A stretch of 64,000 bases of DNA. It comes from Pseudomonadota bacterium. Lineage in GTDB: Bacteria > Pseudomonadota > Alphaproteobacteria > UBA828. Below are positions 1 to 64,000 of this stretch, piece after piece. The stretch covers positions 1 through 64,000 of the forward strand of contig JAQBTG010000004.1 of NCBI GenBank assembly GCA_027624955.1, written 5' to 3'. The notes below the pieces were generated by a model that was given only the letters and a program-made list of their open reading frames with translations, was not told the DNA's origin and searched no databases. Both the position numbers and the translations under genes were made by a program. The number at the start of each line of letters is the position of its first letter. Position 1 is the stretch's first letter.

Positions 1-1
1 T

Positions 2-562
2 GAGACGGTGCGGTTCTGGTGGAACCGGTTCGGCCCGATGTTTGCCGCGGAAATCAGGAAGCGTCGTGTTCAGCGTCGATCGTTTTCACGATGGCGTTGG
101 CACCTGGATGAGGTGTTCGTGCGCATCAATGGCGAGACGCATTACCTGTGGCGGGCAGTTGATCACGAAGGCGAGGTACTCGAGGTATTTGCGACAAAGC
201 GCCGGGATCGCAGGGCTGCGATGAAGTTCCTGAAGCGGACGATGAAGCGTTACGGCCGGCCGCGATCCATCGTAACCGACCGGCTTCGCTCCTACCGGGC
301 CGCGATGAAGGTAATCGGTAATGCCGCCGATCAGGAGTGCGGTCAGTGGCTCAACAACCGGGCCGAAAACTCACACCAGCCGTTTCGAAGAAGAGAAGGT
401 GCAATGGCGAGATTCAGAGATATCAAGACCCTGCAGAAGTTCGCCTCCGTCCATGCCTCGATACACAACCACTTCAACCTGGAACGTCACCTCAATCGCC
501 GCGACATTTTCAAACAAAACCGATCGATCGCCCTGGCCGAATGGCGCAAACTCGCCGCGTGA
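2..562 (+). CDS. IS6-family transposase, 5' end cut by window edge
   Basis: DDE transposase of the IS6 (IS26/IS6100-like) family, which moves its element by replicative cointegrate formation. The reading frame is open from base 2, so the true start lies outside the window; a GTG at 8 is only the first possible internal start. Numbering from that GTG, the catalytic acids are visible as D34 (HLDEVF), D91 (VTDRLRSY) and E120 (NNRAENSH), followed by the family's QPFRRRE and HNHFNLERHL motifs. The missing N-terminus would carry the helix-turn-helix. The C-terminal end looks complete, so the gene may be intact. I could not identify the terminal inverted repeat or target duplication in the 260 bases that follow. 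Confidence 0.88.
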   Translation, partial: ETVRFWWNRFGPMFAAEIRKRRVQRRSFSRWRWHLDEVFVRINGETHYLWRAVDHEGEVLEVFATKRRDRRAAMKFLKRTMKRYGRPRSIVTDRLRSYRAAMKVIGNAADQECGQWLNNRAENSHQPFRRREGAMARFRDIKTLQKFASVHASIHNHFNLERHLNRRDIFKQNRSIALAEWRKLAA

Positions 563-821
563 GTGGTCTGCAGATTCTGATCAGCCAGATCATGCCTAGT
601 TAGTCTGACAAAGCCCGGCGTGCTGTTCCTGGGTCGCAGCTTTGAGCGCTCCGGCGAGGGCCGGGCGGTTGGGAACCGTGACATATGCCATGGCGGGAAT
701 ATACATCGTGCAGTGGGGAAATTGAACAGCCGAAAGTGGCCAGCATTGTGACACAGGAACCCCTTCCCGTACTATGAAACAGCGATCAGGCGGAACCTAA
801 GCAGGGGGAGCGGTAAAGGTT
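563..821. other. Intergenic region between transposase and fumC
   Basis: This stretch should contain the right end of the insertion sequence and the fumC promoter. I see no convincing open frame. Neither the insertion-sequence terminus nor a clear promoter could be placed by eye. A purine-rich GGGGGAG lies about 15 bases before fumC. Confidence 0.4.
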
Positions 822-2225
822 ATGAGCAAGACAGCAAAAACGCGGACGGAAAGCGATTCGATCGGCAAGATCGACGTGCCGGCGGCGAGTTATTGGGGTG
901 CGCAGACCCAGCGCAGCTTGCAAAATTTCAAGATCGGTGGCGAGCGAATGCCCGATCCGCTGGTGCGCGGCTTGGGTATCGTCAAGCTTGCCGCAGCGCG
1001 GGTAAATGCGCGCCAGGGCGATCTTCCCAAGGGCATCTCCAAGGCGTTGCAGCAGGCCGCGCGCGAAGTGGCGGAGGGCGCCCTCAACGATCATTTCCCG
1101 CTCGTCGTCTGGCAGACCGGCTCGGGTACCCAGTCCAACATGAATGCCAATGAGGTCATCGCCAACCGCGCCGCCGAAATTCTGAAGAAGCCGATGGGGC
1201 AAAAAGCCCCGGTGCATCCCAACGATCATGTCAATTGCGGACAATCCTCAAACGATACCTTTCCCACCGCCATGCATATTGCCGCCGTTGAACAGGTCTG
1301 CGGTGAGCTGCTGCCGTCGCTGGCCGCGTTGCAGGCGGGCCTGCAGAGCAAAGCAAAGGCGTTTAATAAAATCGTCAAAATCGGCCGCACGCATTTGCAG
1401 GACGCCACGCCGCTTACCCTGGGGCAGGAATTTTCCGGCTACGCGACACAGGTGAAATACGGTCTGGCGCGGGTCAAAACGGCGCTGCCGCGGCTCTTCC
1501 AACTCGCCCAAGGTGGCACGGCGGTGGGCACCGGTCTCAATACCAAGGTAGGTTTTGACAAAGTCTTTGCGGCCGAAGTGGCCAAGCTGACCGGCCTGCC
1601 GTTCAAAACGGCAGAGAATAAATTCGAGGCCCTCGCCGCGCATGACGCCCTGGTGGAGATGTCGGGCGCGCTCAATACTATCGCCGCCAGCCTGATGAAG
1701 ATCGCCAACGACATCCGCTTGCTCGGCTCCGGTCCGCGCTGCGGCATCGGCGAATTGTCGCTGCCGGCCAACGAGCCCGGCTCATCGATCATGCCGGGCA
1801 AGGTCAACCCGACACAATCCGAGGCGCTGACCATGGTGTGCACGCAGGTAATGGGTAATCACACCACGATTACAATCGCCGGTTCGAATGGCCATTTCGA
1901 GCTCAACGTGTTCAAGCCGGTGATGATTTACAATCTGCTGCAATCGATCCGCTTGCTGGCCGACGGCGCGCGTAGCTTCAACGACAATTGCGTGCGCGGC
2001 ATCGAGGCCAACCATGCCCGCATCGAGCAGTTGCTGCATGAATCGCTGATGCTGGTGACTGCGCTGAACCCCTATATTGGCTACGATAACGCTGCCAAGG
2101 CGGCGAAAAAGGCGCACACCGACGGCACCACCTTGAAGGAAGCATCCCTGGCACTTGGGCTCTTAAGCGCGGCCGAGTTCGATAAATGGGTGGACCCGTT
2201 AAAGATGGTCGGCCCGAGCAAATAG
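822..2225 (+). CDS. fumC: Fumarate hydratase class II
   Basis: Iron-independent fumarase of the citric acid cycle, converting fumarate to L-malate in the cytoplasm as a homotetramer. At 467 aa it has the usual class II length. The aspartase/fumarase signature [11 protein letters not shown] is at about residues 318-328. Upstream are [12 protein letters not shown] (about 99-110), [20 protein letters not shown] (about 131-150) and [17 protein letters not shown] (about 188-204), which together build the active site between subunits. The start ATG at 822 follows a GGTAAAGG-like site. The gene stands alone between the insertion sequence and a repeat cluster. Argininosuccinate lyase and aspartase share the fold, but the extended motifs fit fumarase. 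Confidence 0.97.
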
Positions 2226-2296
2226 TAAATGGCGCGGGGCTCGGAGTATGCAGGGAGCCAATCCGGGATGCGACCAGCATTCCGGCAAGCGCGACC

Positions 2297-2501
2297 GCGC
2301 GCCCGAGTTAATACGAGGTAGCCCCCAAGGAGTCATGTGGAGCGGAGGCGACCGCCCGGCGTCTGAGGGGCTTCAAAAAATGAGAGGCCGCGCGCCCGAG
2401 CTTGTGCGAGGTAAGCCCCAGGCCAAGGCCACGGACGTGGCCGCCCGGCGAATGAGGGACCGCCAAAGACGGCGCGGATTCGTCCGCCCGGCGCCTGAGG
2501 G
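2297..2501. repeat. Imperfect GC-rich repeat cluster
   Basis: The 316-base gap between fumC and the next gene is built from imperfect direct repeats. The block CCGCCCGGCG followed two bases later by TGAGGG occurs three times (2352, 2441, 2484). A second block, CGCGCGCCCGAG with a following CGAGGTA-(A)GCCCC, occurs twice (about 2297 and 2389). A frame is open through the region (2248-2526), but its product is Arg/Pro-rich and repetitive, and the repetition is at DNA level, so I do not call a gene. It may be a dispersed intergenic element or read-through decoration after fumC. Confidence 0.6.
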
Positions 2502-2541
2502 AACATACAAATGGTCACTCTTATGACCCGTTGGTACTAAC

Positions 2542-2757
2542 GTGGCGCAGATAATCGGCAAATATTCCGTCGCGATCGATGGCCACCGCACGTCGGTGTC
2601 GCTAGAGCCGGAATTCTGGCAGGCTTTGAAGACCATCGCCGCCGCCCGCCGCGAATCACTCAGCGCCCTGGTAAGCGAAGTGGACCGCACCCGGCAAGGG
2701 AACTTGTCGAGCGCGCTCAGGGTGTTCGTGCTGAAAGAGATGCGCAGCGGAAAATGA
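2542..2757 (+). CDS. Ribbon-helix-helix domain protein
   Basis: Small 71-aa protein with the ribbon-helix-helix pattern: an N-terminal strand (residues about 8-20, YSVAIDGHRTSVSLEPEFW), then two helices (about 22-40 and 52-65). Proteins of this family bind DNA as dimers through the strand; here the target is unknown. The start is the GTG at 2542, because an in-frame TAA lies directly upstream at 2539; the ribosome-binding site is weak. In related bacteria this protein is commonly found next to a DUF4169 gene; here the DUF4169 gene is 6.3 kb away at 9024. A strong terminator follows at 2775. Confidence 0.75.
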   Translation: MAQIIGKYSVAIDGHRTSVSLEPEFWQALKTIAAARRESLSALVSEVDRTRQGNLSSALRVFVLKEMRSGK

Positions 2758-2774
2758 CTGGGCAGTACCGAAAC

Positions 2775-2806
2775 AAAACCCTCTTCCCATAGGGGAGAGG
2801 GTTTTT
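2775..2806 (+). terminator. Rho-independent terminator
   Basis: A 14-base stem with one G:T pair (AAAACCCTCTTCCC at 2775-2788 and GGGGAGAGGGTTTT at 2792-2805) closes on a 3-base loop and ends in a T run. It sits 18 bases after the ribbon-helix-helix stop codon. Its arms resemble one end of the dispersed repeat seen at 4665 and 25899. Confidence 0.8.
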
Positions 2807-3134
2807 GTCATGCCCGGTAGCTTTTTATTGGGCCGGTATTGGTCCTCAAATGTTTGCTGATCAAACAACAGCAGCCGTGCCGAACCGGTGTGTTTAGTGT
2901 CTCAGTTTGACTGCCACCCAACTCGGACATCTGATGGATTTGCAATTCCTCTATCGCCGCTTGTCGCCCCTATAGCAGGCGAACTCTTGGAGCATGGGGG
3001 TCAGCACGCTCTCTTGCCGCATATTCTCCGATGCACCGGGTGCATCTGCGGCGACATCTGCGATGACCTCAGCGAAATAGTCGGTCGGGGTGACTCGAGT
3101 TCAATATCAAGGTTTCCGGCCTCAAGCCGCTAAA
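2807..3134. other. Gene-free stretch with a 17-bp palindrome
   Basis: Between the terminator and the glnA stop codon I see no convincing gene; an 81-codon frame at 2888-3133 has no ribosome-binding site or recognisable product. The notable sequence is a perfect palindrome at 3030-3046: GATGCACC, one G, GGTGCATC. It is not followed by T residues and looks more like a protein-binding site than a terminator. Confidence 0.4.
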
Positions 3135-4544
3135 CTAAACGCTGTAGTACAGCTCAAACTCCAGCGGCGATGTCGTCGTCTCGAATGCGTGAAGTTCCTC
3201 GCGCTTGAGATGAAGGTAGCCGTCGATCATGTCGTCGGTGAAGACGTCGCCCTTTTTGAGAAAGTCCCGATCCGCGGATAATGCCCGGCACGCTTCCCGC
3301 AGGCTCCTGCAAACGGTCGGCAATTCCACGATTTCCTCCTCCGACATATCGTAAAGATTGCGCTCCAACGGATCGCCCGGATGAATCTTGTTTTCGATGC
3401 CGTCCAACCCGGCCATCAACATTGCCGCGAAGGCGAGGTAGGGATTGGCCGAGGGGTCGGGAAAGCGCACCTCGACGCGCTTGCCCTTGGCGCTCTCGAC
3501 ATGCGGAATGCGGCACGCCGCAGAGCGGTTGCGCGAGGCGTAGCACAGGAATACCGGCGCCTCGAAACCAGGCACCAGCCGTTTATAGCTGTTGGTTGTG
3601 GGGTTGGTGAAGGCGTTGAGCGCGCGGGCGTGCTTGATGATGCCACCGATATAGAATAGCGCCATGTCGGAGAGCCCATCATAGCCGTCACCGGCAAACA
3701 ACGGTATGCCGTCCTTCCAGATCGACTGATGGGTGTGCATGCCGGAGCCGTTGTCGTGCATTACCGGCTTGGGCATAAAGGTTGCGCTCTTGCCGTGCGA
3801 GTCGGCGACATTGTGGACGACATATTTGAATTTCTGGATGGCGTCGGCGCTGTGCACCAGCGTGTCGAAGCGCATGCCGAGTTCGTGCTGGCTCGGCGCC
3901 ACTTCGTGATGGTGCTTTTCGATTTCGACTCCCATGTCGATCAACACTTCGAGCATTTGCGCCCGCATCGCGCCGCCATGATCGACCGGTGCTACCGGGA
4001 AGTAGCCGCCCTTGGCGCGCGGCCGGTGGCCGAGATTGCCTTCGGGATATTCCTTGCCCGAGTTGTAGGGGCCTTCGGTGGAATCGATCTTATAAAATGA
4101 GTGGTTCTGGTCGACCGAAAAATGCACGCTGTCGAAGACGAAAAATTCCGGCTCCGGGCCGAAATAGGCGGTATCGCCGATGCCGGTTTCGGTGAGGTAC
4201 GCTTCCGCCCGCTTGGCCACACCGCGCGGGCCGCGACCGTAATATTCGCCGGTGCGCGGTTCCTTGACGTCGCACACCAGCATCAGCGTCGGCAGCTCGG
4301 CGAACGGATCCATCGCCGCCGACTCGGGGCGCGGGCTCAGCAACATGTCGGACTCGTTGATGTCCTTCCAGCCGGCGATCGACGAGCCGTCGAACATGAC
4401 GCCGTCGGCGAACAGTTCAACATCCACCGCGCTCACATGATAGGTCAGGTGATGCCATTTGCCGCGCGGATCGGTGAAACAAAAATCGACGTTCCTGATA
4501 CCCTCGTCTTTGATGCGTTTTAACAGCGCTGCGACATCGGACAT
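3135..4544 (-). CDS. glnA: Glutamine synthetase type I
   Basis: Joins ammonium to glutamate using ATP, the central step of nitrogen assimilation; it forms a dodecamer in the cytoplasm. The 469-aa length is exactly that of GlnA type I. Visible signatures are FDGSSIAGW (about residue 53), EPEFFVFD, the metal ligand motif HHHEVAPSQHE (about 210), GSGMHTHQSIW, and the NPTTNSYKRLVPG loop. The adenylylation segment ERNLYDM has its Tyr near residue 398, so activity is probably controlled by GlnE. I chose the start at 4544 (MSDVAALL) because GGGGGAGAAG precedes it and this is the family's usual N-terminus; the frame is open further upstream. No glnB lies upstream, although glnB-glnA is the usual order in this class. 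Confidence 0.97.
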   Translation of the reverse strand: MSDVAALLKRIKDEGIRNVDFCFTDPRGKWHHLTYHVSAVDVELFADGVMFDGSSIAGWKDINESDMLLSPRPESAAMDPFAELPTLMLVCDVKEPRTGEYYGRGPRGVAKRAEAYLTETGIGDTAYFGPEPEFFVFDSVHFSVDQNHSFYKIDSTEGPYNSGKEYPEGNLGHRPRAKGGYFPVAPVDHGGAMRAQMLEVLIDMGVEIEKHHHEVAPSQHELGMRFDTLVHSADAIQKFKYVVHNVADSHGKSATFMPKPVMHDNGSGMHTHQSIWKDGIPLFAGDGYDGLSDMALFYIGGIIKHARALNAFTNPTTNSYKRLVPGFEAPVFLCYASRNRSAACRIPHVESAKGKRVEVRFPDPSANPYLAFAAMLMAGLDGIENKIHPGDPLERNLYDMSEEEIVELPTVCRSLREACRALSADRDFLKKGDVFTDDMIDGYLHLKREELHAFETTTSPLEFELYYSV

Positions 4545-4664
4545 ATTCGGCTTCTCCCCCAAATTACGATTATTCGTGCCACTCCCCCCGGACGGCGGTG
4601 GGCGATTACTAAAGCCAGCGCCCTCTTGCCCCGTCAAGACCCGACGATCAACGCCGGTACGATC

Positions 4665-4778
4665 AAAACCTTCTCCCCTGAGGGGCAGAGGGCTTGGGAG
4701 CGGGGGGGGTCAAAGCGCGCATCGCGCGCTCGGTTCGCCCCGCCAATCCAACCCTTTCTCTTCGCCGGGGCGGAAAGG
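4665..4778 (+). repeat. Dispersed palindromic repeat, copy 1
   Basis: About 114 bases containing an end hairpin (ACCTTCTCCCCTGAGGGGCAGAGG), a central GCGCGCATCGCGCGC palindrome and the box GTTCGCCCCGCCAA, ending in CGCCGGGGCGGAAAGG. The reverse complement of 25899-26008 matches it along its whole length with scattered differences. It lies between asmA and glnA (the gap is 4545-4859, about 315 bases), where the rest of the sequence shows only the glnA leader and a tandem decamer. Confidence 0.75.
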
Positions 4779-4810
4779 CTTATCACCGGCGAGTACTGCG
4801 TTCTCCGAAT

Positions 4811-4868
4811 TAATCGCCGCTAATCGCCGCTAATCGCCGCTAATCGCCGCTAATCGCCGCTAATCGCC
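4811..4868. repeat. Tandem decamer repeat TAATCGCCGC
   Basis: Five exact copies of TAATCGCCGC plus a partial sixth, running from 4811 to 4868. The array crosses the stop codon of the asmA-like gene at 4860-4862: read on the minus strand the last codons and the stop come from the partial unit. Copy-number change by slippage would alter the 3' untranslated end. Confidence 0.9.
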
Positions 4869-7800
4869 AATGATATCGAACACGCCTTTCAAAATATCCG
4901 TTGGTGACAGCGGGTCGTCTTTTGCGCGCTCCGGGGCGGGCGCCGGCGCTGGTGCGGGCGCCCGCTCGGTGTGGCTTTCGCCTTGTTGAGGGGCGAGGCC
5001 CGGCGGTTCCGCTCCGTTTTTTTGTGGCGCCAGGCTGGTCGCTTCCGAGCCGTCTGTTTGCGGCGCGAGCGCCGGTGCGGACTGTTCGGTTGGCGGCTGC
5101 GCGGGGGCTGGTGCGTCATCGTCGGGATCGCCGAATATGCCGCGCAGCAATGTGTCCTCGATCGAACCGGGCTCGGCTTTGGCGCCCTTGCGCAGTTTGG
5201 GTACGACCAGTTTGCCGATTGATGTTTTGGCGATGCGCTTGATCAGATAGGCCTGCATCTCGGAGATCAAAAGTTCGCGCGCTGGGTTGTCGATGGCGCC
5301 GGTCATCCGAACGCCCACCGGCGGGGCTTTGGGATGGTCGGTGAGGTCAAAGAGGGCGATGAGATCGAGCTGCCAGGACGGCAAATCGGCGGTGCCGCGA
5401 ATATCTCCGCGACCGCCATCGGCGAGGACAACAAGGTCATTGGTGGTCGCCAGGCCGTCCCTGATCTGGACGGTACCGTCGAGCGAATCGAGCCGGGTGG
5501 TGCCGCCTGAGAGTCCGGAATCCGCCAAACCGAGAAAATCGGTGGGATCGTTGAGCTCACCCAACCGGTCACTCAGGACGCGCAGATCCACGCCCTCGAC
5601 CGTGCCGTTGCCGGCGCGCAATGTGGCGTCGCCTTGTAAGGCGCGGACCAAATCATATTCGCTGTAGCCTGCGCTGGTGAGGCGGCCATTAACACTGGCC
5701 CGCCCGGTGACGGCTTCGGTTTGCGCGGCCTCGCGCAGCGCTTGGGCCATGTCTATGCCGTCGAGCTTGAAGGCGAGGCTGGCTTGCGGCGGTTGGGCGT
5801 CGGCAACGCGGCCCTCGGCCTCCAACAGGCCGTCGAACAGGCGCCCGCGCAACGAGTCGATCTCGAGCGCGCCGCCGGCAACACGGAGTTTTAACTCAGC
5901 CTGATCAAAGCGGTAGCCGCCGGCTAGAATGGCTTCCGCCTGCACGGATATGTCGGCCTCGATTTCAGCTAGCGGCGAAAGGTCGAATGGCTCACGCGAC
6001 CATTGTCCCGCTTGGCGTTGCGCGGCCGGTGCTGTGCTTTGAGCAGCGGAGTTGGAATCGGATGTTGCCGTAGCGCCGCCGCTGGATTCAGCCGCATTGG
6101 CTTGATCGCCGCCGGCCGAACTGCTGCCGACAAAGAGGCCGGCGTCGAGCAGGCCGGCTTGCAGATTGGCGTGCAGGACCGGCACCGGGCCGCCCAGCAT
6201 AATTTCTGCCGCGCCGGCGATATGGGTCTTGCCGATGGCGAGGCTGAGGTCGGAAATTGCCGCCGAGTTTGCGTCGCCCGCCAGGCGGCCCTTGATGCGC
6301 ACCTCGCCGGCATCTTCGCCTTCATAGGCGGCGCCGCTCAGCAGTTCGGCCAAGGTGGCGAAGCTCGGATTGTCGAGATCGAACACCAAGTCATAACGTC
6401 CGCCTTGTTCGCCTTGTCCGCCCGTGGAAAAATCCGCGAGATTGCCGGCGACTTGCAAATGATTGCCGGCGGCGCGTGCGGAGAGGCTCATATTGAGCGC
6501 CTCAAGGCTGCCATCGAGGCCACCATCGAGCGCGAGCGCACCCAGCCGGTGGGCCAGTTTGGGCGGTGTCATATCGGCGGCGCGCAGCAGTTCCGCCGTG
6601 TCCGGTGCGCGCAGTTCCAGGCCAAAATTGAGGACCGCATTGTCGAGCGGCGTGGCGATGCTTCCGATCAGCGACAGTTTAGCTGGCCGGGTATCGAGCC
6701 GGGCGTTCAAATTGACCGAGTCACGCCCACCGGAGAGGACGCCCGACAGGCTGACCGCGCCCAAATTGTCAGTGCTGAAGTTGGGCGTGATGCCGGCGAC
6801 GCGAATCAAGCCGAGAATCGAATCGGCTTTGGCGTCAAAATTGAGCGTGACATCCGGCTCGCCGGCCGGGTCGCGTATCTCGCCATTTATCGCCAGCTTG
6901 GCGCCGGAAAGATCGGATATTTCAAGACGCTGCACAGTAAGGATTTTGTCTGAGAGAACGCTTTCGAGGGTAACGCCTGACAGAATAGCGCCGCCATAAC
7001 TGAGGCGGCCGACAGTCATTTTCAATGTGGCGTTCAGCGTGTCGAGAACGGCCAGCGCGCTGCCACCCGACGTGACAGACGGTGCGGCGGCCTCGGCGCC
7101 GCCGCTTGCGGATTCCGTCGCTGTCTCGGTGCCCCCGTCCGGGGCGGCATCGCCTTGTCCGGCGTTTGCCGTGGCGGTCAGATAGGCGTCCGCGTTGAGG
7201 TTGTCCAAGTGCAGATTGGCGTCCAGGACGTTGGGCGTTCCAAGCGCGAAATTGGCGTAGCCCTGCAGGCGCGAGGCGTCGATACGGAGATCGAGCGCTG
7301 ACAGCTCGCCGCCAGTTGCGTCCGCGCTCAGGCCGGCGGTTAGGCTGAAACGCCGCAAACGGTCGGCTGGGAGGTCCGACGCATTGAGAAGGTCGAGCCA
7401 GGAAATAAACGCCCGGACATCGTCGGATGCCATGTCCACTTGACCGTCGAAGCGCGCGCCGCTCTCGGACGGCGATATTTGGCCGAACAGAGCGACATTG
7501 CTGCCGCCCGGCAGCAAGGCGGTGGCCTGTTGAATGGTGATGACACCTTCGTCGAGCGACAGGACGGCATGCGCCTGTTGCACCACGCCGTCGAGATAGC
7601 GCAGCGTCTGAACTTCGAGGTCAATCGAGGCAGCGAGATCGGTTGGCAGCATCGCCAGATAAACATCGATCGCAGTTTCCCGGGCGGCGTCTTGTGCGCC
7701 GCCGTCCGCGCGGCCTTCGCTGCTCTCGCTGCCGGCCGCCCCAGTTTCACCGGTCGCTATTTGATTTGTCTCCTCGGTACCGCGAGCCGCCGCGCCGTTT

Positions 7801-8831
7801 TCGGTGATTTTATCGAGATCGAAGCGGTTTATTTTAATCTCCGCGTCGAGCCGATCCGGAGCCCCGGTCAGATAGGCGATGGCGCCGTTGGCTTGTGTCT
7901 CGCCGAGGCGAATTTGTAGGTCATCGAGGGTCAGGCCGGTCTCTGAAAGCACGGTCTCGGCTTTTAGCGAGAAATTGTCAGAGGCGAGCGATTGCGCGCC
8001 GTCGACGCCCATCGCTGCGGCCAAAGCCGCCAGGTCCGGCCCCGACGCCCGCAGGGTTCCCGATCCATCGCTGCCGGCGTCGCGGACGAATATCTTGCCT
8101 TCGAAACCGAGCTGCGCCAAATCTTCGCCTAACTCGATTTTAAGCGAGACCGGCATATGTCCGTCATCGCGCTTGCGTCCGCTGGCGATCTGAAATGACG
8201 TTTCGAGGCCGCGCACTTCTAGACTGCCATCGCCACGAAACGGCCCGTCCAGAGATTTGGCGGAGAGCGAGCCGTTGAGGCGCTGGAAATATTCAACCGT
8301 ATCAGCGGTGCTATCGCGGTAGATGATGGTGCCGTTCTGAATTGACACCGAATCCAAGCTTATCGCGGTTGCGTCTTCTCCTCCGGCGTCGCCCGGCGTG
8401 TCGCCGTCCCCGCCAGTAGCGCCGGCCGCGGCCGCGTCGCCCGGGAGCGGCGTGAAAAGCCAGTTTGTACGCCCGTCCGCTAGGCGCTCCATCTCGATCA
8501 CGGGATCGATCAAGGTAAGGCTGGAAACCTGAATATCGCCGGATATGAGTGGCCCCAAGGCCAGCCGGAGGTCAAGCGCCTGAAGGCGCGCCATATCAGC
8601 GCTCTTGGCACCCTCCAAATTGGATAAACGCGCGTCCGAAATGCGCAATTTGGGGCTGGGCAGGAGGGCAATATCGATATCCCCGTCGATCGATAATTGA
8701 CGTCCGGTTAGGGCTTCGATGCGCTCGGTAATTTCGGGTTTATAGCTGTTCCAGTCGATGAAGCTGGGCACCACAAACGCCGCGACGACCACCAAGACAA
8801 TGAAGGCGAGTACGCCATAAAGAATTTTCAT
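4860..8831 (-). CDS. AsmA-family envelope protein (1323 aa)
   Basis: Large inner-membrane-anchored protein of the AsmA/TamB-like group, thought to bridge the periplasm and help move phospholipid to the outer membrane. Residues 1-25 form one hydrophobic segment, followed directly by the AsmA N-terminal signature (PSFIDWNSYKPEI, then a TGRQLSIDGDI-like motif). The body has repeated beta-rich segments; the C-terminal AsmA-like part lies near residues 960-1190. Several Ala/Ser/Gly-rich linkers occur (about 355-385, 560-590, 915-945). The tail after about 1240 is Pro/Ala-rich with three LAPQ-type repeats, before a short conserved-looking end (PTDILKGVFDIIGD). It stands alone, upstream of glnA in the same direction. 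Confidence 0.88.
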   Translation of the reverse strand: MKILYGVLAFIVLVVVAAFVVPSFIDWNSYKPEITERIEALTGRQLSIDGDIDIALLPSPKLRISDARLSNLEGAKSADMARLQALDLRLALGPLISGDIQVSSLTLIDPVIEMERLADGRTNWLFTPLPGDAAAAGATGGDGDTPGDAGGEDATAISLDSVSIQNGTIIYRDSTADTVEYFQRLNGSLSAKSLDGPFRGDGSLEVRGLETSFQIASGRKRDDGHMPVSLKIELGEDLAQLGFEGKIFVRDAGSDGSGTLRASGPDLAALAAAMGVDGAQSLASDNFSLKAETVLSETGLTLDDLQIRLGETQANGAIAYLTGAPDRLDAEIKINRFDLDKITENGAAARGTEETNQIATGETGAAGSESSEGRADGGAQDAARETAIDVYLAMLPTDLAASIDLEVQTLRYLDGVVQQAHAVLSLDEGVITIQQATALLPGGSNVALFGQISPSESGARFDGQVDMASDDVRAFISWLDLLNASDLPADRLRRFSLTAGLSADATGGELSALDLRIDASRLQGYANFALGTPNVLDANLHLDNLNADAYLTATANAGQGDAAPDGGTETATESASGGAEAAAPSVTSGGSALAVLDTLNATLKMTVGRLSYGGAILSGVTLESVLSDKILTVQRLEISDLSGAKLAINGEIRDPAGEPDVTLNFDAKADSILGLIRVAGITPNFSTDNLGAVSLSGVLSGGRDSVNLNARLDTRPAKLSLIGSIATPLDNAVLNFGLELRAPDTAELLRAADMTPPKLAHRLGALALDGGLDGSLEALNMSLSARAAGNHLQVAGNLADFSTGGQGEQGGRYDLVFDLDNPSFATLAELLSGAAYEGEDAGEVRIKGRLAGDANSAAISDLSLAIGKTHIAGAAEIMLGGPVPVLHANLQAGLLDAGLFVGSSSAGGDQANAAESSGGATATSDSNSAAQSTAPAAQRQAGQWSREPFDLSPLAEIEADISVQAEAILAGGYRFDQAELKLRVAGGALEIDSLRGRLFDGLLEAEGRVADAQPPQASLAFKLDGIDMAQALREAAQTEAVTGRASVNGRLTSAGYSEYDLVRALQGDATLRAGNGTVEGVDLRVLSDRLGELNDPTDFLGLADSGLSGGTTRLDSLDGTVQIRDGLATTNDLVVLADGGRGDIRGTADLPSWQLDLIALFDLTDHPKAPPVGVRMTGAIDNPARELLISEMQAYLIKRIAKTSIGKLVVPKLRKGAKAEPGSIEDTLLRGIFGDPDDDAPAPAQPPTEQSAPALAPQTDGSEATSLAPQKNGAEPPGLAPQQGESHTERAPAPAPAPAPERAKDDPLSPTDILKGVFDIIGD

Positions 8832-9023
8832 CGTATCGGTTCAGTGCATCCGGTTTAGTTAGACGCCGCCGGGGCCGTACGGCGCGGTGTGCGAAGCGTT
8901 ATTAACATCAGAATTCATTTGGGTTAGGCTACCTCATCACGCCGGTTGGAGTGAAGCGCTACGGGCCAAATCTGGGTTAAACTAGGCTCAAAACGGCGCG
9001 CTAACCAGAGAAAGTCGGAAGCG

Positions 9024-9230
9024 ATGGCGGAGATTACGAATCTCAACCAATACCGCAAGCAGCGGAAGAAAGAGGAAACGCGGAAGACCGGCGCCTTAAA
9101 TAAAGAACGCACCGGGCGCACGCGGATAGAGCGCTTAGTCGAGAAAATCAGCGCAGAGCGGCAGGATTTGGAACTAGACGGAAAAAAATTCATCGACCGT
9201 GCTCGTCTAAAGGACAAAGACACGGAGTGA
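9024..9230 (+). CDS. DUF4169 family protein
   Basis: 68-aa, highly charged protein with the DUF4169 pattern: MAEITNLNQYRKQRK at the start, then a Lys/Arg/Glu-rich helix and a LDGKKFIDRARL segment near the end. The function of the family is unknown; it is typical of Alphaproteobacteria. A GGAAG site precedes the ATG. In many relatives it is directly followed by a ribbon-helix-helix gene, but here it stands alone, facing the lipoprotein gene that ends at 9255. Confidence 0.8.
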   Translation: MAEITNLNQYRKQRKKEETRKTGALNKERTGRTRIERLVEKISAERQDLELDGKKFIDRARLKDKDTE

Positions 9231-9254
9231 AGCGCGTTGCGGCGTAGCTGACGG

Positions 9255-9860
9255 CTAATTTAGAAAATTGTCGAAGTGCCGCCTGATGCCTTGCTCTTGG
9301 CTGGTGTTGAAATCGTTCATCACGGCGATGGTCAGATCGTTATAAATTTGATCCCGCTCGCTGAGCGAAACATTCTCTGGCGTGGTCCGCGTGCGCGTCG
9401 CTTCGGTGGACGTAAACGCCAAAACCTCGCCGTTCTCATCGCTGATCTCGATTCTGACCTGTAGGCGGGCATCGACCCGCTCGGCCTGTTCAGTGGTGAA
9501 CAAACCCTCCAAATCCGTGTTGGTCTCCAATTCCTCAGAGACAGCGCTGGCGTCCTCGATGATGACATGCATGACGTTGGGCCCGCCTTCCGCCTTTAAG
9601 CGGTCGTCGCTCCAGCGGAGGAGCGCTGCAGAGATCGGGGTCGGAAAGAGATGTTCGACATTGGGCGGGCGCAGCGGCGAGCGATATTTCTCGACTATTT
9701 CAATGCGCCCGACTTTGAGACTCAACGCCGGCAGATGTTTAAAAGAAAGCTCCGGGATGACCGGACGCGTCACTGTGGTCTCGCAAGCACCTAAGGCGCC
9801 GACAGCGATCACTGCGATAGCGAAGATCCATGTTTTTGTTCTAAACAGCCGCCTTATCAT
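9255..9860 (-). CDS. Putative lipoprotein
   Basis: 201-aa protein exported as a lipoprotein: two Arg-rich clusters at the start, a hydrophobic core and a lipobox LGAC with the Cys near residue 26. I chose the start at 9860 because AAGGAGAG lies 7-8 bases before it and it gives a normal-length signal peptide; an upstream ATG at 9887 is possible. The mature part is mixed alpha/beta and I do not recognise a named family. It lies 52 bases after hslO in the same direction and may be transcribed with it. Its function cannot be told from sequence. Confidence 0.7.
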   Translation of the reverse strand: MIRRLFRTKTWIFAIAVIAVGALGACETTVTRPVIPELSFKHLPALSLKVGRIEIVEKYRSPLRPPNVEHLFPTPISAALLRWSDDRLKAEGGPNVMHVIIEDASAVSEELETNTDLEGLFTTEQAERVDARLQVRIEISDENGEVLAFTSTEATRTRTTPENVSLSERDQIYNDLTIAVMNDFNTSQEQGIRRHFDNFLN

Positions 9861-9912
9861 GGCCGGTCTCTCCTTATGAGCGGTCATGCCGCTTCTCCGT
9901 CCCTGTTTGGGG

Positions 9913-10917
9913 TCACGCTGCATATATGGCGTCGAGCTCGATATCAGCAAAGGATTCGGACTTATTGCAGAACTGACAGGTCACCACCACCCGGCCATCG
10001 ATATTTAACGCCCTGATCTCAGCTTGAGGGAGCGCCTTTAGAGTATTTTCGACGCGGTCGCGCGAGCAGCGGCAGCCAAAGGCCATTCGGCGCGGCGGAT
10101 GAACGCGCACCGATTCCTCGTGAAACAGGCGGAACAGCAAGGTATCGGAGCCGAGTGCCGGGTCGAGAAGTTCGACCGGTGTCACACTGCTCATGAGGAT
10201 TACGGCGCGGCGCCAATCTTCGTTTGCCTCCTGGTCTTCCAGTCCAGCGCCCGGCGTGTCGGGCAGTGCATCGCGCCCGAGCGGCCTGTCATATCCGCCA
10301 CCGCCCGGCTCGTGCTGGAGCATGAGTGCGCCGCCGCGCCACCCGCCTGAGACGCACTCGGCGGCGAGTTGGATCGCGGTTGCGATCTGTTCGGATTGGC
10401 GGAAATAATTATGCGCGCACTCGCTTAGAGTCGCGCCTTCGAGCGCCACGATCCCCTGATAGCGTTCCGTATCCGGCCCCTGGTCGACGGTAAAGGCGAG
10501 ATGTCCGGCGCCCAGCAAACGGGGCACTGAGCCTTCTTCTCCAGCCGCCAGCGCGGCGGCAAGCGCATCGGAGTCAAAATCAGCGTAGCCGCGCAGCGTG
10601 CCGGAGCTGGTGATATCGGCGACCATCATGCTGAGCGGCCCGTCACCGCGCGTCTGCACGGTGAACACGCCGTCATATTTGATCGTGCTTGCCAGAAGCG
10701 TGCTCAGGGCAATCAACTCGCCGAGCAGACGCGACACCGGGGCAGGATAATCATGCTGAACCAACACGGTGTTGAGCGCGTTGCCCAAGCGCACCTGGCG
10801 GCCGCGGACCCCGGCTTTGTCGAGCCGAAAGCTGCGGACGAAATCATCCGGCGAGGCGTTCGGAGCGATCGTGGGAGCGACGGAGGGGGCAGCAGTGGGG
10901 GCGGTGGTTTTAGTCAT
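9913..10917 (-). CDS. hslO: Redox-regulated chaperone Hsp33
   Basis: Cytoplasmic holdase chaperone that becomes active when oxidised. The four zinc-binding cysteines near the C-terminus are present as CRC (in FGCRCSRDRV) and CQFC (in VVTCQFCNKS), the redox switch of the family. Start taken as the ATG at 10917, which overlaps the argF stop codon as ATGA; the first 15 residues are Ala/Pro/Thr-rich and not conserved. Length 334 aa, slightly longer than E. coli Hsp33. Following argD-argF with coupled starts is a common arrangement in Rhodospirillales-like genomes. Confidence 0.93.
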   Translation of the reverse strand: MTKTTAPTAAPSVAPTIAPNASPDDFVRSFRLDKAGVRGRQVRLGNALNTVLVQHDYPAPVSRLLGELIALSTLLASTIKYDGVFTVQTRGDGPLSMMVADITSSGTLRGYADFDSDALAAALAAGEEGSVPRLLGAGHLAFTVDQGPDTERYQGIVALEGATLSECAHNYFRQSEQIATAIQLAAECVSGGWRGGALMLQHEPGGGGYDRPLGRDALPDTPGAGLEDQEANEDWRRAVILMSSVTPVELLDPALGSDTLLFRLFHEESVRVHPPRRMAFGCRCSRDRVENTLKALPQAEIRALNIDGRVVVTCQFCNKSESFADIELDAIYAA

Positions 10918-11828
10918 GAATCCCCGGCCAGGCACCAAAGCAAGATAGCCTCCTGTGCATGAAGGCGGTTTTCCGCCTCGTCAAAGACCAGCGAATGGGC
11001 GCCTTCAATAACCGCTTCAGTTACTTCGAGGCCGCGTTTGGCCGGCAGGCAGTGGAGAAAAACGGCGTCCGGTGCCGCGTCGGCCATGACTTCCTCGTTA
11101 ACCTGATAGGGCCGCAAGGCTTCTATCTTTTGCTTGCCGGCGTCGTCGCTCATGGAAATCCAGGTGTCCGTGACGACACAGTCTGCGCCGCGAACGGCGT
11201 CACGGACATTCTCCGTCACGTCCACATCGGCGCCCCGGGCGAGCGCCCAATCGAGGATTTCGCCGTCCGGCGGGTATGCGTTCGTGCATGCGAGGCGCAG
11301 CGAGAAGTCGAACTGCGCCGCTGCTTGAATCCACGTCGCCGCCATATTGTTGCCGTCGCCGAGCCAGGCGATGCGGCGCCCGGCAATGGCGCCTCGATGT
11401 TCCTCAAAAGTGAGCACATCGGCCATTAGCTGGCAGGGATGGGTGCGGTCAGTCAGGCCATTGATGATCGGCACGCCGGCATGTTGCACAAGTTGCAGCA
11501 GCGAATCATGGTTAGTGGTGCGCAGCAATATGGCATCGACATAGCGCGACAGTACGCGCGCCGTATCGCCGATCGATTCACCCCGGCCGAGTTGCAATTC
11601 GCCCGGCGACAGTGTGATCGAGCGGCCGCCAAGCTTGTACATGGCAACATCGAAGGAAATCCGCGTCCGTGTGGATGGGGTTTCGAAAATCATCGCCAGC
11701 GTCTTGCCGGCAAGCGCGTCTGGGTAGGTCTTGGGCACGCGTTTGAGTTCCGCGGCGCGGGAGATCATGTGTCGGAGAACTGCGGGCTCGAACATTTCGA
11801 GCCCGATAAAATGGCGGATTGCGCTCAC
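10914..11828 (-). CDS. argF: Ornithine carbamoyltransferase
   Basis: Makes citrulline from ornithine and carbamoyl phosphate in arginine synthesis. The carbamoyl-phosphate motif STRTRISF is at about residues 43-50, HPCQ follows near 130, and the ornithine/carbamoyl motif HCLPA is near 260. I place the start at the GTG at 11828 (VSAIRHFIGLEMF), which overlaps the argD stop as GTGA; this gives 304 aa, the usual length. The 3' end overlaps hslO by ATGA. These overlaps indicate an argD-argF-hslO operon with coupled translation. Confidence 0.95.
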   Translation of the reverse strand: MSAIRHFIGLEMFEPAVLRHMISRAAELKRVPKTYPDALAGKTLAMIFETPSTRTRISFDVAMYKLGGRSITLSPGELQLGRGESIGDTARVLSRYVDAILLRTTNHDSLLQLVQHAGVPIINGLTDRTHPCQLMADVLTFEEHRGAIAGRRIAWLGDGNNMAATWIQAAAQFDFSLRLACTNAYPPDGEILDWALARGADVDVTENVRDAVRGADCVVTDTWISMSDDAGKQKIEALRPYQVNEEVMADAAPDAVFLHCLPAKRGLEVTEAVIEGAHSLVFDEAENRLHAQEAILLWCLAGDS

Positions 11829-12994
11829 GATTCTATGCCAGCGCAGGCACGCTCCAGTGCCGCGCACGCTTCATCGATCTCCGCTTCGCCGATGATCAAC
11901 GGGGGTAGCAGGCGCAGCACATTGCCGTCGGCAACCACGCTGAGCAAACCCTGCTCGCGCAGCGCGGTCATCAAATTGAGATTGGAATCGGTGCATTGCA
12001 GACCGAGCATCAGGCCGACGCCGCGCACTTCCGAAAATACCCGTTTGTTGCCGATCAGGCCTTCGAGACGTTTGCGCAACAAAGCGCCCATGCGTTCAGC
12101 ATGGGCCAGGAATCCATCCGCCAGCATTTCATCGAGGACGGCATTGCCGACCGACGTAGCTAGAGGATTGCCGCCGAAGGTGGTGCCGTGCTTGCCGGGA
12201 ACGAGAGTCTCGGCGACCGCTTCGGTGGCCAGCACGGCGCCGATCGGGAAGCCGTTTCCGAGCGCCTTGGCCAAGGCCATGATGTCCGGCGTGACGCCTG
12301 ACCATTCATGCGCCCAGAGTTTACCGGTCCGCCCCATGCCGCATTGGATTTCGTCGTATATGAGCAAGATTCCAGCATTGTCGCAAAGCGCTCTCAAGCC
12401 GCTGAGGAATTCATGGTCCGCGACGCGAATGCCGCCTTCGCCCTGAACTGGCTCGACGATGATCGCGGCGGTCTCCGGTCCGATAGCGGCTTTTGCCGCG
12501 GCCAGATCATTCAATGCAATCTGGTCAAAGCCGTCGACCTTGGGGCCGAATCCATCGAGATGCTTTGCCTGTCCGCCGGCGGCGATGGTTGCCAGGGTGC
12601 GGCCATGAAAGGCGTTGACGGCGGTGATCACGCGGTAGCGCGCCGTGTCACCCTTGGTGCTGTGATAAATGCGCGCCATCTTGAGCGACGCCTCGACGGC
12701 CTCGGCGCCTGAATTACAGAAAAACGCCCTATCGGCGAAAGAATTAGCCACGAGGCGCTCGGCCAGACGCGCCTGGGGCTCGATATTATAAAGGTTGGAG
12801 ACGTGCCACAGCTTGTCTGCCTGATTCTTCAGCGCCTTGGTTACCGCGGGATGTGCATGGCCCAGACTGGTGACGCCGATGCCGCTGGCGAAATCGAGAA
12901 ATCGCCGACCGTCATCGGCGTATAGATAGGCACCTTCGCCGCGCTCAAAGGCGACATCGATACGGGCGTAATTCTGCACGAGTGCGGACGACAC
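11825..12994 (-). CDS. argD: Acetylornithine aminotransferase
   Basis: PLP-dependent class III aminotransferase converting N-acetylglutamate semialdehyde to N-acetylornithine (and possibly the lysine-pathway equivalent). The PLP-binding lysine lies in ALAKALGNGFPIGA, preceded by the aspartate motif LLIYDEIQCGMGRTG; YLYADDGRRFLDFASGIGV is the family N-terminal signature. I chose the GTG start at 12994, with GGAGG five bases upstream, giving 389 aa; the frame is open 24 codons further upstream. The gene begins an operon with argF and hslO, 115 bases after the ABC permease gene. Confidence 0.94.
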   Translation of the reverse strand: MSSALVQNYARIDVAFERGEGAYLYADDGRRFLDFASGIGVTSLGHAHPAVTKALKNQADKLWHVSNLYNIEPQARLAERLVANSFADRAFFCNSGAEAVEASLKMARIYHSTKGDTARYRVITAVNAFHGRTLATIAAGGQAKHLDGFGPKVDGFDQIALNDLAAAKAAIGPETAAIIVEPVQGEGGIRVADHEFLSGLRALCDNAGILLIYDEIQCGMGRTGKLWAHEWSGVTPDIMALAKALGNGFPIGAVLATEAVAETLVPGKHGTTFGGNPLATSVGNAVLDEMLADGFLAHAERMGALLRKRLEGLIGNKRVFSEVRGVGLMLGLQCTDSNLNLMTALREQGLLSVVADGNVLRLLPPLIIGEAEIDEACAALERACAGIES

Positions 12995-13109
12995 ACTTTC
13001 CTCCAGACTCCCCGAGGGGTGGTTTGCTACCCGCGAAGATTGCGCGCACGGATCGCAGGGAAGCAAGGAATATCGGGCCGCGGGCTCCGGAAGTCAACGC
13101 ACCCTCGGT

Positions 13110-13916
13110 TTACGACTTAAGGCGGTAGCCCGATGCCAATATTTTAAGGCATATCAACCACATAACCGCGATGCAGCCGAGCACGACGGCGGCTCCGACG
13201 GCGAGCGAGCCATCCGCATGGCCGATCATGCCGTAGCGGAAGCCGTCGATCAGGTAGAATAGCGGGTTGAATTTGCTTGCCGTTAAAAGCGGCTCCGGCA
13301 GCCGTTCGATGGAATAAAATGTTCCGGACAGAAAAGCCAACGGCGTGACGACAAAATTTGTCACCGCCGCCAGCTGATCAAATTTTTCGGCCCAGATCGC
13401 CGTTAACAGGCCGAGCAGGGAAAGCATCAGCGACGCGGCGACAGCGTGCAGCAGCAAAAAGCCGAGATCATGCACTTCGAGATGAACGAAGGGCAGCATC
13501 ACCAGCGACAGCACGAGCGCCACGACAAGGCCGCGCGAGACGCCGCCGAAGGCGAAGCCGATGAGTAATTCAACCGGGCTCAAGGGCGGCATCAACACAT
13601 CGACAACATTGCCCTGCACCTTGGAGATCATCAGCGAAGAGGAGGTGTTGGCGAAGGCGTTCTGCATCATCGCCATGACGATTAGTCCGGACGCCATGAA
13701 TTGCAGAAAACTGACGCCGCCAATCTCCGGCACGTAACGTCCAATAGCGAGGGCAAAAACGGCAAGAAACAGCAGACTGGTGATTGTCGGCGCGACGATG
13801 GTTTGCAGCCAGACCTTGAAGAAGCGGTGGCATTCCTTGCCGTAGAGCGTGCGCAGGCCGATCCAATTCACCACGCCGATGCGGCGCTCAGGAGGCATGT
13901 GCTGGTCTTTATCCAT
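13110..13916 (-). CDS. ABC-2 type transporter permease
   Basis: 268-aa integral membrane protein with about six hydrophobic helices (roughly residues 37-58, 75-95, 120-142, 150-172, 180-198 and 240-260), matching ABC-2 type permeases such as YadH or NodJ. The typical signatures are LISKVQGNVVDVLMPPLSPVE-like loop residues after helix 2 and PLAFLSGTFYSIERLP near 195-210. The ATPase partner is not adjacent. It lies 14 bases after the MscS-type channel gene and upstream of argD, in the same direction. The substrate is unknown. Confidence 0.85.
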   Translation of the reverse strand: MDKDQHMPPERRIGVVNWIGLRTLYGKECHRFFKVWLQTIVAPTITSLLFLAVFALAIGRYVPEIGGVSFLQFMASGLIVMAMMQNAFANTSSSLMISKVQGNVVDVLMPPLSPVELLIGFAFGGVSRGLVVALVLSLVMLPFVHLEVHDLGFLLLHAVAASLMLSLLGLLTAIWAEKFDQLAAVTNFVVTPLAFLSGTFYSIERLPEPLLTASKFNPLFYLIDGFRYGMIGHADGSLAVGAAVVLGCIAVMWLICLKILASGYRLKS

Positions 13917-13930
13917 TCAGGACCGTCAAT

Positions 13931-16285
13931 TCACGAGCGATCGTTGCCGCTGGGGCCGCCGCCGTTGCCGCCGTTGCCGCTAGGGCCGTCGCCGCTCGTG
14001 CCGCTATTGTCGCCCTGTTCTTTTTCGCTTGAAGCGGACGCTCCTTGTTTGGAAGGCTCGCCCTCGGTGGCGGCCGTAAGGCGGATGAAGGCCGGCGGTG
14101 CGCGGCCTTCTTTATCCTCGCCAAAATAGATGGTTTGATGCGGGAACGGCATTTCGATACCGCGCGCGTCGAAGGCAGTTTTGAGGCGGCGGTTATATTC
14201 GCGCCCGATGCCCCATTGTTTGCCCGCCGTGGTCTTCAGCCGGGCGCGCACGATGACGGCGGAATCCTCGAAACGGTCGAGGCCCATGATCGTGATGGGC
14301 TCCAAAATATCTGCGCCAAATTCGGCATCGGCGCGCAAGTCCTCGCCTACTTCGCGCAGAATTTCAGCAACCTCGTCATAATCTTCGCGGTATGCGACAC
14401 CCGCCTCGATCAGGTAATGCGAATAGTCCTTGGTCATATTGGTCACGGTCGAGGCTGAGCTGTACGGAATGGTGTGCACGTTGCCCTGCAGGTCGCGAAG
14501 ACGGATGGACCGGATGGAGATGGTTTCCACTACGCCTGTCGAGCCGCTGACGCTCACCACATCTCCGACAGCAAGGCTGTTCTCGAGGAGAATGAAGATG
14601 CCGGTGATGATATCCTTGACCAATGTTTGCGCGCCGAAACCAATGGCCAGGCCAATGACCCCGACGCCGGCCAGGATCGGCGTCACATCGATGCCGATTT
14701 CGGTAAGGATCATCAACAATGCAACAACGCCGATGACGATACGTAGGGTATTGCGCGCCAGCGGCAATAAAGTGCGCGCCCTCTGGCCGCGCTCCTTCTG
14801 CGTGCCTTCTTTGTCGGTGGCGCTGAGATAGCGGTCGATCACCGAACTGGTGACTTCCCATATTGCCAGCGCGATGAGGGCGATCACGACGATCGAGACC
14901 AGGCGACCGATGATGAGGCCGCCAATATCGCTGGCAATCCAGTTGAAGACGTCGATGTACCACGCTTCCGCCACCAGGGTGATGGCCAATGCGATCACGA
15001 ATAATTGCAGAATGATCCGCGCCACCGGCAGGTAGCGGCTGACCCGCTCCTGCATGCCGGGATAGCGCTCATTGACCGTGCTGCTCAGCCGGAACCCGCG
15101 GTCTACCGCTTTTTGGATGCCGATCAGGGCGAAGCCCATGGCCCAGACTATCGCGATAGTGGCGGCCGAGCTTTTGAGAAAGAATAAGAAGCCGTTTAAT
15201 CCCAGCGCCGCCGCCAACATGCCGCCGGCAAGAATGTACAGGATCGCCAGAACGTGCCAGAAATCGGCGACGCGGTAGGCGACGAGAAAAAACCCGCGCC
15301 AGCGTCTTTGTTCACCGCCAGAGCGCACCCAAGTCGCGAACGTCACCCTGTTTTGCAGAATCAGCGAAATCAGCAGGGCCACGACGATCAACCCCAGCAC
15401 TTTGACCAGCGCCTGATATCCGACCTCGGGCAAGCCCAGCAGCAGCACCGCCTGGCAGAAAAAATAGCCATAGACCGCGATGTTGATGAGGCGGCGCCAC
15501 CAGATGACGCAATAGACGGCGGTGCGGTCGCTGATGGTTGCCATGCGCAAATTGGGCGTCGCGGGCGCAAGGCCCTGATAAGCTGCGGTCTTGAGGAGCA
15601 CGGCAACCACATGTGCGTTGATCGCGGACAGCGCCACTAGGCGCACCACCTCATTCGGGTCCAACACCGCAAGCAAGCCATAACCGGCGCCGGCAAATGC
15701 GAGCGCCGGCACCACATGCATTAAATTGTACCCGAGCAGCATGAACGGACGCAGCCAGGGCGAGGGGCGCGGCCGGGATTCAAGAAAGCGCCGGGGTCGG
15801 CGCAGGCCGAATGAGAGAACCAACGCGGCGACAATGCCACCGCCGATCACCACGGCGAGCTTCCACACCATTTCAATCCAAATGCTGCGCGATTCCTCCG
15901 CCGACCATTCATCGCCGAGCCAACGGGCGGCTTCCGGTATGTTGGCGAGACCCTTAAAAAATCCGATCAATTCTTCGCCGACGCGCTCAAGGCCATCGGA
16001 AATATTCTTCATGGCCGAGGCGCCTGCGCTGGCGCTATCGTCGTTTGGGTCGAGCGCTTTGCGCGCCGCCAACAGGGTTTTGAGATCACCCAAAAAGCGC
16101 TTGCGCTCGGCCGGGTCTTCCAGCGTCTGCACCAATTCAGAAATTTCGTCATCGCTGAACGTCGCCGCACCGTCTTCCGCCGCTAGGGTCGGGAGCGGGG
16201 CCAACAGCAGCAAACCGGCGACAAGCATGGCCAGGGCGATCAAATACGCGCCGTTCAGTCGGCCAGTGAAAGTCGATCGCGTCAT
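13931..16285 (-). CDS. MscS-family mechanosensitive ion channel, long form
   Basis: 784-aa channel protein. A signal peptide (about residues 1-35, ending in LPTLA) is followed by a soluble region to about 130, then some ten membrane helices. The MscS domain is at about 530-690: pore-lining helix GVGVIGLAIGFGAQTLVKD, then GDVVSVSGSTGVVETISIRSI and the HTIPYSSA segment. Such channels release solutes on hypo-osmotic shock. The last 50 residues are Ser/Gly/Asn-rich and low in complexity, with GPSGN repeated. It precedes the ABC permease by 14 bases, so the two may be co-transcribed. Confidence 0.92.
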   Translation of the reverse strand: MTRSTFTGRLNGAYLIALAMLVAGLLLLAPLPTLAAEDGAATFSDDEISELVQTLEDPAERKRFLGDLKTLLAARKALDPNDDSASAGASAMKNISDGLERVGEELIGFFKGLANIPEAARWLGDEWSAEESRSIWIEMVWKLAVVIGGGIVAALVLSFGLRRPRRFLESRPRPSPWLRPFMLLGYNLMHVVPALAFAGAGYGLLAVLDPNEVVRLVALSAINAHVVAVLLKTAAYQGLAPATPNLRMATISDRTAVYCVIWWRRLINIAVYGYFFCQAVLLLGLPEVGYQALVKVLGLIVVALLISLILQNRVTFATWVRSGGEQRRWRGFFLVAYRVADFWHVLAILYILAGGMLAAALGLNGFLFFLKSSAATIAIVWAMGFALIGIQKAVDRGFRLSSTVNERYPGMQERVSRYLPVARIILQLFVIALAITLVAEAWYIDVFNWIASDIGGLIIGRLVSIVVIALIALAIWEVTSSVIDRYLSATDKEGTQKERGQRARTLLPLARNTLRIVIGVVALLMILTEIGIDVTPILAGVGVIGLAIGFGAQTLVKDIITGIFILLENSLAVGDVVSVSGSTGVVETISIRSIRLRDLQGNVHTIPYSSASTVTNMTKDYSHYLIEAGVAYREDYDEVAEILREVGEDLRADAEFGADILEPITIMGLDRFEDSAVIVRARLKTTAGKQWGIGREYNRRLKTAFDARGIEMPFPHQTIYFGEDKEGRAPPAFIRLTAATEGEPSKQGASASSEKEQGDNSGTSGDGPSGNGGNGGGPSGNDRS

Positions 16286-16483
16286 TCTATTTTTATGCTG
16301 TCGGCGCTTGGGCCGCGCCGAGTTTCTGGTAATTCAGGATACATTCCGCGCAACAAACCCCGCCCGGCGATAATTTTCAACAATTTCCTTGATTTAAGCG
16401 CTGTGCAAACGGGTTTAGGCCGAGTCTGGACAGGTTTTGGTCAGCGTGACAGATTGCTCCGGGGACGGAGCCGGCCCGCCTGG

Positions 16484-16513
16484 ACGGCGCAGGATAATAC
16501 GGCGCAGGATAAT
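16484..16513. repeat. 15-bp tandem duplication before arsC
   Basis: ACGGCGCAGGATAAT occurs twice in perfect tandem (16484-16498 and 16499-16513), ending 14 bases before the arsC start codon. It lies just upstream of the ribosome-binding site, within the likely leader or promoter. Confidence 0.85.
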
Positions 16514-16527
16514 GAAGAGGCGATAAC

Positions 16528-16875
16528 ATGACGGTGACGATCTATCACAATCCGCGCTGTTCGAAATCACGCCAGACCTTGCAATTATTGCGCGACAACG
16601 GCGTCGAGCCGGAAATCGTCGAATATTTGAAGGCGCCGCCGAGCGCGTCCGAGATCAAGAATATTCTCGCCATGCTGAAAATGGCGCCGCGCGACTTGAT
16701 GCGCAAGAAAGAGGCACCCTATGGCGAACGTGGCCTGGCCGATGAAAGCCTCTCGGAGCTGGAGCTGATTGAAGCGATGCGGGCTGAACCAGTATTGATC
16801 GAGCGGCCAATCGTCGTCAGCGGCGGCAACGCAGCGCTCGGCCGCCCGCCCGAAAACGTCCTGACGCTGCTTTGA
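16528..16875 (+). CDS. arsC: Arsenate reductase, glutaredoxin-coupled type
   Basis: 115-aa ArsC-family reductase, which turns arsenate into arsenite using glutathione/glutaredoxin. The nucleophilic Cys11 lies in HNPRCSKSR, and arginines that bind the oxyanion are visible in LMRKKEAPY, ERPIVV and LGRPPENV. The start ATG follows GAAGAGG. No arsenite efflux gene or ArsR regulator is nearby, so a broader role in redox or as a Spx/YffB-like protein cannot be excluded, but the three arginines and ERPIV segment favour ArsC. It is followed closely by the deacetylase-like gene. Confidence 0.87.
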   Translation: MTVTIYHNPRCSKSRQTLQLLRDNGVEPEIVEYLKAPPSASEIKNILAMLKMAPRDLMRKKEAPYGERGLADESLSELELIEAMRAEPVLIERPIVVSGGNAALGRPPENVLTLL

Positions 16876-16910
16876 CGCGGCGCTCCGCGCCTTCGAATTC
16901 AAGCAAACCC

Positions 16911-17855
16911 ATGCTGCCTGCCATCGTCTTTCATCCCGATTACACCGTGCCGCTGCCGCCGGGCCACCGCTTCCCGATTGGTAAATTCGGCCGCATCAAG
17001 GAATTGTTGCTGGCCGATGGGGCGATCCACCACGACGCGCTGCGCCGGCCCGAGCCGGTGACGGAAGCGCAGCTTCGCCAGGCCCATACGCCCGAATATG
17101 TCGCGACGATACTGGGCCTTACGCTCGACAAGAAGGCCGAGCGTCGCCTGGGGTTACCGCTTTCTGCAGCCTTGGTGCGGCGCGGGCGCGCCGCTGTTGG
17201 CGGCACCCTCCTAACAGCCCGCCTCGCCCTGGAAGAAGGTCTTGCCTGCAATGTCGCTGGCGGTAGCCATCATGCCTTTCCCGGTCAAGGCGCAGGGTTT
17301 TGCATCTTCAACGACGTGGCGGTGACGATTACTGTGCTCCGCCGCGAAGCAACAATTCAAAAGGCGCTGGTGATTGATTGCGATGTGCATCAGGGCGACG
17401 GCACGGCGGCATTTTTCCAGAACGAGCCGGACGTTTACACATTTTCGCTGCACTGCGAGGCCAATTATCCGCACGTCAAGGAAGTCAGCGATTTGGATAT
17501 CGGTGTGCCGGCGGGTACTGGCGATGCCGTGTATCTTTCGGTGGTCGAAAGCCATGTCGGGCCGCTCCTCGACAGGCACCGGCCCGACATTGTTTTTTAC
17601 AACGCCGGCGTGGACCCGCATCAACAAGACAAGCTGGGCAAGCTGGCGCTGAGCGATGCCGGGCTGCGCGCCCGCGATGATCACGTCATAGAAAGTTGCC
17701 TGCGACGCGGCGTCGCATTGGCCTGTGTCGTCGGCGGCGGCTATGCCGATGATCTCGATGTCCTTGCCCGGCGCCATGGCATCCTGCACCGTGCCGCCAC
17801 GGCGGCGTTCGCGGCGCGCACCCAGCACGCAACAAACCGGGAGAAAGCGATATGA
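16911..17855 (+). CDS. Histone deacetylase-family amidohydrolase
   Basis: Zinc hydrolase of the HDAC/AcuC/acetylpolyamine amidohydrolase superfamily, about 314 aa. Active-site motifs are GGSHHAFPGQGAGFC (His pair), IDCDVHQGDGTA (zinc-binding Asp and His), a second Asp in NAGVDPHQQD and the Tyr loop GGGYADD. Substrates in bacteria include acetylated polyamines and acetyl-lysine proteins; which one applies here cannot be told. I chose the ATG at 16911 (MLPAIVFHPDY); a TTG at 16872 overlapping the arsC stop would add 13 residues without similarity to the family. The stop overlaps the next gene as ATGA. Confidence 0.88.
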   Translation: MLPAIVFHPDYTVPLPPGHRFPIGKFGRIKELLLADGAIHHDALRRPEPVTEAQLRQAHTPEYVATILGLTLDKKAERRLGLPLSAALVRRGRAAVGGTLLTARLALEEGLACNVAGGSHHAFPGQGAGFCIFNDVAVTITVLRREATIQKALVIDCDVHQGDGTAAFFQNEPDVYTFSLHCEANYPHVKEVSDLDIGVPAGTGDAVYLSVVESHVGPLLDRHRPDIVFYNAGVDPHQQDKLGKLALSDAGLRARDDHVIESCLRRGVALACVVGGGYADDLDVLARRHGILHRAATAAFAARTQHATNREKAI

Positions 17856-18883
17856 AAGCGGCAGTAATCCATGACTATGGCCAGGGCTTCGACACCATTA
17901 AATATGAAGACGTGCAAACCCCGGTGCCGGGCAGCGGCGAACTGCTGATCAAAGTGCATGCCAACGCGGTTAATCATTGCGATACCGATTTGCGCAAGGG
18001 TCTGTTCGGCGTTGCCAGCTCGATGCCGCATGTGATGGGCGTCGATGCGGTCGGCGAAGTCGTGCATGTCGGCGACGGGGTAACCCAGTTTAAACCGGGA
18101 GACCGTGTCGCACCGCATTTTATGCTGACCTGCGGCGTTTGCCGTGACTGCATCGACGGCAAGGAAAATCTCTGCGCCAATGCCGACGTGCTCGGGGTCA
18201 CGGTGTGGGGCGGCTACGCTGAATACCTCAAATGCGGCCAGAATCATGTCGTGCGTATTCCCGACGGGCTTTCCTGGGTTGATGCAGTGGCCGGGCAAGT
18301 GCCCTTCGCCACAGCTTGGGAGGCGCTGGTGGAGGTCGCAAAAACCCGCGTTGGCGAAACTGTGCTGGTGACGGCGGCGGGCGGCGGAGTCGGCTCGGCC
18401 GGGGTGCAAATCGCTAAATTATCAGGCGCGCGCGTGATCGCTGCGGCGGGCGATGACGGCAAGCTGGAGCGCGCCCGCGAGCTCGGTGCGGACGAAGTTA
18501 TCAATTACCAAAAAGAGCATATCGGCGAAGCTGCACGGGCGCTCACCGGCGGGCGCGGCGTGGATGTGTGCCTGGAGATGATCGGCGGTGGTATTCTTGT
18601 GCAGTCAGTCGATGCATTGGCAGCGGGCGCGCGCTTGGCGACGATCGGCGCGCATGGCGGCGAGCAGGTCAATCTCGATTTTGTCGAGTTCTTCCGCAAG
18701 CATATCAGCGTGCATGGCTGCGGCCGTTCGACCAAGGCACAGGTCGAACGGGTGCTTGACCTCATGGCGCGCGGCAAGTTGAAGCCGGTGGTCCACAAAA
18801 CATTTGGCCTCGATGAAGCGGCGGCGGCGCATGAGGTGATGGAAAGCCGAAATTTCTTTGGCCGTATGGTGTTGACGCGCTGA
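17852..18883 (+). CDS. Zinc-type alcohol dehydrogenase-like oxidoreductase (MDR)
   Basis: 343-aa medium-chain dehydrogenase/reductase. The structural-zinc cysteines are present (CGVCRDCIDGKENLC, about residues 92-106). The catalytic-zinc region is altered: the first Cys is there (NHCDTD), but the usual GHE motif reads HVMGVDAVG. The nucleotide-binding motif AAGGGVGSAGVQIAK is at about 172-186. NADPH-dependent quinone- or enoyl-reductase chemistry is therefore possible. The start overlaps the stop of the deacetylase gene (ATGA), so the two are translationally coupled. The substrate is unknown. Confidence 0.85.
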   Translation: MKAAVIHDYGQGFDTIKYEDVQTPVPGSGELLIKVHANAVNHCDTDLRKGLFGVASSMPHVMGVDAVGEVVHVGDGVTQFKPGDRVAPHFMLTCGVCRDCIDGKENLCANADVLGVTVWGGYAEYLKCGQNHVVRIPDGLSWVDAVAGQVPFATAWEALVEVAKTRVGETVLVTAAGGGVGSAGVQIAKLSGARVIAAAGDDGKLERARELGADEVINYQKEHIGEAARALTGGRGVDVCLEMIGGGILVQSVDALAAGARLATIGAHGGEQVNLDFVEFFRKHISVHGCGRSTKAQVERVLDLMARGKLKPVVHKTFGLDEAAAAHEVMESRNFFGRMVLTR

Positions 18884-19039
18884 CGCTGAGGGTGAACGCA
18901 ACACGCGGCATCTTTCGGCGGCGCTTCCTGTGCGGCGCGCGCGGTTATCGCGGCGGCAGCCGAAGCAAATGTGAGATGGAGGAAGAGGCGCGATATGCGC
19001 TCCTTGAGTCCTCCAGGCGAAGGCGGCCAGCGGAGTAGG

Positions 19040-19597
19040 TTAGCGCTGTTTGACGTGCGTCCGAGTGTCCAAGCCGACGGCCATCCCAAATCCCTCGCGC
19101 GCAATGCCGTTGGCGGCGCCTTCTAGGGTTGCGAGCAGACTCCGCAGAAGGTGAGATTCTTCGGCGGACAATCCCGCCAACAGCTTCGCTTCATAGGCCC
19201 GTGCCACGGGCACGACCTGGGAATAAATTTCTAGACCTTCCTCGGTGGCATACAGTTCGCTGCGCCGGCGGTCGCGCTTATCTGAGCGCCGGTCAATGCG
19301 TTCCAATTCCAGCAGGCGGGAGACAGCGCGGCTGACGCGCACTTTGTCCATCGCCGCCAATTCGCAAACGGCGTTGCTTGAAACGCCGGGGTAGCGCGAG
19401 ATCACCGCCAGCACGCGCCAATCGGATACGGTGAGGCCGAAGCGCACTGAATAGAGCCTCGCCAAGCCGCGGCTGACGAGGTTGGAAAGCGTTGCCAATC
19501 GGTCGACCATCAGGACCGGTACGTCGACATCGGCGCTGGAATAGCCATTGTCATGCGCCAAACTGGCAGCGCCGGTCTTTAGAAGTTTCGTGGACAT
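19040..19597 (-). CDS. MarR-family transcriptional regulator
   Basis: 185-aa winged-helix regulator. The helix-turn-helix lies at about residues 65-100 (GVSSNAVCELAAMDKVRVSR) and the wing follows as DKRDRRRSEL. Start taken at 19597 (MSTKLL), the first start consistent with family length; the ribosome-binding site is weak. It is divergent from the FAA-hydrolase/monooxygenase pair across a 208-base gap, the usual arrangement for a MarR protein controlling a catabolic operon and itself. The ligand is presumably an aromatic or similar acid substrate of that operon, which is inference. Confidence 0.87.
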   Translation of the reverse strand: MSTKLLKTGAASLAHDNGYSSADVDVPVLMVDRLATLSNLVSRGLARLYSVRFGLTVSDWRVLAVISRYPGVSSNAVCELAAMDKVRVSRAVSRLLELERIDRRSDKRDRRRSELYATEEGLEIYSQVVPVARAYEAKLLAGLSAEESHLLRSLLATLEGAANGIAREGFGMAVGLDTRTHVKQR

Positions 19598-19672
19598 CCG
19601 GTTAGGTTCTCTTACATGATGTTTGGGGGCTTCTATTTGAGTATGTATGCATCGTTCGCCTGATAATCGACC

Positions 19673-19705
19673 CTTGCGCAGCGTTCGCAAGTGACAGAGA
19701 TCACA
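19673..19705. promoter_or_regulatory. Candidate operator and CRP/FNR-like site
   Basis: Two adjoining dyads lie in the gap between the divergent marR and FAA-hydrolase genes. CTTGCG-N7-CGCAAG (19673-19691) is a perfect inverted repeat suited to a dimeric regulator such as MarR. It abuts AGTGA-N6-TCACA (19690-19705), one base from the symmetric CRP/FNR-family consensus TGTGA-N6-TCACA. Confidence 0.45.
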
Positions 19706-19805
19706 CTGACGAAAATAGATTAATCGCCATGCTTATCTTCCCATCAGATTCCTGAGCAGTCCGCCGGGTAATTTGTTGCGAAAACTGGGGTAAGGACATG
19801 CCAAG

Positions 19806-20792
19806 ATGAAACTCGCTTCGCTTAAGTCAGACAGCCGCGACGGCAGCTTGGTTGTCGTCGACCGTGCCCTGAAACGCGCCGTATCTGCGGCGGCGCTGGC
19901 GCCCAGCTTGCGCGCCGCGCTCGACGATTGGGACACGGTGGCGCCCGGCTTGAAGGCCTTGTCTGATGATTTGGAAGGGGGGCGCGTAGCCGAGAGCTTC
20001 GCCCTCGATTTTACCGCGTTGACCGCGCCGCTGCCGCGCGCCGCGCAGTTTCTTGATGCCAGCGGCTATCTCAACCATATCGAGTTGGCGCGGCGTGCAG
20101 TTGGCGACAGCCTGCCCGATACACTGGAGACCGATCCCTTGATGTATCAGGGTGCGTCCGAGCCGCTTGGCGGCCCGCGCGATCCGATCCTCGCGGCGGA
20201 TGAATCCTGGGGCATCGATTTTGAAGCCGAATCGGCGGTCATCACCGGCCCGGTCGCGATGGGCGCAAATGCCGAGGAAGCCGGACGTAGCATTCGCTTG
20301 ATCTTGCTAGTGAATGATGTTTCAGCGCGCCGCTTGGTGCCGGCGGAACTGGCCAAGGGCTTTGGCTTTATCCATGGCAAGCCGCCCACCGCTTGCTCGG
20401 CCGTGGCGCTCACGCCGGACGAGTTGGGCGCGGCGTGGGACGGTGCGCGTTTGCACGGCCGGCTGGTGAGCACGCTCAACGGTGACCTGATCGGCGATCC
20501 CGATTGCGGCGTCGAGATGCATTTCAGCTTTCCGCAATTGCTGGCCCATGCCGCGCGGACGCGCGCCCTCGGCCCCGGCACGCTGTTGGGCTCGGGCACG
20601 GTGTCCAACAGCGATCGTGCGCGCGGCTCGTCCTGCTTGCTGGAGCGGCGAATGATTGAGAAGGTGGACAAGCTCAAGCGCCACACAGAATTGATGCGCT
20701 TCGGGGACGTCATCTATATCGACATGACGGACGCGGACGGCCACAGCATTTTCGGTGCTATCGAGCAAAAAATGGAAAAGGTGATGTCATGA
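19806..20792 (+). CDS. Fumarylacetoacetate hydrolase-family protein
   Basis: 328-aa member of the FAH superfamily, which cleaves or hydrates beta-diketo and related acids of aromatic catabolism with a divalent metal. Seen in the sequence: DFEAESAVITGPV (metal-ligand region, about residues 138-150), LVNDVSARRL, and the C-terminal GPGTLLGSGTVSN loop near 255-268. The start follows a GGTAAGGAC site. The 3' end overlaps the next gene by 4 bases. The pairing with a flavin-type monooxygenase and a MarR regulator suggests a short ring-cleavage or ketoacid degradation operon; the exact substrate is not evident. Confidence 0.88.
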   Translation: MKLASLKSDSRDGSLVVVDRALKRAVSAAALAPSLRAALDDWDTVAPGLKALSDDLEGGRVAESFALDFTALTAPLPRAAQFLDASGYLNHIELARRAVGDSLPDTLETDPLMYQGASEPLGGPRDPILAADESWGIDFEAESAVITGPVAMGANAEEAGRSIRLILLVNDVSARRLVPAELAKGFGFIHGKPPTACSAVALTPDELGAAWDGARLHGRLVSTLNGDLIGDPDCGVEMHFSFPQLLAHAARTRALGPGTLLGSGTVSNSDRARGSSCLLERRMIEKVDKLKRHTELMRFGDVIYIDMTDADGHSIFGAIEQKMEKVMS

Positions 20793-21802
20793 AATCCAGT
20801 CTCGTCTATTCGATGCACGGCTTTGAATATAACGATCCGGTGCGGACATACCGGGAAACCGTCGAGCAAATTCAACTGGCGGAATCGCTTGGCTTCGATG
20901 CGGCGTTGATTTGTGAGCATCATCTTGTCGAGACCGGTTTCTTTCCCGCGCCGTTGATCGTCTGCGCTGGGTTGGCGGCGGAGACCTCGCGCATTCGCAT
21001 CGGCACCGGCGTGTTGCTGCTGCCGCTTTACGATCCGCTCCATGTGGCCGAGCATGCCGCGATGGTCGACATCGTATCGAACGGCCGGTTCATTCTCGGC
21101 GTCGGCTATGGCTACCGCGAAGAGGAATTTGCCGGCTTCGGCATTCCCTTGGCGGAACGCGCCTCACGCTTGACCGAAGGCATCCAGGCGCTGCGAGCCC
21201 TGTGGACTGAGGACGTCACGAATTTTTCGGGCAAGCACTATAAGTATCAAAACGCGACGCAGCGCCCATTGCCCGTGCAGAAGCCGCATCCGCCGATTTG
21301 GCTAGCTGCGAAGGCAGAAGGCGCGGTGCGCCAGGCGGCGCGCATTGCCGACGCCTGGTTCGCCGATCCGGTAACGCCGTTCTCGGTCCTGAAGCAGCGC
21401 TTGGCGGCCTATCAGGAGACCTCGCAAAAGATCGGCAAGCCGACAACCGGAGTCGAATTTCCGGTGTTCCGCGAAGCCTTTGTTGCCGAGACCGATGATG
21501 CTGCCTGGGCCGCGGCCAAGGAGGGCGTGCTATATATTTACAAAGAATATCTCGAGTGGGGCCATTTGCTCGACGAGGACGGTCGCCCGGTTCCGCCCGA
21601 TTCGCCCGATGCGCTCGAAATGTTGCGTAAACGTTTCATCATCGGCAGCCCGGAGACGTGCATTCGCCATGCCGAGAGGGTTAAACAGGAACTCGGCTGC
21701 ACCAACTTGGTGATACGCACGAAATTCCCCGGCATATCGCAGGATAAAGTTCTGAACTCGATCAAATTATGGGGTGAAGAGGTGCTTCCGGCGATTGCGT
21801 GA
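20789..21802 (+). CDS. Luciferase-like (LLM) flavin-dependent oxidoreductase
   Basis: 337-aa bacterial-luciferase-like monooxygenase with the TIM-barrel landmarks of the family: ICEHHLVETGFFP (about residues 43-55), IRIGTGVLLLPLYDPLHVAEHAAMVD (first part about 71-84), GRFILGVGYGYREEEF, and PVQKPHPPIWLAAKAEGA. Such enzymes use reduced FMN or F420 and oxygen to oxygenate or desulfonate organic substrates. It is translationally coupled to the FAA-hydrolase gene by an ATGA overlap and is probably regulated by the divergent MarR. Confidence 0.88.
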   Translation: MKSSLVYSMHGFEYNDPVRTYRETVEQIQLAESLGFDAALICEHHLVETGFFPAPLIVCAGLAAETSRIRIGTGVLLLPLYDPLHVAEHAAMVDIVSNGRFILGVGYGYREEEFAGFGIPLAERASRLTEGIQALRALWTEDVTNFSGKHYKYQNATQRPLPVQKPHPPIWLAAKAEGAVRQAARIADAWFADPVTPFSVLKQRLAAYQETSQKIGKPTTGVEFPVFREAFVAETDDAAWAAAKEGVLYIYKEYLEWGHLLDEDGRPVPPDSPDALEMLRKRFIIGSPETCIRHAERVKQELGCTNLVIRTKFPGISQDKVLNSIKLWGEEVLPAIA

Positions 21803-22078
21803 GAAGGTGACTCAAGGCGACCTAACGAATTTCTTGCCATGACGCGAGCTGAAGCGCCGACGTGACATCGGCGGTAAACGGGTACGTGGCAAATAACCCG
21901 AGGGCCGTCGCTTCGTACCGTGCAAGACTGCGCATGGTAGGCAACAGCGCCACGCTTGGGCATATCTGCGATCGTGAATTGGGTGCCGTGTCATAGCAAG
22001 CGCTTCTGGTTGCACGGCTTGGCCTCGAAAGGCTAGCATCCCTCGCTTGCGGTTCCTGCAACGAATTGAGAACGCTTT

Positions 22079-22843
22079 ATGAATTGCTTGGCGTGTGGCG
22101 CGGAGACGCCCGTCGACAACCGCTTTTGCGGCGCCTGTGGCGCACCCCAGGTAATTGCCTGCTCGAGCTGCGGCACGGAAAATCCGGCGGCCAACAAATA
22201 TTGTGGCGGATGCGGCGCGCCGTTGCACGGCCAGCCCGAATTGAAAGCTGCGGCGGCGGCGAAATCCACGCCGACGGAGCCCGAGAAAAATGCTCCCGAC
22301 GCGCAAAAGGCGCCCGAGGCCGAAGCCGAGCGCCGCCAGCTCACGGTGATGTTCTGCGATCTGGTGGGCTCGACCGCACTGTCAGGCCAGCTCGATCCAG
22401 AAGATTTGCGCGAAGTGATGCAGGCCTACCGGGAGACCTGCGCCGCGATGATTGAGCGTTTCGACGGCTATGTGGCGAAATACCTTGGTGACGGCGTGTT
22501 GGCCTATTTTGGCTATCCGCGCGCTCATGAAGAGGACGCCGAACGCGCGGCGCGGGCCGGCGTGGCGATCCTTGAGGCGATGGCTGATTTGAGTGCGAAG
22601 CAGGGCGCGCGTGTTGCCGCGCCGCTTGAAACCCGCATCGGCATCGCCACCGGCCTGGTGGTGGTCGGAGACATGGGTAGCGGCGACACGCGCGAGAGCA
22701 TGTCGGTGATGGGCGAGACGCCCAATATCGCCGCCCGCTTACAGGCTCTGGCAGACCCTGGACAGATCGTGGTGGGCGCGTTGACGCGCCGCCTGATCGG
22801 CTCGGCTTTCGCGTTTGAGGGGATCTCGGCGAGCGTGAGCTAA
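22079..22843 (+). CDS. Zinc-ribbon class III cyclase, first half of a frameshifted gene
   Basis: The first 50 residues hold two zinc ribbons (CLACGAETPVDNRFCGACG and CSSCGTENPAANKYCGGCG). A class III adenylate/guanylate cyclase domain follows at about 80-250: VMFCDLVGSTALS with the metal-binding Asp, RFDGYVAKYLGDGVLAYFGYP with the second Asp, and VMGETPNIAARLQALA. The frame stops at 22841-22843 right after FAFEG. In the other frame, from 22823, the sequence continues as DLGERELKGVALPLRAF, exactly the family's continuation. A G run at 22819-22822 is thus one base short (or two too long). The gene is either a sequencing artefact, a pseudogene, or decoded by frameshift or restart. Confidence 0.9.
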   Translation: MNCLACGAETPVDNRFCGACGAPQVIACSSCGTENPAANKYCGGCGAPLHGQPELKAAAAAKSTPTEPEKNAPDAQKAPEAEAERRQLTVMFCDLVGSTALSGQLDPEDLREVMQAYRETCAAMIERFDGYVAKYLGDGVLAYFGYPRAHEEDAERAARAGVAILEAMADLSAKQGARVAAPLETRIGIATGLVVVGDMGSGDTRESMSVMGETPNIAARLQALADPGQIVVGALTRRLIGSAFAFEGISASVS

Positions 22844-22848
22844 AAGGC

Positions 22849-25800
22849 GTGGCGCTGCCGCTACGCGCCTTTGCGGTGCGTTCCGAAGAGGGCGCCACGG
22901 TGGAACAGACGGCCGAAGATGCGCCGCTGTTGGGGCGCGAAGTGGAAATGGCGCGCCTCGAAACATGCTGGCGCGAGGTCAAGGACGGACACGGCCAAAT
23001 AGCGCACATCTCCGGCGAGCCCGGCATTGGCAAATCGCGCCTCATGCGGGCGCTCCGCGATATCGTCGCGGCGGATGGCGGCGCCTGGATCGAATGCTAC
23101 GGCTCGCCCTATCATGGCAGCACGCCGTTCCATCCGCTGATCGAATTGCTGCGTAGCTCGGCCGGGCTGGCGCGCAGCGACGCGCCGGAGGCGCGTCTGC
23201 GCAAGCTGGAAGCGCTGATGGCGCGGCTCGCTCTCGATGCGGCGGAGCACCTGCCGATAGTGGCGGCACTGCTGTCGCTTGAAGATGTCGGCAGCTACGC
23301 TGCGCCGGAGCTCAGTCCGCGCGCCTTGAAAGAAAGAACCCTCGCCACCATCTCGGCGTTTCTCACCGCCATCGCCGCGCAGCAGCCGGCTGTGATGGCG
23401 CTCGAGGACTTGCACTTGCTCGACGCCTCGTCCTTGGAAATGCTGGATTTGCTGAGCGTCGAGATCAAGGATCTGCCGATCATGCTGGTGACCAGCCAGC
23501 GCAGTGAGTTTAACCATCTCTGGCCGAAAAATGCGGTGGCGGCCGCCGACTTGGCGCTCAAACGGCTCGACAGTGATGCCAGCGCCGCGTTGATCGCGCA
23601 TATCGCCGGTGACAAGAAACTATCCGACGATGTCAGCGCGCAAATCATTGTGCGCACCGACGGTATTCCTTCTTTCATCGAGGAAGTGACAAAGACCATC
23701 CTCGAAGCCGGCGTTCTACGCGAGCGCAAAGGGCGTTATGAAGCTAAAGGCTCTGTACCGGAACGTTTGATACCGGAAACTCTCAAGGATTCGCTGATGG
23801 CGCGGCTCGACAGCCTCGCCGACGCCAAGGAGTTGGCCCAGATCGGCGCCACCATCGGGCGCAGTTTCACTCATGAGCTGATCGAAGCGGTGGCCAAAAC
23901 CGAGGCGGCGCTGCTGGTCGCCAATCTCGGCACGCTCAATGCCTCCGGCCTTATCGAGACTTTTGGCGAAGCGCCGAATGCGATTTACAGCTTTAAGCAG
24001 GCCCTGGTGCAGGAGGCGGCCTACGAAACCCTGCTGCGCCAGCGCCGGCAAAATTTTCACGAGCGGATTGCCCAGGCGCTCGAGGCGTCGTTCCCCGAAA
24101 TCGTCGCCGCCCAGCCGGAATTGTTGGCGCATCATTACGGTGTCGCCGGGCGTAACAGAAGCGCCACCCAATATTGGATGCAGGCGGGCGCCCGGGCGCG
24201 CAAGCGGTCGGCCGAGATCGAGGCAATCGAGCATTTCAGCATGGCGTTGGAACTTCTCGACAAGGCGCCCGAATCAGCCGAGCGCACGGCGCAGGAGCTG
24301 ACCTGCTGGACGGCGCTTGGCCAGGCCCATCTCATCACTCAAGGCTATGCCGCCGAGGAAACCCACGCCGCCTTCGAAAAAGCATATGAGCTGAGCGGAC
24401 ATGTCAAAGATCTGCAGCAGCAATTCCTCAGCGCCTGGGGCATTCTCGCTTATCACTTTATACGTGGCGATATGGCGCGTGCGCTTGAGCTCAGTGATGA
24501 ATCGATTAAGCGCGCCGAGGCCTCGGGCAATCAGAGCTTCCGCGCCGTTGCGCTCGGCAGCCGCGGCATCATCCTGCATTCGCTCGGCGAATTCGAACGT
24601 TCGGCGGATCAGGTCAAGCGTGGCTTGGCGCTGTACGGGCCGGAAGCACAGGAGGAGATGGCGCGCTTGTTCGGCCTCGACGTCGCCGTCTTGAGCACCG
24701 CCTATGGCGGGCGCAGCCAGTGGATCCGGGGCTATCCCGATCAGGCTCTGGAAATGGTGGAGCGTTCCGTCACGCTGGCGCGCGAGCGCGGGCGACCGTT
24801 CGATCTGGCGACGGCGCTTTCAACCGGCACAGGCTATGCGCGCCTATTGCGCGGCGAGGTCAGCGAGACGCGCAAATGCGCCATCGAAACCATCGAGATT
24901 TCCGAAGCGCATCATTTTCCGTATCTTCATGCGCGCGGCCTGATCGAGCTCGGCTGGTGTCATTTGCAGGAAGGCGACATACAACTCGGCATCGAGCGGC
25001 TCGAGGAAGGCATCGCCAAATTCCGCGCGACCGGCGCGCTCACCACCATGCCGGCGGCGCAGGTGCTGCTGGCCGAAGCGCTCGGCGCATCGGGGCAGGC
25101 CGAGGAGGGCTTGCGGGTGATTGACGAAGCGCTTGCCTATATCAATGAAAGCGGAGAGCGCGATAGCGAAGCCGAATTGCACCGCATTCGCGGCGTTCTG
25201 CATCTCGCCAGCGGCACCGATAATGCGGCGCAGGCGGAGGTCAGTTTCAACAAGGCGCTGGAGGTCGCGCGTGCACAGAAGGCGCGCTCCTGGGAGCTGC
25301 GCGCGGCGACGGCGCTGGCCCGCCTCTATCACGATAGCGGGCGCACGGAAGAAGCGCGTGACCTTTTGGGCCCGCTCTACGCCTGGTTCAAGGAGGGGTC
25401 GGAGAGCGCCGATCTGAGAGCCGCGCGGGCGCAGTTGGAACTGCTCGCAGCGACGGTCCGCGACGGTGACAAGGTGCGCATTCACTACACCATCCGCTCA
25501 GAAAGCGGCAAGATGCTCGACCGCACGAGATCCTCAAGCCCGGCTGAAGTGACGGTTGGCGGCGGCGAATTGCTGCAGGTGGTAAGCCAAGCCCTGATCG
25601 GCATGGTGCCGGGCGGCAAAACGACGCTCACGCTGACCCCGGCGTTGGCGTTCGGCGAGCGCGACGAAGACCGCATGATCCATGTCCCGCGCGCTTCTGT
25701 GCCGGAACAGGCGAAGGCGGGCGATATTTTCACGATCCAGCATGACGGCCAGTCCGTGTTGATCACGGTGCTTGAGATCGAGGATGATTTCGCCACCTGC

Positions 25801-25881
25801 GACCTTAACCATCCGTGGGCCGGCCAGACCTTGAGTTACGAGATTAAGCTGCAGAAGATTTTGCCAGGCGGCAGAGGCTAG
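22849..25881 (+). CDS. AAA-type ATPase, TPR and SlyD-like FKBP domains, second half of the same gene
   Basis: 1010-aa continuation of the cyclase gene in a different frame. A GTG at 22849 preceded by AAAAGG could allow restart six bases after the stop of the first half. Domains: ATPase with Walker A GEPGIGKSR (about residues 55-63) and Walker B VMALEDLHLLD (about 181-191), as in guanylate-cyclase/LuxR-type signalling ATPases; a helical TPR array (about 450-865); and at about 870-1008 a FKBP domain of SlyD type (RIHYTIRSESGKMLD, LIGMVPGGKTTL, AFGERDEDRMIHVPR, then DLNHPWAGQTLSYEI). The aromatic/IPG active-site residues of active FKBPs are partly replaced. The cyclase-ATPase-TPR order is common; the C-terminal FKBP is not. 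A terminator follows. Confidence 0.9.
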   Translation: MALPLRAFAVRSEEGATVEQTAEDAPLLGREVEMARLETCWREVKDGHGQIAHISGEPGIGKSRLMRALRDIVAADGGAWIECYGSPYHGSTPFHPLIELLRSSAGLARSDAPEARLRKLEALMARLALDAAEHLPIVAALLSLEDVGSYAAPELSPRALKERTLATISAFLTAIAAQQPAVMALEDLHLLDASSLEMLDLLSVEIKDLPIMLVTSQRSEFNHLWPKNAVAAADLALKRLDSDASAALIAHIAGDKKLSDDVSAQIIVRTDGIPSFIEEVTKTILEAGVLRERKGRYEAKGSVPERLIPETLKDSLMARLDSLADAKELAQIGATIGRSFTHELIEAVAKTEAALLVANLGTLNASGLIETFGEAPNAIYSFKQALVQEAAYETLLRQRRQNFHERIAQALEASFPEIVAAQPELLAHHYGVAGRNRSATQYWMQAGARARKRSAEIEAIEHFSMALELLDKAPESAERTAQELTCWTALGQAHLITQGYAAEETHAAFEKAYELSGHVKDLQQQFLSAWGILAYHFIRGDMARALELSDESIKRAEASGNQSFRAVALGSRGIILHSLGEFERSADQVKRGLALYGPEAQEEMARLFGLDVAVLSTAYGGRSQWIRGYPDQALEMVERSVTLARERGRPFDLATALSTGTGYARLLRGEVSETRKCAIETIEISEAHHFPYLHARGLIELGWCHLQEGDIQLGIERLEEGIAKFRATGALTTMPAAQVLLAEALGASGQAEEGLRVIDEALAYINESGERDSEAELHRIRGVLHLASGTDNAAQAEVSFNKALEVARAQKARSWELRAATALARLYHDSGRTEEARDLLGPLYAWFKEGSESADLRAARAQLELLAATVRDGDKVRIHYTIRSESGKMLDRTRSSSPAEVTVGGGELLQVVSQALIGMVPGGKTTLTLTPALAFGERDEDRMIHVPRASVPEQAKAGDIFTIQHDGQSVLITVLEIEDDFATCDLNHPWAGQTLSYEIKLQKILPGGRG

Positions 25882-25898
25882 AAACTGCAGTAAAAGGC

Positions 25899-26008
25899 CC
25901 TTCTGCCCCGGCGGGGAGGAAGGGTTTGGCTTGGCGGGGCGAACTTTGCGCGCGCCGCGCGCTTTGAATCCCCCTCTCCCCAGCCCTCTCCCCTTGGGAG
26001 AGGGTTTT
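25899..26008 (-). repeat. Dispersed palindromic repeat, copy 2 (includes a terminator)
   Basis: Reverse-complement copy of the element at 4665-4778, lying between the convergent cyclase/ATPase and acyl-CoA synthetase genes. It contains a hairpin at 25901-25923, the box TTGGCGGGGCGAAC, a central GCGCGCGCCGCGCGC palindrome and a second hairpin CCCTCTCC/GGGAGAGGG (25984-26004) followed by TTTT, which can act as a rho-independent terminator for the plus-strand gene. Confidence 0.78.
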
Positions 26009-26040
26009 GTAACGTTAGGAATTTGCGACGGTCCAACTTA

Positions 26041-27627
26041 CTAAAACAAATCCTTCAACCGGTTCTTCTGTAATTTCCCGGTACTGGTCAGCGGTAAATC
26101 CGCGGCAGTTACGAATTTTACCCGGCGCGGTACTTTATAGACGGCGAGGGTTTCACGGCAGAGGGCGAGCAAGGTTTCAGCCGCGACTTCGTCCCGCGCG
26201 ACGATCACCGCGGCGACGATTTCGTCACGCCGGGCGTCCTTGAGGCCGATGACATAGGCGAGTTCTACCGCCGGATGGCCGATCAGCACTTCTTCGATTT
26301 CGGCGGGCGACACGTTGATGCCGCCGGTCTTGATCATCTCTTTGGTGCGGCCGCGGAAGTAGAGATAGCCGTCAGCATCGAAAAAGCCGAGATCGCCGGT
26401 GCGGAAATAACCGTCCGCATCGAACGCTTCGGCGGTTTTCTCCGGGTCTTTGTAATAGCCCGGCGTGACATAGCCCTTGAGGCGAATTTCGCCAGTTTCG
26501 CCTTGCGGCAATAGGCGGCCCGTCTCCATGTCTGCGATGATGATATCATTGCCGGGAAGCGGCCTGCCGATGGTCTCTGTGCGCAGCGCCAGGCTGTCAT
26601 GGGCGTCGTTGGCCGTACAATTTCCATAGGTTTCGGTAAGGCCATAAACCTGGCAGACCTCAGGTACGCCCAGATTGGCGAGGCCACGAATCTGTTCGGG
26701 CGAACCGATGGTCGCGCCAGTGCGGAGCGACGAAAGATCGCGCCCGGCACAGTCGGGATGTTCTTCCAGTGCCAGGGTCATGTTGGGCGTGCCGTAAAAA
26801 ACGCTGCAGCGTTCGGCCTCGATTAAACGCAGCGCTTCGCCGGCGTCGAAATGCTCCTGCAATACGATACAGGCGCCGTGCGTCCAGACGGCAAACAGCG
26901 CGTTTTCGCAGCCCAATCCCCAAAAGAGCGAGACCGCCAGCCAGAGGCGATCATCCGGCACCAGGTGCAAGCGCTCGCCAATGCCCCACATATTTTCGAT
27001 CAAGGCGAAATGCTGCAACAGCACGCCTTTGGGCAGCGCTGTGGAGCCCGAGGTGTAGAGGAGACAGGCGACGTCTTCGCCCTTAACCGCTGCCTGGGCG
27101 GCGTCGATCTCGCTGTCTGGCACATCGACGCCGATGCGCCATAATTCCTCGAACGCGTCCATGCCATCCGGCGGTGCGCCGTCGCGGAGGCAGAAAATTC
27201 GCTCTAGGCCGCTTAAGTCGTATGTGTCGGCACGCGCCTCTTCGATCAGAGCGATGTAATCGCGCTTCAAAAAGCCGGACGACATCAGCAGCATGCGGCA
27301 TTCCGAATGGCTCAGTTGATAGGCGAGCTCGCGCGCCGTCGCCCAGGTGTTGGCCGCCACCATCACGCCGCCCAAAGCCATGATGGCAAAATCGGCGAAC
27401 AGCCATTCAGGGCGATTGCCCATCAGAATGGCAACCTTGTCGCCACGCCTGACGCCGGCGGCGTGGAGGCCCTTGGCCAAAGCCCGGGTGCGGTCGCGAA
27501 ACTCAGCCCAGCTATAACGCTCGGCGCCGCCGACCAGCGCTTCGCGCTCCGGATAGCGCGCCGCCATCTCATCGATCAGCGCCATCCCGGTCTTCGCTTT
27601 TGGCATTTCCATCACAGGGGTGCTCAT
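26041..27627 (-). CDS. AMP-dependent acyl-CoA synthetase
   Basis: 528-aa ANL-superfamily enzyme that activates a carboxylic acid to its CoA thioester through an acyl-adenylate. The phosphate loop LLYTSGSTALPKGV is near residue 190, the GYYKDPEKTAEAFDADGYFRTGDLG region near 400, the hinge GRTKEMIKTGGINVSP near 430, and the catalytic lysine in PLTSTGKLQKN at the end. The acid substrate cannot be deduced. It follows the cyclase-family gene by 10 bases in the same direction, so the two probably act in one pathway. Confidence 0.92.
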   Translation of the reverse strand: MSTPVMEMPKAKTGMALIDEMAARYPEREALVGGAERYSWAEFRDRTRALAKGLHAAGVRRGDKVAILMGNRPEWLFADFAIMALGGVMVAANTWATARELAYQLSHSECRMLLMSSGFLKRDYIALIEEARADTYDLSGLERIFCLRDGAPPDGMDAFEELWRIGVDVPDSEIDAAQAAVKGEDVACLLYTSGSTALPKGVLLQHFALIENMWGIGERLHLVPDDRLWLAVSLFWGLGCENALFAVWTHGACIVLQEHFDAGEALRLIEAERCSVFYGTPNMTLALEEHPDCAGRDLSSLRTGATIGSPEQIRGLANLGVPEVCQVYGLTETYGNCTANDAHDSLALRTETIGRPLPGNDIIIADMETGRLLPQGETGEIRLKGYVTPGYYKDPEKTAEAFDADGYFRTGDLGFFDADGYLYFRGRTKEMIKTGGINVSPAEIEEVLIGHPAVELAYVIGLKDARRDEIVAAVIVARDEVAAETLLALCRETLAVYKVPRRVKFVTAADLPLTSTGKLQKNRLKDLF

Positions 27628-27637
27628 ACCTTGGCGC

Positions 27638-28654
27638 TCATACCGTGGCGACCGGCGTTGCCGGCGAGCCGACCGCTCCCGGCATGCGCAGGGGCGGCGC
27701 TGTGAGGAAGAAGCGCGAACGTCCGTTCTCGCGCAGCCAAGCGGCGAGCTCGCTCAAATGCCAGAGCTCGCCGAGCGGCACGCCAACCTTGAACAGACAA
27801 TGCTCGTGCAGCGGCAAAACCGGGCCGCGCTCGGTCATTTCGCGGGCCACGGAAGAGGATTGCTCGACCGCCACATTATCGGAAATGAGGGCGGCCAGGC
27901 CGCTCCCGCTGATCCAATTGAGGAGTTTCTTATCGCCGCCTTCCAACACCGTACAGATGGCGCCCACAGGTTCGGGATTGGGCGTCGCCGCCGCCGCAAC
28001 GATACGGTCGGCAAAACCGGTATGGAGACAGACGAGATCACCTTCGTGCACCTCAACATCATCTTTTTTCATGATCGCCATAAGCTCGTCATAGCCGACA
28101 GCGCGCCGTTCATCGCCGCAATGGCTGCGCAGGTCGATCATCACGCCGCGCCCTTGAAGGCAGGATTCCGCCATATGCTGAATGCCGAGATTGACCGCGC
28201 CGACTTCGCCATACAGCCCCTCTCCAGCCTCGGACACCACTTTGAAACCGTTGTAATAGACATGCTCGGGCGTGCCGTCGCCATCTGCGTCGAACAATGC
28301 GCCGATATGGGCGAAGCTGTCCCATTGAGTCGAATATTGGCTGTGGATCAACATTGCGTCGTCGCACAGCAGATCGGTTTGCAGGGGATTGTCGCGCCGC
28401 ACTGGACCGTCGAAGGCGATCTCGCCCTCGCGGATGACCGGTTTCAACTCGGGCGGCAGGCGGCTTGGATTGATCGAATTACCGCCCGGCAGGTTGAGCG
28501 GCATACTGAGGCAGAAATTGCGCCCGGTGCGCACTTCTTTCACCGCTTCAAGCACACGGTCCGCGGTTAACAGATTGATGCGGCCCAATTGATCGTCGGG
28601 GCCGAAATCGCCCCAGTTCGAGCCTTCGGGCCGTATCTTCCAACGCTTGTTCAT
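27638..28654 (-). CDS. Cyclase-family metal hydrolase
   Basis: 338-aa protein of the cyclase/kynurenine-formamidase family (PF04199), metal-dependent hydrolases of amides, lactones or ring ketones. The family's HxGTHxDxPxH-type metal site appears in modified form as YSTQWDSFAHIG (about residues 110-121), with GVMIDLRSHCG and EVHEGDLVCLHTGF further on. The start at 28654 is supported by GGGGAGA upstream. It heads a two-gene unit with the acyl-CoA synthetase and is divergent from the SMP-30 gene over a 76-base promoter region. Confidence 0.85.
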   Translation of the reverse strand: MNKRWKIRPEGSNWGDFGPDDQLGRINLLTADRVLEAVKEVRTGRNFCLSMPLNLPGGNSINPSRLPPELKPVIREGEIAFDGPVRRDNPLQTDLLCDDAMLIHSQYSTQWDSFAHIGALFDADGDGTPEHVYYNGFKVVSEAGEGLYGEVGAVNLGIQHMAESCLQGRGVMIDLRSHCGDERRAVGYDELMAIMKKDDVEVHEGDLVCLHTGFADRIVAAAATPNPEPVGAICTVLEGGDKKLLNWISGSGLAALISDNVAVEQSSSVAREMTERGPVLPLHEHCLFKVGVPLGELWHLSELAAWLRENGRSRFFLTAPPLRMPGAVGSPATPVATV

Positions 28655-28730
28655 TTTATCTCCCCAGACGACAGGGCGTGATTATGCCGCAATCGAAGCC
28701 ATGGTACAGTGCGGAAAAGGGGAAATGTGG

Positions 28731-29615
28731 ATGAATGATATTGGCGACGGCGTGACGGTGGCCGCGAATACCGAAGACGTGCTCGGCGAGGTGCCTGTAT
28801 GGGACGCGGACAAGGCATGCCTCTGGTGGACCGACGTGTTCCGTCCGGCGATCCACCGCCTCGATGTGGCAAGCGGCAAGGTAGATAGCTGGACGCCGCC
28901 CGACAAGGTGCATTCGTTTGCGCTGCGGGAAAGTGGTGGGCTGGTGATCGCCGGGCGCAAGGGATTCGCGCTCTATGATCCCGAAAGCGGCGTCTATGAA
29001 CCGTTGCACGATCCGCGCGCAGATACCGAGGGCACGATGCTCAACGATGGCCGTGCCGATCGCCAGGGCCGTTTCTGGGCCGGCACCATGGACAAAATGC
29101 TGAAGCGTCCGTCAGGCCATCTCTATCGTTTGGACACAAACCATAAAAGCCATGCGGCGGCGGACGGCATCACGCTCGCGAACGGCGTTGCCTTCTCGCC
29201 TGACGGACGCACGCTTTATTGCGCCGACAGCTTGCTCAAAAAACTATACGCCTATGATCTAGAGCCCGAGACGGGCGCGCTCTCGAAACGGCGCGTGTTT
29301 GCGAAAACCGCCGCGGTCCCCGGTATCCCCGACGGCGCCACTGTGGACGCAAAGGGCAATCTTTGGAGTGCCCGTTTCGATGGCGGGCGCGTGGTGCGTC
29401 ACGGGCCGGACGGCCATGTGGTGGGGGAGATCCTGTTACCGGTTTCGCGCGTGACCTCCTGTGCGCTCGGCGGCCCCGATCTCAAAACCCTCTATGTGAC
29501 GAGCGCCTTCTTCCGCCTGACAAAAGAACAACGTGCAGCGGAACCGCTTGCGGGCGCGCTATTCGCAGTGGAAGTGGACGTGCCCGGAATTCCGGAGCCG
29601 TACTACCGCGGATGA
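28731..29615 (+). CDS. SMP-30/gluconolactonase (regucalcin)-family lactonase
   Basis: 294-aa six-bladed beta-propeller lactonase. Family marks are the N-terminal metal ligand in LGEVPVWDADKACLWWTD, the NDGRADRQGRFWAGTMD motif near residue 105 and FSPDGRTLYCADS near 150. It hydrolyses sugar-acid or other lactones with a divalent metal. I chose the ATG at 28731, eight bases after AAAAGGGGA; the frame is open further upstream. It is divergent from the cyclase-family gene. The lactone substrate is unknown. Confidence 0.9.
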   Translation: MNDIGDGVTVAANTEDVLGEVPVWDADKACLWWTDVFRPAIHRLDVASGKVDSWTPPDKVHSFALRESGGLVIAGRKGFALYDPESGVYEPLHDPRADTEGTMLNDGRADRQGRFWAGTMDKMLKRPSGHLYRLDTNHKSHAAADGITLANGVAFSPDGRTLYCADSLLKKLYAYDLEPETGALSKRRVFAKTAAVPGIPDGATVDAKGNLWSARFDGGRVVRHGPDGHVVGEILLPVSRVTSCALGGPDLKTLYVTSAFFRLTKEQRAAEPLAGALFAVEVDVPGIPEPYYRG

Positions 29616-29616
29616 A

Positions 29617-29826
29617 TCAGGTGGAGTGTGGCCGACCGTCGCTCTCGACATTCGGCCAATGGCCGAAGGCGAAGACCCAAAGCCAGACGATATTTACGAG
29701 CGGTATTAGGAACAGGAGATACAGCCAGCCACTATGTCCAGCTTTTCGTAAAACCCAGATTGAAGGCACATACGGTAGTATTAAGAACAATAATATTAGT
29801 ATGAGTTGCCAAACACCAAAGCTCAT
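29617..29826 (-). CDS. Small membrane protein
   Basis: 69-aa protein with two hydrophobic helices (about residues 5-25 and 34-55) around a KAGHSGW turn, then FGHWPN and a short polar tail. It shares spacing and motifs (RKAG..GW, IPLVNI, W..AFG.WP) with the neighbouring gene at 29839, suggesting tandem duplicates. The region is visibly richer in A+T than its surroundings. No function can be assigned. The gene converges on the SMP-30 gene, with only one base between the stops. Confidence 0.6.
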   Translation of the reverse strand: MSFGVWQLILILLFLILPYVPSIWVLRKAGHSGWLYLLFLIPLVNIVWLWVFAFGHWPNVESDGRPHST

Positions 29827-29838
29827 GTCGCTCCTTCC

Positions 29839-30039
29839 TCAGTCGACTATTGGGCCAACCTGGGCTCTAGTCTTGGGCCAACGGGAAGCTGCAAGAAAGA
29901 GCCAGAATAAAAAGATACCGACCCAAGGTATGAAGATGAGAATTATCCATCCTCTGTTGCAACCGGTTCTGGAGATAATTTTCCAGCACGGAATCCCAAC
30001 TAAAACTGTGAATATTATCCAAGTCAGTATTGTCGACAT
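29839..30039 (-). CDS. Small membrane protein, paralogue of its neighbour
   Basis: 66 aa from the ATG at 30039 (an in-frame start at 30051 would add four). Two hydrophobic segments (about residues 3-20 and 29-50) flank SRTGCNRGW; the pattern IPWVGI and ASRWPK mirrors IPLVNI and FGHWPN of the gene 12 bases downstream. A+T-rich. The paired small membrane genes look like a duplicated, recently acquired unit; function unknown. Confidence 0.5.
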   Translation of the reverse strand: MSTILTWIIFTVLVGIPCWKIISRTGCNRGWIILIFIPWVGIFLFWLFLAASRWPKTRAQVGPIVD

Positions 30040-30146
30040 TTGAGAGCCCAAAGTTGATTGCTAATAGGCGTCTAGCATCATAATTTTTTAATTCTTTCAG
30101 CGATAGCACCCATAAGTCGTGGAGTACGCATATTTTCCTGGTGACA

Positions 30147-30560
30147 TTATCGGGAAGCTGCCCGAAACCTCGGCAGCGTCACATCTTTGGTTACGTCGTC
30201 GAACATCACTTCGACCGCCATGCCGACGGTGATTTTATCATTTTCCACGCCGATCAGGTTGGCGGTCAAGCGGGGGCCTTCTTCGAGTTCGATTTGGGCG
30301 GCGTTGTAAGGGAGGTCGTCCTTGAAGGCGGCGAACCATTCTTTATGCACAACCGTCCAGGCGCTGACGCTGCCTCGACCTGATGCCTGGCGCCAGCCAA
30401 GGTCATCGGAAAAACAGAATGGACAGACCGGGCCCGGCGGCAGATGCACTTTGTTGCAAGCGTTGCACTCAGCGAGCAGCAATTCATGGCGGCGGCAGCC
30501 TTCCCAGAAAGGCTCGGTGTCCGGCGTCATCCGGGGCAGGGGTTTCTGATTGATGTTCAT
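30147..30560 (-). CDS. DUF35/OB-fold zinc-ribbon protein, thiolase partner
   Basis: 137-aa protein with an N-terminal helix, a rubredoxin-like zinc ribbon (CNACNKVHLPPGPVCPFC, about residues 32-49) and a C-terminal OB fold (about 60-130). DUF35 proteins form complexes with thiolase-fold enzymes, handing acyl-CoA substrates to them, as in archaeal acetoacetyl-CoA thiolase/HMG-CoA synthase and the Ltp2 steroid aldolases. The start at 30560 has AAGGGAA upstream. It directly follows such a thiolase-fold gene, which supports a two-subunit enzyme. Confidence 0.88.
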   Translation of the reverse strand: MNINQKPLPRMTPDTEPFWEGCRRHELLLAECNACNKVHLPPGPVCPFCFSDDLGWRQASGRGSVSAWTVVHKEWFAAFKDDLPYNAAQIELEEGPRLTANLIGVENDKITVGMAVEVMFDDVTKDVTLPRFRAASR

Positions 30561-30660
30561 CGTGTGAGTTCCCTTCTTTTTTTTACCCTCAATCGCCGGG
30601 CGGGCGCCTCCGCGGTCTTGGCTTTGGCGCGCTTGCCGGAATTCAAGGGGCATTCCGGTG

Positions 30661-31842
30661 CTATCGCCTAAATATTAGGGAATCGCCCCAGGCGGTGCCC
30701 CATTGCAGATGCTCCGCGTCCTTGATCTGGCGTTCGCCGCAGACGCCGCGCAATTGGCTGGCGATTTCATAGACTGAATTCCAGCCGCCGATATGGCCCT
30801 CGCATAAAAGGCCGCCGGAGGTGTTCATCGGCAGGTCGCCGCCTAGCTCGATGCGCCCGTTCTGGGCCCAGCCGGCGGCCTCACCGGGGGCGCAAAAGCC
30901 GAAGCGTTCGAGAACGAACAACGGCAGCGGCGAGAACGCGTCATAGGTATAGAGGCCGTCGATATCATCGCGCTCGATGCCGGCATTCTGGTAGACGGCG
31001 AGATCGCGTGAGTCGGGGCCGGTCCGCGCGTTCGATTGCTGATTGAGGCCCATGCCGCGCGGCGCGAAGATAAATTCATCGCGCCCGCTTCTTAGACCCT
31101 GCATGGCAGAGATATAGATCGGCTTCTGCTTGAGGTCGCGGGCGCGTTCGGCGCTGGTGACCAGGATCACCACGGCGCCGTCGGATATCAGGCTGCAATC
31201 AAACAGGCGCAAAGGATCAACGATCATGCGCTGGCTTTGATGGTCATCAAGCGTGAGCTCGCCCTTGCCATAGGTATAGGCGTGCGGATTGAGCTGCGCG
31301 TGTTTGCGAAAGGCGATCGGCACTGCCGCGAGCTGTTCGCTGGTTGCGCCGTAGAGCGCCATGTAGCGCTGGTAGGCCAGCGCCGCGCCGGCAGCGGGCG
31401 CGGTGAGGCCGTAGGGCGGGTTTTCGCCATGCGTGCCGCCGCCCTCGCGCGTGCCTTCCATATCACCCGGGCCGCCCAAAATATCACGCTCGCGGGTAAA
31501 GCTGATGGCGGTGACACAGGCCACCACATCGGCCATGCCCGAGATCACGGCCAAGGCGGCATGTTGCAGCGTGTAAGCGATAAACCGGCCATGCGTCCAC
31601 ATCTGGGTGACATAGCGTACGTCAAGGCCGTAAGCCTCGGTGATCTGGTCGTAGTCGAGGCCAAGCGGCCAGCCCAAATGAAGCGACAAGCCGTCGATAT
31701 CGCTGCGCTCGAGGCCGCTATCGGCAAGCGCGCCCTTGAGCGCGGTAGCGCCGAGCTTGAGCTGGCTATCGGGCAGGAAGCGGCCGAATTGGCTGCGGCC
31801 AATGCCGACGATGGCAACTTTGTCGCGGACGATGTCATTCAT
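30661..31842 (-). CDS. Thiolase-fold protein (SCP-x/Ltp2 type), nucleophile Cys not seen
   Basis: 393-aa thiolase-superfamily protein of the lipid-transfer/SCP-x type. The N-terminus (VAIVGIGRSQFGRF) and the C-terminal GGLLCEGHIGGWNSV loop with its His (near residue 350) are typical. At the position of the nucleophilic Cys (usually CxSG, about residue 85-95) the sequence reads HGRFIAYTLQ, without Cys. This resembles Ltp2-type aldolases, which cleave rather than thiolyse, and their need for a DUF35 partner, present downstream. The start overlaps the KBL stop (ATGA). The actual substrate is unknown. Confidence 0.85.
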   Translation of the reverse strand: MNDIVRDKVAIVGIGRSQFGRFLPDSQLKLGATALKGALADSGLERSDIDGLSLHLGWPLGLDYDQITEAYGLDVRYVTQMWTHGRFIAYTLQHAALAVISGMADVVACVTAISFTRERDILGGPGDMEGTREGGGTHGENPPYGLTAPAAGAALAYQRYMALYGATSEQLAAVPIAFRKHAQLNPHAYTYGKGELTLDDHQSQRMIVDPLRLFDCSLISDGAVVILVTSAERARDLKQKPIYISAMQGLRSGRDEFIFAPRGMGLNQQSNARTGPDSRDLAVYQNAGIERDDIDGLYTYDAFSPLPLFVLERFGFCAPGEAAGWAQNGRIELGGDLPMNTSGGLLCEGHIGGWNSVYEIASQLRGVCGERQIKDAEHLQWGTAWGDSLIFRR

Positions 31843-33092
31843 GCGGAACCACTCATTTTCTTTTGCTGTTCGGCGAAAGCGGCAAGTACGCTGAGCGCCG
31901 CATCGATATCGGCTGCCGTATGATCGGCAGATATTTGGAAGCGAATTTCCTCATCGCCCTTCGGCACGACGGGGAAGTTCAGCCCGGTGGCGAGAATAGC
32001 ATTGGCGCGGAGATATGCCACCAGGGCCGATGTCGTTGCGGTATCCCGGACCATCAAGGGCACCACCGGATGGGCGCCGGCGATGGTTTCGAAGCCGAGC
32101 GCGACGAGGCCGGCTTCGAAGCGCGCGGTCACGGCGCGGAGATGGGCGAGTTTGGCGCGGCCTTCCTGCGAATCGACGATCTCCACGGCGCGCAGAGCCG
32201 CCGCCGCTTCGCCCGGCGTGATCGGGTTGGAATAAATGTAGAAAGGCGAGGTTTCGCGCAGGTAATCGATCAGCGTGGCGCTACCAGTGACATAGCCGCC
32301 ATTGACGCCGAAAGCCTTGCCCAATGTGCCGATCAGCACATCGACCGGCGGTGCGGCGCAATATTCCTCGGTGCCGCGGCCGGTCTCGCCAAAGGCGCCG
32401 ACGCCGTGCGAATCATCGGCCGCGACAATGACGTTTTCGGCATAGGCGGAATCATGTTTTTGCGCCAGCGCCATGATTTCGTCGAGCGGCGCATGGTCGC
32501 CGCGCATGCTGAAGATGCCGTCGGTAATCACCACGGCGCGACGGCACGTTTCTGCGCATTCGCCCAATATGCGGTCGAGCGCGGCGAGATCGAGATGGGG
32601 GTAGACGCGTTTTTCTTTGGGCCGCGATAAGCGGACAGCGTTGATAATGCAACTGTGATTGAGCGCGTCGCTGATCACAACGGTTTCACTGTCGATCAAT
32701 TGCGGCAGCACGCCCATGACGGTGGCGTAGGCGGAGCTATAAATCATCGCCGCCTCGCGGCTGTGAAAGCGCGCCAGGCGTTGCTCGAGCGCGGTATGGG
32801 GCGCCCAGGTGCCGCTGATAAAGCGCAGCGCGCCGGGTCCGGCGCCGATCGCCCGCACCGCTTGTTCCTCGGCGCTGCGCACATCGGCATTGAGGGACAT
32901 GCCGAGATAGCTGTTGGAATTCATCCGGAGATAAGCCCGTTGGCCCTCGCCGGCCAGTAGATAGCGCGGGCCATTGGCGCCAGACGACGCCAGCACGCCG
33001 GAAAATACCGTCTCGGCGCCTTTGGCGCGGCCGGTGGATTGCATTTCGCGCACATCCGCCGCCAATTTCTGTTGCAAGCGCTCGATGGGCAT
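31839..33092 (-). CDS. kbl: 2-amino-3-ketobutyrate CoA ligase-like (glycine C-acetyltransferase)
   Basis: 417-aa alpha-oxoamine synthase using PLP. The cofactor lysine is in IGTLGKAFGVNGG, the aspartate/His motif is DDSHGVGAFGETG, and the C-terminal PVVPKGDEEIRFQISADHT matches the KBL pattern rather than BioF. It would cleave 2-amino-3-ketobutyrate with CoA to glycine and acetyl-CoA. The gene follows a threonine dehydrogenase of the SDR class by 40 bases on the same strand, which makes the threonine route the best reading. BioF or serine palmitoyltransferase-like activity is the alternative. The stop overlaps the thiolase-fold gene. Confidence 0.85.
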   Translation of the reverse strand: MPIERLQQKLAADVREMQSTGRAKGAETVFSGVLASSGANGPRYLLAGEGQRAYLRMNSNSYLGMSLNADVRSAEEQAVRAIGAGPGALRFISGTWAPHTALEQRLARFHSREAAMIYSSAYATVMGVLPQLIDSETVVISDALNHSCIINAVRLSRPKEKRVYPHLDLAALDRILGECAETCRRAVVITDGIFSMRGDHAPLDEIMALAQKHDSAYAENVIVAADDSHGVGAFGETGRGTEEYCAAPPVDVLIGTLGKAFGVNGGYVTGSATLIDYLRETSPFYIYSNPITPGEAAAALRAVEIVDSQEGRAKLAHLRAVTARFEAGLVALGFETIAGAHPVVPLMVRDTATTSALVAYLRANAILATGLNFPVVPKGDEEIRFQISADHTAADIDAALSVLAAFAEQQKKMSGSA

Positions 33093-33132
33093 GGTCGCCT
33101 CCTTTGGCTTCTGGCCTGCCGGGCTGGTGGCT

Positions 33133-34104
33133 TCAGGCCTGCCGGGCCGGACTTTTCAACTTTTCGCCGAGCTTTTCCAGCATGTCCTTAACCGTCGCCG
33201 CCATATCATATTTCGGGTTCCAGTCCCATTCGGCGCGCGCCGCGCTGTCGTCGATGGCGCGCGGCCAGGAGGCGGAAATCGCCTGACGCACCGGATCGAC
33301 TTCATAATCGACGGCGAAGGCGGGGATGGATTTGCGGATTTCGGCGGCGAGTTCCTGCGGCGTGAAATTCATCGCAGTCACGTTGAAGGCATTGCGGTGG
33401 CGAAGGCGCGCCGGATCGGCTTGCATGAGCTGGATGATGCCGTCGATGGCGTCCGGCATGTACATCATGTCGAGGCGCGTATCGGCGGCAAGGAAACAGG
33501 TGTAATGGCTGTAACGCACCGCCTGATAAAATATATCGACCGCGTAATCGGTAGTGCCGCCGCCGGGTGGCGCGATATGGGAAATCAGGCCGGGCAGGCG
33601 CAAGCCGCGAACGTCGAGGCCGAAGCGCTCGAAATAATAATCGCACAATAATTCGCCGGCCACTTTGGTGACGCCGTACATGGTGATCGGGCGCTGAATG
33701 GTGGTCTGCGGTGTGGCGTCGCTCGGTGTGGACGGACCGAAGGCGCCGATCGAGCTTGGGCAGAACACCGACGGGTTGTTTTGCCGCGCCACTTCAAGCA
33801 CGTTGTAAAGTCCGCCCAGATTGATCGACCAAGCCATCTGTGGGCGTTCCTCCGCGACCGCCGAGAGCAATGCCGCCATATGGTAAACCGCGCCGATTTC
33901 GTGACGGCGCACCACATCCTGGATGGCCAGAGGCTGCGTGCAATCGACCTGCTCGAACAGGCCTTCAAAGGCGCCTGCCGCGGGAATACGAACGTCGGAA
34001 GCCACGACCCGATCCGCGCCATAACGGCGCTTCAGCGCGGGAACCAACTCGGAACCAATCTGGCCGAGCGCGCCCGTGACGAGGATATTCTTGGCTTCAT
34101 TCAT
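33133..34104 (-). CDS. L-threonine 3-dehydrogenase, SDR type
   Basis: 323-aa extended short-chain dehydrogenase. The NAD motif VTGALGQIGSEL is at residues 7-18, the active-site pair is in YGVTKVAGELL, and the stretches PSSIGAFGPSTP, LPGLISHIAPPGGGTTDYAV and RLDMMYMPDAID are those of the SDR-type threonine dehydrogenases (human TDH-like, Flavobacterium). It oxidises threonine to 2-amino-3-ketobutyrate. I chose the start at 34104 (MNEAKNILVTG); the frame is open upstream without family similarity. It is first in an operon with KBL, the thiolase-fold protein and DUF35. Confidence 0.9.
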   Translation of the reverse strand: MNEAKNILVTGALGQIGSELVPALKRRYGADRVVASDVRIPAAGAFEGLFEQVDCTQPLAIQDVVRRHEIGAVYHMAALLSAVAEERPQMAWSINLGGLYNVLEVARQNNPSVFCPSSIGAFGPSTPSDATPQTTIQRPITMYGVTKVAGELLCDYYFERFGLDVRGLRLPGLISHIAPPGGGTTDYAVDIFYQAVRYSHYTCFLAADTRLDMMYMPDAIDGIIQLMQADPARLRHRNAFNVTAMNFTPQELAAEIRKSIPAFAVDYEVDPVRQAISASWPRAIDDSAARAEWDWNPKYDMAATVKDMLEKLGEKLKSPARQA

Positions 34105-34294
34105 GTGCCTTGGGTAACTGGAATTCCACATTTTCTCAATGAATTTGCCTGTTCGGTGGCCTGAGTAGGGATTGGGTTTGCTTGTCGGACAGGCCAGGTT
34201 CGACATCCTGACGACCACCGACGCATTATATGATTCTGTTGCGCCAGCCGTGTAGGCCGCGCACTATTTGTGCTCATCAAAAAGGTGGTTTGAT

Positions 34295-36118
34295 ATGCTG
34301 GCGGCACAACAAAACAATAATGCCGGTGGCAGCCGGGTGGGCGATGGCGCGCGTATGGCGATCCTCTCCAACCGGCTGGAGGCGATCGCGCGGCGGATGC
34401 AGAACACACTGTTTCGCACCGGCCGCTCGGGTGTGCTCAACACCGCGCATGATTTTTCCTGCGTTATCCTGACCGCCGATTGCCGGTTGCTGTCGGCGGC
34501 GGAGAGCCTCCCCATTCATGTCATGATCGGTCCCGATATCATGGCGCGCGAGGTGAAAGCGCGTCATCCGGAACTCAAGCGCGGCGATGCCTTCCTGCAC
34601 AACTCGCCCTATCACGGCAATTCCCATCCGGCGGACCATTGCATCATTGTGCCGGTGATCGACGATGCCGGCGTGCATCGCCTCACCGTGCTGGCCAAGG
34701 CGCATCAGGCCGATTGCGGCAATTCCGAGCCCACCACCTATATGGGCCATGCACGCGATGTCTATGAGGAGGGGGCGCTGATATTCCCGGCCGTCAAGGT
34801 GCAGGAGGATTACCAGAATATCGAAGATATTATACGCATGTGCCGCATGCGCATCCGTGTGCCCGATCAGTGGTGGGGCGATTATTTGGCGGCGCTGGGT
34901 GCAGCGCGCATTGGCGAGCGCGAGCTGTTGAAACTGGGCGAAGATATCGGCTGGGAGGCGCTTGAGGAGTATGTCGAGAACTGGTTCGATTATTCCGAGC
35001 AACGCATGATTCAGGCGATCTGCCGCCTGCCGAGCGGGACCGTAACCGCCAGTTCGGCGCACGACCCCTATCCTGGGGTGCCGGATGGAATCCCGACAAA
35101 AGTAACGCTCAAGGTGGATGCCGAGGCCGGGCAAATTCAGGTTGATCTGCGCGACAATCCGGACTGCCAACCCTGCGGCCTCAACCTCTCCGAAGCGTGC
35201 TCGATCACCGCCGCCATGGTCGGCATATTCAACGGCATTAAGGATCATACCGTGCCGCCCAACGCCGGCAGTTTCCGCCGTGTTGAGGTGTTGCTGCGTG
35301 AGAATTGCGTCACTGGGATTCCGCGCCACCCGCACAGTTGTTCAGTGGCCACTACAAATTTGGCGGACCGCGTCTCCAACCCAACCCAGCGCGCCCTGGC
35401 CGAACTGGCGGAGGGATTCGGCATGGCTGAGGCGGGCCCGATCATCCCGCCCGCATGTGGTGTCATATCTGGGCGCGACCCACGCCGGGGCAACGAGGTT
35501 TTTGTCAATCAGTTGGTTCTCGGCGTCACCGGCGGCGCCGGCACGCCGGAGGCCGATGCTTGGATGCCGATCGTCCATGTCGGCAATGCCGGCATGTGCC
35601 GCCAGGACAGCATCGAGGTCGACGAGCTTTCGCATCCCTTGCACGTGCCGTGCCGGCGGCTGCTCACCGATACTGAAGGCGCTGGGACCTATCGCGGCGC
35701 GCCCAGTATCGAAGTGGAGTTCGGCCCCAGTGAGGACAATAGCCTGCGTGTGCTGTACGTCGCCGATGGCACGATCAATCCGGCGGCGGGTGCGCGCGGC
35801 GGTTTGCCGGGCGGCCCGATCCAAATATTCAAGCGCGGCGCCAATGGTGACGTAACGCCGCAGGCTGCATACGGCGATGTCGAGCTGATGCCCGGCGAAA
35901 CCATCATCTCTATTTCCTCGGGCGGTGGTGGCTATGGCCCGCCGGCTTCGCGCGACGTTGATCGGGTCCAACAGGATCTTGACGAAGGCTTGATCACGCG
36001 CGAACGCGCCGAGAGGGTTTACGGCCTTGCATTTGATTCCGCCGGCGACGTGGACATGGCGGCTACCGAACTACAGCGACGGAAAATTCGGGCGGTGGCT
36101 TCGGGCGGCTCAGACTAG
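34295..36118 (+). CDS. Hydantoinase B/oxoprolinase-family protein without its A subunit
   Basis: 607-aa homologue of HyuB, the beta-type subunit of ATP-dependent hydantoinases, 5-oxoprolinase and acetone carboxylase alpha. Seen: RMQNTLFRTGRSGVLN near the start, FLHNSPYHGNSHPADHC (metal and substrate loop, about residues 105-121), GGLPGGPIQIF near 515 and the C-terminal LMPGETIISISSGGGGYGPP. The start at 34295 follows AAGGTGG; a TTG at 34268 is less likely. The usual partner HyuA is absent on both sides. It is divergent from the threonine operon and shares a CTAG stop sequence with the convergent response regulator. Confidence 0.9.
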   Translation: MLAAQQNNNAGGSRVGDGARMAILSNRLEAIARRMQNTLFRTGRSGVLNTAHDFSCVILTADCRLLSAAESLPIHVMIGPDIMAREVKARHPELKRGDAFLHNSPYHGNSHPADHCIIVPVIDDAGVHRLTVLAKAHQADCGNSEPTTYMGHARDVYEEGALIFPAVKVQEDYQNIEDIIRMCRMRIRVPDQWWGDYLAALGAARIGERELLKLGEDIGWEALEEYVENWFDYSEQRMIQAICRLPSGTVTASSAHDPYPGVPDGIPTKVTLKVDAEAGQIQVDLRDNPDCQPCGLNLSEACSITAAMVGIFNGIKDHTVPPNAGSFRRVEVLLRENCVTGIPRHPHSCSVATTNLADRVSNPTQRALAELAEGFGMAEAGPIIPPACGVISGRDPRRGNEVFVNQLVLGVTGGAGTPEADAWMPIVHVGNAGMCRQDSIEVDELSHPLHVPCRRLLTDTEGAGTYRGAPSIEVEFGPSEDNSLRVLYVADGTINPAAGARGGLPGGPIQIFKRGANGDVTPQAAYGDVELMPGETIISISSGGGGYGPPASRDVDRVQQDLDEGLITRERAERVYGLAFDSAGDVDMAATELQRRKIRAVASGGSD

Positions 36119-36549
36119 TGCTTGCCAGTCTGGCGGCCCAGTGCTTCCCAGACAAAGCGAGCAAGCAATCTGAGCGGGACCGGTTTTTCGAGCACAGCGA
36201 AGACGGAAAGACCGGCTTTGTTGGCGACACGAACGCTGTCGTCGAAGCCGGACATCATAATTATTTTGGGCCGCCACGGCAGGTCGACCATCAGCTTGGC
36301 TGCGGTGAGGCCGTCCATGGCGGGCATCTTGATATCCAGGAGAATGACGGAGGGCTGCACGCGCAAGGTTTCGCTGAGCGCCATTTTACCATCGCCGGCT
36401 TCCACCGATCGGATGCCTTCCATGGTCAGGAAATCAACGATCTTCGATCGTAGAGACGCGTTGTCATCGGCGACCAGCACGATATCCGTACCTGCGCTGA
36501 GAGACTGGTTCGCCATATCGGTACCTGCGGTGAAAGACTGGTTCGCCAT
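36115..36549 (-). CDS. CheY-like single-domain response regulator
   Basis: 144-aa receiver domain protein. The acid pocket is VADDNAS, the phospho-acceptor Asp is in VILLDIKMPAMDG, the Thr/Ser switch is in IIMMSGFDD, and the conserved Lys is in LEKPVPLRLL. There is no output domain. The start at 36549 follows GGAAAGGA. The first 22 codons are a tandem duplication: MANQSFTAGTD then MANQSLSAGTD, each unit 33 bases long and starting with ATG. No kinase is nearby, so the partner is unknown. The stop lies in a CTAG shared with the end of the hydantoinase gene. Confidence 0.88.
   Translation of the reverse strand: MANQSFTAGTDMANQSLSAGTDIVLVADDNASLRSKIVDFLTMEGIRSVEAGDGKMALSETLRVQPSVILLDIKMPAMDGLTAAKLMVDLPWRPKIIMMSGFDDSVRVANKAGLSVFAVLEKPVPLRLLARFVWEALGRQTGKH
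36484..36549 (-). repeat. 33-bp tandem duplication at the response regulator start
   Basis: Two 33-base units in tandem (36517-36549 and 36484-36516 on the minus strand) that differ at a few bases and encode MANQS(F/L)(T/S)AGTD. Each carries its own ATG, so the second copy is a potential alternative start giving a protein 11 residues shorter; the ribosome-binding site is only in front of the first. Confidence 0.85.
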
Positions 36550-36657
36550 CGATCCTTTCCGCTTTTTTGGGCCGAGCCGCACTACAGCTGCAATCTGCAG
36601 GACAATTTCCGAGCACATACCGTATCATATGAAGACAATTTATAGAACAGCGATACA

Positions 36658-37503
36658 ATGACCAATAAGAACTTTCTCGTGAGCGGTGGAACCGACGGTA
36701 TCGGTCGGATCACGGCAACGGAATTGGCGCGAACCGGCGGCGAGGTTATCTTAGTTGGCCGCGACCGCGCCAAAGCCGAGCGCGTCGTCGCCCAGATCAA
36801 GCGCGATAGCGGCAACGAACGGGTCGGTTTCGAACTGGCCGATTTGTCCTCGCAGGACGACATTCGCGCTCTGGCCAACCGCTTAAACGACCGTTTGGAG
36901 CATCTAGATGTGCTGGTCAATAATGTCGGCGCCTGGTTTCAGCGTCGGCAGTTGAGCGTGGATGGCATCGAGATGACGTTCGCGCTCAGCCATTTGGGCT
37001 ATTTTCTGCTAACCGGCTTGTTGCTCGAAAAGCTGAAGCGGGCACCAGCGGCGCGCATCGTTAATGTGTCCTCGATAGCCCATCGTGGGCCGCAGATCGA
37101 TTTCGACGACCCGCAAGGCGCCGAGCGCTTTTCCGGTTGGCGCGCCTATCACGCGTCGAAGCTCGCTAATATTCATTTCACCCTTCGTCTCGCTGAAATG
37201 CTGGATGGTGGCTCGGTTACCGTCAATTGTCTGCATCCTGGCTTCGTCGCCAGCAAATTTGCCCATAATAACGGCGGTTGGCTCAAATGGTTGATGATGG
37301 TGGTGCAGCAGCTTGTTGCCATCAGTGAGACGAAAGGCGCGCGCACCAGCGTGCATCTGGCCACCGCGAATTCGGTCGCAGGCGTGAGCGGCAAATATTT
37401 CAACAAATGCAAAATCGACAAAAGCTCCGCCGAATCGCATGACAAAGAAGCGCGCGAACGATTGTGGCAGCTCAGCGAAGAACTGACGGGTTTCAGTTAT
37501 TGA
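36658..37503 (+). CDS. Short-chain dehydrogenase, retinol-dehydrogenase-like
   Basis: 281-aa SDR. Cofactor motif SGGTDGIGRITA near residue 8, NNVGAW, the active-site Ser in VNVSSIAHRG, and the YHASK catalytic pair near residue 163. The layout (DFDDPQ before the catalytic Tyr, then VNCLHPGFVASKF) is that of the retinol dehydrogenase/WW-domain oxidoreductase-like group, usually NADP-dependent and acting on lipophilic aldehydes or ketones. It is divergent from the response regulator. The substrate is not evident. Confidence 0.88.
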   Translation: MTNKNFLVSGGTDGIGRITATELARTGGEVILVGRDRAKAERVVAQIKRDSGNERVGFELADLSSQDDIRALANRLNDRLEHLDVLVNNVGAWFQRRQLSVDGIEMTFALSHLGYFLLTGLLLEKLKRAPAARIVNVSSIAHRGPQIDFDDPQGAERFSGWRAYHASKLANIHFTLRLAEMLDGGSVTVNCLHPGFVASKFAHNNGGWLKWLMMVVQQLVAISETKGARTSVHLATANSVAGVSGKYFNKCKIDKSSAESHDKEARERLWQLSEELTGFSY

Positions 37504-37896
37504 TGCGCCTGATTTGCCGCTGAGGGGCGCCCCTCCCCGTGACGAGCGCATAGATAGGTGGCGGCGCGACTCGCCATCCGCCGCTTTCCATACCGTCTTT
37601 GCCGGCGCTTCTAAGCGAAACTAGGCGTGTCCGGGCGCCGTTCTTAATCACAATTTCTGGTGAGCCGAGAATGTGTAACCGCCGCGCCGCGTGTTGTCTC
37701 GGGCCGCTGCCGGCACTGGCGGCGTCTCTAGGTTCGATCATCCATTCGCCGATAAACGCCAGGCGTTTCATGCGCCGATTCCTGTGCTGATTCCTGTGCT
37801 GATTCCTGTGCCGATTCCTGTGCTGATTCCTGTGGTGAAGTAGCCGTTCTCGTTTATAAACAAGGGCGCGCAAAGAACACCAAGGAGAACCAGATC
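37504..37896. other. 393-base gap carrying a 12-bp tandem repeat
   Basis: A minus-strand frame (37493-37768 and beyond) is open and starts at MKRLAFIGEW, but it has no clear ribosome-binding site, overlaps the SDR end and has no recognisable product, so I do not call it. The tandem repeat lies at 37775-37834. The last 30 bases hold AAGGAGAA, the ribosome-binding site of the next gene. Confidence 0.4.
37775..37834. repeat. 12-bp tandem repeat, five units
   Basis: Five head-to-tail units of C(C/T)GATTCCTGTG, differing only at the second base (C, T, T, C, T). The unit length is a multiple of three and the minus-strand translation is a GIGTGIST-like string, but the array lies about 60 bases before the luciferase-like gene, in its leader. 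Confidence 0.9.
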
Positions 37897-38856
37897 ATGG
37901 AATTCGGCTTCAATATTCCGACTGCCGGGCCGCTGGCCACGCCCGAAGCAATCAAACAATTTGTCGAACGCGGCGAAGCGTTGGGCTTTACGATTTTCGC
38001 CATTGCTGATCATATAATTATCCCGCGCAATTTCCGCCCGGTGTATCCGTACACGCCAACTGGCGAGACGGATTCATTTGCAAGTGGCGCGGCACTGGAG
38101 CCGCTCGCTCTCATGGCATCGCTCGCCATGATGACGAAGAAAGCTCGGCTGCTGACGTCAGTCCTGGTGCTGCCCTACCGCGAGCCGGTCCTCACAGCGA
38201 AGATATTTGCCACCATCGATGTGATGTCAGGCGGGCGTGTGGTCGCCGGTGTCGGCGCCGGCTGGATGGAAGAGGAATTCAAGGTCGTTTCAGCGCCGCC
38301 GTTCGCAGCGCGCGGCAAAGTAACAGACGAGTATATCGAGGCTTTCCGTGCCATGTGGACGAGCGAAGAGCCGAGTTACAGCGGCGAATATGTCAATATT
38401 TCAGATATCTATTTCCGTCCCCGGCCCGTGCAGAAACCGCATCCACCGATCTGGATTGGCGGCGATAGCATGGCGGCGCTGCGCCGCACCGCGCGTCTCG
38501 GCGACGGCTGGTATCCGGTCGGCATAAACCCCAAACACCCGCTCAATACCGTGCCGCGCTTTGCCGTGCGGGCTAAGAAATTGCGCGACATGACGGAACA
38601 GGAAGGGCGCGACCCCGACGCGATCGAGCTGTCCTTTTGGGCTGTGTGGTACCGCGAGGATGACCCGGTTACGGTCGATGACGGCAGCCGCCATATCCTG
38701 CTCGGCAGCTCGGAACAAACGGCTGAGGATGTCGCGCGGATGGCGGAAATTGGGGTCAAGAGTATGGTGTTCAATTTTATGCGGCCATCGCTTTCGCAAT
38801 CGCTCGACGCGATGGAGCGCTTTGCCGCCGAGGTAATGCCGATAGCAAGAGGCTGA
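37897..38856 (+). CDS. Luciferase-like oxidoreductase, F420-type
   Basis: 319-aa LLM-class flavin/F420-dependent enzyme. Landmarks: FTIFAIADHIIIPR near residue 32, LLTSVLVLPYREPVLTAKIFAT (about 88 on), GGRVVAGVGAGWMEEEF near 116 and PVQKPHPPIWIGGDS near 180. The pattern matches the probable F420-dependent subgroup, though cofactor choice cannot be proven here. AAGGAGAA lies 8 bases before the ATG. A PaaK-like ligase gene follows 15 bases later, so they may form one unit. It is distinct from the LLM enzyme at 20789. Confidence 0.88.
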   Translation: MEFGFNIPTAGPLATPEAIKQFVERGEALGFTIFAIADHIIIPRNFRPVYPYTPTGETDSFASGAALEPLALMASLAMMTKKARLLTSVLVLPYREPVLTAKIFATIDVMSGGRVVAGVGAGWMEEEFKVVSAPPFAARGKVTDEYIEAFRAMWTSEEPSYSGEYVNISDIYFRPRPVQKPHPPIWIGGDSMAALRRTARLGDGWYPVGINPKHPLNTVPRFAVRAKKLRDMTEQEGRDPDAIELSFWAVWYREDDPVTVDDGSRHILLGSSEQTAEDVARMAEIGVKSMVFNFMRPSLSQSLDAMERFAAEVMPIARG

Positions 38857-38871
38857 GCCGGACCTGATGTC

Positions 38872-40266
38872 TTGAGCGAGGGCAACACCGCCGGCGAGAT
38901 TCCGACGCCGGTCTCTGCCATGGCTGGGCTTGCCTGGCCCGCCATACCTGAGAGCAGCGGCAATATCATCTTGTCGCTCCTGTTTCAGCTGGAGCAAAGT
39001 CAGTGGTGGACGCCGGAAAAGCTGCGCGCGCAGCAATACCGCCAAGCCGCAGAATTGCTGCGCCATGCCCGCGACAACGTGCCGTACTACCGCGAGAGTC
39101 TCAAAGGCATAGACTGGCAAAGCGGTGATCCGTTGGACGGTGAAATATGGCGGCGGGTGCCGCTGTTGCGGCGCGAGGATATTCAGACCGGCGACGGCCG
39201 CGCGCTGATCAGCACACGCTATCCCAAGGGGCATGGCGCGGCCCAGAAAGTGAGCACATCCGGCTCTAGCGGCAAGCCGGTGACTGTCTTGTCCAACGCT
39301 ATGGCATCGATGTTCTGGAATGTTATTACGCTGCGTGACTTTTTGTGGCGGCGCGTCGATTTGAACGCGAAGGTCGCGGTTATCCGATTCGACGAAAATA
39401 GGCTGGCGCAATATCCCGACGGCCTGGTTTTTGATTATTGGCTGAAATCGGTCCAGCCGTTTTTTGCCACCGGCGCTTGCGCGATGCTCGACATCTCCAC
39501 GCCGGTCGACAAGCAGGTGGAATGGCTGACGCGCCAGGAGGCCGCCTATCTCATTACCTACCCGTCCAATCTGGAGGCGCTGCTGCTGTTTTGCCGCGAG
39601 CAGAAACTTCAGTTGTCGACGCTCAGCCAGGTTCAGACCGTTTCCGAAGTCCTACACCCCCGCGTGCGGGCGCTTTGCCAAGAGGTGTGGGGCTTCGACG
39701 TTGACGATATGTATACCTGTCAGGAAATGGGTTACATCGCCCTGCAATGCCCCGATCACGCGCACTACCATGTGCAATCAGAAAATTTGATCGTCGAAAT
39801 TCTCGATGCGGACGGCAATCCCTGCGCGCCCGGAGAAGCCGGCCGCGTGGTGCTGAGCGATCTGCACAATTTCGCCATGCCGCTGATTCGCTACGATATC
39901 GGCGATTTCGCGCAATTCGGTGAGCCTTGTCCGTGCGGACGCGGATTGCCGGTTCTCAAGAACATTATGGGACGGGTGCGCGGCATGCTGACACTCGCCG
40001 ACGGCTCGCGCATCCGACCAGATTTTGGCGGCCCGCATTTCCGCGAAGTAGCGGACATCCGTCAATATCAAATTATTCAGAAAAGCCGCGAGATGCTGGA
40101 AGTAAAGTTAGTGGCGCCGGGCGGTTTGAGCGCCAGCGAAGCGCGCAATTTACGGCAAATGATCCAATCCCAGCTCGGCCATTCGTTTGACTTGGAATTC
40201 AGCTTTCACCATGATATCCCACGTGGTGCGGGCGGTAAGTTCGAGGATTTTCGCAGCGAACTCTAA
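38872..40266 (+). CDS. Phenylacetate-CoA ligase (PaaK)-like adenylating enzyme
   Basis: 464-aa AMP-forming enzyme of the PaaK/CapK type. The nucleotide loop is VSTSGSSGKPVTV (about residues 124-136), followed by YTCQEMGYIALQCP (aromatic adenylate motif) and YDIGDFAQFGEPCPCGRG near 340. The C-terminal domain holds the GRVRGML hinge. CapK-like members activate acids for exopolysaccharide or secondary metabolism; the substrate is unknown. The start is uncertain: TTG at 38872 lacks a good ribosome-binding site, and an ATG at 38920 is possible. Confidence 0.8.
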   Translation: MSEGNTAGEIPTPVSAMAGLAWPAIPESSGNIILSLLFQLEQSQWWTPEKLRAQQYRQAAELLRHARDNVPYYRESLKGIDWQSGDPLDGEIWRRVPLLRREDIQTGDGRALISTRYPKGHGAAQKVSTSGSSGKPVTVLSNAMASMFWNVITLRDFLWRRVDLNAKVAVIRFDENRLAQYPDGLVFDYWLKSVQPFFATGACAMLDISTPVDKQVEWLTRQEAAYLITYPSNLEALLLFCREQKLQLSTLSQVQTVSEVLHPRVRALCQEVWGFDVDDMYTCQEMGYIALQCPDHAHYHVQSENLIVEILDADGNPCAPGEAGRVVLSDLHNFAMPLIRYDIGDFAQFGEPCPCGRGLPVLKNIMGRVRGMLTLADGSRIRPDFGGPHFREVADIRQYQIIQKSREMLEVKLVAPGGLSASEARNLRQMIQSQLGHSFDLEFSFHHDIPRGAGGKFEDFRSEL

Positions 40267-40344
40267 CCTGTGGCTGGGATCGCGCAGGCGCATGCGCCGC
40301 GCCGCATCGTCCGCTACCATCGGCGAGCTCAAAGGAGAACCAAG

Positions 40345-40800
40345 ATGCGCCAGACCATCATTGCCACCGTGGCAGCCATCGTTTTCGCCTCAACAGCCTA
40401 TCTCGGCGCCACGCCAGCCGCGTTCGCGGAAGAGGCCACTCTTTACAAAACACCGGAATGCGGCTGCTGTGCGGACTATGCGGACTATCTCCGCGAGAAC
40501 GGCTTCACCGTAACCGTCAAGCCAACCTATGAAGTTGGAGAGATGAGCCGTGAGGCTGGGATTCCAGACGATTTCCAAGGCTGCCATCTTACATTTATCG
40601 ACGACTATGTTATCAGCGGTCACGTGCCGATCGACATGGTTAATAGGATGCTGAGAGAACGTCCCGATATTAAGGGGATCACGCTCCCCGGAATGCCCAA
40701 TGGCTCGCCGGGGATGAGCGGTAAAAAGCGAGGCCAATTCACCGTCTACGAGATCAACGACGCTGAAGACAGCCGGCTCAAGCTTTACGCCACCGAGTGA
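40345..40800 (+). CDS. DUF411 exported metal-binding protein
   Basis: 151-aa protein with a signal peptide (residues 1-29, ending TPAAFA) and the DUF411 signature: YKTPECGCCADYADYLRENGF with the CGCC cluster, then HVPIDMVNRMLRERPDIKGITLPGMP. Members are periplasmic and often linked to copper handling; metal binding is inferred from the cysteines. The ATG at 40345 has AAAGGAGAA five bases upstream. It stands alone, 78 bases after the PaaK-like gene in the same direction. No copper exporter or oxidase is nearby. Confidence 0.88.
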   Translation: MRQTIIATVAAIVFASTAYLGATPAAFAEEATLYKTPECGCCADYADYLRENGFTVTVKPTYEVGEMSREAGIPDDFQGCHLTFIDDYVISGHVPIDMVNRMLRERPDIKGITLPGMPNGSPGMSGKKRGQFTVYEINDAEDSRLKLYATE

Positions 40801-40900
40801 CAACGGATTGATCCGGATATGTCATGAGCGGCGATAGTCGCTACGATGCCAATTCTTATTGTGTGCGGTTCACGTCGGGTAACATGGTTCTTTCACATCA

Positions 40901-40948
40901 CCGGTCTAATCGATAAGACCGGCAATCGAGCTGTACCGTTAGAGCTCG
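40901..40948. other. Two adjacent perfect hairpins in an intergenic region
   Basis: CCGGTCT-N8-AGACCGG (40901-40922) is followed after four bases by CGAGCT-N10-AGCTCG (40927-40948). They lie in the 261-base gap between the DUF411 gene and tRNA-Gln, where I see no gene. No T run follows directly; a T7 tract occurs only near 41000. This could be a structured transcript end or small RNA. Confidence 0.35.
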
Positions 40949-41061
40949 GCTGACGTTGGCCAGCTTTGCAAAACTTGATCCATGTGGAACGGGCTATTTT
41001 TTTCATAGAGCCTGATCGGCTAATGCGGCTTATTGGATTGCCGTTAACCTATTGAAAGTAT

Positions 41062-41135
41062 TGGCTGGGGGACGAGGATTCGAACCTCGACTGACGGAGT
41101 CAGAGTCCGTTGTACTACCATTATACGATCCCCCA
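41062..41135 (-). tRNA. tRNA-Gln (anticodon CTG)
   Basis: 74-nt cloverleaf on the minus strand. Acceptor arms TGGGGGA and TCCCCCA pair fully; the anticodon stem ACGGA/TCCGT encloses the loop CTCTGAC, giving anticodon CTG for glutamine codon CAG. The T arm GAGGTTCGAATCCTC is standard and the 3' CCA is encoded after discriminator G. It stands alone, between the DUF411 and exopolyphosphatase genes. Confidence 0.95.
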
Positions 41136-41277
41136 ACAGGCTCAGGCGTGGCGCAAAATTAAGCTCTCGCTTAGCATTGTCAACCGATGACCGCGCGCAT
41201 TGCCAATATAACCACGCGCGGTGTAATACTTTTATGAACCCTGACCGAAATATTTTCGGTGCGGGTGGCGGGCCGGC

Positions 41278-42357
41278 ATGCCACTTGGCCCAGGTTCAAG
41301 GGAGGGCGAATTGACTCTCGACATCGCGCCGCGTGATCCATCGGTCAAGCCTGCGGGCGGGCTCGGCGTGGCGCGTCAAGGGCTGCCAGCCGACAATGCG
41401 GTATACGCCGCCCTCGATCTCGGCAGCAACAATTGTCGCTTGCTGGTGGCAAAACCGGAGCCGTCAGGCTTTCGCGTGATAGACGCGTTTTCTCGCATCG
41501 TCCGTCTCGGTGAGGGCGTGGCTGAGACAGGCCACCTGTCGGACGCGGCGATGGCGCGCACCTTGGCGGCACTCGATGTCTGTGCCGGAAAGCTGCGCCG
41601 GCGCGGCGTTACGCGCTTTCGCGGCGTGGCCACCGCCGCCTGCCGCCTGGCCGGCAATTGCGACGACTTCCTCGCCCGGGCGTCGGCCGAGGCCGGTCTG
41701 GATTTAGAAATTATCGACGGCCGTGAAGAAGTGTCCCTGGCGCTCGACAGCTGTACGCCGCTGTTGGAAGCGGCAGCATCGCATGCCCTGATATTCGATA
41801 TCGGCGGCTGTAGCACCGAATTGATCTGGGTCCGCCTGGCCGAGGGCGCCCTGCCTGACCTGGTCGCCTGGGCATCGCTGCCGTGCGGCGTCGTCAGCTT
41901 GGCCGAGCGCCATGGCGGCGACAATATATCGGCAAAAACCTATGAGGCCATGGTGGCTGAAGCGGAAGAGTTGGTCGCGCCGTTTGTCGCCGGTCTCGGC
42001 ATTGCTGATCCGCTGGCTGAGGGGTCGCTACAAGTACTCGGCACCTCGGGCACGGTCACGACACTTGCCGGACTTCACCTCGGCCTACCGCGATACGATC
42101 GCGCCCAAGTGGACGGATTTCGTCTGACCTTCGAAGATATCCGCCACCAAGTTGACCGCCTGTTGGCGATGGATTTTCAGGAGCGCGTGGCCGAACCCTG
42201 CGTCGGGGTCGGCCGTGGCGACGTGGTGGTTGCCGGCTGCGCAATTTTGGAGGCGATCTTGCGCGCCTGTCCGGCGGAAATTGTACATGTTGCCGATCGC
42301 GGCCTGCGCGAAGGCATATTGCTCGGCATGATGCGCGCCGACGACTTGCCAGTATGA
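41278..42357 (+). CDS. Exopolyphosphatase/pppGpp phosphohydrolase family (Ppx/GppA)
   Basis: 359-aa actin-fold phosphatase that trims polyphosphate or removes phosphate from pppGpp. Motifs are AALDLGSNNCRLLVA (about residues 44-58), LIFDIGGCSTELIW (about 164-177) and GTSGTVTTLAGL (about 258-269). It is the short form, without the C-terminal HD domain of E. coli Ppx. The ATG at 41278 has a weak site; a TTG at 41311 preceded by GGGAGGG is an attractive alternative start. The 3' end overlaps rlmE as ATGA, a pairing often seen in Alphaproteobacteria. Confidence 0.9.
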   Translation: MPLGPGSREGELTLDIAPRDPSVKPAGGLGVARQGLPADNAVYAALDLGSNNCRLLVAKPEPSGFRVIDAFSRIVRLGEGVAETGHLSDAAMARTLAALDVCAGKLRRRGVTRFRGVATAACRLAGNCDDFLARASAEAGLDLEIIDGREEVSLALDSCTPLLEAAASHALIFDIGGCSTELIWVRLAEGALPDLVAWASLPCGVVSLAERHGGDNISAKTYEAMVAEAEELVAPFVAGLGIADPLAEGSLQVLGTSGTVTTLAGLHLGLPRYDRAQVDGFRLTFEDIRHQVDRLLAMDFQERVAEPCVGVGRGDVVVAGCAILEAILRACPAEIVHVADRGLREGILLGMMRADDLPV

Positions 42358-43037
42358 GCCGGCGGGTGTCTTCCGGTTCGGGCCGCAGTGCTTCGATCCG
42401 GGTCAAGACGGCGCGCGGGCGCAAGCCCTCGTCGACACGCTGGCTGCAGCGCCAACTTAACGATCCCTATGTGCTGGCAGCGCAAGATGCCGGGTATCGT
42501 TCGCGCGCGGCGTTCAAGCTGATCGAACTGGATGCACGGTTTGGGCTGTTCAAGGGTGCCCGCAAGGTGCTGGATCTGGGCGCGGCGCCGGGCGGCTGGT
42601 CCCAAATCGCGATGAAGCGTCTTACGCCCGGCGCTGTTGTGGTCGCGGTTGATATTACCGAATTGCAACCCTTGGCCGGGGTGACGGCACTGCAATTGGA
42701 TGCCCTCGATATAGAATCGCTGCCGGCCATGCGGATGGCGCTGGGTGGGCACGCAGATCTCGTACTGAGCGATATGGCTGCGCCGGCAACCGGGCATCCC
42801 GGCACAGATCATATTCGTGTCATGGCGCTGTGCGGCGCGGCGCTCGATATCGCCGAGGTCCTCCTGGCCCCGGACGGCGCGTTCGTCGCCAAAGTGCTCA
42901 AAGGCGGTACGGAGCGCGAACTGCTGGACCGCTTGAAACGCGGCTTTGCCAAAGTGCGCCATGCCAAACCGCCGGCCAGTCGTGCCGATTCGGCGGAAGT
43001 TTATGTCGTGGCGCAAGGATTCCGCGGCGGCGAGTGA
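42354..43037 (+). CDS. rlmE: 23S rRNA 2'-O-ribose methyltransferase
   Basis: 227-aa RrmJ/FtsJ family enzyme methylating U2552 of 23S rRNA (E. coli numbering) late in 50S assembly. The K-D-K-E catalytic set is visible: Lys in SRAAFKLIEL, Asp in VLSDMAAP, Lys in FVAKVLKGG and the Glu near the end (SAEVYVVAQGF). The SAM motif is VLDLGAAPGGWSQ (about residues 72-84). The basic N-terminal 30 residues are usual for alphaproteobacterial members. Translation is coupled to the upstream phosphatase by ATGA. Confidence 0.95.
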   Translation: MSRRVSSGSGRSASIRVKTARGRKPSSTRWLQRQLNDPYVLAAQDAGYRSRAAFKLIELDARFGLFKGARKVLDLGAAPGGWSQIAMKRLTPGAVVVAVDITELQPLAGVTALQLDALDIESLPAMRMALGGHADLVLSDMAAPATGHPGTDHIRVMALCGAALDIAEVLLAPDGAFVAKVLKGGTERELLDRLKRGFAKVRHAKPPASRADSAEVYVVAQGFRGGE

Positions 43038-43111
43038 GCGCCGCGGGGATCGAACTTGGCGGCGCGGCAGTTTGGTGTATATTGCGCTCCAATTTCTGAC
43101 TGGGAGAAAGC

Positions 43112-44575
43112 ATGCAAATCCGGGAAGCGCTGACTTTCGATGACGTTTCAATTGAACCCGCCGCGTCGAACGTCCTGCCTGGACAAGCCGACCTCCGCAC
43201 CCGCCTGACCGCCACCATCGAGCTTGGTATTCCGATTCTTTCCGCCGCCATGGATACGGTAACGGAAAGCCGTCTTGCCATCGCCATCGCCCAGACCGGC
43301 GGTATCGGAGTGGTGCACAAAAATATGGATATTGCAGCCCAAGCCGATGAAGTGCGTCGGGTCAAGAAATTCGAAGCCGGCATGGTGGTCAACCCGTTGA
43401 CCATCTCGCCAGAGCGGCCGTTGGCGGATGCACTGGCGTTGAAGGAGCGGCACGGTATTTCGGGCATTCCCGTGGTCGAAGAAGGCAATGGCCGCCTGGT
43501 CGGCATTCTCACCAACCGCGATGTGCGCTTCGCTAGTGATAGCAGCCAACCGATTCACGAGTTGATGACTAAAGACAATCTGGTCACCGTGCGCGAGGGC
43601 GTCGATCCGGATGAGGCTAAACGGCTCTTACATCGCCACCGCATCGAAAAACTCCTGGTGGTGGACGAAAATTATCGCTGCGTCGGCATGATCACGGTGC
43701 GCGATATTCAGCGCTCCGACGATTTTCCCAACGCCACCAAGGATGAAAAGGGGCGCTTGCGCGTCGCCGCCGCGACCGGTGTTGGCGAAGACGGCCTGCG
43801 CCGCGCCGAGGCGCTGTTGGATGTTGGCGTGGATGTGATCGTCGTCGATACCGCGCATGGTCACAGCGAGGGCGTGCTCCGTGCCGTCGCCGCGATCAAA
43901 AAATTAAGCAACCAGGCTCAAGTGCTGGGCGGCAATGTGGCCACGGCGGACGGCGCCAAGGCGCTCATAGATGCCGGCGTGGATGCGATAAAGGTCGGCA
44001 TCGGGCCGGGTTCGATCTGCACCACGCGCATGGTCGCCGGCGTCGGCGTGCCGCAACTGACCGCTTTGATTGATTGTGTCGAGGCCGCACGCGAGCAGGG
44101 TATTCCGATCGTTGCCGACGGCGGCATAAAATTTTCCGGCGATCTCGCTAAGGCGATCGGCGTGGGCGCCAGTTGCGCCATGATCGGCTCGCTGTTTGCG
44201 GGCACCGAGGAGAGTCCGGGAGAGGTCTTTCTCTATCAGGGGCGCTCCTATAAATCTTATCGCGGCATGGGCTCGCTCGGTGCGATGGCGCGCGGCTCCG
44301 CCGACCGCTATTTCCAGCAAGAAATCTCAGATCAACTAAAACTCGTGCCTGAAGGGGTTGAAGGACGGGTGCCGTTCAAAGGGCCAGTGGGTAGTGTCGT
44401 GCATCAGCTGGTCGGCGGCTTGCGTGCGGCGATGGGCTATACGGGTAACCGCTCGATTGCCGACATGCGCAGCAATTGCCGCTTTTTGCGAGTTTCCTCA
44501 GCCGGTCTTCGCGAAAGCCATGTACATGACGTGACGATCACCCGCGAGCCGCCGAACTATCCGCAGACAGGGTAA
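43112..44575 (+). CDS. guaB: Inosine-5'-monophosphate dehydrogenase
   Basis: Oxidises IMP to XMP with NAD, the committed step of guanine nucleotide synthesis. 487 aa, full length. TIM barrel with an inserted pair of CBS domains (about residues 95-205: [16 protein letters not shown], then [15 protein letters not shown]). The catalytic Cys is in [20 protein letters not shown] (about 298-317), the IMP-phosphate loop is [10 protein letters not shown], and the mobile flap is [18 protein letters not shown] lies before the ATG. guaA follows 0.9 kb downstream in the same direction, with a TPR gene between. Confidence 0.97.
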
Positions 44576-44744
44576 TTTCTCGCCCGGGCGCCTCAACTTT
44601 TTGTTTTTTTTCGTTATCCCTGTGGTCTCGGCGAAATAACTAACCAATTGTTAGGCTGCTACATCCAATATTCCGCGTTGGTGTATAATCGGCGTGACGT
44701 AAACGATTGCAGCGGGCAAACCGGTAGGGACAGGAGATTAAGTC

Positions 44745-45278
44745 ATGAGCAAATTCAGAAAATTTTTGGTGGCAAGCTTGGCGGTCGCGTTCGTGGCCGC
44801 GGCGGCAGCCTTATTGCCGAGCACGGACGTCCAGGCCGCGAGCAGCAATAGCGACGATTCGGACGCTTCCGCGAGCACTACCCGTGATTTCGATCGCGGC
44901 CAGCAAGCCTTCCGCGATGGCGATTGGCAAGAGGCGATCGCATATTTCAAGAAAGCGGTGGCCGGGGACGCGAAAAATGCCGAGGCTTATAATTTAATGG
45001 GGTACTCGTACCGCCGAATGGGCGAAGCTGACCCGGCGTTCGAGGCCTACGCCAAAGCGCTTGACCTCGACCCAAATCATCGTGGCGCGAATGAATATCT
45101 CGGCGAAACCTATCTGTTGGTCGGTGATACCGAGATGGCCCAAGCACAGCTGACGAAACTCAAGGATTTGTGCGGCAACCAGTGCAGAGAGACGGTCAAA
45201 TTGCGCAAGGCCATCGAGCGCTACGACGCCAGTGCCGACAAGCAGGCCCTATTGGATCTCGATTCCGAAAACTGGTAG
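44745..45278 (+). CDS. Exported TPR protein
   Basis: 177-aa protein with a signal peptide (residues 1-32, basic start, hydrophobic core, VQA end), a short Ser/Asp/Ala-rich linker and two to three tetratricopeptide repeats: FDRGQQAFRDGDWQEAIAYFKKA (part), AEAYNLMGYSYRRMGEADPAFEAY and GANEYLGETYLLVGDTEMAQ. Two cysteines (CGNQC) follow near residue 145. TPRs mediate protein contacts; the partner is unknown. GGAG precedes the ATG. It lies between guaB and guaA, but both gaps (169 and 209 bases) suggest separate transcription. Confidence 0.85.
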   Translation: MSKFRKFLVASLAVAFVAAAAALLPSTDVQAASSNSDDSDASASTTRDFDRGQQAFRDGDWQEAIAYFKKAVAGDAKNAEAYNLMGYSYRRMGEADPAFEAYAKALDLDPNHRGANEYLGETYLLVGDTEMAQAQLTKLKDLCGNQCRETVKLRKAIERYDASADKQALLDLDSENW

Positions 45279-45377
45279 CGCCGTACTTGCCCTGTCACCG
45301 CGACAAGGATAGAAGGCTGGACGGGCTGGGCTTGAACCTGTCGTAGCCGCCACACGGTTGGTATGATGCCATGGCGA

Positions 45378-45410
45378 GGCTCCGCTCGATCGCGAATGCG
45401 GAGCGGAGCC
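45378..45410. promoter_or_regulatory. Strong hairpin in the guaA leader
   Basis: A perfect 10-base inverted repeat (GGCTCCGCTC at 45378, GAGCGGAGCC at 45401) with a 13-base loop, flanked by CATGG/ATGG on both sides, lies about 80 bases before guaA. Three GCGGACTG-like units follow at about 45417-45443. No T run follows, so it may be the end of the TPR transcript or a leader structure of guaA. Confidence 0.45.
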
Positions 45411-45487
45411 GACATGGCGGACTGTGCGGACTGGGCGGACTGGACTAACTCGTCGAATTTCCGATTTTCAGACGGCATGCCGGGCTG

Positions 45488-47035
45488 ATGACCGACCGCA
45501 TATTAATTCTCGATTTTGGCTCCCAGGTGACGCAATTGATCGCGCGGCGCCTGCGCGAAGCCAATGTTTATTGTGAGATCATGCCGTTTGATAAAGGTGA
45601 CGACGCGGTGCGCGCGTTCGCACCGAACGGCATTATCCTTTCCGGTGGCCCGTCTTCGGTCACGGATGCCGGCACGCCGCGCGCACCCCAGGCCGTATTC
45701 GACCTCGGCGTGCCGCTCTTAGGTATTTGTTATGGCCAGTTAACGCTGTGCGCCCAACTCGGCGGCGCGGTTGAAAGTTCAGATCACCGGGAATTTGGCC
45801 GCGCGATGCTCGATGTGACTGACGGTTGTGCACTGTTTGATGGCGTGTGGAACACCGGGCAGCGTGAGCAGGTGTGGATGAGCCATGGCGATCGGGTAAC
45901 GGACCTGCCACCGGGCTTTCGTGTTGTCGGCACCTCCGAGGGCGCGCCGTTCGCCGTGATCGCTGACGATGCCAGGCGCTATTACGGTGTCATGTTCCAT
46001 CCCGAAGTGGTGCATACACCGCACGGCGCGCAGCTTCTCGCCAATTTTGCTCATCATGTCGCGGGGTGCGCCGGCGATTGGACGATGGCGGCGTTCCGCG
46101 CCCAGGCGGTCCAAGTGATCCGCGATCAAGTTGGCGACAAACGCGTGGTATGCGGACTCTCGGGCGGCGTCGATTCCTCGGTCGCCGCGGTTCTCATTCA
46201 CGAGGCGATTGGCGATCAGCTGCATTGCATCTTCGTTGATCATGGTCTGCTGCGCGCTGGCGAGGCCGAGCAGGTGGTGGAGATATTCCGCGAGCATTAC
46301 AACATCCCGCTCAGCCACCGCGACGCTGGCGATCTGTTTCTCGATAAGCTCGAAGGGGTCGAGGACCCAGAAGAAAAGCGCAAGATCATCGGCGGCCTGT
46401 TCATTGAAGTCTTCGAGCAGGAAGCGGAAAAACTCGGCGGCGCTGAGTTCTTGGCGCAGGGCACGCTCTATCCGGATGTGATCGAATCCGTCTCATTTTC
46501 CGGCGGGCCGAGCGTGACCATCAAATCGCACCACAATGTCGGCGGCTTGCCCGATCACATGAACATGGCCTTGGTCGAGCCATTGCGCGAATTGTTCAAG
46601 GACGAGGTCCGTGCACTTGGCCGCGAGCTCGGCCTGCCCGAAAGCTTGGTCGGGCGCCATCCGTTTCCGGGACCCGGCCTCGCCATCCGTATCCCAGGCC
46701 CGGTAAGCCGAGAAAAAGCCGATATCCTGCGCCAAGCTGATCGTATCTATCTTGACGAAATCCGCAGTCACGGCCTGTATGACGAAATTTGGCAGGCCTT
46801 TGCTGTCCTCTTACCGGTGCGCACGGTGGGCGTGATGGGCGATCACCGCACCTATGAATTTGTCTGTGCGCTCCGCGCCGTGACGTCGACCGACGGCATG
46901 ACCGCCGATTTCTATCCCTTCGATATGGCCTTCCTCGGCGCCGTCTCCAACCGTATCGTCAACGAAGTGCGCGGCATCAACCGTGTGGTTTACGATGTGA
47001 CATCCAAGCCGCCGGGGACGATTGAATGGGAGTAA
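45488..47035 (+). CDS. guaA: GMP synthase (glutamine-hydrolysing)
   Basis: Amidates XMP to GMP with glutamine and ATP. 515 aa, full length. The N-terminal glutaminase has its nucleophile Cys in [10 protein letters not shown] (about residue 80) and the His/Glu pair in MFHPEVVHT. The ATP pyrophosphatase P-loop is [13 protein letters not shown] (about residues 221-233), and the C-terminal dimerisation domain ends in the typical [15 protein letters not shown]. The ribosome-binding site is weak. A hairpin lies in its leader. The next gene starts four bases after its stop. Confidence 0.97.
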
Positions 47036-47039
47036 CAGA

Positions 47040-47726
47040 ATGATGTTTGTCAGGCGCGCCATTTTGCTGGTGGCGTTGATACTGGTGATGGCCGTCAGCA
47101 GCACTCCGGTGATGGCAGATTTCGCATCTGGACGAGCAGCCTATGAGGCGGGCGATTTCCGCGCCGCACGCGAGCAATGGCAGGCGCCGGCGGAAGCCGG
47201 CGACGCGATCGCCCAGGCGGCGCTGGGCAGCCTTTATATCCACGGCGAAGGCGTGCCGATTGATTATCGTGAAGCGCTCAAATGGACACAGCTTGCGGCC
47301 GAGCAAGGCGATGTGACCGGCCAGTTTAATATGGGCTCATTGCATGCTGGCGGGCTCGGCGTTGAGAAGGATTTTAGCGCGGCGGCGCGCTGGTTCCATC
47401 TCGCGGCCGAACAATATGACGCCGCAAGCCGTTTTAACTTGGCCATTCTCTATTCACGCGGCCTTGGCGTGGAGCGCGACTATGCTGAGGCCGTCTATAT
47501 GTACAACACCGCCGCGGTTGTCGCAGGCACCCCGGAAATTGGCTTGCATGACATGGCCGAAGAGGCGGAACGCATGGCGCTCAGCATGATGATGACAATG
47601 GACCCAGCGGCGATCAAAGAGGCGCACCGGCGTTCAAAGGAATTCGAACAGCGCTATATCAAATATTATATGAAGGGTTATTTTGAGCGCCGGCGGAGCG
47701 GCGAAACACCCGCTCAAGAGCCTTGA
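47040..47726 (+). CDS. Exported Sel1-repeat protein
   Basis: 228-aa protein with a signal peptide (residues 1-26, ending VMA) and three to four Sel1-like repeats: AGDAIAQAALGSLYIHGEGVP, QGDVTGQFNMGSLHAGGLGVE and YDAASRFNLAILYSRGLGVER. Sel1 proteins act as scaffolds in envelope or stress pathways. I chose the ATG at 47040 with GGGAG eight bases before it; a TTG at 47022 would overlap guaA. The C-terminal 60 residues are helical and charged. Only four bases separate it from guaA, so the two are probably co-transcribed. Confidence 0.88.
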   Translation: MMFVRRAILLVALILVMAVSSTPVMADFASGRAAYEAGDFRAAREQWQAPAEAGDAIAQAALGSLYIHGEGVPIDYREALKWTQLAAEQGDVTGQFNMGSLHAGGLGVEKDFSAAARWFHLAAEQYDAASRFNLAILYSRGLGVERDYAEAVYMYNTAAVVAGTPEIGLHDMAEEAERMALSMMMTMDPAAIKEAHRRSKEFEQRYIKYYMKGYFERRRSGETPAQEP

Positions 47727-47893
47727 TTCCGGCCTTTTCCAGAGCTAATCACACCACATATTGTGGCTGAGCCGATAAAATTCCTTGCCATTAGCGTATG
47801 ACCCGCTATTTTGGGGGCATAGCAGACGGCCCTACAACATGTAGGGCGAGATTTGCGCGATCTTGAGAAATTCCGAGGCGGGGAGAAACAATC

Positions 47894-48352
47894 ATGTCAA
47901 TATGGACACCGGAACGCATCGCAGAAGTTACTCGTTTGTGGAGTGAAGGCCTGACCACCGCGGAAATCGGTAAAATTGTCGGCATTACCAAGAACGCCGT
48001 CGTTGGCAAGGCACATCGCCTTGGTCTGCCGGCACGCCCCTCGCCGATCCGGCGCCAAGGCGTCGGCAGCAGCGCTGTGGCGGCGCCCCGACCGGTGGCG
48101 AAAGTGTTGGTGAAACTGGTACGCCAGATCGCTCTCAGCACCTCCGGAGCTTGCTGCAAATGGCCGTTCGGCCACCCCGGCGAAGAGAATTATCACTTCT
48201 GCGGCAACCCCGCTTTGGCGAACAAGCCCTACTGCCCGGAGCATTATCAAATTGCCTATCTGCCGGCACGGGCGAGGGGCGAGCGCAAGGAACCCGAGAT
48301 GCGCGAGACGCATCAGCTGGCAAGACCGCAGCGTTCCGCAACTGCGGCGTAG
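47894..48352 (+). CDS. gcrA: GcrA cell-cycle regulator
   Basis: 152-aa GcrA, the sigma70-associated activator that reads CcrM-methylated GANTC sites and drives the alphaproteobacterial cell cycle. The N-terminal DNA-binding domain (MSIWTPERIAEVTRLWSEG, then AEIGKIVGITKNAVVGKAHRLGLPAR) is fully typical. The C-terminal sigma-interacting part includes CKWPFGHPGE and FCGNPALANKPYCPEH. It is a little shorter than Caulobacter GcrA (173 aa). GGGGAGAAA precedes the ATG. A GANTC sequence (GATTC, 47725) lies in the 170-base upstream region. The gene is a strong marker of the class. Confidence 0.96.
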   Translation: MSIWTPERIAEVTRLWSEGLTTAEIGKIVGITKNAVVGKAHRLGLPARPSPIRRQGVGSSAVAAPRPVAKVLVKLVRQIALSTSGACCKWPFGHPGEENYHFCGNPALANKPYCPEHYQIAYLPARARGERKEPEMRETHQLARPQRSATAA

Positions 48353-48525
48353 AAATAAGCGCCGTCTGACTTTGATTAATCCTCCCGGATCAGACCCTGT
48401 TCTTGGGTCCGATCAACCGCGCGATTGCTTTATATTTGGTTGAAATCGCAATAATTTCAATGGGTTGATTGAGCAGCTTGCGGCGATTTCATGGCTTCCG
48501 CCCGCATTCGTTCCAAAGCGCGCGC

Positions 48526-48867
48526 TCATTCAGATGCTTCGCTATTGTGCTGCGCCGCCTGGGTGCCCATGCGGCCTAGCCACATCAAGCCATACATGTG
48601 GAAATCGCCTATCAGGCTAAAAAGCGGGTAGGAAAATGTCGCCGGGCGGTTCCTCTCGACAAAGAAATGCCCAATCCAAGCAAACAAATAGCCACTGAAG
48701 GGTGCCGCCAAAAACAGCCAGGGCTCCGGCAGCGCCGCCGCCGCGCCGATCAGGGCGAGCCCGCCTGACGTGCCGATGAAATGGAGCAGGCGCGTCGTCG
48801 CCCGGCTATGCTGAGTGACATAGACGGGCCAAAATTCACGATAGGTTGTTATGCGTTGCTTGGCCAT
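48526..48867 (-). CDS. Mpo1-like (DUF962) membrane protein
   Basis: 113-aa protein of the DUF962/YGL010w family. Conserved histidines are present in TQHSRATTRLLHFIGT and WIGHFFVERNRPATFSYPLFSLIGDFHMYGLM, the pattern of Mpo1, the yeast iron-dependent dioxygenase of alpha-oxidation of 2-hydroxy fatty acids. Three hydrophobic helices (about residues 28-45, 50-68 and 80-98). That the bacterial protein has the same activity is inference. It stands alone between gcrA and the thioredoxin-like gene. Confidence 0.85.
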   Translation of the reverse strand: MAKQRITTYREFWPVYVTQHSRATTRLLHFIGTSGGLALIGAAAALPEPWLFLAAPFSGYLFAWIGHFFVERNRPATFSYPLFSLIGDFHMYGLMWLGRMGTQAAQHNSEASE

Positions 48868-49053
48868 GCCGCGCTGCCTAACTTCCCGGCTTACCTAAGG
48901 TGGAGGTGGCGAAGTGCCTGACTTCGCCTATAATGCCCAAAATTCTCATCGATGTAGAGCGCTGGGTGCGATCCACCGATTTAGCCCACCCGTTTAGCGG
49001 GATGAAATCGATCCGCTTGAACGGGACCTTCACAGGTTTTCACAGGATATTCC

Positions 49054-49611
49054 ATGGCCGCGATGACCACACCTATATGCGATTTTGGCTGGAAGGCGGT
49101 CGATTTTGAATTGCCGGGAGTTGACGGCAAAAACCATAGCCTCGCCGATGTCAGCGGCGCGAATGGAACGCTGGTCATGTTTCTGTGCAATCACTGCCCG
49201 TTCGTCAAAGCGGTGATTGATCGTATTGTGCGCGATGTATCGGAGCTTGCAGGGCTTGGCATCGGCGCTGTCGCTATCATGCCCAATGACGTCGTTAATC
49301 ATCCCGCTGATTCATTCGAAAATATGAAGCTTTTCGCGGACGCGCATCGTTTTACGTTTCCTTATTTGATCGACAAAAGTCAGTCGGTCGCGCGCGCCTA
49401 CGACGCCGTGTGCACGCCCGATTTCTTCGGGTTCGATGCGTCCCTCGGTTTGCAATATCGCGGCCGATTGGATGAATCGCGTCTCGATCCGGTAGAAAAT
49501 GCCCGGCGCGAGCTGTTCGAAGCAATGCGGAAAGTGGCCGAAAGCGGCGAAGGTCCGAGGCAGCAGTTGCCGAGCATGGGATGTTCCAGTAAATGGCGAG
49601 GCGCCGCCTAG
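49054..49611 (+). CDS. Thioredoxin-fold peroxiredoxin-like protein
   Basis: 185-aa AhpC/TSA-thioredoxin family protein. The redox motif is FLCNHCPFVKAV, Cys45 and Cys48; the cis-Pro lies in VCTPDFFGFD and further cysteines are at the C-terminus (MGCSSK). The start is MAAMTTPICDFG with a weak AGGATA site; the second Met is possible. There is no signal peptide, so a cytoplasmic thiol oxidoreductase or peroxidase is likely. The precise partner is unknown. Confidence 0.86.
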   Translation: MAAMTTPICDFGWKAVDFELPGVDGKNHSLADVSGANGTLVMFLCNHCPFVKAVIDRIVRDVSELAGLGIGAVAIMPNDVVNHPADSFENMKLFADAHRFTFPYLIDKSQSVARAYDAVCTPDFFGFDASLGLQYRGRLDESRLDPVENARRELFEAMRKVAESGEGPRQQLPSMGCSSKWRGAA

Positions 49612-49680
49612 GCGCCCTAGTGGCGCGCTTCGGCGCGAGATCGCCAGCGCGCCCTGGCGCGGAATAGAGAGAGGCACGAC

Positions 49681-50373
49681 GTGGCCGATATTTTTCGCGA
49701 AGTCGATGAAGACATTCGCCATGAGCGGTACCAAAAATTATGGCGGCGGTATCGCTGGTGGATTCTGGGCTCTGCCGTCGCGCTCGTCGTGGCAGTGGCT
49801 GCATTTGTCATCATTAGCGAGCGCAACGAGAGCCTGCGTCGGGCGGAGGGCATTCAATTTGCCGCCGCGCTAGCCGAATTGGAGGCCGGGCGGCCGCAGA
49901 GCGCTGCGGTTGAATTCAAGGCACTCGCCGACAATACCGCATCGGGGTATCTGGCTTTGGCGCGCCTGCGGGCCGGCGACGCGCTGGTAGAGGCCGGTGA
50001 CGTGACAGGCGCGGTGGCGGTTTATGATGAACTTGCGGCGGACAATCGCGCCGGCGTTTTGTATAGCGAGCTTGCTGCGTTGCTCGCCGCCGAGCGCCTG
50101 CTCGATCGCGCTTCGCCGGATGAAGTATTGCAGCGCCTGGCGCCTCTGGTGAACGGCACGGGGCCGTGGCGGTCGATGGCAGCCGAACTGTCGGGTATTG
50201 CCCAAATCCGCGCCGGGCGCAGTGAAGCGGCGCGCGAAATATTTGCCGGTTTGCTCGACGATTTGGGCGCTCCGAACGGTGTCCGCTCGCGCGCCCAAGA
50301 ACTTTTGGCGAGTCTTGGTGGGCGGCTAGAGACGGCGGCGCCGGCGGCGCCGCAAAACGGCGCCGCCGATTAA
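49681..50373 (+). CDS. YfgM-like TPR membrane protein
   Basis: 230-aa protein with a cytoplasmic N-terminus, one membrane helix (about residues 27-45) and a periplasmic tail with TPR-like helices. The N-terminal MADIFREVDEDIRHERYQKLWRRY is the family's signature (DUF2133/YfgM). YfgM binds the SecYEG-PpiD translocon and helps hand over periplasmic proteins. The start is GTG at 49681. The gene ends two bases before bamB, which is followed by der: the yfgM-bamB-der order is conserved across Proteobacteria. Confidence 0.88.
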   Translation: MADIFREVDEDIRHERYQKLWRRYRWWILGSAVALVVAVAAFVIISERNESLRRAEGIQFAAALAELEAGRPQSAAVEFKALADNTASGYLALARLRAGDALVEAGDVTGAVAVYDELAADNRAGVLYSELAALLAAERLLDRASPDEVLQRLAPLVNGTGPWRSMAAELSGIAQIRAGRSEAAREIFAGLLDDLGAPNGVRSRAQELLASLGGRLETAAPAAPQNGAAD

Positions 50374-50375
50374 AG

Positions 50376-51713
50376 ATGATGCGCACGCCGCTCCGCTTCT
50401 TTGCCATGATTCTCGCAGGTGCCGCGCTTGGTGCCTGCGACTTGCTGCCGGATTATTTCGGCGCCAATGAAGCGCCGCCGCTTCCCGGTCAGCGGCTTTC
50501 GGTATTGGCGTTGGAGGGCGCGATCGAGCCCGATCCTCGCATCGCCGATCTCGATGTCCGTCTGCCGCGCCCTTACATCAATGAGTCCTGGCCGCAGAGC
50601 GGCGGTTACCCCGACCATGCGATGCATCATTTGGCCGGTGGTGAGCGGTTGGAGCAGTTCTGGCGCGTGAGTATTGGCGCGGGGTCGGGCGACGACGGGC
50701 GAATTCTGACCACGCCTGTGGTGTCCGGGGGGCGTGTCTTCGCAATTGATTCGGAAGAAGAAATCAGCGCCTTCAACGAGAATACCGGCGACCGCCTGTG
50801 GCGCATCGATCCGCGCGTCGAGGACGGCGAAGAAGATGGTTTCGGTGGCGGTCTTGCCGTGGCCAACGGCCGGCTGTTTGCGAGCACCGGCTTCGGTCAT
50901 GTTCTGGCGCTTGATCCCGCCAACGGCGCGATATTGTGGCGCCAGGATATCGGCATTCCGATGCGCGCTGCGCCGATCGTTGCAGGCAAGCGCGTTTTTG
51001 CGATCACCTATGACAATCAATTATGGGTGCTCTCAGCCGAAGACGGCGCGGTGCAGTGGAGCCATGCCGGTATCTCAGAGACGGCGGGCCTGCTGGGCGC
51101 GGCGGCACCGGCGGTGGAGGGCGATATTGTCATCGCGCCCTATTCTTCCGGCGAATTGCTGGCGCTCAGAGTGGAAAACGGCCGCACCGTTTGGTCTGAT
51201 TCACTCGGCGCACAGCGCCCCGGCACCGGCAGCCTCGCCGCCCTCAACGATATCAACGGCTCGCCGGTTATTGACCGGGGGGTAGCTTATGCGATCAGCC
51301 ATGGCGGACGTTTGGTGGCCATCGATGTACGCACCGGAAGCCGCGTTTGGGAGCAGGATATCGCCGGATTGAACACCCCTTGGGTGGCCGGTGAATTTAT
51401 TTTCGTGGTGACCGTCGATGGCGATGTCGTTTGTCTCGCGCGGCGCAATGGCCGGGTGCGTTGGGTGCAATCCCTGCCACGCTACGAAGACGCCGAAAGC
51501 CGCGATGAACCGGTATTTTGGAACGGCCCCCTGTTGTTGAGTGACCGCCTGATCGTGCTCGGGTCGAACGGCGATGCGGTGTCCATCTCGCCTTATACCG
51601 GTCGTCTTCTGGGGCGCCTGGAAATGCCATATGGTGTGCGCGTTCCGCCGATTGCGGCCAATGGCACGCTCTATGTTCTGACCGATGATGGCGACCTGAT
51701 CGCGCTGCGCTGA
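50376..51713 (+). CDS. bamB: Outer-membrane assembly lipoprotein BamB
   Basis: 445-aa beta-propeller lipoprotein of the BAM complex, which inserts outer-membrane proteins. Signal peptide with lipobox ALGAC, Cys near residue 21. Eight PQQ-type blades follow, with repeated motifs such as GRVFAIDSEEEISAFNENTGDRLWR, GRLFASTGFGHVLALDPANGAILWR and RVWEQDIAG. It is somewhat longer than E. coli BamB because of an N-terminal extension after the lipobox. It lies between yfgM (two-base gap) and der (15-base gap), and is surely in their operon. Confidence 0.92.
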   Translation: MMRTPLRFFAMILAGAALGACDLLPDYFGANEAPPLPGQRLSVLALEGAIEPDPRIADLDVRLPRPYINESWPQSGGYPDHAMHHLAGGERLEQFWRVSIGAGSGDDGRILTTPVVSGGRVFAIDSEEEISAFNENTGDRLWRIDPRVEDGEEDGFGGGLAVANGRLFASTGFGHVLALDPANGAILWRQDIGIPMRAAPIVAGKRVFAITYDNQLWVLSAEDGAVQWSHAGISETAGLLGAAAPAVEGDIVIAPYSSGELLALRVENGRTVWSDSLGAQRPGTGSLAALNDINGSPVIDRGVAYAISHGGRLVAIDVRTGSRVWEQDIAGLNTPWVAGEFIFVVTVDGDVVCLARRNGRVRWVQSLPRYEDAESRDEPVFWNGPLLLSDRLIVLGSNGDAVSISPYTGRLLGRLEMPYGVRVPPIAANGTLYVLTDDGDLIALR

Positions 51714-51728
51714 AGCAAGGCTCGGAAT

Positions 51729-53102
51729 ATGTCGTTTAAAGTCGCAATCGTGGGCCGGCCCAATGTTGGCAAATCCACCCTGTTCAATCGCCTGGTCGGA
51801 CGGCGCCTTGCCATCGTCGCCGAAACGCCCGGCGTGACCCGGGACCGGCGCGAGGGCGAGGGACGCATCGGCCCGCTGCGTTTTCGCGTAACTGACACTG
51901 CCGGGCTGGAGGAAGCGATCGCCGACAGCCTCGGCGCGCGCATGATGGATCAGACCCAGCGCGCCCTGGCCGAAGCCGATGTCGCCCTCCTTGTGGTCGA
52001 CGGGCGCGCCGGTATCACGGCGGCAGACGAGCATTTCGCGGCTGTGCTCAGGCGCGCTGAGACACCTGTCATCCTTGTCGTGAACAAATGCGAAGGGCCT
52101 GCAGCAAGTAGCGGGATCGCCGAATCTTATGGGCTCGGATTGGGCGAGCCGGTGACCATTTCGGCGGAACATAATGAGGGCATAAACGCACTTTATGAGG
52201 CGTTGGCCGATTTCGAAGCGCGGCTCGGTGAAGCGGCTTGGCAAGACGAAGATGTCGGCGAGATGAGTGCGTTCGCAGCCGAGGACGGTGAGAGAAAGAT
52301 TCGCCTCGCCATCGTCGGGCGGCCTAATGTGGGAAAATCCACGCTGGTCAATCGCTTGGTGGGAGACGAGCGCGTGATAACCGGTCCCGAGGCCGGCATC
52401 ACGCGTGATTCCGTGGCGGTTGAATGGTCGTTCAAGGGGCGCGCGATCGAATTGGTCGACACGGCGGGGCTGCGCCGACGCTCGCGGGTCCAGGAAAAGC
52501 TCGAGAAACTTTCGACCGAGGACACGCTCGCCTCGCTCGGCCGTGCTGCAGTAGTGGTGCTGTTGTTCGATGCGACGGAGCCGCCGGCCAGACAGGATCT
52601 TGGCATCGCCAATCGCTTGGCCGAGGAAGGCCGGGCGCCGGTAATCGTGCTCAACAAGTGGGATCTAGTGGATTCGCCGCAGGGCGTGATGCAGGACATG
52701 AAGGCCCGCCTTGAGGACAGTTTGCCGCAATTGCGCGGCGTGCCGCTGGTGACTTGTTCGGCGCTGACAGGACGCGGCTGCGATAAACTTATGCCAGCGG
52801 TGCTCGGTATCTACGCCAGATGGAACGCTCGGGTCCCGACCGCGGCTCTGAACCGCTGGCTGCAGGAGGCGACGGAAGCCCATCCGCCGCCACTCGCCTC
52901 CGGGCGCCGCGTCAAGCTGCGCTACATCACACAAGTCAAAGCGCGTCCGCCGACCTTCGCGGCCTTCGTCAGTCGCCCCACCGCACTGCCCGATTCCTAC
53001 CATCGCTATTTGGTAAACGCCTTACGCGCGCGCTTCGATCTTGGCGGTGTTCCAATTCGGCTGTATCTGCGAAAAGGGAAGAATCCCTACGTTAAGCAGT
53101 AA
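51729..53102 (+). CDS. der: Ribosome-assembly GTPase Der (EngA)
   Basis: 457-aa double GTPase required for 50S maturation. G1 motif GRPNVGKSTL appears twice (about residues 8-17 and 197-206); the switch motifs are GVTRDRREG and GITRDSVAVEW, DTAG occurs in both domains, and NKCE and NKWD are the G4 motifs. The KH-like C-terminal domain follows from about residue 370 (PPPLASGRRVKLRYITQ). Last gene of the yfgM-bamB-der operon; a hairpin lies about 40 bases after its stop. Confidence 0.96.
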   Translation: MSFKVAIVGRPNVGKSTLFNRLVGRRLAIVAETPGVTRDRREGEGRIGPLRFRVTDTAGLEEAIADSLGARMMDQTQRALAEADVALLVVDGRAGITAADEHFAAVLRRAETPVILVVNKCEGPAASSGIAESYGLGLGEPVTISAEHNEGINALYEALADFEARLGEAAWQDEDVGEMSAFAAEDGERKIRLAIVGRPNVGKSTLVNRLVGDERVITGPEAGITRDSVAVEWSFKGRAIELVDTAGLRRRSRVQEKLEKLSTEDTLASLGRAAVVVLLFDATEPPARQDLGIANRLAEEGRAPVIVLNKWDLVDSPQGVMQDMKARLEDSLPQLRGVPLVTCSALTGRGCDKLMPAVLGIYARWNARVPTAALNRWLQEATEAHPPPLASGRRVKLRYITQVKARPPTFAAFVSRPTALPDSYHRYLVNALRARFDLGGVPIRLYLRKGKNPYVKQ

Positions 53103-53130
53103 TCTGACCACGTCATACGCAAGGCAGTGA

Positions 53131-53168
53131 TAAATCCTTCCTTCCTCAGCGGGGAGGAAGGGCCTTTG
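53131..53168. repeat. Short hairpin related to the dispersed repeat
   Basis: CTTCCTC (53141) and GAGGAAG (53154) form a hairpin between the convergent der and SDR genes. The string GCGGGGAGGAAGGG matches one end of the repeat at 25899 exactly, so this looks like a truncated copy. No T run follows; it may still end transcription from both sides. Confidence 0.5.
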
Positions 53169-53171
53169 CCG

Positions 53172-53885
53172 TCATACGAATACTTTGACGCCAGATTCGC
53201 TAAATTTGCTTTCCGCTAACTCAACAAATCGTTCGGTGATCTCGTCAGGGGTGGCGAGGGTGTTCGGGTCTTCGCCGGGGAAGGCTTCGGCGCGCATGTT
53301 GGTGGCGGAGGCGCCGGGGTCGATGATGTTGGCCTTGAGGTTGGTGCGCTTCAATTCCGCCGCATAGGTGAACACCAGCGCTTCGAGAGCCGCCTTGCTT
53401 GCGGTGTAGGCGCCCCAATAGGCCGGCGGCGTGCCTTCGGTGACGCCTGAGGTCACGAACATCGCGCGGCCGGCGTCGGAGAGCCTCAGCAACGGGTCGA
53501 GGCTGCGGATCAGGCGCCAGTTGGCGGTGAGGTTGAGCGCGATGACATCTTCCCAAACATCGGGCGGATAATGGCCGACGGGGCGCAACCCGCCCAGCAT
53601 CGCGGCATTGCCGACAAGGATATCGAGACGCCCGAACCGCTCATGCAGGGCCGCGCCCAATTGGTCGACCAGGCCGCCTTTGCAGATATCGAGTGGTACC
53701 AGCATGGCTGGTTCGCCGCCGGCGCTACGGACTTCGTCATCCGCTTCTTCGAGACCGCCGGAGGTGCGGGCGACAAGAATGAGCCGCGCACCTTCGGCGG
53801 CGAAACGCCGCGCTACGGCCCGACCGATGCCGCGCGAGGCGCCGGTCACCAGGGCGATACGGCCGTCTAGGCGCTTATCGGTCAT
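53172..53885 (-). CDS. Short-chain dehydrogenase/reductase
   Basis: 237-aa classical SDR. Cofactor motif VTGASRGIGRAVA (about residues 13-25), VGNAAMLG (NAG-like motif), the Ser in FVTSGVTEG and the catalytic pair YTASK. The last residues end abruptly (VKVFV). It directly follows purF with an ATGA overlap, so it is co-translated with it; this adjacency is widespread in Alphaproteobacteria, but its metabolic role is not established. The substrate is unknown. Confidence 0.9.
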   Translation of the reverse strand: MTDKRLDGRIALVTGASRGIGRAVARRFAAEGARLILVARTSGGLEEADDEVRSAGGEPAMLVPLDICKGGLVDQLGAALHERFGRLDILVGNAAMLGGLRPVGHYPPDVWEDVIALNLTANWRLIRSLDPLLRLSDAGRAMFVTSGVTEGTPPAYWGAYTASKAALEALVFTYAAELKRTNLKANIIDPGASATNMRAEAFPGEDPNTLATPDEITERFVELAESKFSESGVKVFV

Positions 53886-55357
53886 GAACTGTTTTCGGTG
53901 AGCAGGGAGAGCTGCGCCGGCAGGCCGCCGCCATCACGGTCGGATAGGGCGATGGGATAATCGCCAGTAAAGCAGGCATCGCAATATTGCGGCGCGTCGG
54001 GGTTGCGGCGGCTTTCGCCCATGGCGCGGTAGAGGCCGTCGATGGTGACAAAAGCGAGGCTGTCGACGCCGATCAGCTTGGCCATCTGGGCGGGGTCATT
54101 GTTGGCGGCGAGAAGTGCGTCGCGCTCCGGCGTATCGACGCCGTAATAGCAGGAATGCATCGTCGGCGGGCTGGCGATGCGCATATGCACTTCGGTGGCG
54201 CCAGCGCTCCTGACCATCTCGACGATCTTGGTCGAGGTGGTGCCGCGCACGATGCTGTCATCGACCAGCACGATGCGTTTGTTTTCAAGCAGGCGATGAT
54301 TGGCGTTGTGCTTGAGTTTGACGCCCAAATGGCGAATTTGGTCGGTCGGCTCGATAAAGGTGCGCCCAACATAATGGTTGCGGATAATGCCGAGCTCGAA
54401 CGGCAGGCCGGCCTCGGCGGCGTAGCCGATCGCTGCGGGAACGCCCGAATCGGGTACCGGCACCACGATCTCCGCGTTGCACGGCGCTTCGCGCGCCAGC
54501 TCGGCGCCGATCGCCTTGCGCGCCTCATAGACGCTGCGGCTCTGTACCAGGCTATCGGGCCGGGCGAAATAAATAAATTCGAACACACAGAAGCGTTCGG
54601 GAACGCTTTGAAAAGGCTTGAAGCTGGTCACCACGCCGTCCTGCACCAAGACCATTTCGCCGGGCTCGATATCGCGTACCAAATCGGCGCCGATAATATC
54701 GAGGGCGACCGTCTCCGAGGTGAGAACATAGGCGTCTTCCAAGCGGCCAAGGACCAGCGGACGGACGCCATGCGGATCGCGCACGCCGATCATGGCATTC
54801 TCGGTCAACGCCACCAATGAATATGCGCCTTCCACCTGGCGCAACGCATCAACCAGGCGGTCGGTAACAGCGTCCTCCTTGCTCAGCGCAATCAGGTGGA
54901 TGATGACTTCCGTATCGGAGGTCGAGCGGAAGATACTGCCGTGCTGCACGAGTTCGGTATGGAGCGCCACCGCATTGGTCAAATTGCCATTATGGGCAAT
55001 GCTCAGGCCGCCGAACGCGAGATCAGCGAAGAGCGGCTGGATGTTGCGAAATTCCGGCCGCCCGGTGGTCGAATAGCGGTTATGGCCGATCGCTGCAGGG
55101 CCTTTCAATTCGGCAATCACCTCGGCCTTGCCGAAGTTATCGCCAACCCGGCCGAGGCCGTAATGCGAATAGAATTGTTCGCCGGTGGTGCTGACGATGC
55201 CCGCCGATTCCTGACCGCGATGCTGTAGCGCGTGGAGGCCGAGTGCGGTATGTGCCGCCGCGTCGGGATGGCCGATGATGCCGAAGACACCGCATTCTTC
55301 GTGCAGTTTGTCGTCATCGAAGGGACTCGTATGAAGAGACATGCTCGTTTGCGTCAT
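53882..55357 (-). CDS. purF: Amidophosphoribosyltransferase
   Basis: First enzyme of de novo purine synthesis, forming phosphoribosylamine from PRPP and glutamine. A short propeptide precedes the N-terminal nucleophile Cys22 (LHEECGVFGI), which becomes residue 1 after cleavage. The glutaminase domain extends to about 250; the PRPP-binding loop RIVLVDDSIVRGTTS is near residue 370. 491 aa. C-terminal cysteines in YCDACFTGDYP may hold an iron-sulfur cluster, as in Bacillus-type enzymes. It lies 11 bases after cvpA and overlaps the SDR gene. Confidence 0.96.
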   Translation of the reverse strand: MTQTSMSLHTSPFDDDKLHEECGVFGIIGHPDAAAHTALGLHALQHRGQESAGIVSTTGEQFYSHYGLGRVGDNFGKAEVIAELKGPAAIGHNRYSTTGRPEFRNIQPLFADLAFGGLSIAHNGNLTNAVALHTELVQHGSIFRSTSDTEVIIHLIALSKEDAVTDRLVDALRQVEGAYSLVALTENAMIGVRDPHGVRPLVLGRLEDAYVLTSETVALDIIGADLVRDIEPGEMVLVQDGVVTSFKPFQSVPERFCVFEFIYFARPDSLVQSRSVYEARKAIGAELAREAPCNAEIVVPVPDSGVPAAIGYAAEAGLPFELGIIRNHYVGRTFIEPTDQIRHLGVKLKHNANHRLLENKRIVLVDDSIVRGTTSTKIVEMVRSAGATEVHMRIASPPTMHSCYYGVDTPERDALLAANNDPAQMAKLIGVDSLAFVTIDGLYRAMGESRRNPDAPQYCDACFTGDYPIALSDRDGGGLPAQLSLLTENSS

Positions 55358-55368
55358 GATATGCGCCG

Positions 55369-56073
55369 CTACTCCTCGACCGAATTGGAGAGACCGTCCA
55401 ACTGCTTGCGCTGGGTTTCGTCATAGCCGTCGCGCGCTTGACCTTCGTCACCATCTTTGGGTGTCGGCTCCGAGAGCGCGCGCAGGCTTCTTTCTGCGTC
55501 CTGCAATTTCTTTAGGTTTTGCTTCGTGTCCGCCGCCGATTTTTCCGCCTGGCTGCGCAATTCCTCCGGGGCAATTTCGCGGATGATCTGCGCTCCCATT
55601 TGGATATAGGGCATGGACTTCGCTTCTTCCACCCAGGGCGGCCTGTCCTCAGGGGCCTTCACCGCCCATACAAACAGCATATAGGCCAGACAGACAAGAA
55701 CGGCGCCACGTAGAAGGCCAAATATGAAGCCGATGGAACGGTCGAGCGCGCCCATGCGACTGCGCTGCACATAGCCCGAGATGATCTGATTCACAATGGT
55801 AAAAAGGATCAGTGCAATGAGGAACAGCACCAGGGCAGTGCCGGCGTCGGCCAGAGTCTCGCCGAGATCGAGATCCGGCCAATTGTCTGCCACCCATTGA
55901 CGCGGATAGGGCCGCACATGGGCGAAAGTGAAAACCGCCACCAAGGCGGCGCCGACCCATGCGCTGACGCCCAATATCTCACGCACGGCGCCGCGTGAGA
56001 ACGCCAGCAGGGCGGAAATCAGCATCACCAGAGCGACCAGAATATCGACCGGGTTAACGGGGAACCCTTCCAT
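55369..56073 (-). CDS. cvpA: CvpA family membrane protein
   Basis: 234-aa inner-membrane protein with four hydrophobic helices in the first 165 residues (about 8-28, 33-50, 66-92 and 103-125). PVDILVALVMLISALLAFSRG is the family's N-terminus. CvpA is needed for colicin V production in E. coli and is linked to envelope stress in several bacteria. The last 70 residues are charged and coiled-coil-like. It lies 5 bases after radA and 11 bases before purF; the cvpA-purF adjacency is ancient and conserved. Confidence 0.92.
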   Translation of the reverse strand: MEGFPVNPVDILVALVMLISALLAFSRGAVREILGVSAWVGAALVAVFTFAHVRPYPRQWVADNWPDLDLGETLADAGTALVLFLIALILFTIVNQIISGYVQRSRMGALDRSIGFIFGLLRGAVLVCLAYMLFVWAVKAPEDRPPWVEEAKSMPYIQMGAQIIREIAPEELRSQAEKSAADTKQNLKKLQDAERSLRALSEPTPKDGDEGQARDGYDETQRKQLDGLSNSVEE

Positions 56074-56078
56074 CGCGT

Positions 56079-57494
56079 TCAGGCCCCTCTCTCACCGGCC
56101 GCGAGCACCGGCAACAAGAGATCGAGTACCTCGCCTACCCGGTTGATTTCCTGGCGCGAGATATCGGAGACGCCGGCCTCGGCCATATCCTTGCCGCCGC
56201 CCGAAGCCTTGGACGCGGGCCGCGGTACGATGGCGTGGGTGAAGCCAAGTTTGGCGGATTCCTTGAGGCGCGCCGCCGCCTGCGCCACCGGGCGGACTTC
56301 GCCCGACAGGCCGATTTCGCCGAATACCACGGTGCCCTCGCGGACCGGTCGGTCCGCATATGACGACACAATTGCCGCCGCCACGGCCAGATCTGCAGCC
56401 GGCTCGGCGATGCGTAGCCCGCCGGCAACATTAAGAAAAACATCGCTGCTGCCGAGCGAGAGACCGGCCCGCGCTTCCAACACGGCGAGCACCATGGCGA
56501 GACGGCCGGAATCCCAGCCAACCACGGTGCGGCGCGGCGAGCCGGGTGGTCCGGGCGCGACCAGCGCTTGAATTTCCACCAGAACCGGGCGCGTGCCTTC
56601 GATACCGGCGAACACGGCGGCGCCGGAAACCGGTCCGCGTTCCGGATTGAGAAACAACGACGAAGGGTTCGGCACCTGAGTCAGACCGGCGCCGGTCATT
56701 TCGAAAACGCCGATCTCGTCGGTCGGGCCGAAGCGGTTTTTGACGGCGCGGACAATGCGGAATTGATGGCCGCGCTCGCCCTCAAAATAAAGCACTGCAT
56801 CGACCATATGTTCGAGCACCCGCGGACCGGCGATCTGGCCGTCTTTGGTGACATGGCCGACGACCAGCAGCACCGAGCCTGAGCGCTTGGCGTGGCGAAT
56901 CAATTCCTGAGCCGCGCCGCGCACCTGCGAGACAGTGCCGGGCGCCGAATCGAGCGTATCGAGATACATGGTTTGGATCGAATCGACCGCGATGACATCG
57001 GGCGGCGCCGCGCTCTCAAGGCTGGTCAGGATATCGCGCACACTGGTCGCCGCGGCCAATTGCACCGGCGCATCGCTGAGGCCGAGACGGGCCGCGCGCA
57101 GGCGAATCTGCTCGATCCCTTCTTCGCCGGAAATATAGGCGCAGCGCAGGCCGTTTGCTGCCAGCGCACCAGCGGCTTGCAGGAGAAGGGTGGATTTGCC
57201 AATTCCTGGATCGCCAGCCAGGAGAACACTCGAGCCGGCCACCAGGCCGCCGCCCACCACCCGGTCAAGTTCCGCTATGCCGCTGGCGTGACGCGCCACC
57301 TCGCCATGTTCGCCGGCCAGATTAACGAAAGCGATCTCGCGCCCTCTGCCTTTGCCCAAGCCCTTGGGCGCCGCCTCGCGTGGGATTTCCTCGGCAATGC
57401 TATTCCAGGCGCCGCATGCATCGCACTTACCCGCCCAGCGCGGCCGGCTCGCGCCACAGGATTGACAAACAAATCTTGGATCAGTGCGCGCCAA
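56079..57494 (-). CDS. radA: DNA repair protein RadA (Sms)
   Basis: 471-aa RecA-like branch-migration protein in recombination. Zinc finger CQSCGASRPRWAGKCDACG (about residues 9-27), Walker A GDPGIGKSTLL near 100, the RadA-specific KNRFG in AVKNRFGPTDEIG near 255, and a C-terminal Lon-like domain. I chose a TTG start at 57494 with AGGTGGAG about five bases upstream, because the protein then begins LARTDPRFVCQSCG as in homologues. The frame is open 53 codons further, but that part has no family similarity and overlaps an ATPase relic. Confidence 0.93.
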   Translation of the reverse strand: MARTDPRFVCQSCGASRPRWAGKCDACGAWNSIAEEIPREAAPKGLGKGRGREIAFVNLAGEHGEVARHASGIAELDRVVGGGLVAGSSVLLAGDPGIGKSTLLLQAAGALAANGLRCAYISGEEGIEQIRLRAARLGLSDAPVQLAAATSVRDILTSLESAAPPDVIAVDSIQTMYLDTLDSAPGTVSQVRGAAQELIRHAKRSGSVLLVVGHVTKDGQIAGPRVLEHMVDAVLYFEGERGHQFRIVRAVKNRFGPTDEIGVFEMTGAGLTQVPNPSSLFLNPERGPVSGAAVFAGIEGTRPVLVEIQALVAPGPPGSPRRTVVGWDSGRLAMVLAVLEARAGLSLGSSDVFLNVAGGLRIAEPAADLAVAAAIVSSYADRPVREGTVVFGEIGLSGEVRPVAQAAARLKESAKLGFTHAIVPRPASKASGGGKDMAEAGVSDISRQEINRVGEVLDLLLPVLAAGERGA

Positions 57495-57552
57495 CGAATC
57501 TCCACCTAAAGCAATTGTTGCGCGTAGGCCGACCGGAGAGGCCTCGCGATTG

Positions 57553-57770
57553 TCACAAGCGGCGAGCTTGCATCTGTCTGGGGCGTTCGGCGCGGGAGGC
57601 GATAAATTGCCCGACATGCGCATCGACGCTTTGGTCAATCTTGTCCACCGCACCGCTCCAGATCATCTTGCAGTCGAATATCACGCCGATTCGATTCCCA
57701 ATTTTACGCGCACTCGCTATGTCGTGGGTAATGGAAATCATTGTCGCGCCCGTCAGGACTGCCTGCCTGG
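57553..57770 (-). pseudogene. 3' stump of an MlaF-type ABC ATPase
   Basis: On the minus strand about 70 codons read like the end of a lipid-transport ABC ATPase: TGATMISITHD with the H-loop His, ASARKIGNRIGVIFD, KMIWSGAVDKIDQS, and a final VGQFIASRAERPRQM. Walker A, signature and Walker B regions are absent; what lies upstream is the 3' end of the exporter gene. One normally conserved Gly is Cys (FDCKMIW). There is no start codon in the homologous part. It is best read as a deletion remnant left when the exporter gene took the place of an mla-type transporter. Confidence 0.75.
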
Positions 57771-57806
57771 CCTTGGGGACATTTGCCGCCTCGAACTCTG
57801 AGTTCG

Positions 57807-60296
57807 TCAGCCGAATGGTTTCCACAGTAAAATCAACTTTGGCAGCAGCGTGAGTGCCGCCAAAAGAGCAATAAACATTGCCGCCGCGACTAATACACCA
57901 AAATAAATAGTGGGGGTGAAGTTGGAAAATACCAGGATGGAGAAGCCAATGATAATGGTCATGGTCGTGTAAAACATCGCTTTGCCGATGCTGGAATGGC
58001 AAAAGCGCATGGTCTCCACATAATCGTTCGTCCGCGCGTATTCTTCCCTGAAGCGGTAGATGTAGTGAATACCATCGTCCACCGCGATACCGATGGTGAT
58101 GGCGGCGATCGTGATGGTCATCATGTCCATGGGAATTTTTGCCAATCCCATGACACCCAAAACCACTCCGGCACTGAGCAGGTTTGGCAGAATACCTATA
58201 ATCGCTAAGGGGATCGACCGGAACAACACGAGGAACATGATCGCGATTCCCAGCATTACGACACCTATGGTTTTAATTTGCGATGAGAATAAGCTCTGCA
58301 ACATATTGTTGTAGAGCACCAGGAGCCCGCTCACGGTCACGTCCTGCTCCTCAAAATTGAGCTTCTCCACCAAATCGCTGCGCACAGTCTCCAGCAGCTC
58401 CCTGCGGCGTAAATCCGGTTTCGAATCCAACACCCGCGCGAACAGCCGCGCCTCGTTGTTGTCGATCGACACAAAGGGGTCGATCATGTCTTTTTTTACT
58501 TCGGCGGGAATTTTGGTATAGAGGAGTGCCAGCAGCATTGCATCTAGGTCCTGCTCGATGACGTCTTCGGCAACCCGTACTGCCGACGCGAGCGAGAGCA
58601 CCTTGCCGATTTCGGGCAGTCCATCGAGGTAGTCATGTACTTCTTTGATGCGCGTGATTTTGTCGGGGGTAAACCAATACTCCGGCGAGCTGGCGAGTGC
58701 TTCCTCAAACTCGCGCTCTAATTGTATTTCGTGCTCGGTCATCCCTGCAAGCTCTTCGGGACTCAGGGCGTCGTCGGTATCGTCCCCCAGGTTTATCAGA
58801 ATTTCTAACGGCGTCGTACCACCGAGCTTGTCATCGATGAGCTTGAGACCTTGATAAATTTCCGTGTCGTCGCTGAAGTAGTTGATGAAACTGTTCTCGA
58901 CTCGCAGTTGGCTGATTCCGGCGACACTCACGGCGGTCACTATTACCGCTGCCAGCATGATCTTGTTGCCTTGAGTCTCGGTCAGACGGGCGAGATATGC
59001 AGGTAAGAGAAATCGGTCACTCTCGATGGCGGGCTTAGATTCGGTTTTCCCCATCACCATCAACAATGTCGGAAATAGGAGAAACGAGGTGACAAATGTC
59101 ACTGCCAAACCGGCACTCATCATCCACCCGAAATCGATCACCGGCTTGATTTCACTCACGACCAGGGAGCCAAATCCGATGATGGTCGTGAGCGCAGTGT
59201 ACAGGCAGGGTTTCACCATTTTATGGATAGTGGTTCTGACCAACACCAACTGATCGTCATCGGGATAATCTCGATGGAGCTGGCGGTAACGCACGATCAA
59301 ATGAATGTTCATCGAGATCGTAATGATCAGCATGAGGGCGAGAAAATTGGATGAGATAACGGTGACGTTCCAACTGCTCAATCCGAGAACGCCGACCATG
59401 ACGAGGCCAGCGTAAAAGCAGCTGAGCAACGGCAGCACGATCCAACGCAATTTACGGAAGATAATGGCGAGAACAATGATGAGAAACGCCAGCACGCCAC
59501 CACCGAAGACAATTAGGTCGTTGCGCACAAACGTCACCATGTCGTCGGCAATCATCGGTACCCCGCCGAGATACAGTTCGCCTTGCTCCCGGTAGTTCGC
59601 GGTGATGTCTCTGATCTGTGTAATATCTAAGTGGCGCTGCGCATTTAATGCTTCGCGAGCCTGAAGATATTCGCTTTCGATGCGTTTTAGGGTCTGTGTC
59701 TCCTCGGCAGAGAGACCAGAAGATTGTTTTTTGGCGCGCAGCTCACTTCGTGACTGCCGCAAGCTATTGTACTGCTGGTCTTCAACCAATCCCAACAGCA
59801 ACGCGGTTGTTCGACCATCCAAACTGATGATGAGCTCGCGGTAAATAGGACTGGTGAGCAGCTCATCTTTGGCCCGACTCCGGTCGATACCGGGTTTTTC
59901 CAGGCTTGGTACGTCGTTGATCATTTCTGTGAACGGTTTGTCCGAGCTTTTCAACAGCGGGGCGTCCAGTATCGTGAACACCGTGTCCACACCGGCGACT
60001 TTCCTGAGGTCTTCGCGAAGTTGCTTCAAGGACTCTAACGCTTGGTCCGAAAAGAGGTCGTTGTCGGGGGTGTATGTCACGATGAGCAAGTCGTTACTCG
60101 GATATCGCTTCTGGATCTCGCGGAATATCTTGAGGTCCACATCGTCTTCCAGCAACAAAGAGTCGGCCGATGCATCCAACGCGAAATCTTTAGTGTAATA
60201 GCCGAAGAAAACCAGAATTGAGAGCAGCGCGACCAGAACTAACTTAGGATTTCGGAGCACCAAAACTTCATAGGCGTGCGCGATCCCGGACGTCAT
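57807..60296 (-). CDS. RND/MMPL-superfamily exporter
   Basis: 829-aa integral membrane transporter with two repeated halves, each with a large periplasmic loop and a bundle of helices. First helix at about residues 17-34, bundle at about 260-430, second half from about 450, and the last bundle at about 670-825. The signature AVDDGIHYIYRFREE near 760 and the matching HLIVRYRQLHRDYP near 335 are those of the predicted RND exporters (COG1033; MMPL/HpnN relatives), which export lipids or hopanoids. The base composition is visibly lower in G+C than the flanking genes. The start overlaps the alr stop by ATGA. The substrate is unknown. Confidence 0.88.
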   Translation of the reverse strand: MTSGIAHAYEVLVLRNPKLVLVALLSILVFFGYYTKDFALDASADSLLLEDDVDLKIFREIQKRYPSNDLLIVTYTPDNDLFSDQALESLKQLREDLRKVAGVDTVFTILDAPLLKSSDKPFTEMINDVPSLEKPGIDRSRAKDELLTSPIYRELIISLDGRTTALLLGLVEDQQYNSLRQSRSELRAKKQSSGLSAEETQTLKRIESEYLQAREALNAQRHLDITQIRDITANYREQGELYLGGVPMIADDMVTFVRNDLIVFGGGVLAFLIIVLAIIFRKLRWIVLPLLSCFYAGLVMVGVLGLSSWNVTVISSNFLALMLIITISMNIHLIVRYRQLHRDYPDDDQLVLVRTTIHKMVKPCLYTALTTIIGFGSLVVSEIKPVIDFGWMMSAGLAVTFVTSFLLFPTLLMVMGKTESKPAIESDRFLLPAYLARLTETQGNKIMLAAVIVTAVSVAGISQLRVENSFINYFSDDTEIYQGLKLIDDKLGGTTPLEILINLGDDTDDALSPEELAGMTEHEIQLEREFEEALASSPEYWFTPDKITRIKEVHDYLDGLPEIGKVLSLASAVRVAEDVIEQDLDAMLLALLYTKIPAEVKKDMIDPFVSIDNNEARLFARVLDSKPDLRRRELLETVRSDLVEKLNFEEQDVTVSGLLVLYNNMLQSLFSSQIKTIGVVMLGIAIMFLVLFRSIPLAIIGILPNLLSAGVVLGVMGLAKIPMDMMTITIAAITIGIAVDDGIHYIYRFREEYARTNDYVETMRFCHSSIGKAMFYTTMTIIIGFSILVFSNFTPTIYFGVLVAAAMFIALLAALTLLPKLILLWKPFG

Positions 60297-61444
60297 GCCG
60301 TTCCCTCACGTGCGATGCCGTTTTCGATATAGCGGCGCCGATAGCGTCGCCCCAGAGAGGTCAAAACCTCGTACCCGATGGTGCCGGCTTCGGCGGCAAA
60401 TGCATCGATGGAATGGGGACCGCCGATCAAATTGACAAGCGCTCCGGGTTGGGCGTGTTCGCGCGGTATGTCGGTGACGTCGAGCGTAATCATATCCATC
60501 GACACCCGCCCGACGATCGGCACCCGGGCGCCTCTCACATAGGCACAAGCCCGATTTGTGGCTTGGTTGCTGGCGCTACGCAAATATCCGTCAGCGTAGC
60601 CGACGGGCACGGTCGCAATTCGACTTGGCCGCGTCACGACGTGCGCGGCACCATAGCCAACGCTCCGAGGGCTGTCAACGCGACGTACCTGCAGGATTTT
60701 CCCTTCTAAACGAACGACTTCCGACATTGGATTGGCTTTTCCAGGCGTTGGATTTAGACCGTACAGCGCCGCCCCGGGGCGCACCAAATCGAACTGAAAC
60801 CGAGGGCCGAGAAAGATCGCGGAAGAGTTGGCCAAGCTCGATTCGGCGGCTGCCGCGACAGGGTTGAGCGCGGCCAAAGCCGTTTTGAACTCGCTCAATT
60901 GCGCCTCGTTCATCGCGGTTTCAGGCTGCTCGGCACAAGCCAAATGGCTCATCACCAAAGCGATATCTAGCCCGGCCAAACGCTCTGGCTCCGCCACCAG
61001 GCAGGCCACTTCCTCGGGTGGCAGGCCGAGGCGCGACATGCCGCTATCGATGTGCAGCACCGCTTTCTGCGTGCCGCCCTGATGTATATGAGCGCGCCAG
61101 AGTTCGATCTGGCCGAGATCGTTGAGAACCGGGGTGAGCGCGTGGCGCGAATACTCGGCGGCTTCGCCGGGCAGCGGGCCGAAAAAGGCATAAATTCGGC
61201 AGTCCGCCTGGACAGCGCGCAAGGCGATGGCTTCATCGAGCGACGCGGTGAAAAAATCTCGGCAACCGGCGCCATGGAGAGCCGGCGCCACGGCCGCCAT
61301 CCCCAGTCCATAGGCATCCGCCTTGACCACCGCGCCGGCCCGTGCGCCCGCTTCGAGGCGCGCTGCCAGGGCGCGCCAGTTGGCCGCGATGGCGTCGAGG
61401 TCGATGCTAAGCTGGGCGCCCGCAAAGGCGTTCGACGGTATCAA
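60293..61444 (-). CDS. alr: Alanine racemase
   Basis: PLP enzyme making D-alanine for peptidoglycan. 383 aa. The PLP lysine is in AVVKADAYGLGM (residue about 41), the second catalytic Tyr is in SVGYGAAHV-like segment near 270, and RVSMDMITLDVTD is the C-terminal signature. The N-terminus is LSIDLDAIAANWRAL. The start is TTG at 61444, six bases after the dnaB stop. The stop overlaps the exporter gene. dnaB-alr is a conserved pair in Alphaproteobacteria. Confidence 0.95.
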   Translation of the reverse strand: MIPSNAFAGAQLSIDLDAIAANWRALAARLEAGARAGAVVKADAYGLGMAAVAPALHGAGCRDFFTASLDEAIALRAVQADCRIYAFFGPLPGEAAEYSRHALTPVLNDLGQIELWRAHIHQGGTQKAVLHIDSGMSRLGLPPEEVACLVAEPERLAGLDIALVMSHLACAEQPETAMNEAQLSEFKTALAALNPVAAAAESSLANSSAIFLGPRFQFDLVRPGAALYGLNPTPGKANPMSEVVRLEGKILQVRRVDSPRSVGYGAAHVVTRPSRIATVPVGYADGYLRSASNQATNRACAYVRGARVPIVGRVSMDMITLDVTDIPREHAQPGALVNLIGGPHSIDAFAAEAGTIGYEVLTSLGRRYRRRYIENGIAREGTA

Positions 61445-61450
61445 GCGCGC

Positions 61451-62959
61451 TCAGAATGGCGCGTCGTCGGCTATCTGACTATGCGCGCGGTCGTAATCCC
61501 CGAAGCGGGTGAGATACTCGTTGAAGTACATATCGACTTTGCCGATCGGGCCGTGACGCTGCTTGGCGACGATCACTTCCGCCAGATTATGCACGCGTTC
61601 CATGCGCTCCATCCATTCGGCATGTTCAGCAGTGCCGTCTTCGGGCTGCTTGCGGGCGAGGTAATATTGTTCACGGTAGATAAACATCACGACGTCCGCG
61701 TCTTGTTCGATCGATCCCGATTCGCGGAGGTCAGAAAGTTGCGGCCGCTTGTCGTCGCGCTGCTCCACTGCCCGCGATAATTGCGAAAGCGCCATCACCG
61801 GTAAATTCAGCTCCTTGGCCAAGGCCTTCAGCCCCTGCGTGATTTCGGAGACCTCCTGCACCCGGTTGTTGAGGCGCATACTGCTGGACGGGCGCAGGAG
61901 CTGGAGATAATCGACGATCACTAGGGAAAGACCGTGCTGGCGTTTGAGGCGGCGCGCGCGGGCGCGCAGGCCGGCGACGGAGAGCGCCGGCGTATCGTCG
62001 ATATACAATGGCAGGCTTTCGATTTCCTGGCTGGCGCGTACGACTCTGCTGAATTCGGCGTCGCTCAATTCGCCGCGACGCAGTTTTTCCGAGGAAATTT
62101 CCGAGCGTTCGGCCAAAAGCCGTGTCGCCAACTGCTCAGATGACATTTCCAGCGAGAACAAGCCGACCTTTGCGCCGTGCTCGGCCACGACATTGCCCTG
62201 ATCATCCTTTTCCTGCTTGTAGGCGAGCGCCGCATTGAAGGCGATATTGGTGGCCAGGGCGGATTTCCCCATGCCCGGACGGCCTGCGAGAATGATCAGA
62301 TCTGAAGGATGCAGGCCGCCCAGCAGCTTATCCATATCTATAAATCCGGTAGAGGTACCGGACAGCTGGCCGTCGCGCTTGCAGGCCTGGGTGATCATGT
62401 CGAGAGCGACGCGGAGCGGCACATCGAGGGAACGGAATCCGCCTTCGGCGCCACCTTCCTCGGCCAATTTGAACAGTTTATGTTCGGAATTCTCGATCTG
62501 GGCGACGGCGCTTTCATCGAGCGAGGCGTCATAGGCCTCATTGACCATGTCTTCGCCGATGCTGATCAATTCACGCCGCATCGCCAAGTCATATATGGCG
62601 CGGCCATAATGCTCGGCATTGATGATCGTCACCGCAGAGCCGGCCAGCCGGGCGAGATATTGTGCGCCGCCGACGTCGGACAGTGAATCGTCATTGTCAA
62701 AATAATGCTTGAGGGTCACCGGGCTGGCGATTTGTCCGCGTTCAATCATTTTGAGAATGGCCTCGAATATGCGGCCATGCACGGGCAGATAGAAATGTGG
62801 CGGTTCGAGGAAGGTCGCGACTTGATTGAGCGCTTCGTTATTGATCAGGATTGCGCCTAAGAGCGCTTGCTCTGCTTCAAGATTGTGCGGCAGGGTGCGA
62901 TAGCTCGGAAGCTGCCCGTCAACTTCCTGAATGCTGTTTATCGCGCTGCTTGGTCCCAT
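61451..62959 (-). CDS. dnaB: Replicative DNA helicase
   Basis: 502-aa hexameric helicase that unwinds DNA at the replication fork. N-terminal domain with PHNLEAEQALLGAILINN (about residues 24-41); RecA-like C-terminal half with Walker A AGRPGMGKSALA (near 220), Walker B LVIVDYLQLL, and DLRESGSIEQDADVVMF. AAGGG precedes the ATG. No intein or insertion is visible. It begins the minus-strand block with alr; the next gene upstream is cfa, 111 bases away. Confidence 0.96.
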   Translation of the reverse strand: MGPSSAINSIQEVDGQLPSYRTLPHNLEAEQALLGAILINNEALNQVATFLEPPHFYLPVHGRIFEAILKMIERGQIASPVTLKHYFDNDDSLSDVGGAQYLARLAGSAVTIINAEHYGRAIYDLAMRRELISIGEDMVNEAYDASLDESAVAQIENSEHKLFKLAEEGGAEGGFRSLDVPLRVALDMITQACKRDGQLSGTSTGFIDMDKLLGGLHPSDLIILAGRPGMGKSALATNIAFNAALAYKQEKDDQGNVVAEHGAKVGLFSLEMSSEQLATRLLAERSEISSEKLRRGELSDAEFSRVVRASQEIESLPLYIDDTPALSVAGLRARARRLKRQHGLSLVIVDYLQLLRPSSSMRLNNRVQEVSEITQGLKALAKELNLPVMALSQLSRAVEQRDDKRPQLSDLRESGSIEQDADVVMFIYREQYYLARKQPEDGTAEHAEWMERMERVHNLAEVIVAKQRHGPIGKVDMYFNEYLTRFGDYDRAHSQIADDAPF

Positions 62960-63070
62960 GAACCCTTATACATCATAGCAAGACGGCTTCGATACCACGG
63001 CGCCCTCTCGCGGGCAAAAATTACCTGTAAAAGTTTGCGGTAATTATGGGGATAACTTGCGGCGCGGCAC

Positions 63071-64000
63071 TCAGACTGGGTGGTCGCGCTTCCATTCGGA
63101 CAAATAATCTCGCGTGAGCGGCGCGGCGTCCTGTTGGCGGGCGATCTGAATTTGCGCGACCATGTGATCCTGACGGCGGAATGCGGTTTCCGCCCCGGCC
63201 AGATAAAACTCCCACATGCGGCTGAAACGCTCGTCATAAATCGCTTTCACCTTGTCTCGGTTGGCGCGGAAGTTTGCCGACCAGTGCCTGAGTGTCTCAG
63301 CATAATGGACGCGAAGAATTTCCACATCGAGCACTTGTAGGCCGGTCGGTTCAATCGCCGCGAATATCTCTGATAGAGAAGGCGTATAGCCGCCCGGAAA
63401 GATATATTTGCGCAGCCACGGATTGGTGACGCTGGGGCCATCCCATCGGGCAATCGTATGCAGCACCGCTACGCCGTCCTCGGCGAGCAAGGATTTCAAT
63501 TTTCTGAAGAATTGTGTGTAGTACTTGACGCCGACATGCTCAAACATGCCGACCGAGACGATGCGGTCATAGACCCCAGTCTCCAGGCGATAATCGCGCA
63601 AATCGAAGCGCACATGATCGGCGATGCCGAGTTTCTTGACCCGTTCCGTGGCGTAGGCTTGCTGCTCGGTGGAGAGCGTCAGGCCAGTTACTTGGGCGCC
63701 CGTCACCTGATGCAGATAGATGCCGAGCCCCCCCCAACCCGAGCCGATATCGAGCAACTTTAGGCCCGGGCGGTCGAGCACCAGCTTCGACGCAAGGTGA
63801 TGCTTTTTCGCCAATTGTGCCTGTTCCAGGCTGTCGTTCGGGGTTTGAAAATAGGCGCAGGAATATTGCCGGTCGCTATCGAGGAAAAGATCGAACAATT
63901 CGTCCGAGAGGTCGTAATGATGCGCCACATTTTTGCGCGCTCTGCTCACCGGATTATACTGCTGAATCGGTCGCACAAAGGGCGTTAGCCAGTTGCGGAA
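63071..64000 (-). CDS. cfa: Cyclopropane-fatty-acyl-phospholipid synthase, 5' end cut by window edge
   Basis: C-terminal 309 codons of a SAM-dependent methyltransferase that adds a methylene bridge to unsaturated acyl chains of membrane lipids. The frame runs to the window edge (FRNWLTPFVRPIQQYNPVSR). Motifs: NVAHHYDLSDELFDLFLD, YSCAYFQTPNDSL, the SAM motif LLDIGSGWGGLGIYL, and MFEHVGVKYYTQFF with the active-site Glu/His. The C-terminus (TFRRQDHMVAQIQ-like) is typical. The full protein would be about 400 aa, so around 90 residues lie outside. Confidence 0.92.
   Translation of the reverse strand, partial: FRNWLTPFVRPIQQYNPVSRARKNVAHHYDLSDELFDLFLDSDRQYSCAYFQTPNDSLEQAQLAKKHHLASKLVLDRPGLKLLDIGSGWGGLGIYLHQVTGAQVTGLTLSTEQQAYATERVKKLGIADHVRFDLRDYRLETGVYDRIVSVGMFEHVGVKYYTQFFRKLKSLLAEDGVAVLHTIARWDGPSVTNPWLRKYIFPGGYTPSLSEIFAAIEPTGLQVLDVEILRVHYAETLRHWSANFRANRDKVKAIYDERFSRMWEFYLAGAETAFRRQDHMVAQIQIARQQDAAPLTRDYLSEWKRDHPV

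Follow-up and report, generated by a model that had tools for sequence, protein, structure and literature searches.

A class III nucleotide cyclase signalling gene of uncultured marine Alphaproteobacteria ends in an FKBP domain of SlyD/SlpA type

The layout of cyclase, ATPase and TPR is known from human soluble adenylyl cyclase ADCY10, and the combination of FKBP and TPR in one chain is known from the eukaryotic FKBP51/52, whose FKBP domain is without an insert-in-flap. Among the insert-in-flap FKBPs, SlyD binds extended or partly folded chains (PMC5034536) and SlpA limits aggregation in a manner that depends on the insert-in-flap (PMC11013033). No description of a cyclase-FKBP fusion was found in the literature, in agreement with the original prediction, which was aware of no cyclase reported to carry a tail of this kind. 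Here, a gene with this combination was analysed in a stretch of 64,000 nucleotides (the window). All frames of the span 22079-25881 were translated, and domains were called with the Pfam curated cut-offs. The tail-bearing gene is that of a class III cyclase signalling protein restricted to one genus of uncultured marine Alphaproteobacteria, and as far as was searched cyclase-ATPase-TPR-FKBP is a new domain combination, not a new kind of system. The following features were assigned:

22079..22225, + strand, double zinc ribbon (DZR; PF12773 1.1e-9, residues 3-46), opening frame 1
22334..22801, + strand, class III nucleotide cyclase domain (PF00211 3.4e-20)
22819..22822, + strand, frame break (GGGG versus GG in L014), after which frame 1 stops at TAA 22841-22843
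22849..25881, + strand, second open frame, ATPase-TPR-FKBP, GTG start, 1010 aa
22927..23481, + strand, AAA_16 P-loop ATPase domain with Walker A GEPGIGKS (PF13191 3.7e-22, residues 27-211)
24106..25407, + strand, TPR/alpha-helical repeats, approximate limits (TPR families, 6e-15; modelled helices)
25453..25878, + strand, FKBP domain of SlyD/SlpA type (PF00254; SlpA/SlyD in PDB; Foldseek)
25570..25587, + strand, altered active-site loop LLQVVS (I-P-G-F/L-E in most free-standing relatives)
25657..25827, + strand, insert-in-flap (chaperone-type) region including DLNHPWAG, approximate limits (full-length alignment to SlpA and SlyD)

The matches to DZR, PF00211, AAA_16, TPR and FKBP_C each exceeded the curated cut-off (for PF00211 72.9 bits versus 21.9), and the zinc ribbons, cyclase, AAA-type ATPase and TPRs that had been proposed from the letters were thereby confirmed as domains. 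The cyclase domain has the metal-binding Asp residues (FCDLVG, LGDGV), the substrate Lys (AKYLGD) and the Asn/Arg pair (PNIAARL), and in the alignment to CyaB (3r5g, 5e-23) Thr is replaced by Ser at the second adenine-selecting site. By these residues it qualifies as a class III nucleotide cyclase with putative cAMP/cGMP synthesis. In the predicted structure of the last 375 residues 12 helices follow one another, and the FKBP tail is joined to the last TPR helix through a very short linker, the model at this junction being of low confidence (two aligned sequences). Class III cyclase/AAA_16/TPR proteins share the order of cyclase, P-loop ATPase and TPR with the fused gene and likewise retain the catalytic residues, but the paralogues of this layout that were read have no FKBP tail. 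The nearest NCBIfam model was the TOMM kinase/cyclase TIGR03903, with a score of 430 that stays below its cut-off of 706; this family carries an N-terminal kinase, where the fused gene has zinc ribbons instead. FKBP51/52 have the opposite domain order and neither cyclase nor ATPase, and the likeness to them is superficial only.

The tail itself was assigned by three routes. FKBP_C matched with 2e-12 within the ORF (52.6 bits, cut-off 21.1) and with 5.8e-14 when the tail was used alone. In the PDB the tail alone was closest to SlpA (2m2a/4dt4, 7e-16), followed by FKBP12-IF chimeras and E. coli SlyD (about 3e-11), and these matches to SlyD/SlpA extend through the insert-in-flap region, which is flanked in the tail by AFG and LSY, corresponding to the Ala-aromatic-Gly and Leu-x-aromatic flanks of the insert-in-flap. 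A structure prediction of the tail, suggested earlier as a check, was made from three sequences with moderate confidence (mean pLDDT 68, pTM 0.48), and a Foldseek search of the PDB with this model placed SlyD and SlpA at the top (E about 1e-11, TM 0.6-0.7). Chance similarity to FKBP was ruled out by these E-values and the fold search. The proposed SlyD-type FKBP with a flap insertion was thus upheld, with Pfam FKBP_C, SlpA/SlyD in the PDB and the fold search in agreement. By sequence the tail is closest to SlpA/FkpB (NCBIfam PRK15095, 5.6e-17). It is a relative and not an equivalog, as the score against the SlpA/FkpB equivalog model NF011676 was 61.6 bits with a cut-off of 125. A PHROGs search gave no match. 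E. coli SlpA/FkpB (4dt4, 2m2a) shares about 30% identity with the tail, and both are without a metal-binding extension, but SlpA is a free-standing 16-kDa protein, whereas the tail is fused. SlyD of E. coli and T. thermophilus shares the two-domain plan and Tyr13, Asp23 and His119 with the tail, from which it differs in being free of the signalling protein and in its metal-binding His/Cys-rich C-terminus; the fused chain ends in ...QKILPGGRG, so that the tail is not SlyD in the strict sense.

For comparison of the active site, 30 free-standing alphaproteobacterial relatives were used, with residues numbered as in T. thermophilus SlyD. The Gly of the loop, kept in 27 of these relatives, is replaced by V in both the window and L014 and by A in L013; in place of I-P-G the triplet is LQV in the window and LPV/LPA in L014/L013, and the original prediction that the IPG loop is replaced was correct. 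The following residue (Phe, Leu or Met in the free-standing relatives) is V and the acidic residue of the loop (30/30) is S in the tail, while SlpA has retained both the Gly and the L-E after it. Tyr63, found in 29 of the 30, is F. Tyr13 and Asp23 occur in all 30 relatives, and His119 and Phe128 in 29 each; of these four, Tyr13, Asp23 and His119 are retained in the tail, and Phe128 is replaced by Tyr. The tail differs from SlyD by Y63F, F128Y, I37L and G39V/A. In the T. thermophilus SlyD variants considered from PMC5034536, single substitutions retain 21-98% activity, with values of 76, 78, 50, 84 and 35% for Y63F, D23A, I37G, H119A and F128A. Inactivity of the tail was not concluded, because Tyr13, Asp23 and His119 are retained and single changes leave activity in T. 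thermophilus SlyD. Judged by its residues, the tail is unusual and probably altered as a prolyl isomerase, and prolyl isomerisation is probably a secondary or reduced property of the tail.

The distribution of the tail was assessed at several levels. When 84,980 species genomes were scanned for sequences closely related to the tail, two loci were recovered, L013 (Alphaproteobacteria bacterium MarineAlpha10_Bin2; its sequence starts within the TPR region) and L014 (Rhodospirillaceae bacterium SI073_bin108), and in whole-genome searches the tail was present in three of the six genomes of the genus. No other cyclase-FKBP fusion was found in the order (22 genomes) or class samples, nor among the matches listed for the phylum sample, about 760 Pseudomonadota genomes overall; this tail was the query of these searches, with other FKBPs fused to other cyclases outside their reach. 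The remaining tail matches were short frames typical of free-standing SlyD, and a plasmid search with the tail gave free-standing or unannotated SlyD/FkpB among the matches listed. The window, L013 and L014 have the same TPR-FKBP junction at 86-88% identity, in accordance with the expectation that the fusion should recur in related genomes if it is no local misassembly. The downstream genes are common to the window and L013 and different in L014; the gene is therefore not part of a fixed operon, and its neighbourhood suggests no partner. An assembly artefact in which a cyclase gene was joined to an unrelated slyD/fkpB gene could be considered, as every copy comes from a fragmented draft genome, but one junction at this identity in three genomes, one of them with other neighbours, makes it so very unlikely that misassembly was ruled out.

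Sequence comparison with L014 (NG86) gave dN/dS values of 0.141/0.845 for the cyclase, 0.146/0.681 for the ATPase, 0.105/0.775 for the TPR and 0.100/0.649 for the tail. For the tail, dN was 0.08-0.10 and dS about 0.65 (NG86), a ratio of about 0.1-0.15. All parts of the gene are under purifying selection, and the fusion is real, restricted to the genus and selected. Tailless paralogues stop in the TPR region precisely where the fused protein continues into the tail (...DLKEAKALLDELS). The mean identity of the tail to the 30 free-standing homologues is 0.29-0.31, and that of each homologue to the rest 0.36-0.52. In a tree the three tails group together as one fully supported clade on a long stem, with short inner branches; the tree does not separate the free-standing relatives and points to no donor. 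This history fits the capture of one SlyD/SlpA-type domain, followed by fast change and by constraint since. Only two FKBP_C matches occur in the genome of the window, the tail and a 511-codon protein that is presumably trigger factor, and with no further match the tail is not a spare copy. A free-standing SlyD-like protein from a genome in the same family, L005 (ORF 1261-1926), lies nearest to the tail by path, without firm support, and has a degenerate site with the loop ALPAFE, His for Tyr63 and Tyr for Phe128.

A single polypeptide over 22079-25881, as had been assumed, was not borne out. Instead, the span consists of two frames: frame 1 (22079-22843, 254 residues) encodes the zinc ribbon and cyclase, and the second frame is open from about 22818 for 1020 codons, with its GTG start at 22849, five bases past the stop of frame 1 and preceded by AAAAGG. 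The alignment of the window (GAGGGGATCTC) with L014 (GAGGATCTC) revealed two extra G in the window. The PF00211 match stops at profile position 156 of 183 in the window and at 179 in the orthologue G002:C148; the last strands of the domain are located past the frame break. L014 is uninterrupted at the cyclase-ATPase junction and has its own break at L014:2914-2950, where the stretch between ATPase and TPR lacks about 16 bases. The cyclase-ATPase junction is thus open in L014, the ATPase-TPR junction in the window and the TPR-FKBP junction in all three genomes; the entire chain in one frame was seen in none of the window, L013 and L014.

The breaks in the window and L014 could be errors of draft metagenome assemblies, or they could be recent decay. 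Since dN/dS is low to either side of the break, decay, if it occurred, would have set in recently. The gene might be a recent or incipient pseudogene in the species of the window, and perhaps in that of L014, with the cyclase and the ATPase-TPR-FKBP part separate or dead; this would agree with the observations that both copies that can be judged are broken at different sites and that the frame of a paralogue, G000:C71, stays open for 1112 codons. This is regarded as unlikely, given the low dN/dS, the 1010-codon frame that is still open, the frame of L013 that is open throughout its available stretch, and the indel errors possible in draft metagenome assemblies. Alternatively, two polypeptides might be made, the second restarted at GTG 22849, or both might be joined by a programmed frameshift. 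The closeness of stop and start and the AAAAGG ahead of the GTG are in favour of a restart; however, L014 has no break at that point and the cyclase domain would be deprived of its last strands, which renders this alternative distinctly improbable, and a programmed frameshift at 22819-22822 was rejected, since the RNA structure downstream is not unusual (z = -0.32) and L014 is unbroken there.

The best explanation, to which a probability of roughly 0.45 was assigned, is that the tail was gained at the end of the TPR arm and that its occupancy by clients changes cyclic nucleotide synthesis. Most likely, the tail serves the cyclase's sensor arm as a module for binding clients. The ATPase-TPR arm would act as the sensor that switches the cyclase, the FKBP tail would widen its ligand range and would hold on to protein segments that are extended or partly folded, or to a single dedicated partner, and occupancy of the tail would be passed on as a change in cyclic nucleotide synthesis. 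Sensing of the folding state by the tail is a reasonable inference. The narrower version, in which the cyclase reports the folding state because unfolded or stalled clients on the insert-in-flap/FKBP tail alter cAMP or cGMP via the ATPase-TPR arm, is quite doubtful. A tail that serves as a folding or stability aid or as a docking tag for its own multidomain protein, with no sensing, would be consistent with the chaperone nature of SlpA/SlyD-type insert-in-flap domains (PMC11013033) and with the direct joining to the TPR arm, but paralogues of the same layout in the genus do without it, and this role is judged somewhat unlikely. Should the tail both bind clients and alter the cyclase, the folding state of proteins and a nucleotide second messenger would be directly coupled in bacteria, and the tail would moreover offer a handle on what the poorly understood ATPase-TPR arm senses. 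Even as a docking domain, it would be a case in which a common signalling scaffold acquires a chaperone module, with divergence and then strong constraint.

Class III cyclase matches numbered 19 in the window genome, 26 in G002 and 22 in G003, and only 3 in G005. Within the window the fused gene is located among catabolic-looking genes (16872-29615) of the types deacetylase-like, alcohol dehydrogenase, MarR, FAA hydrolase, luciferase-like monooxygenase, AMP ligase, PF04199 cyclase and SMP-30. Additionally, an AsmA/YhdP-like protein of 1323 aa is encoded on the minus strand at 4860-8831.
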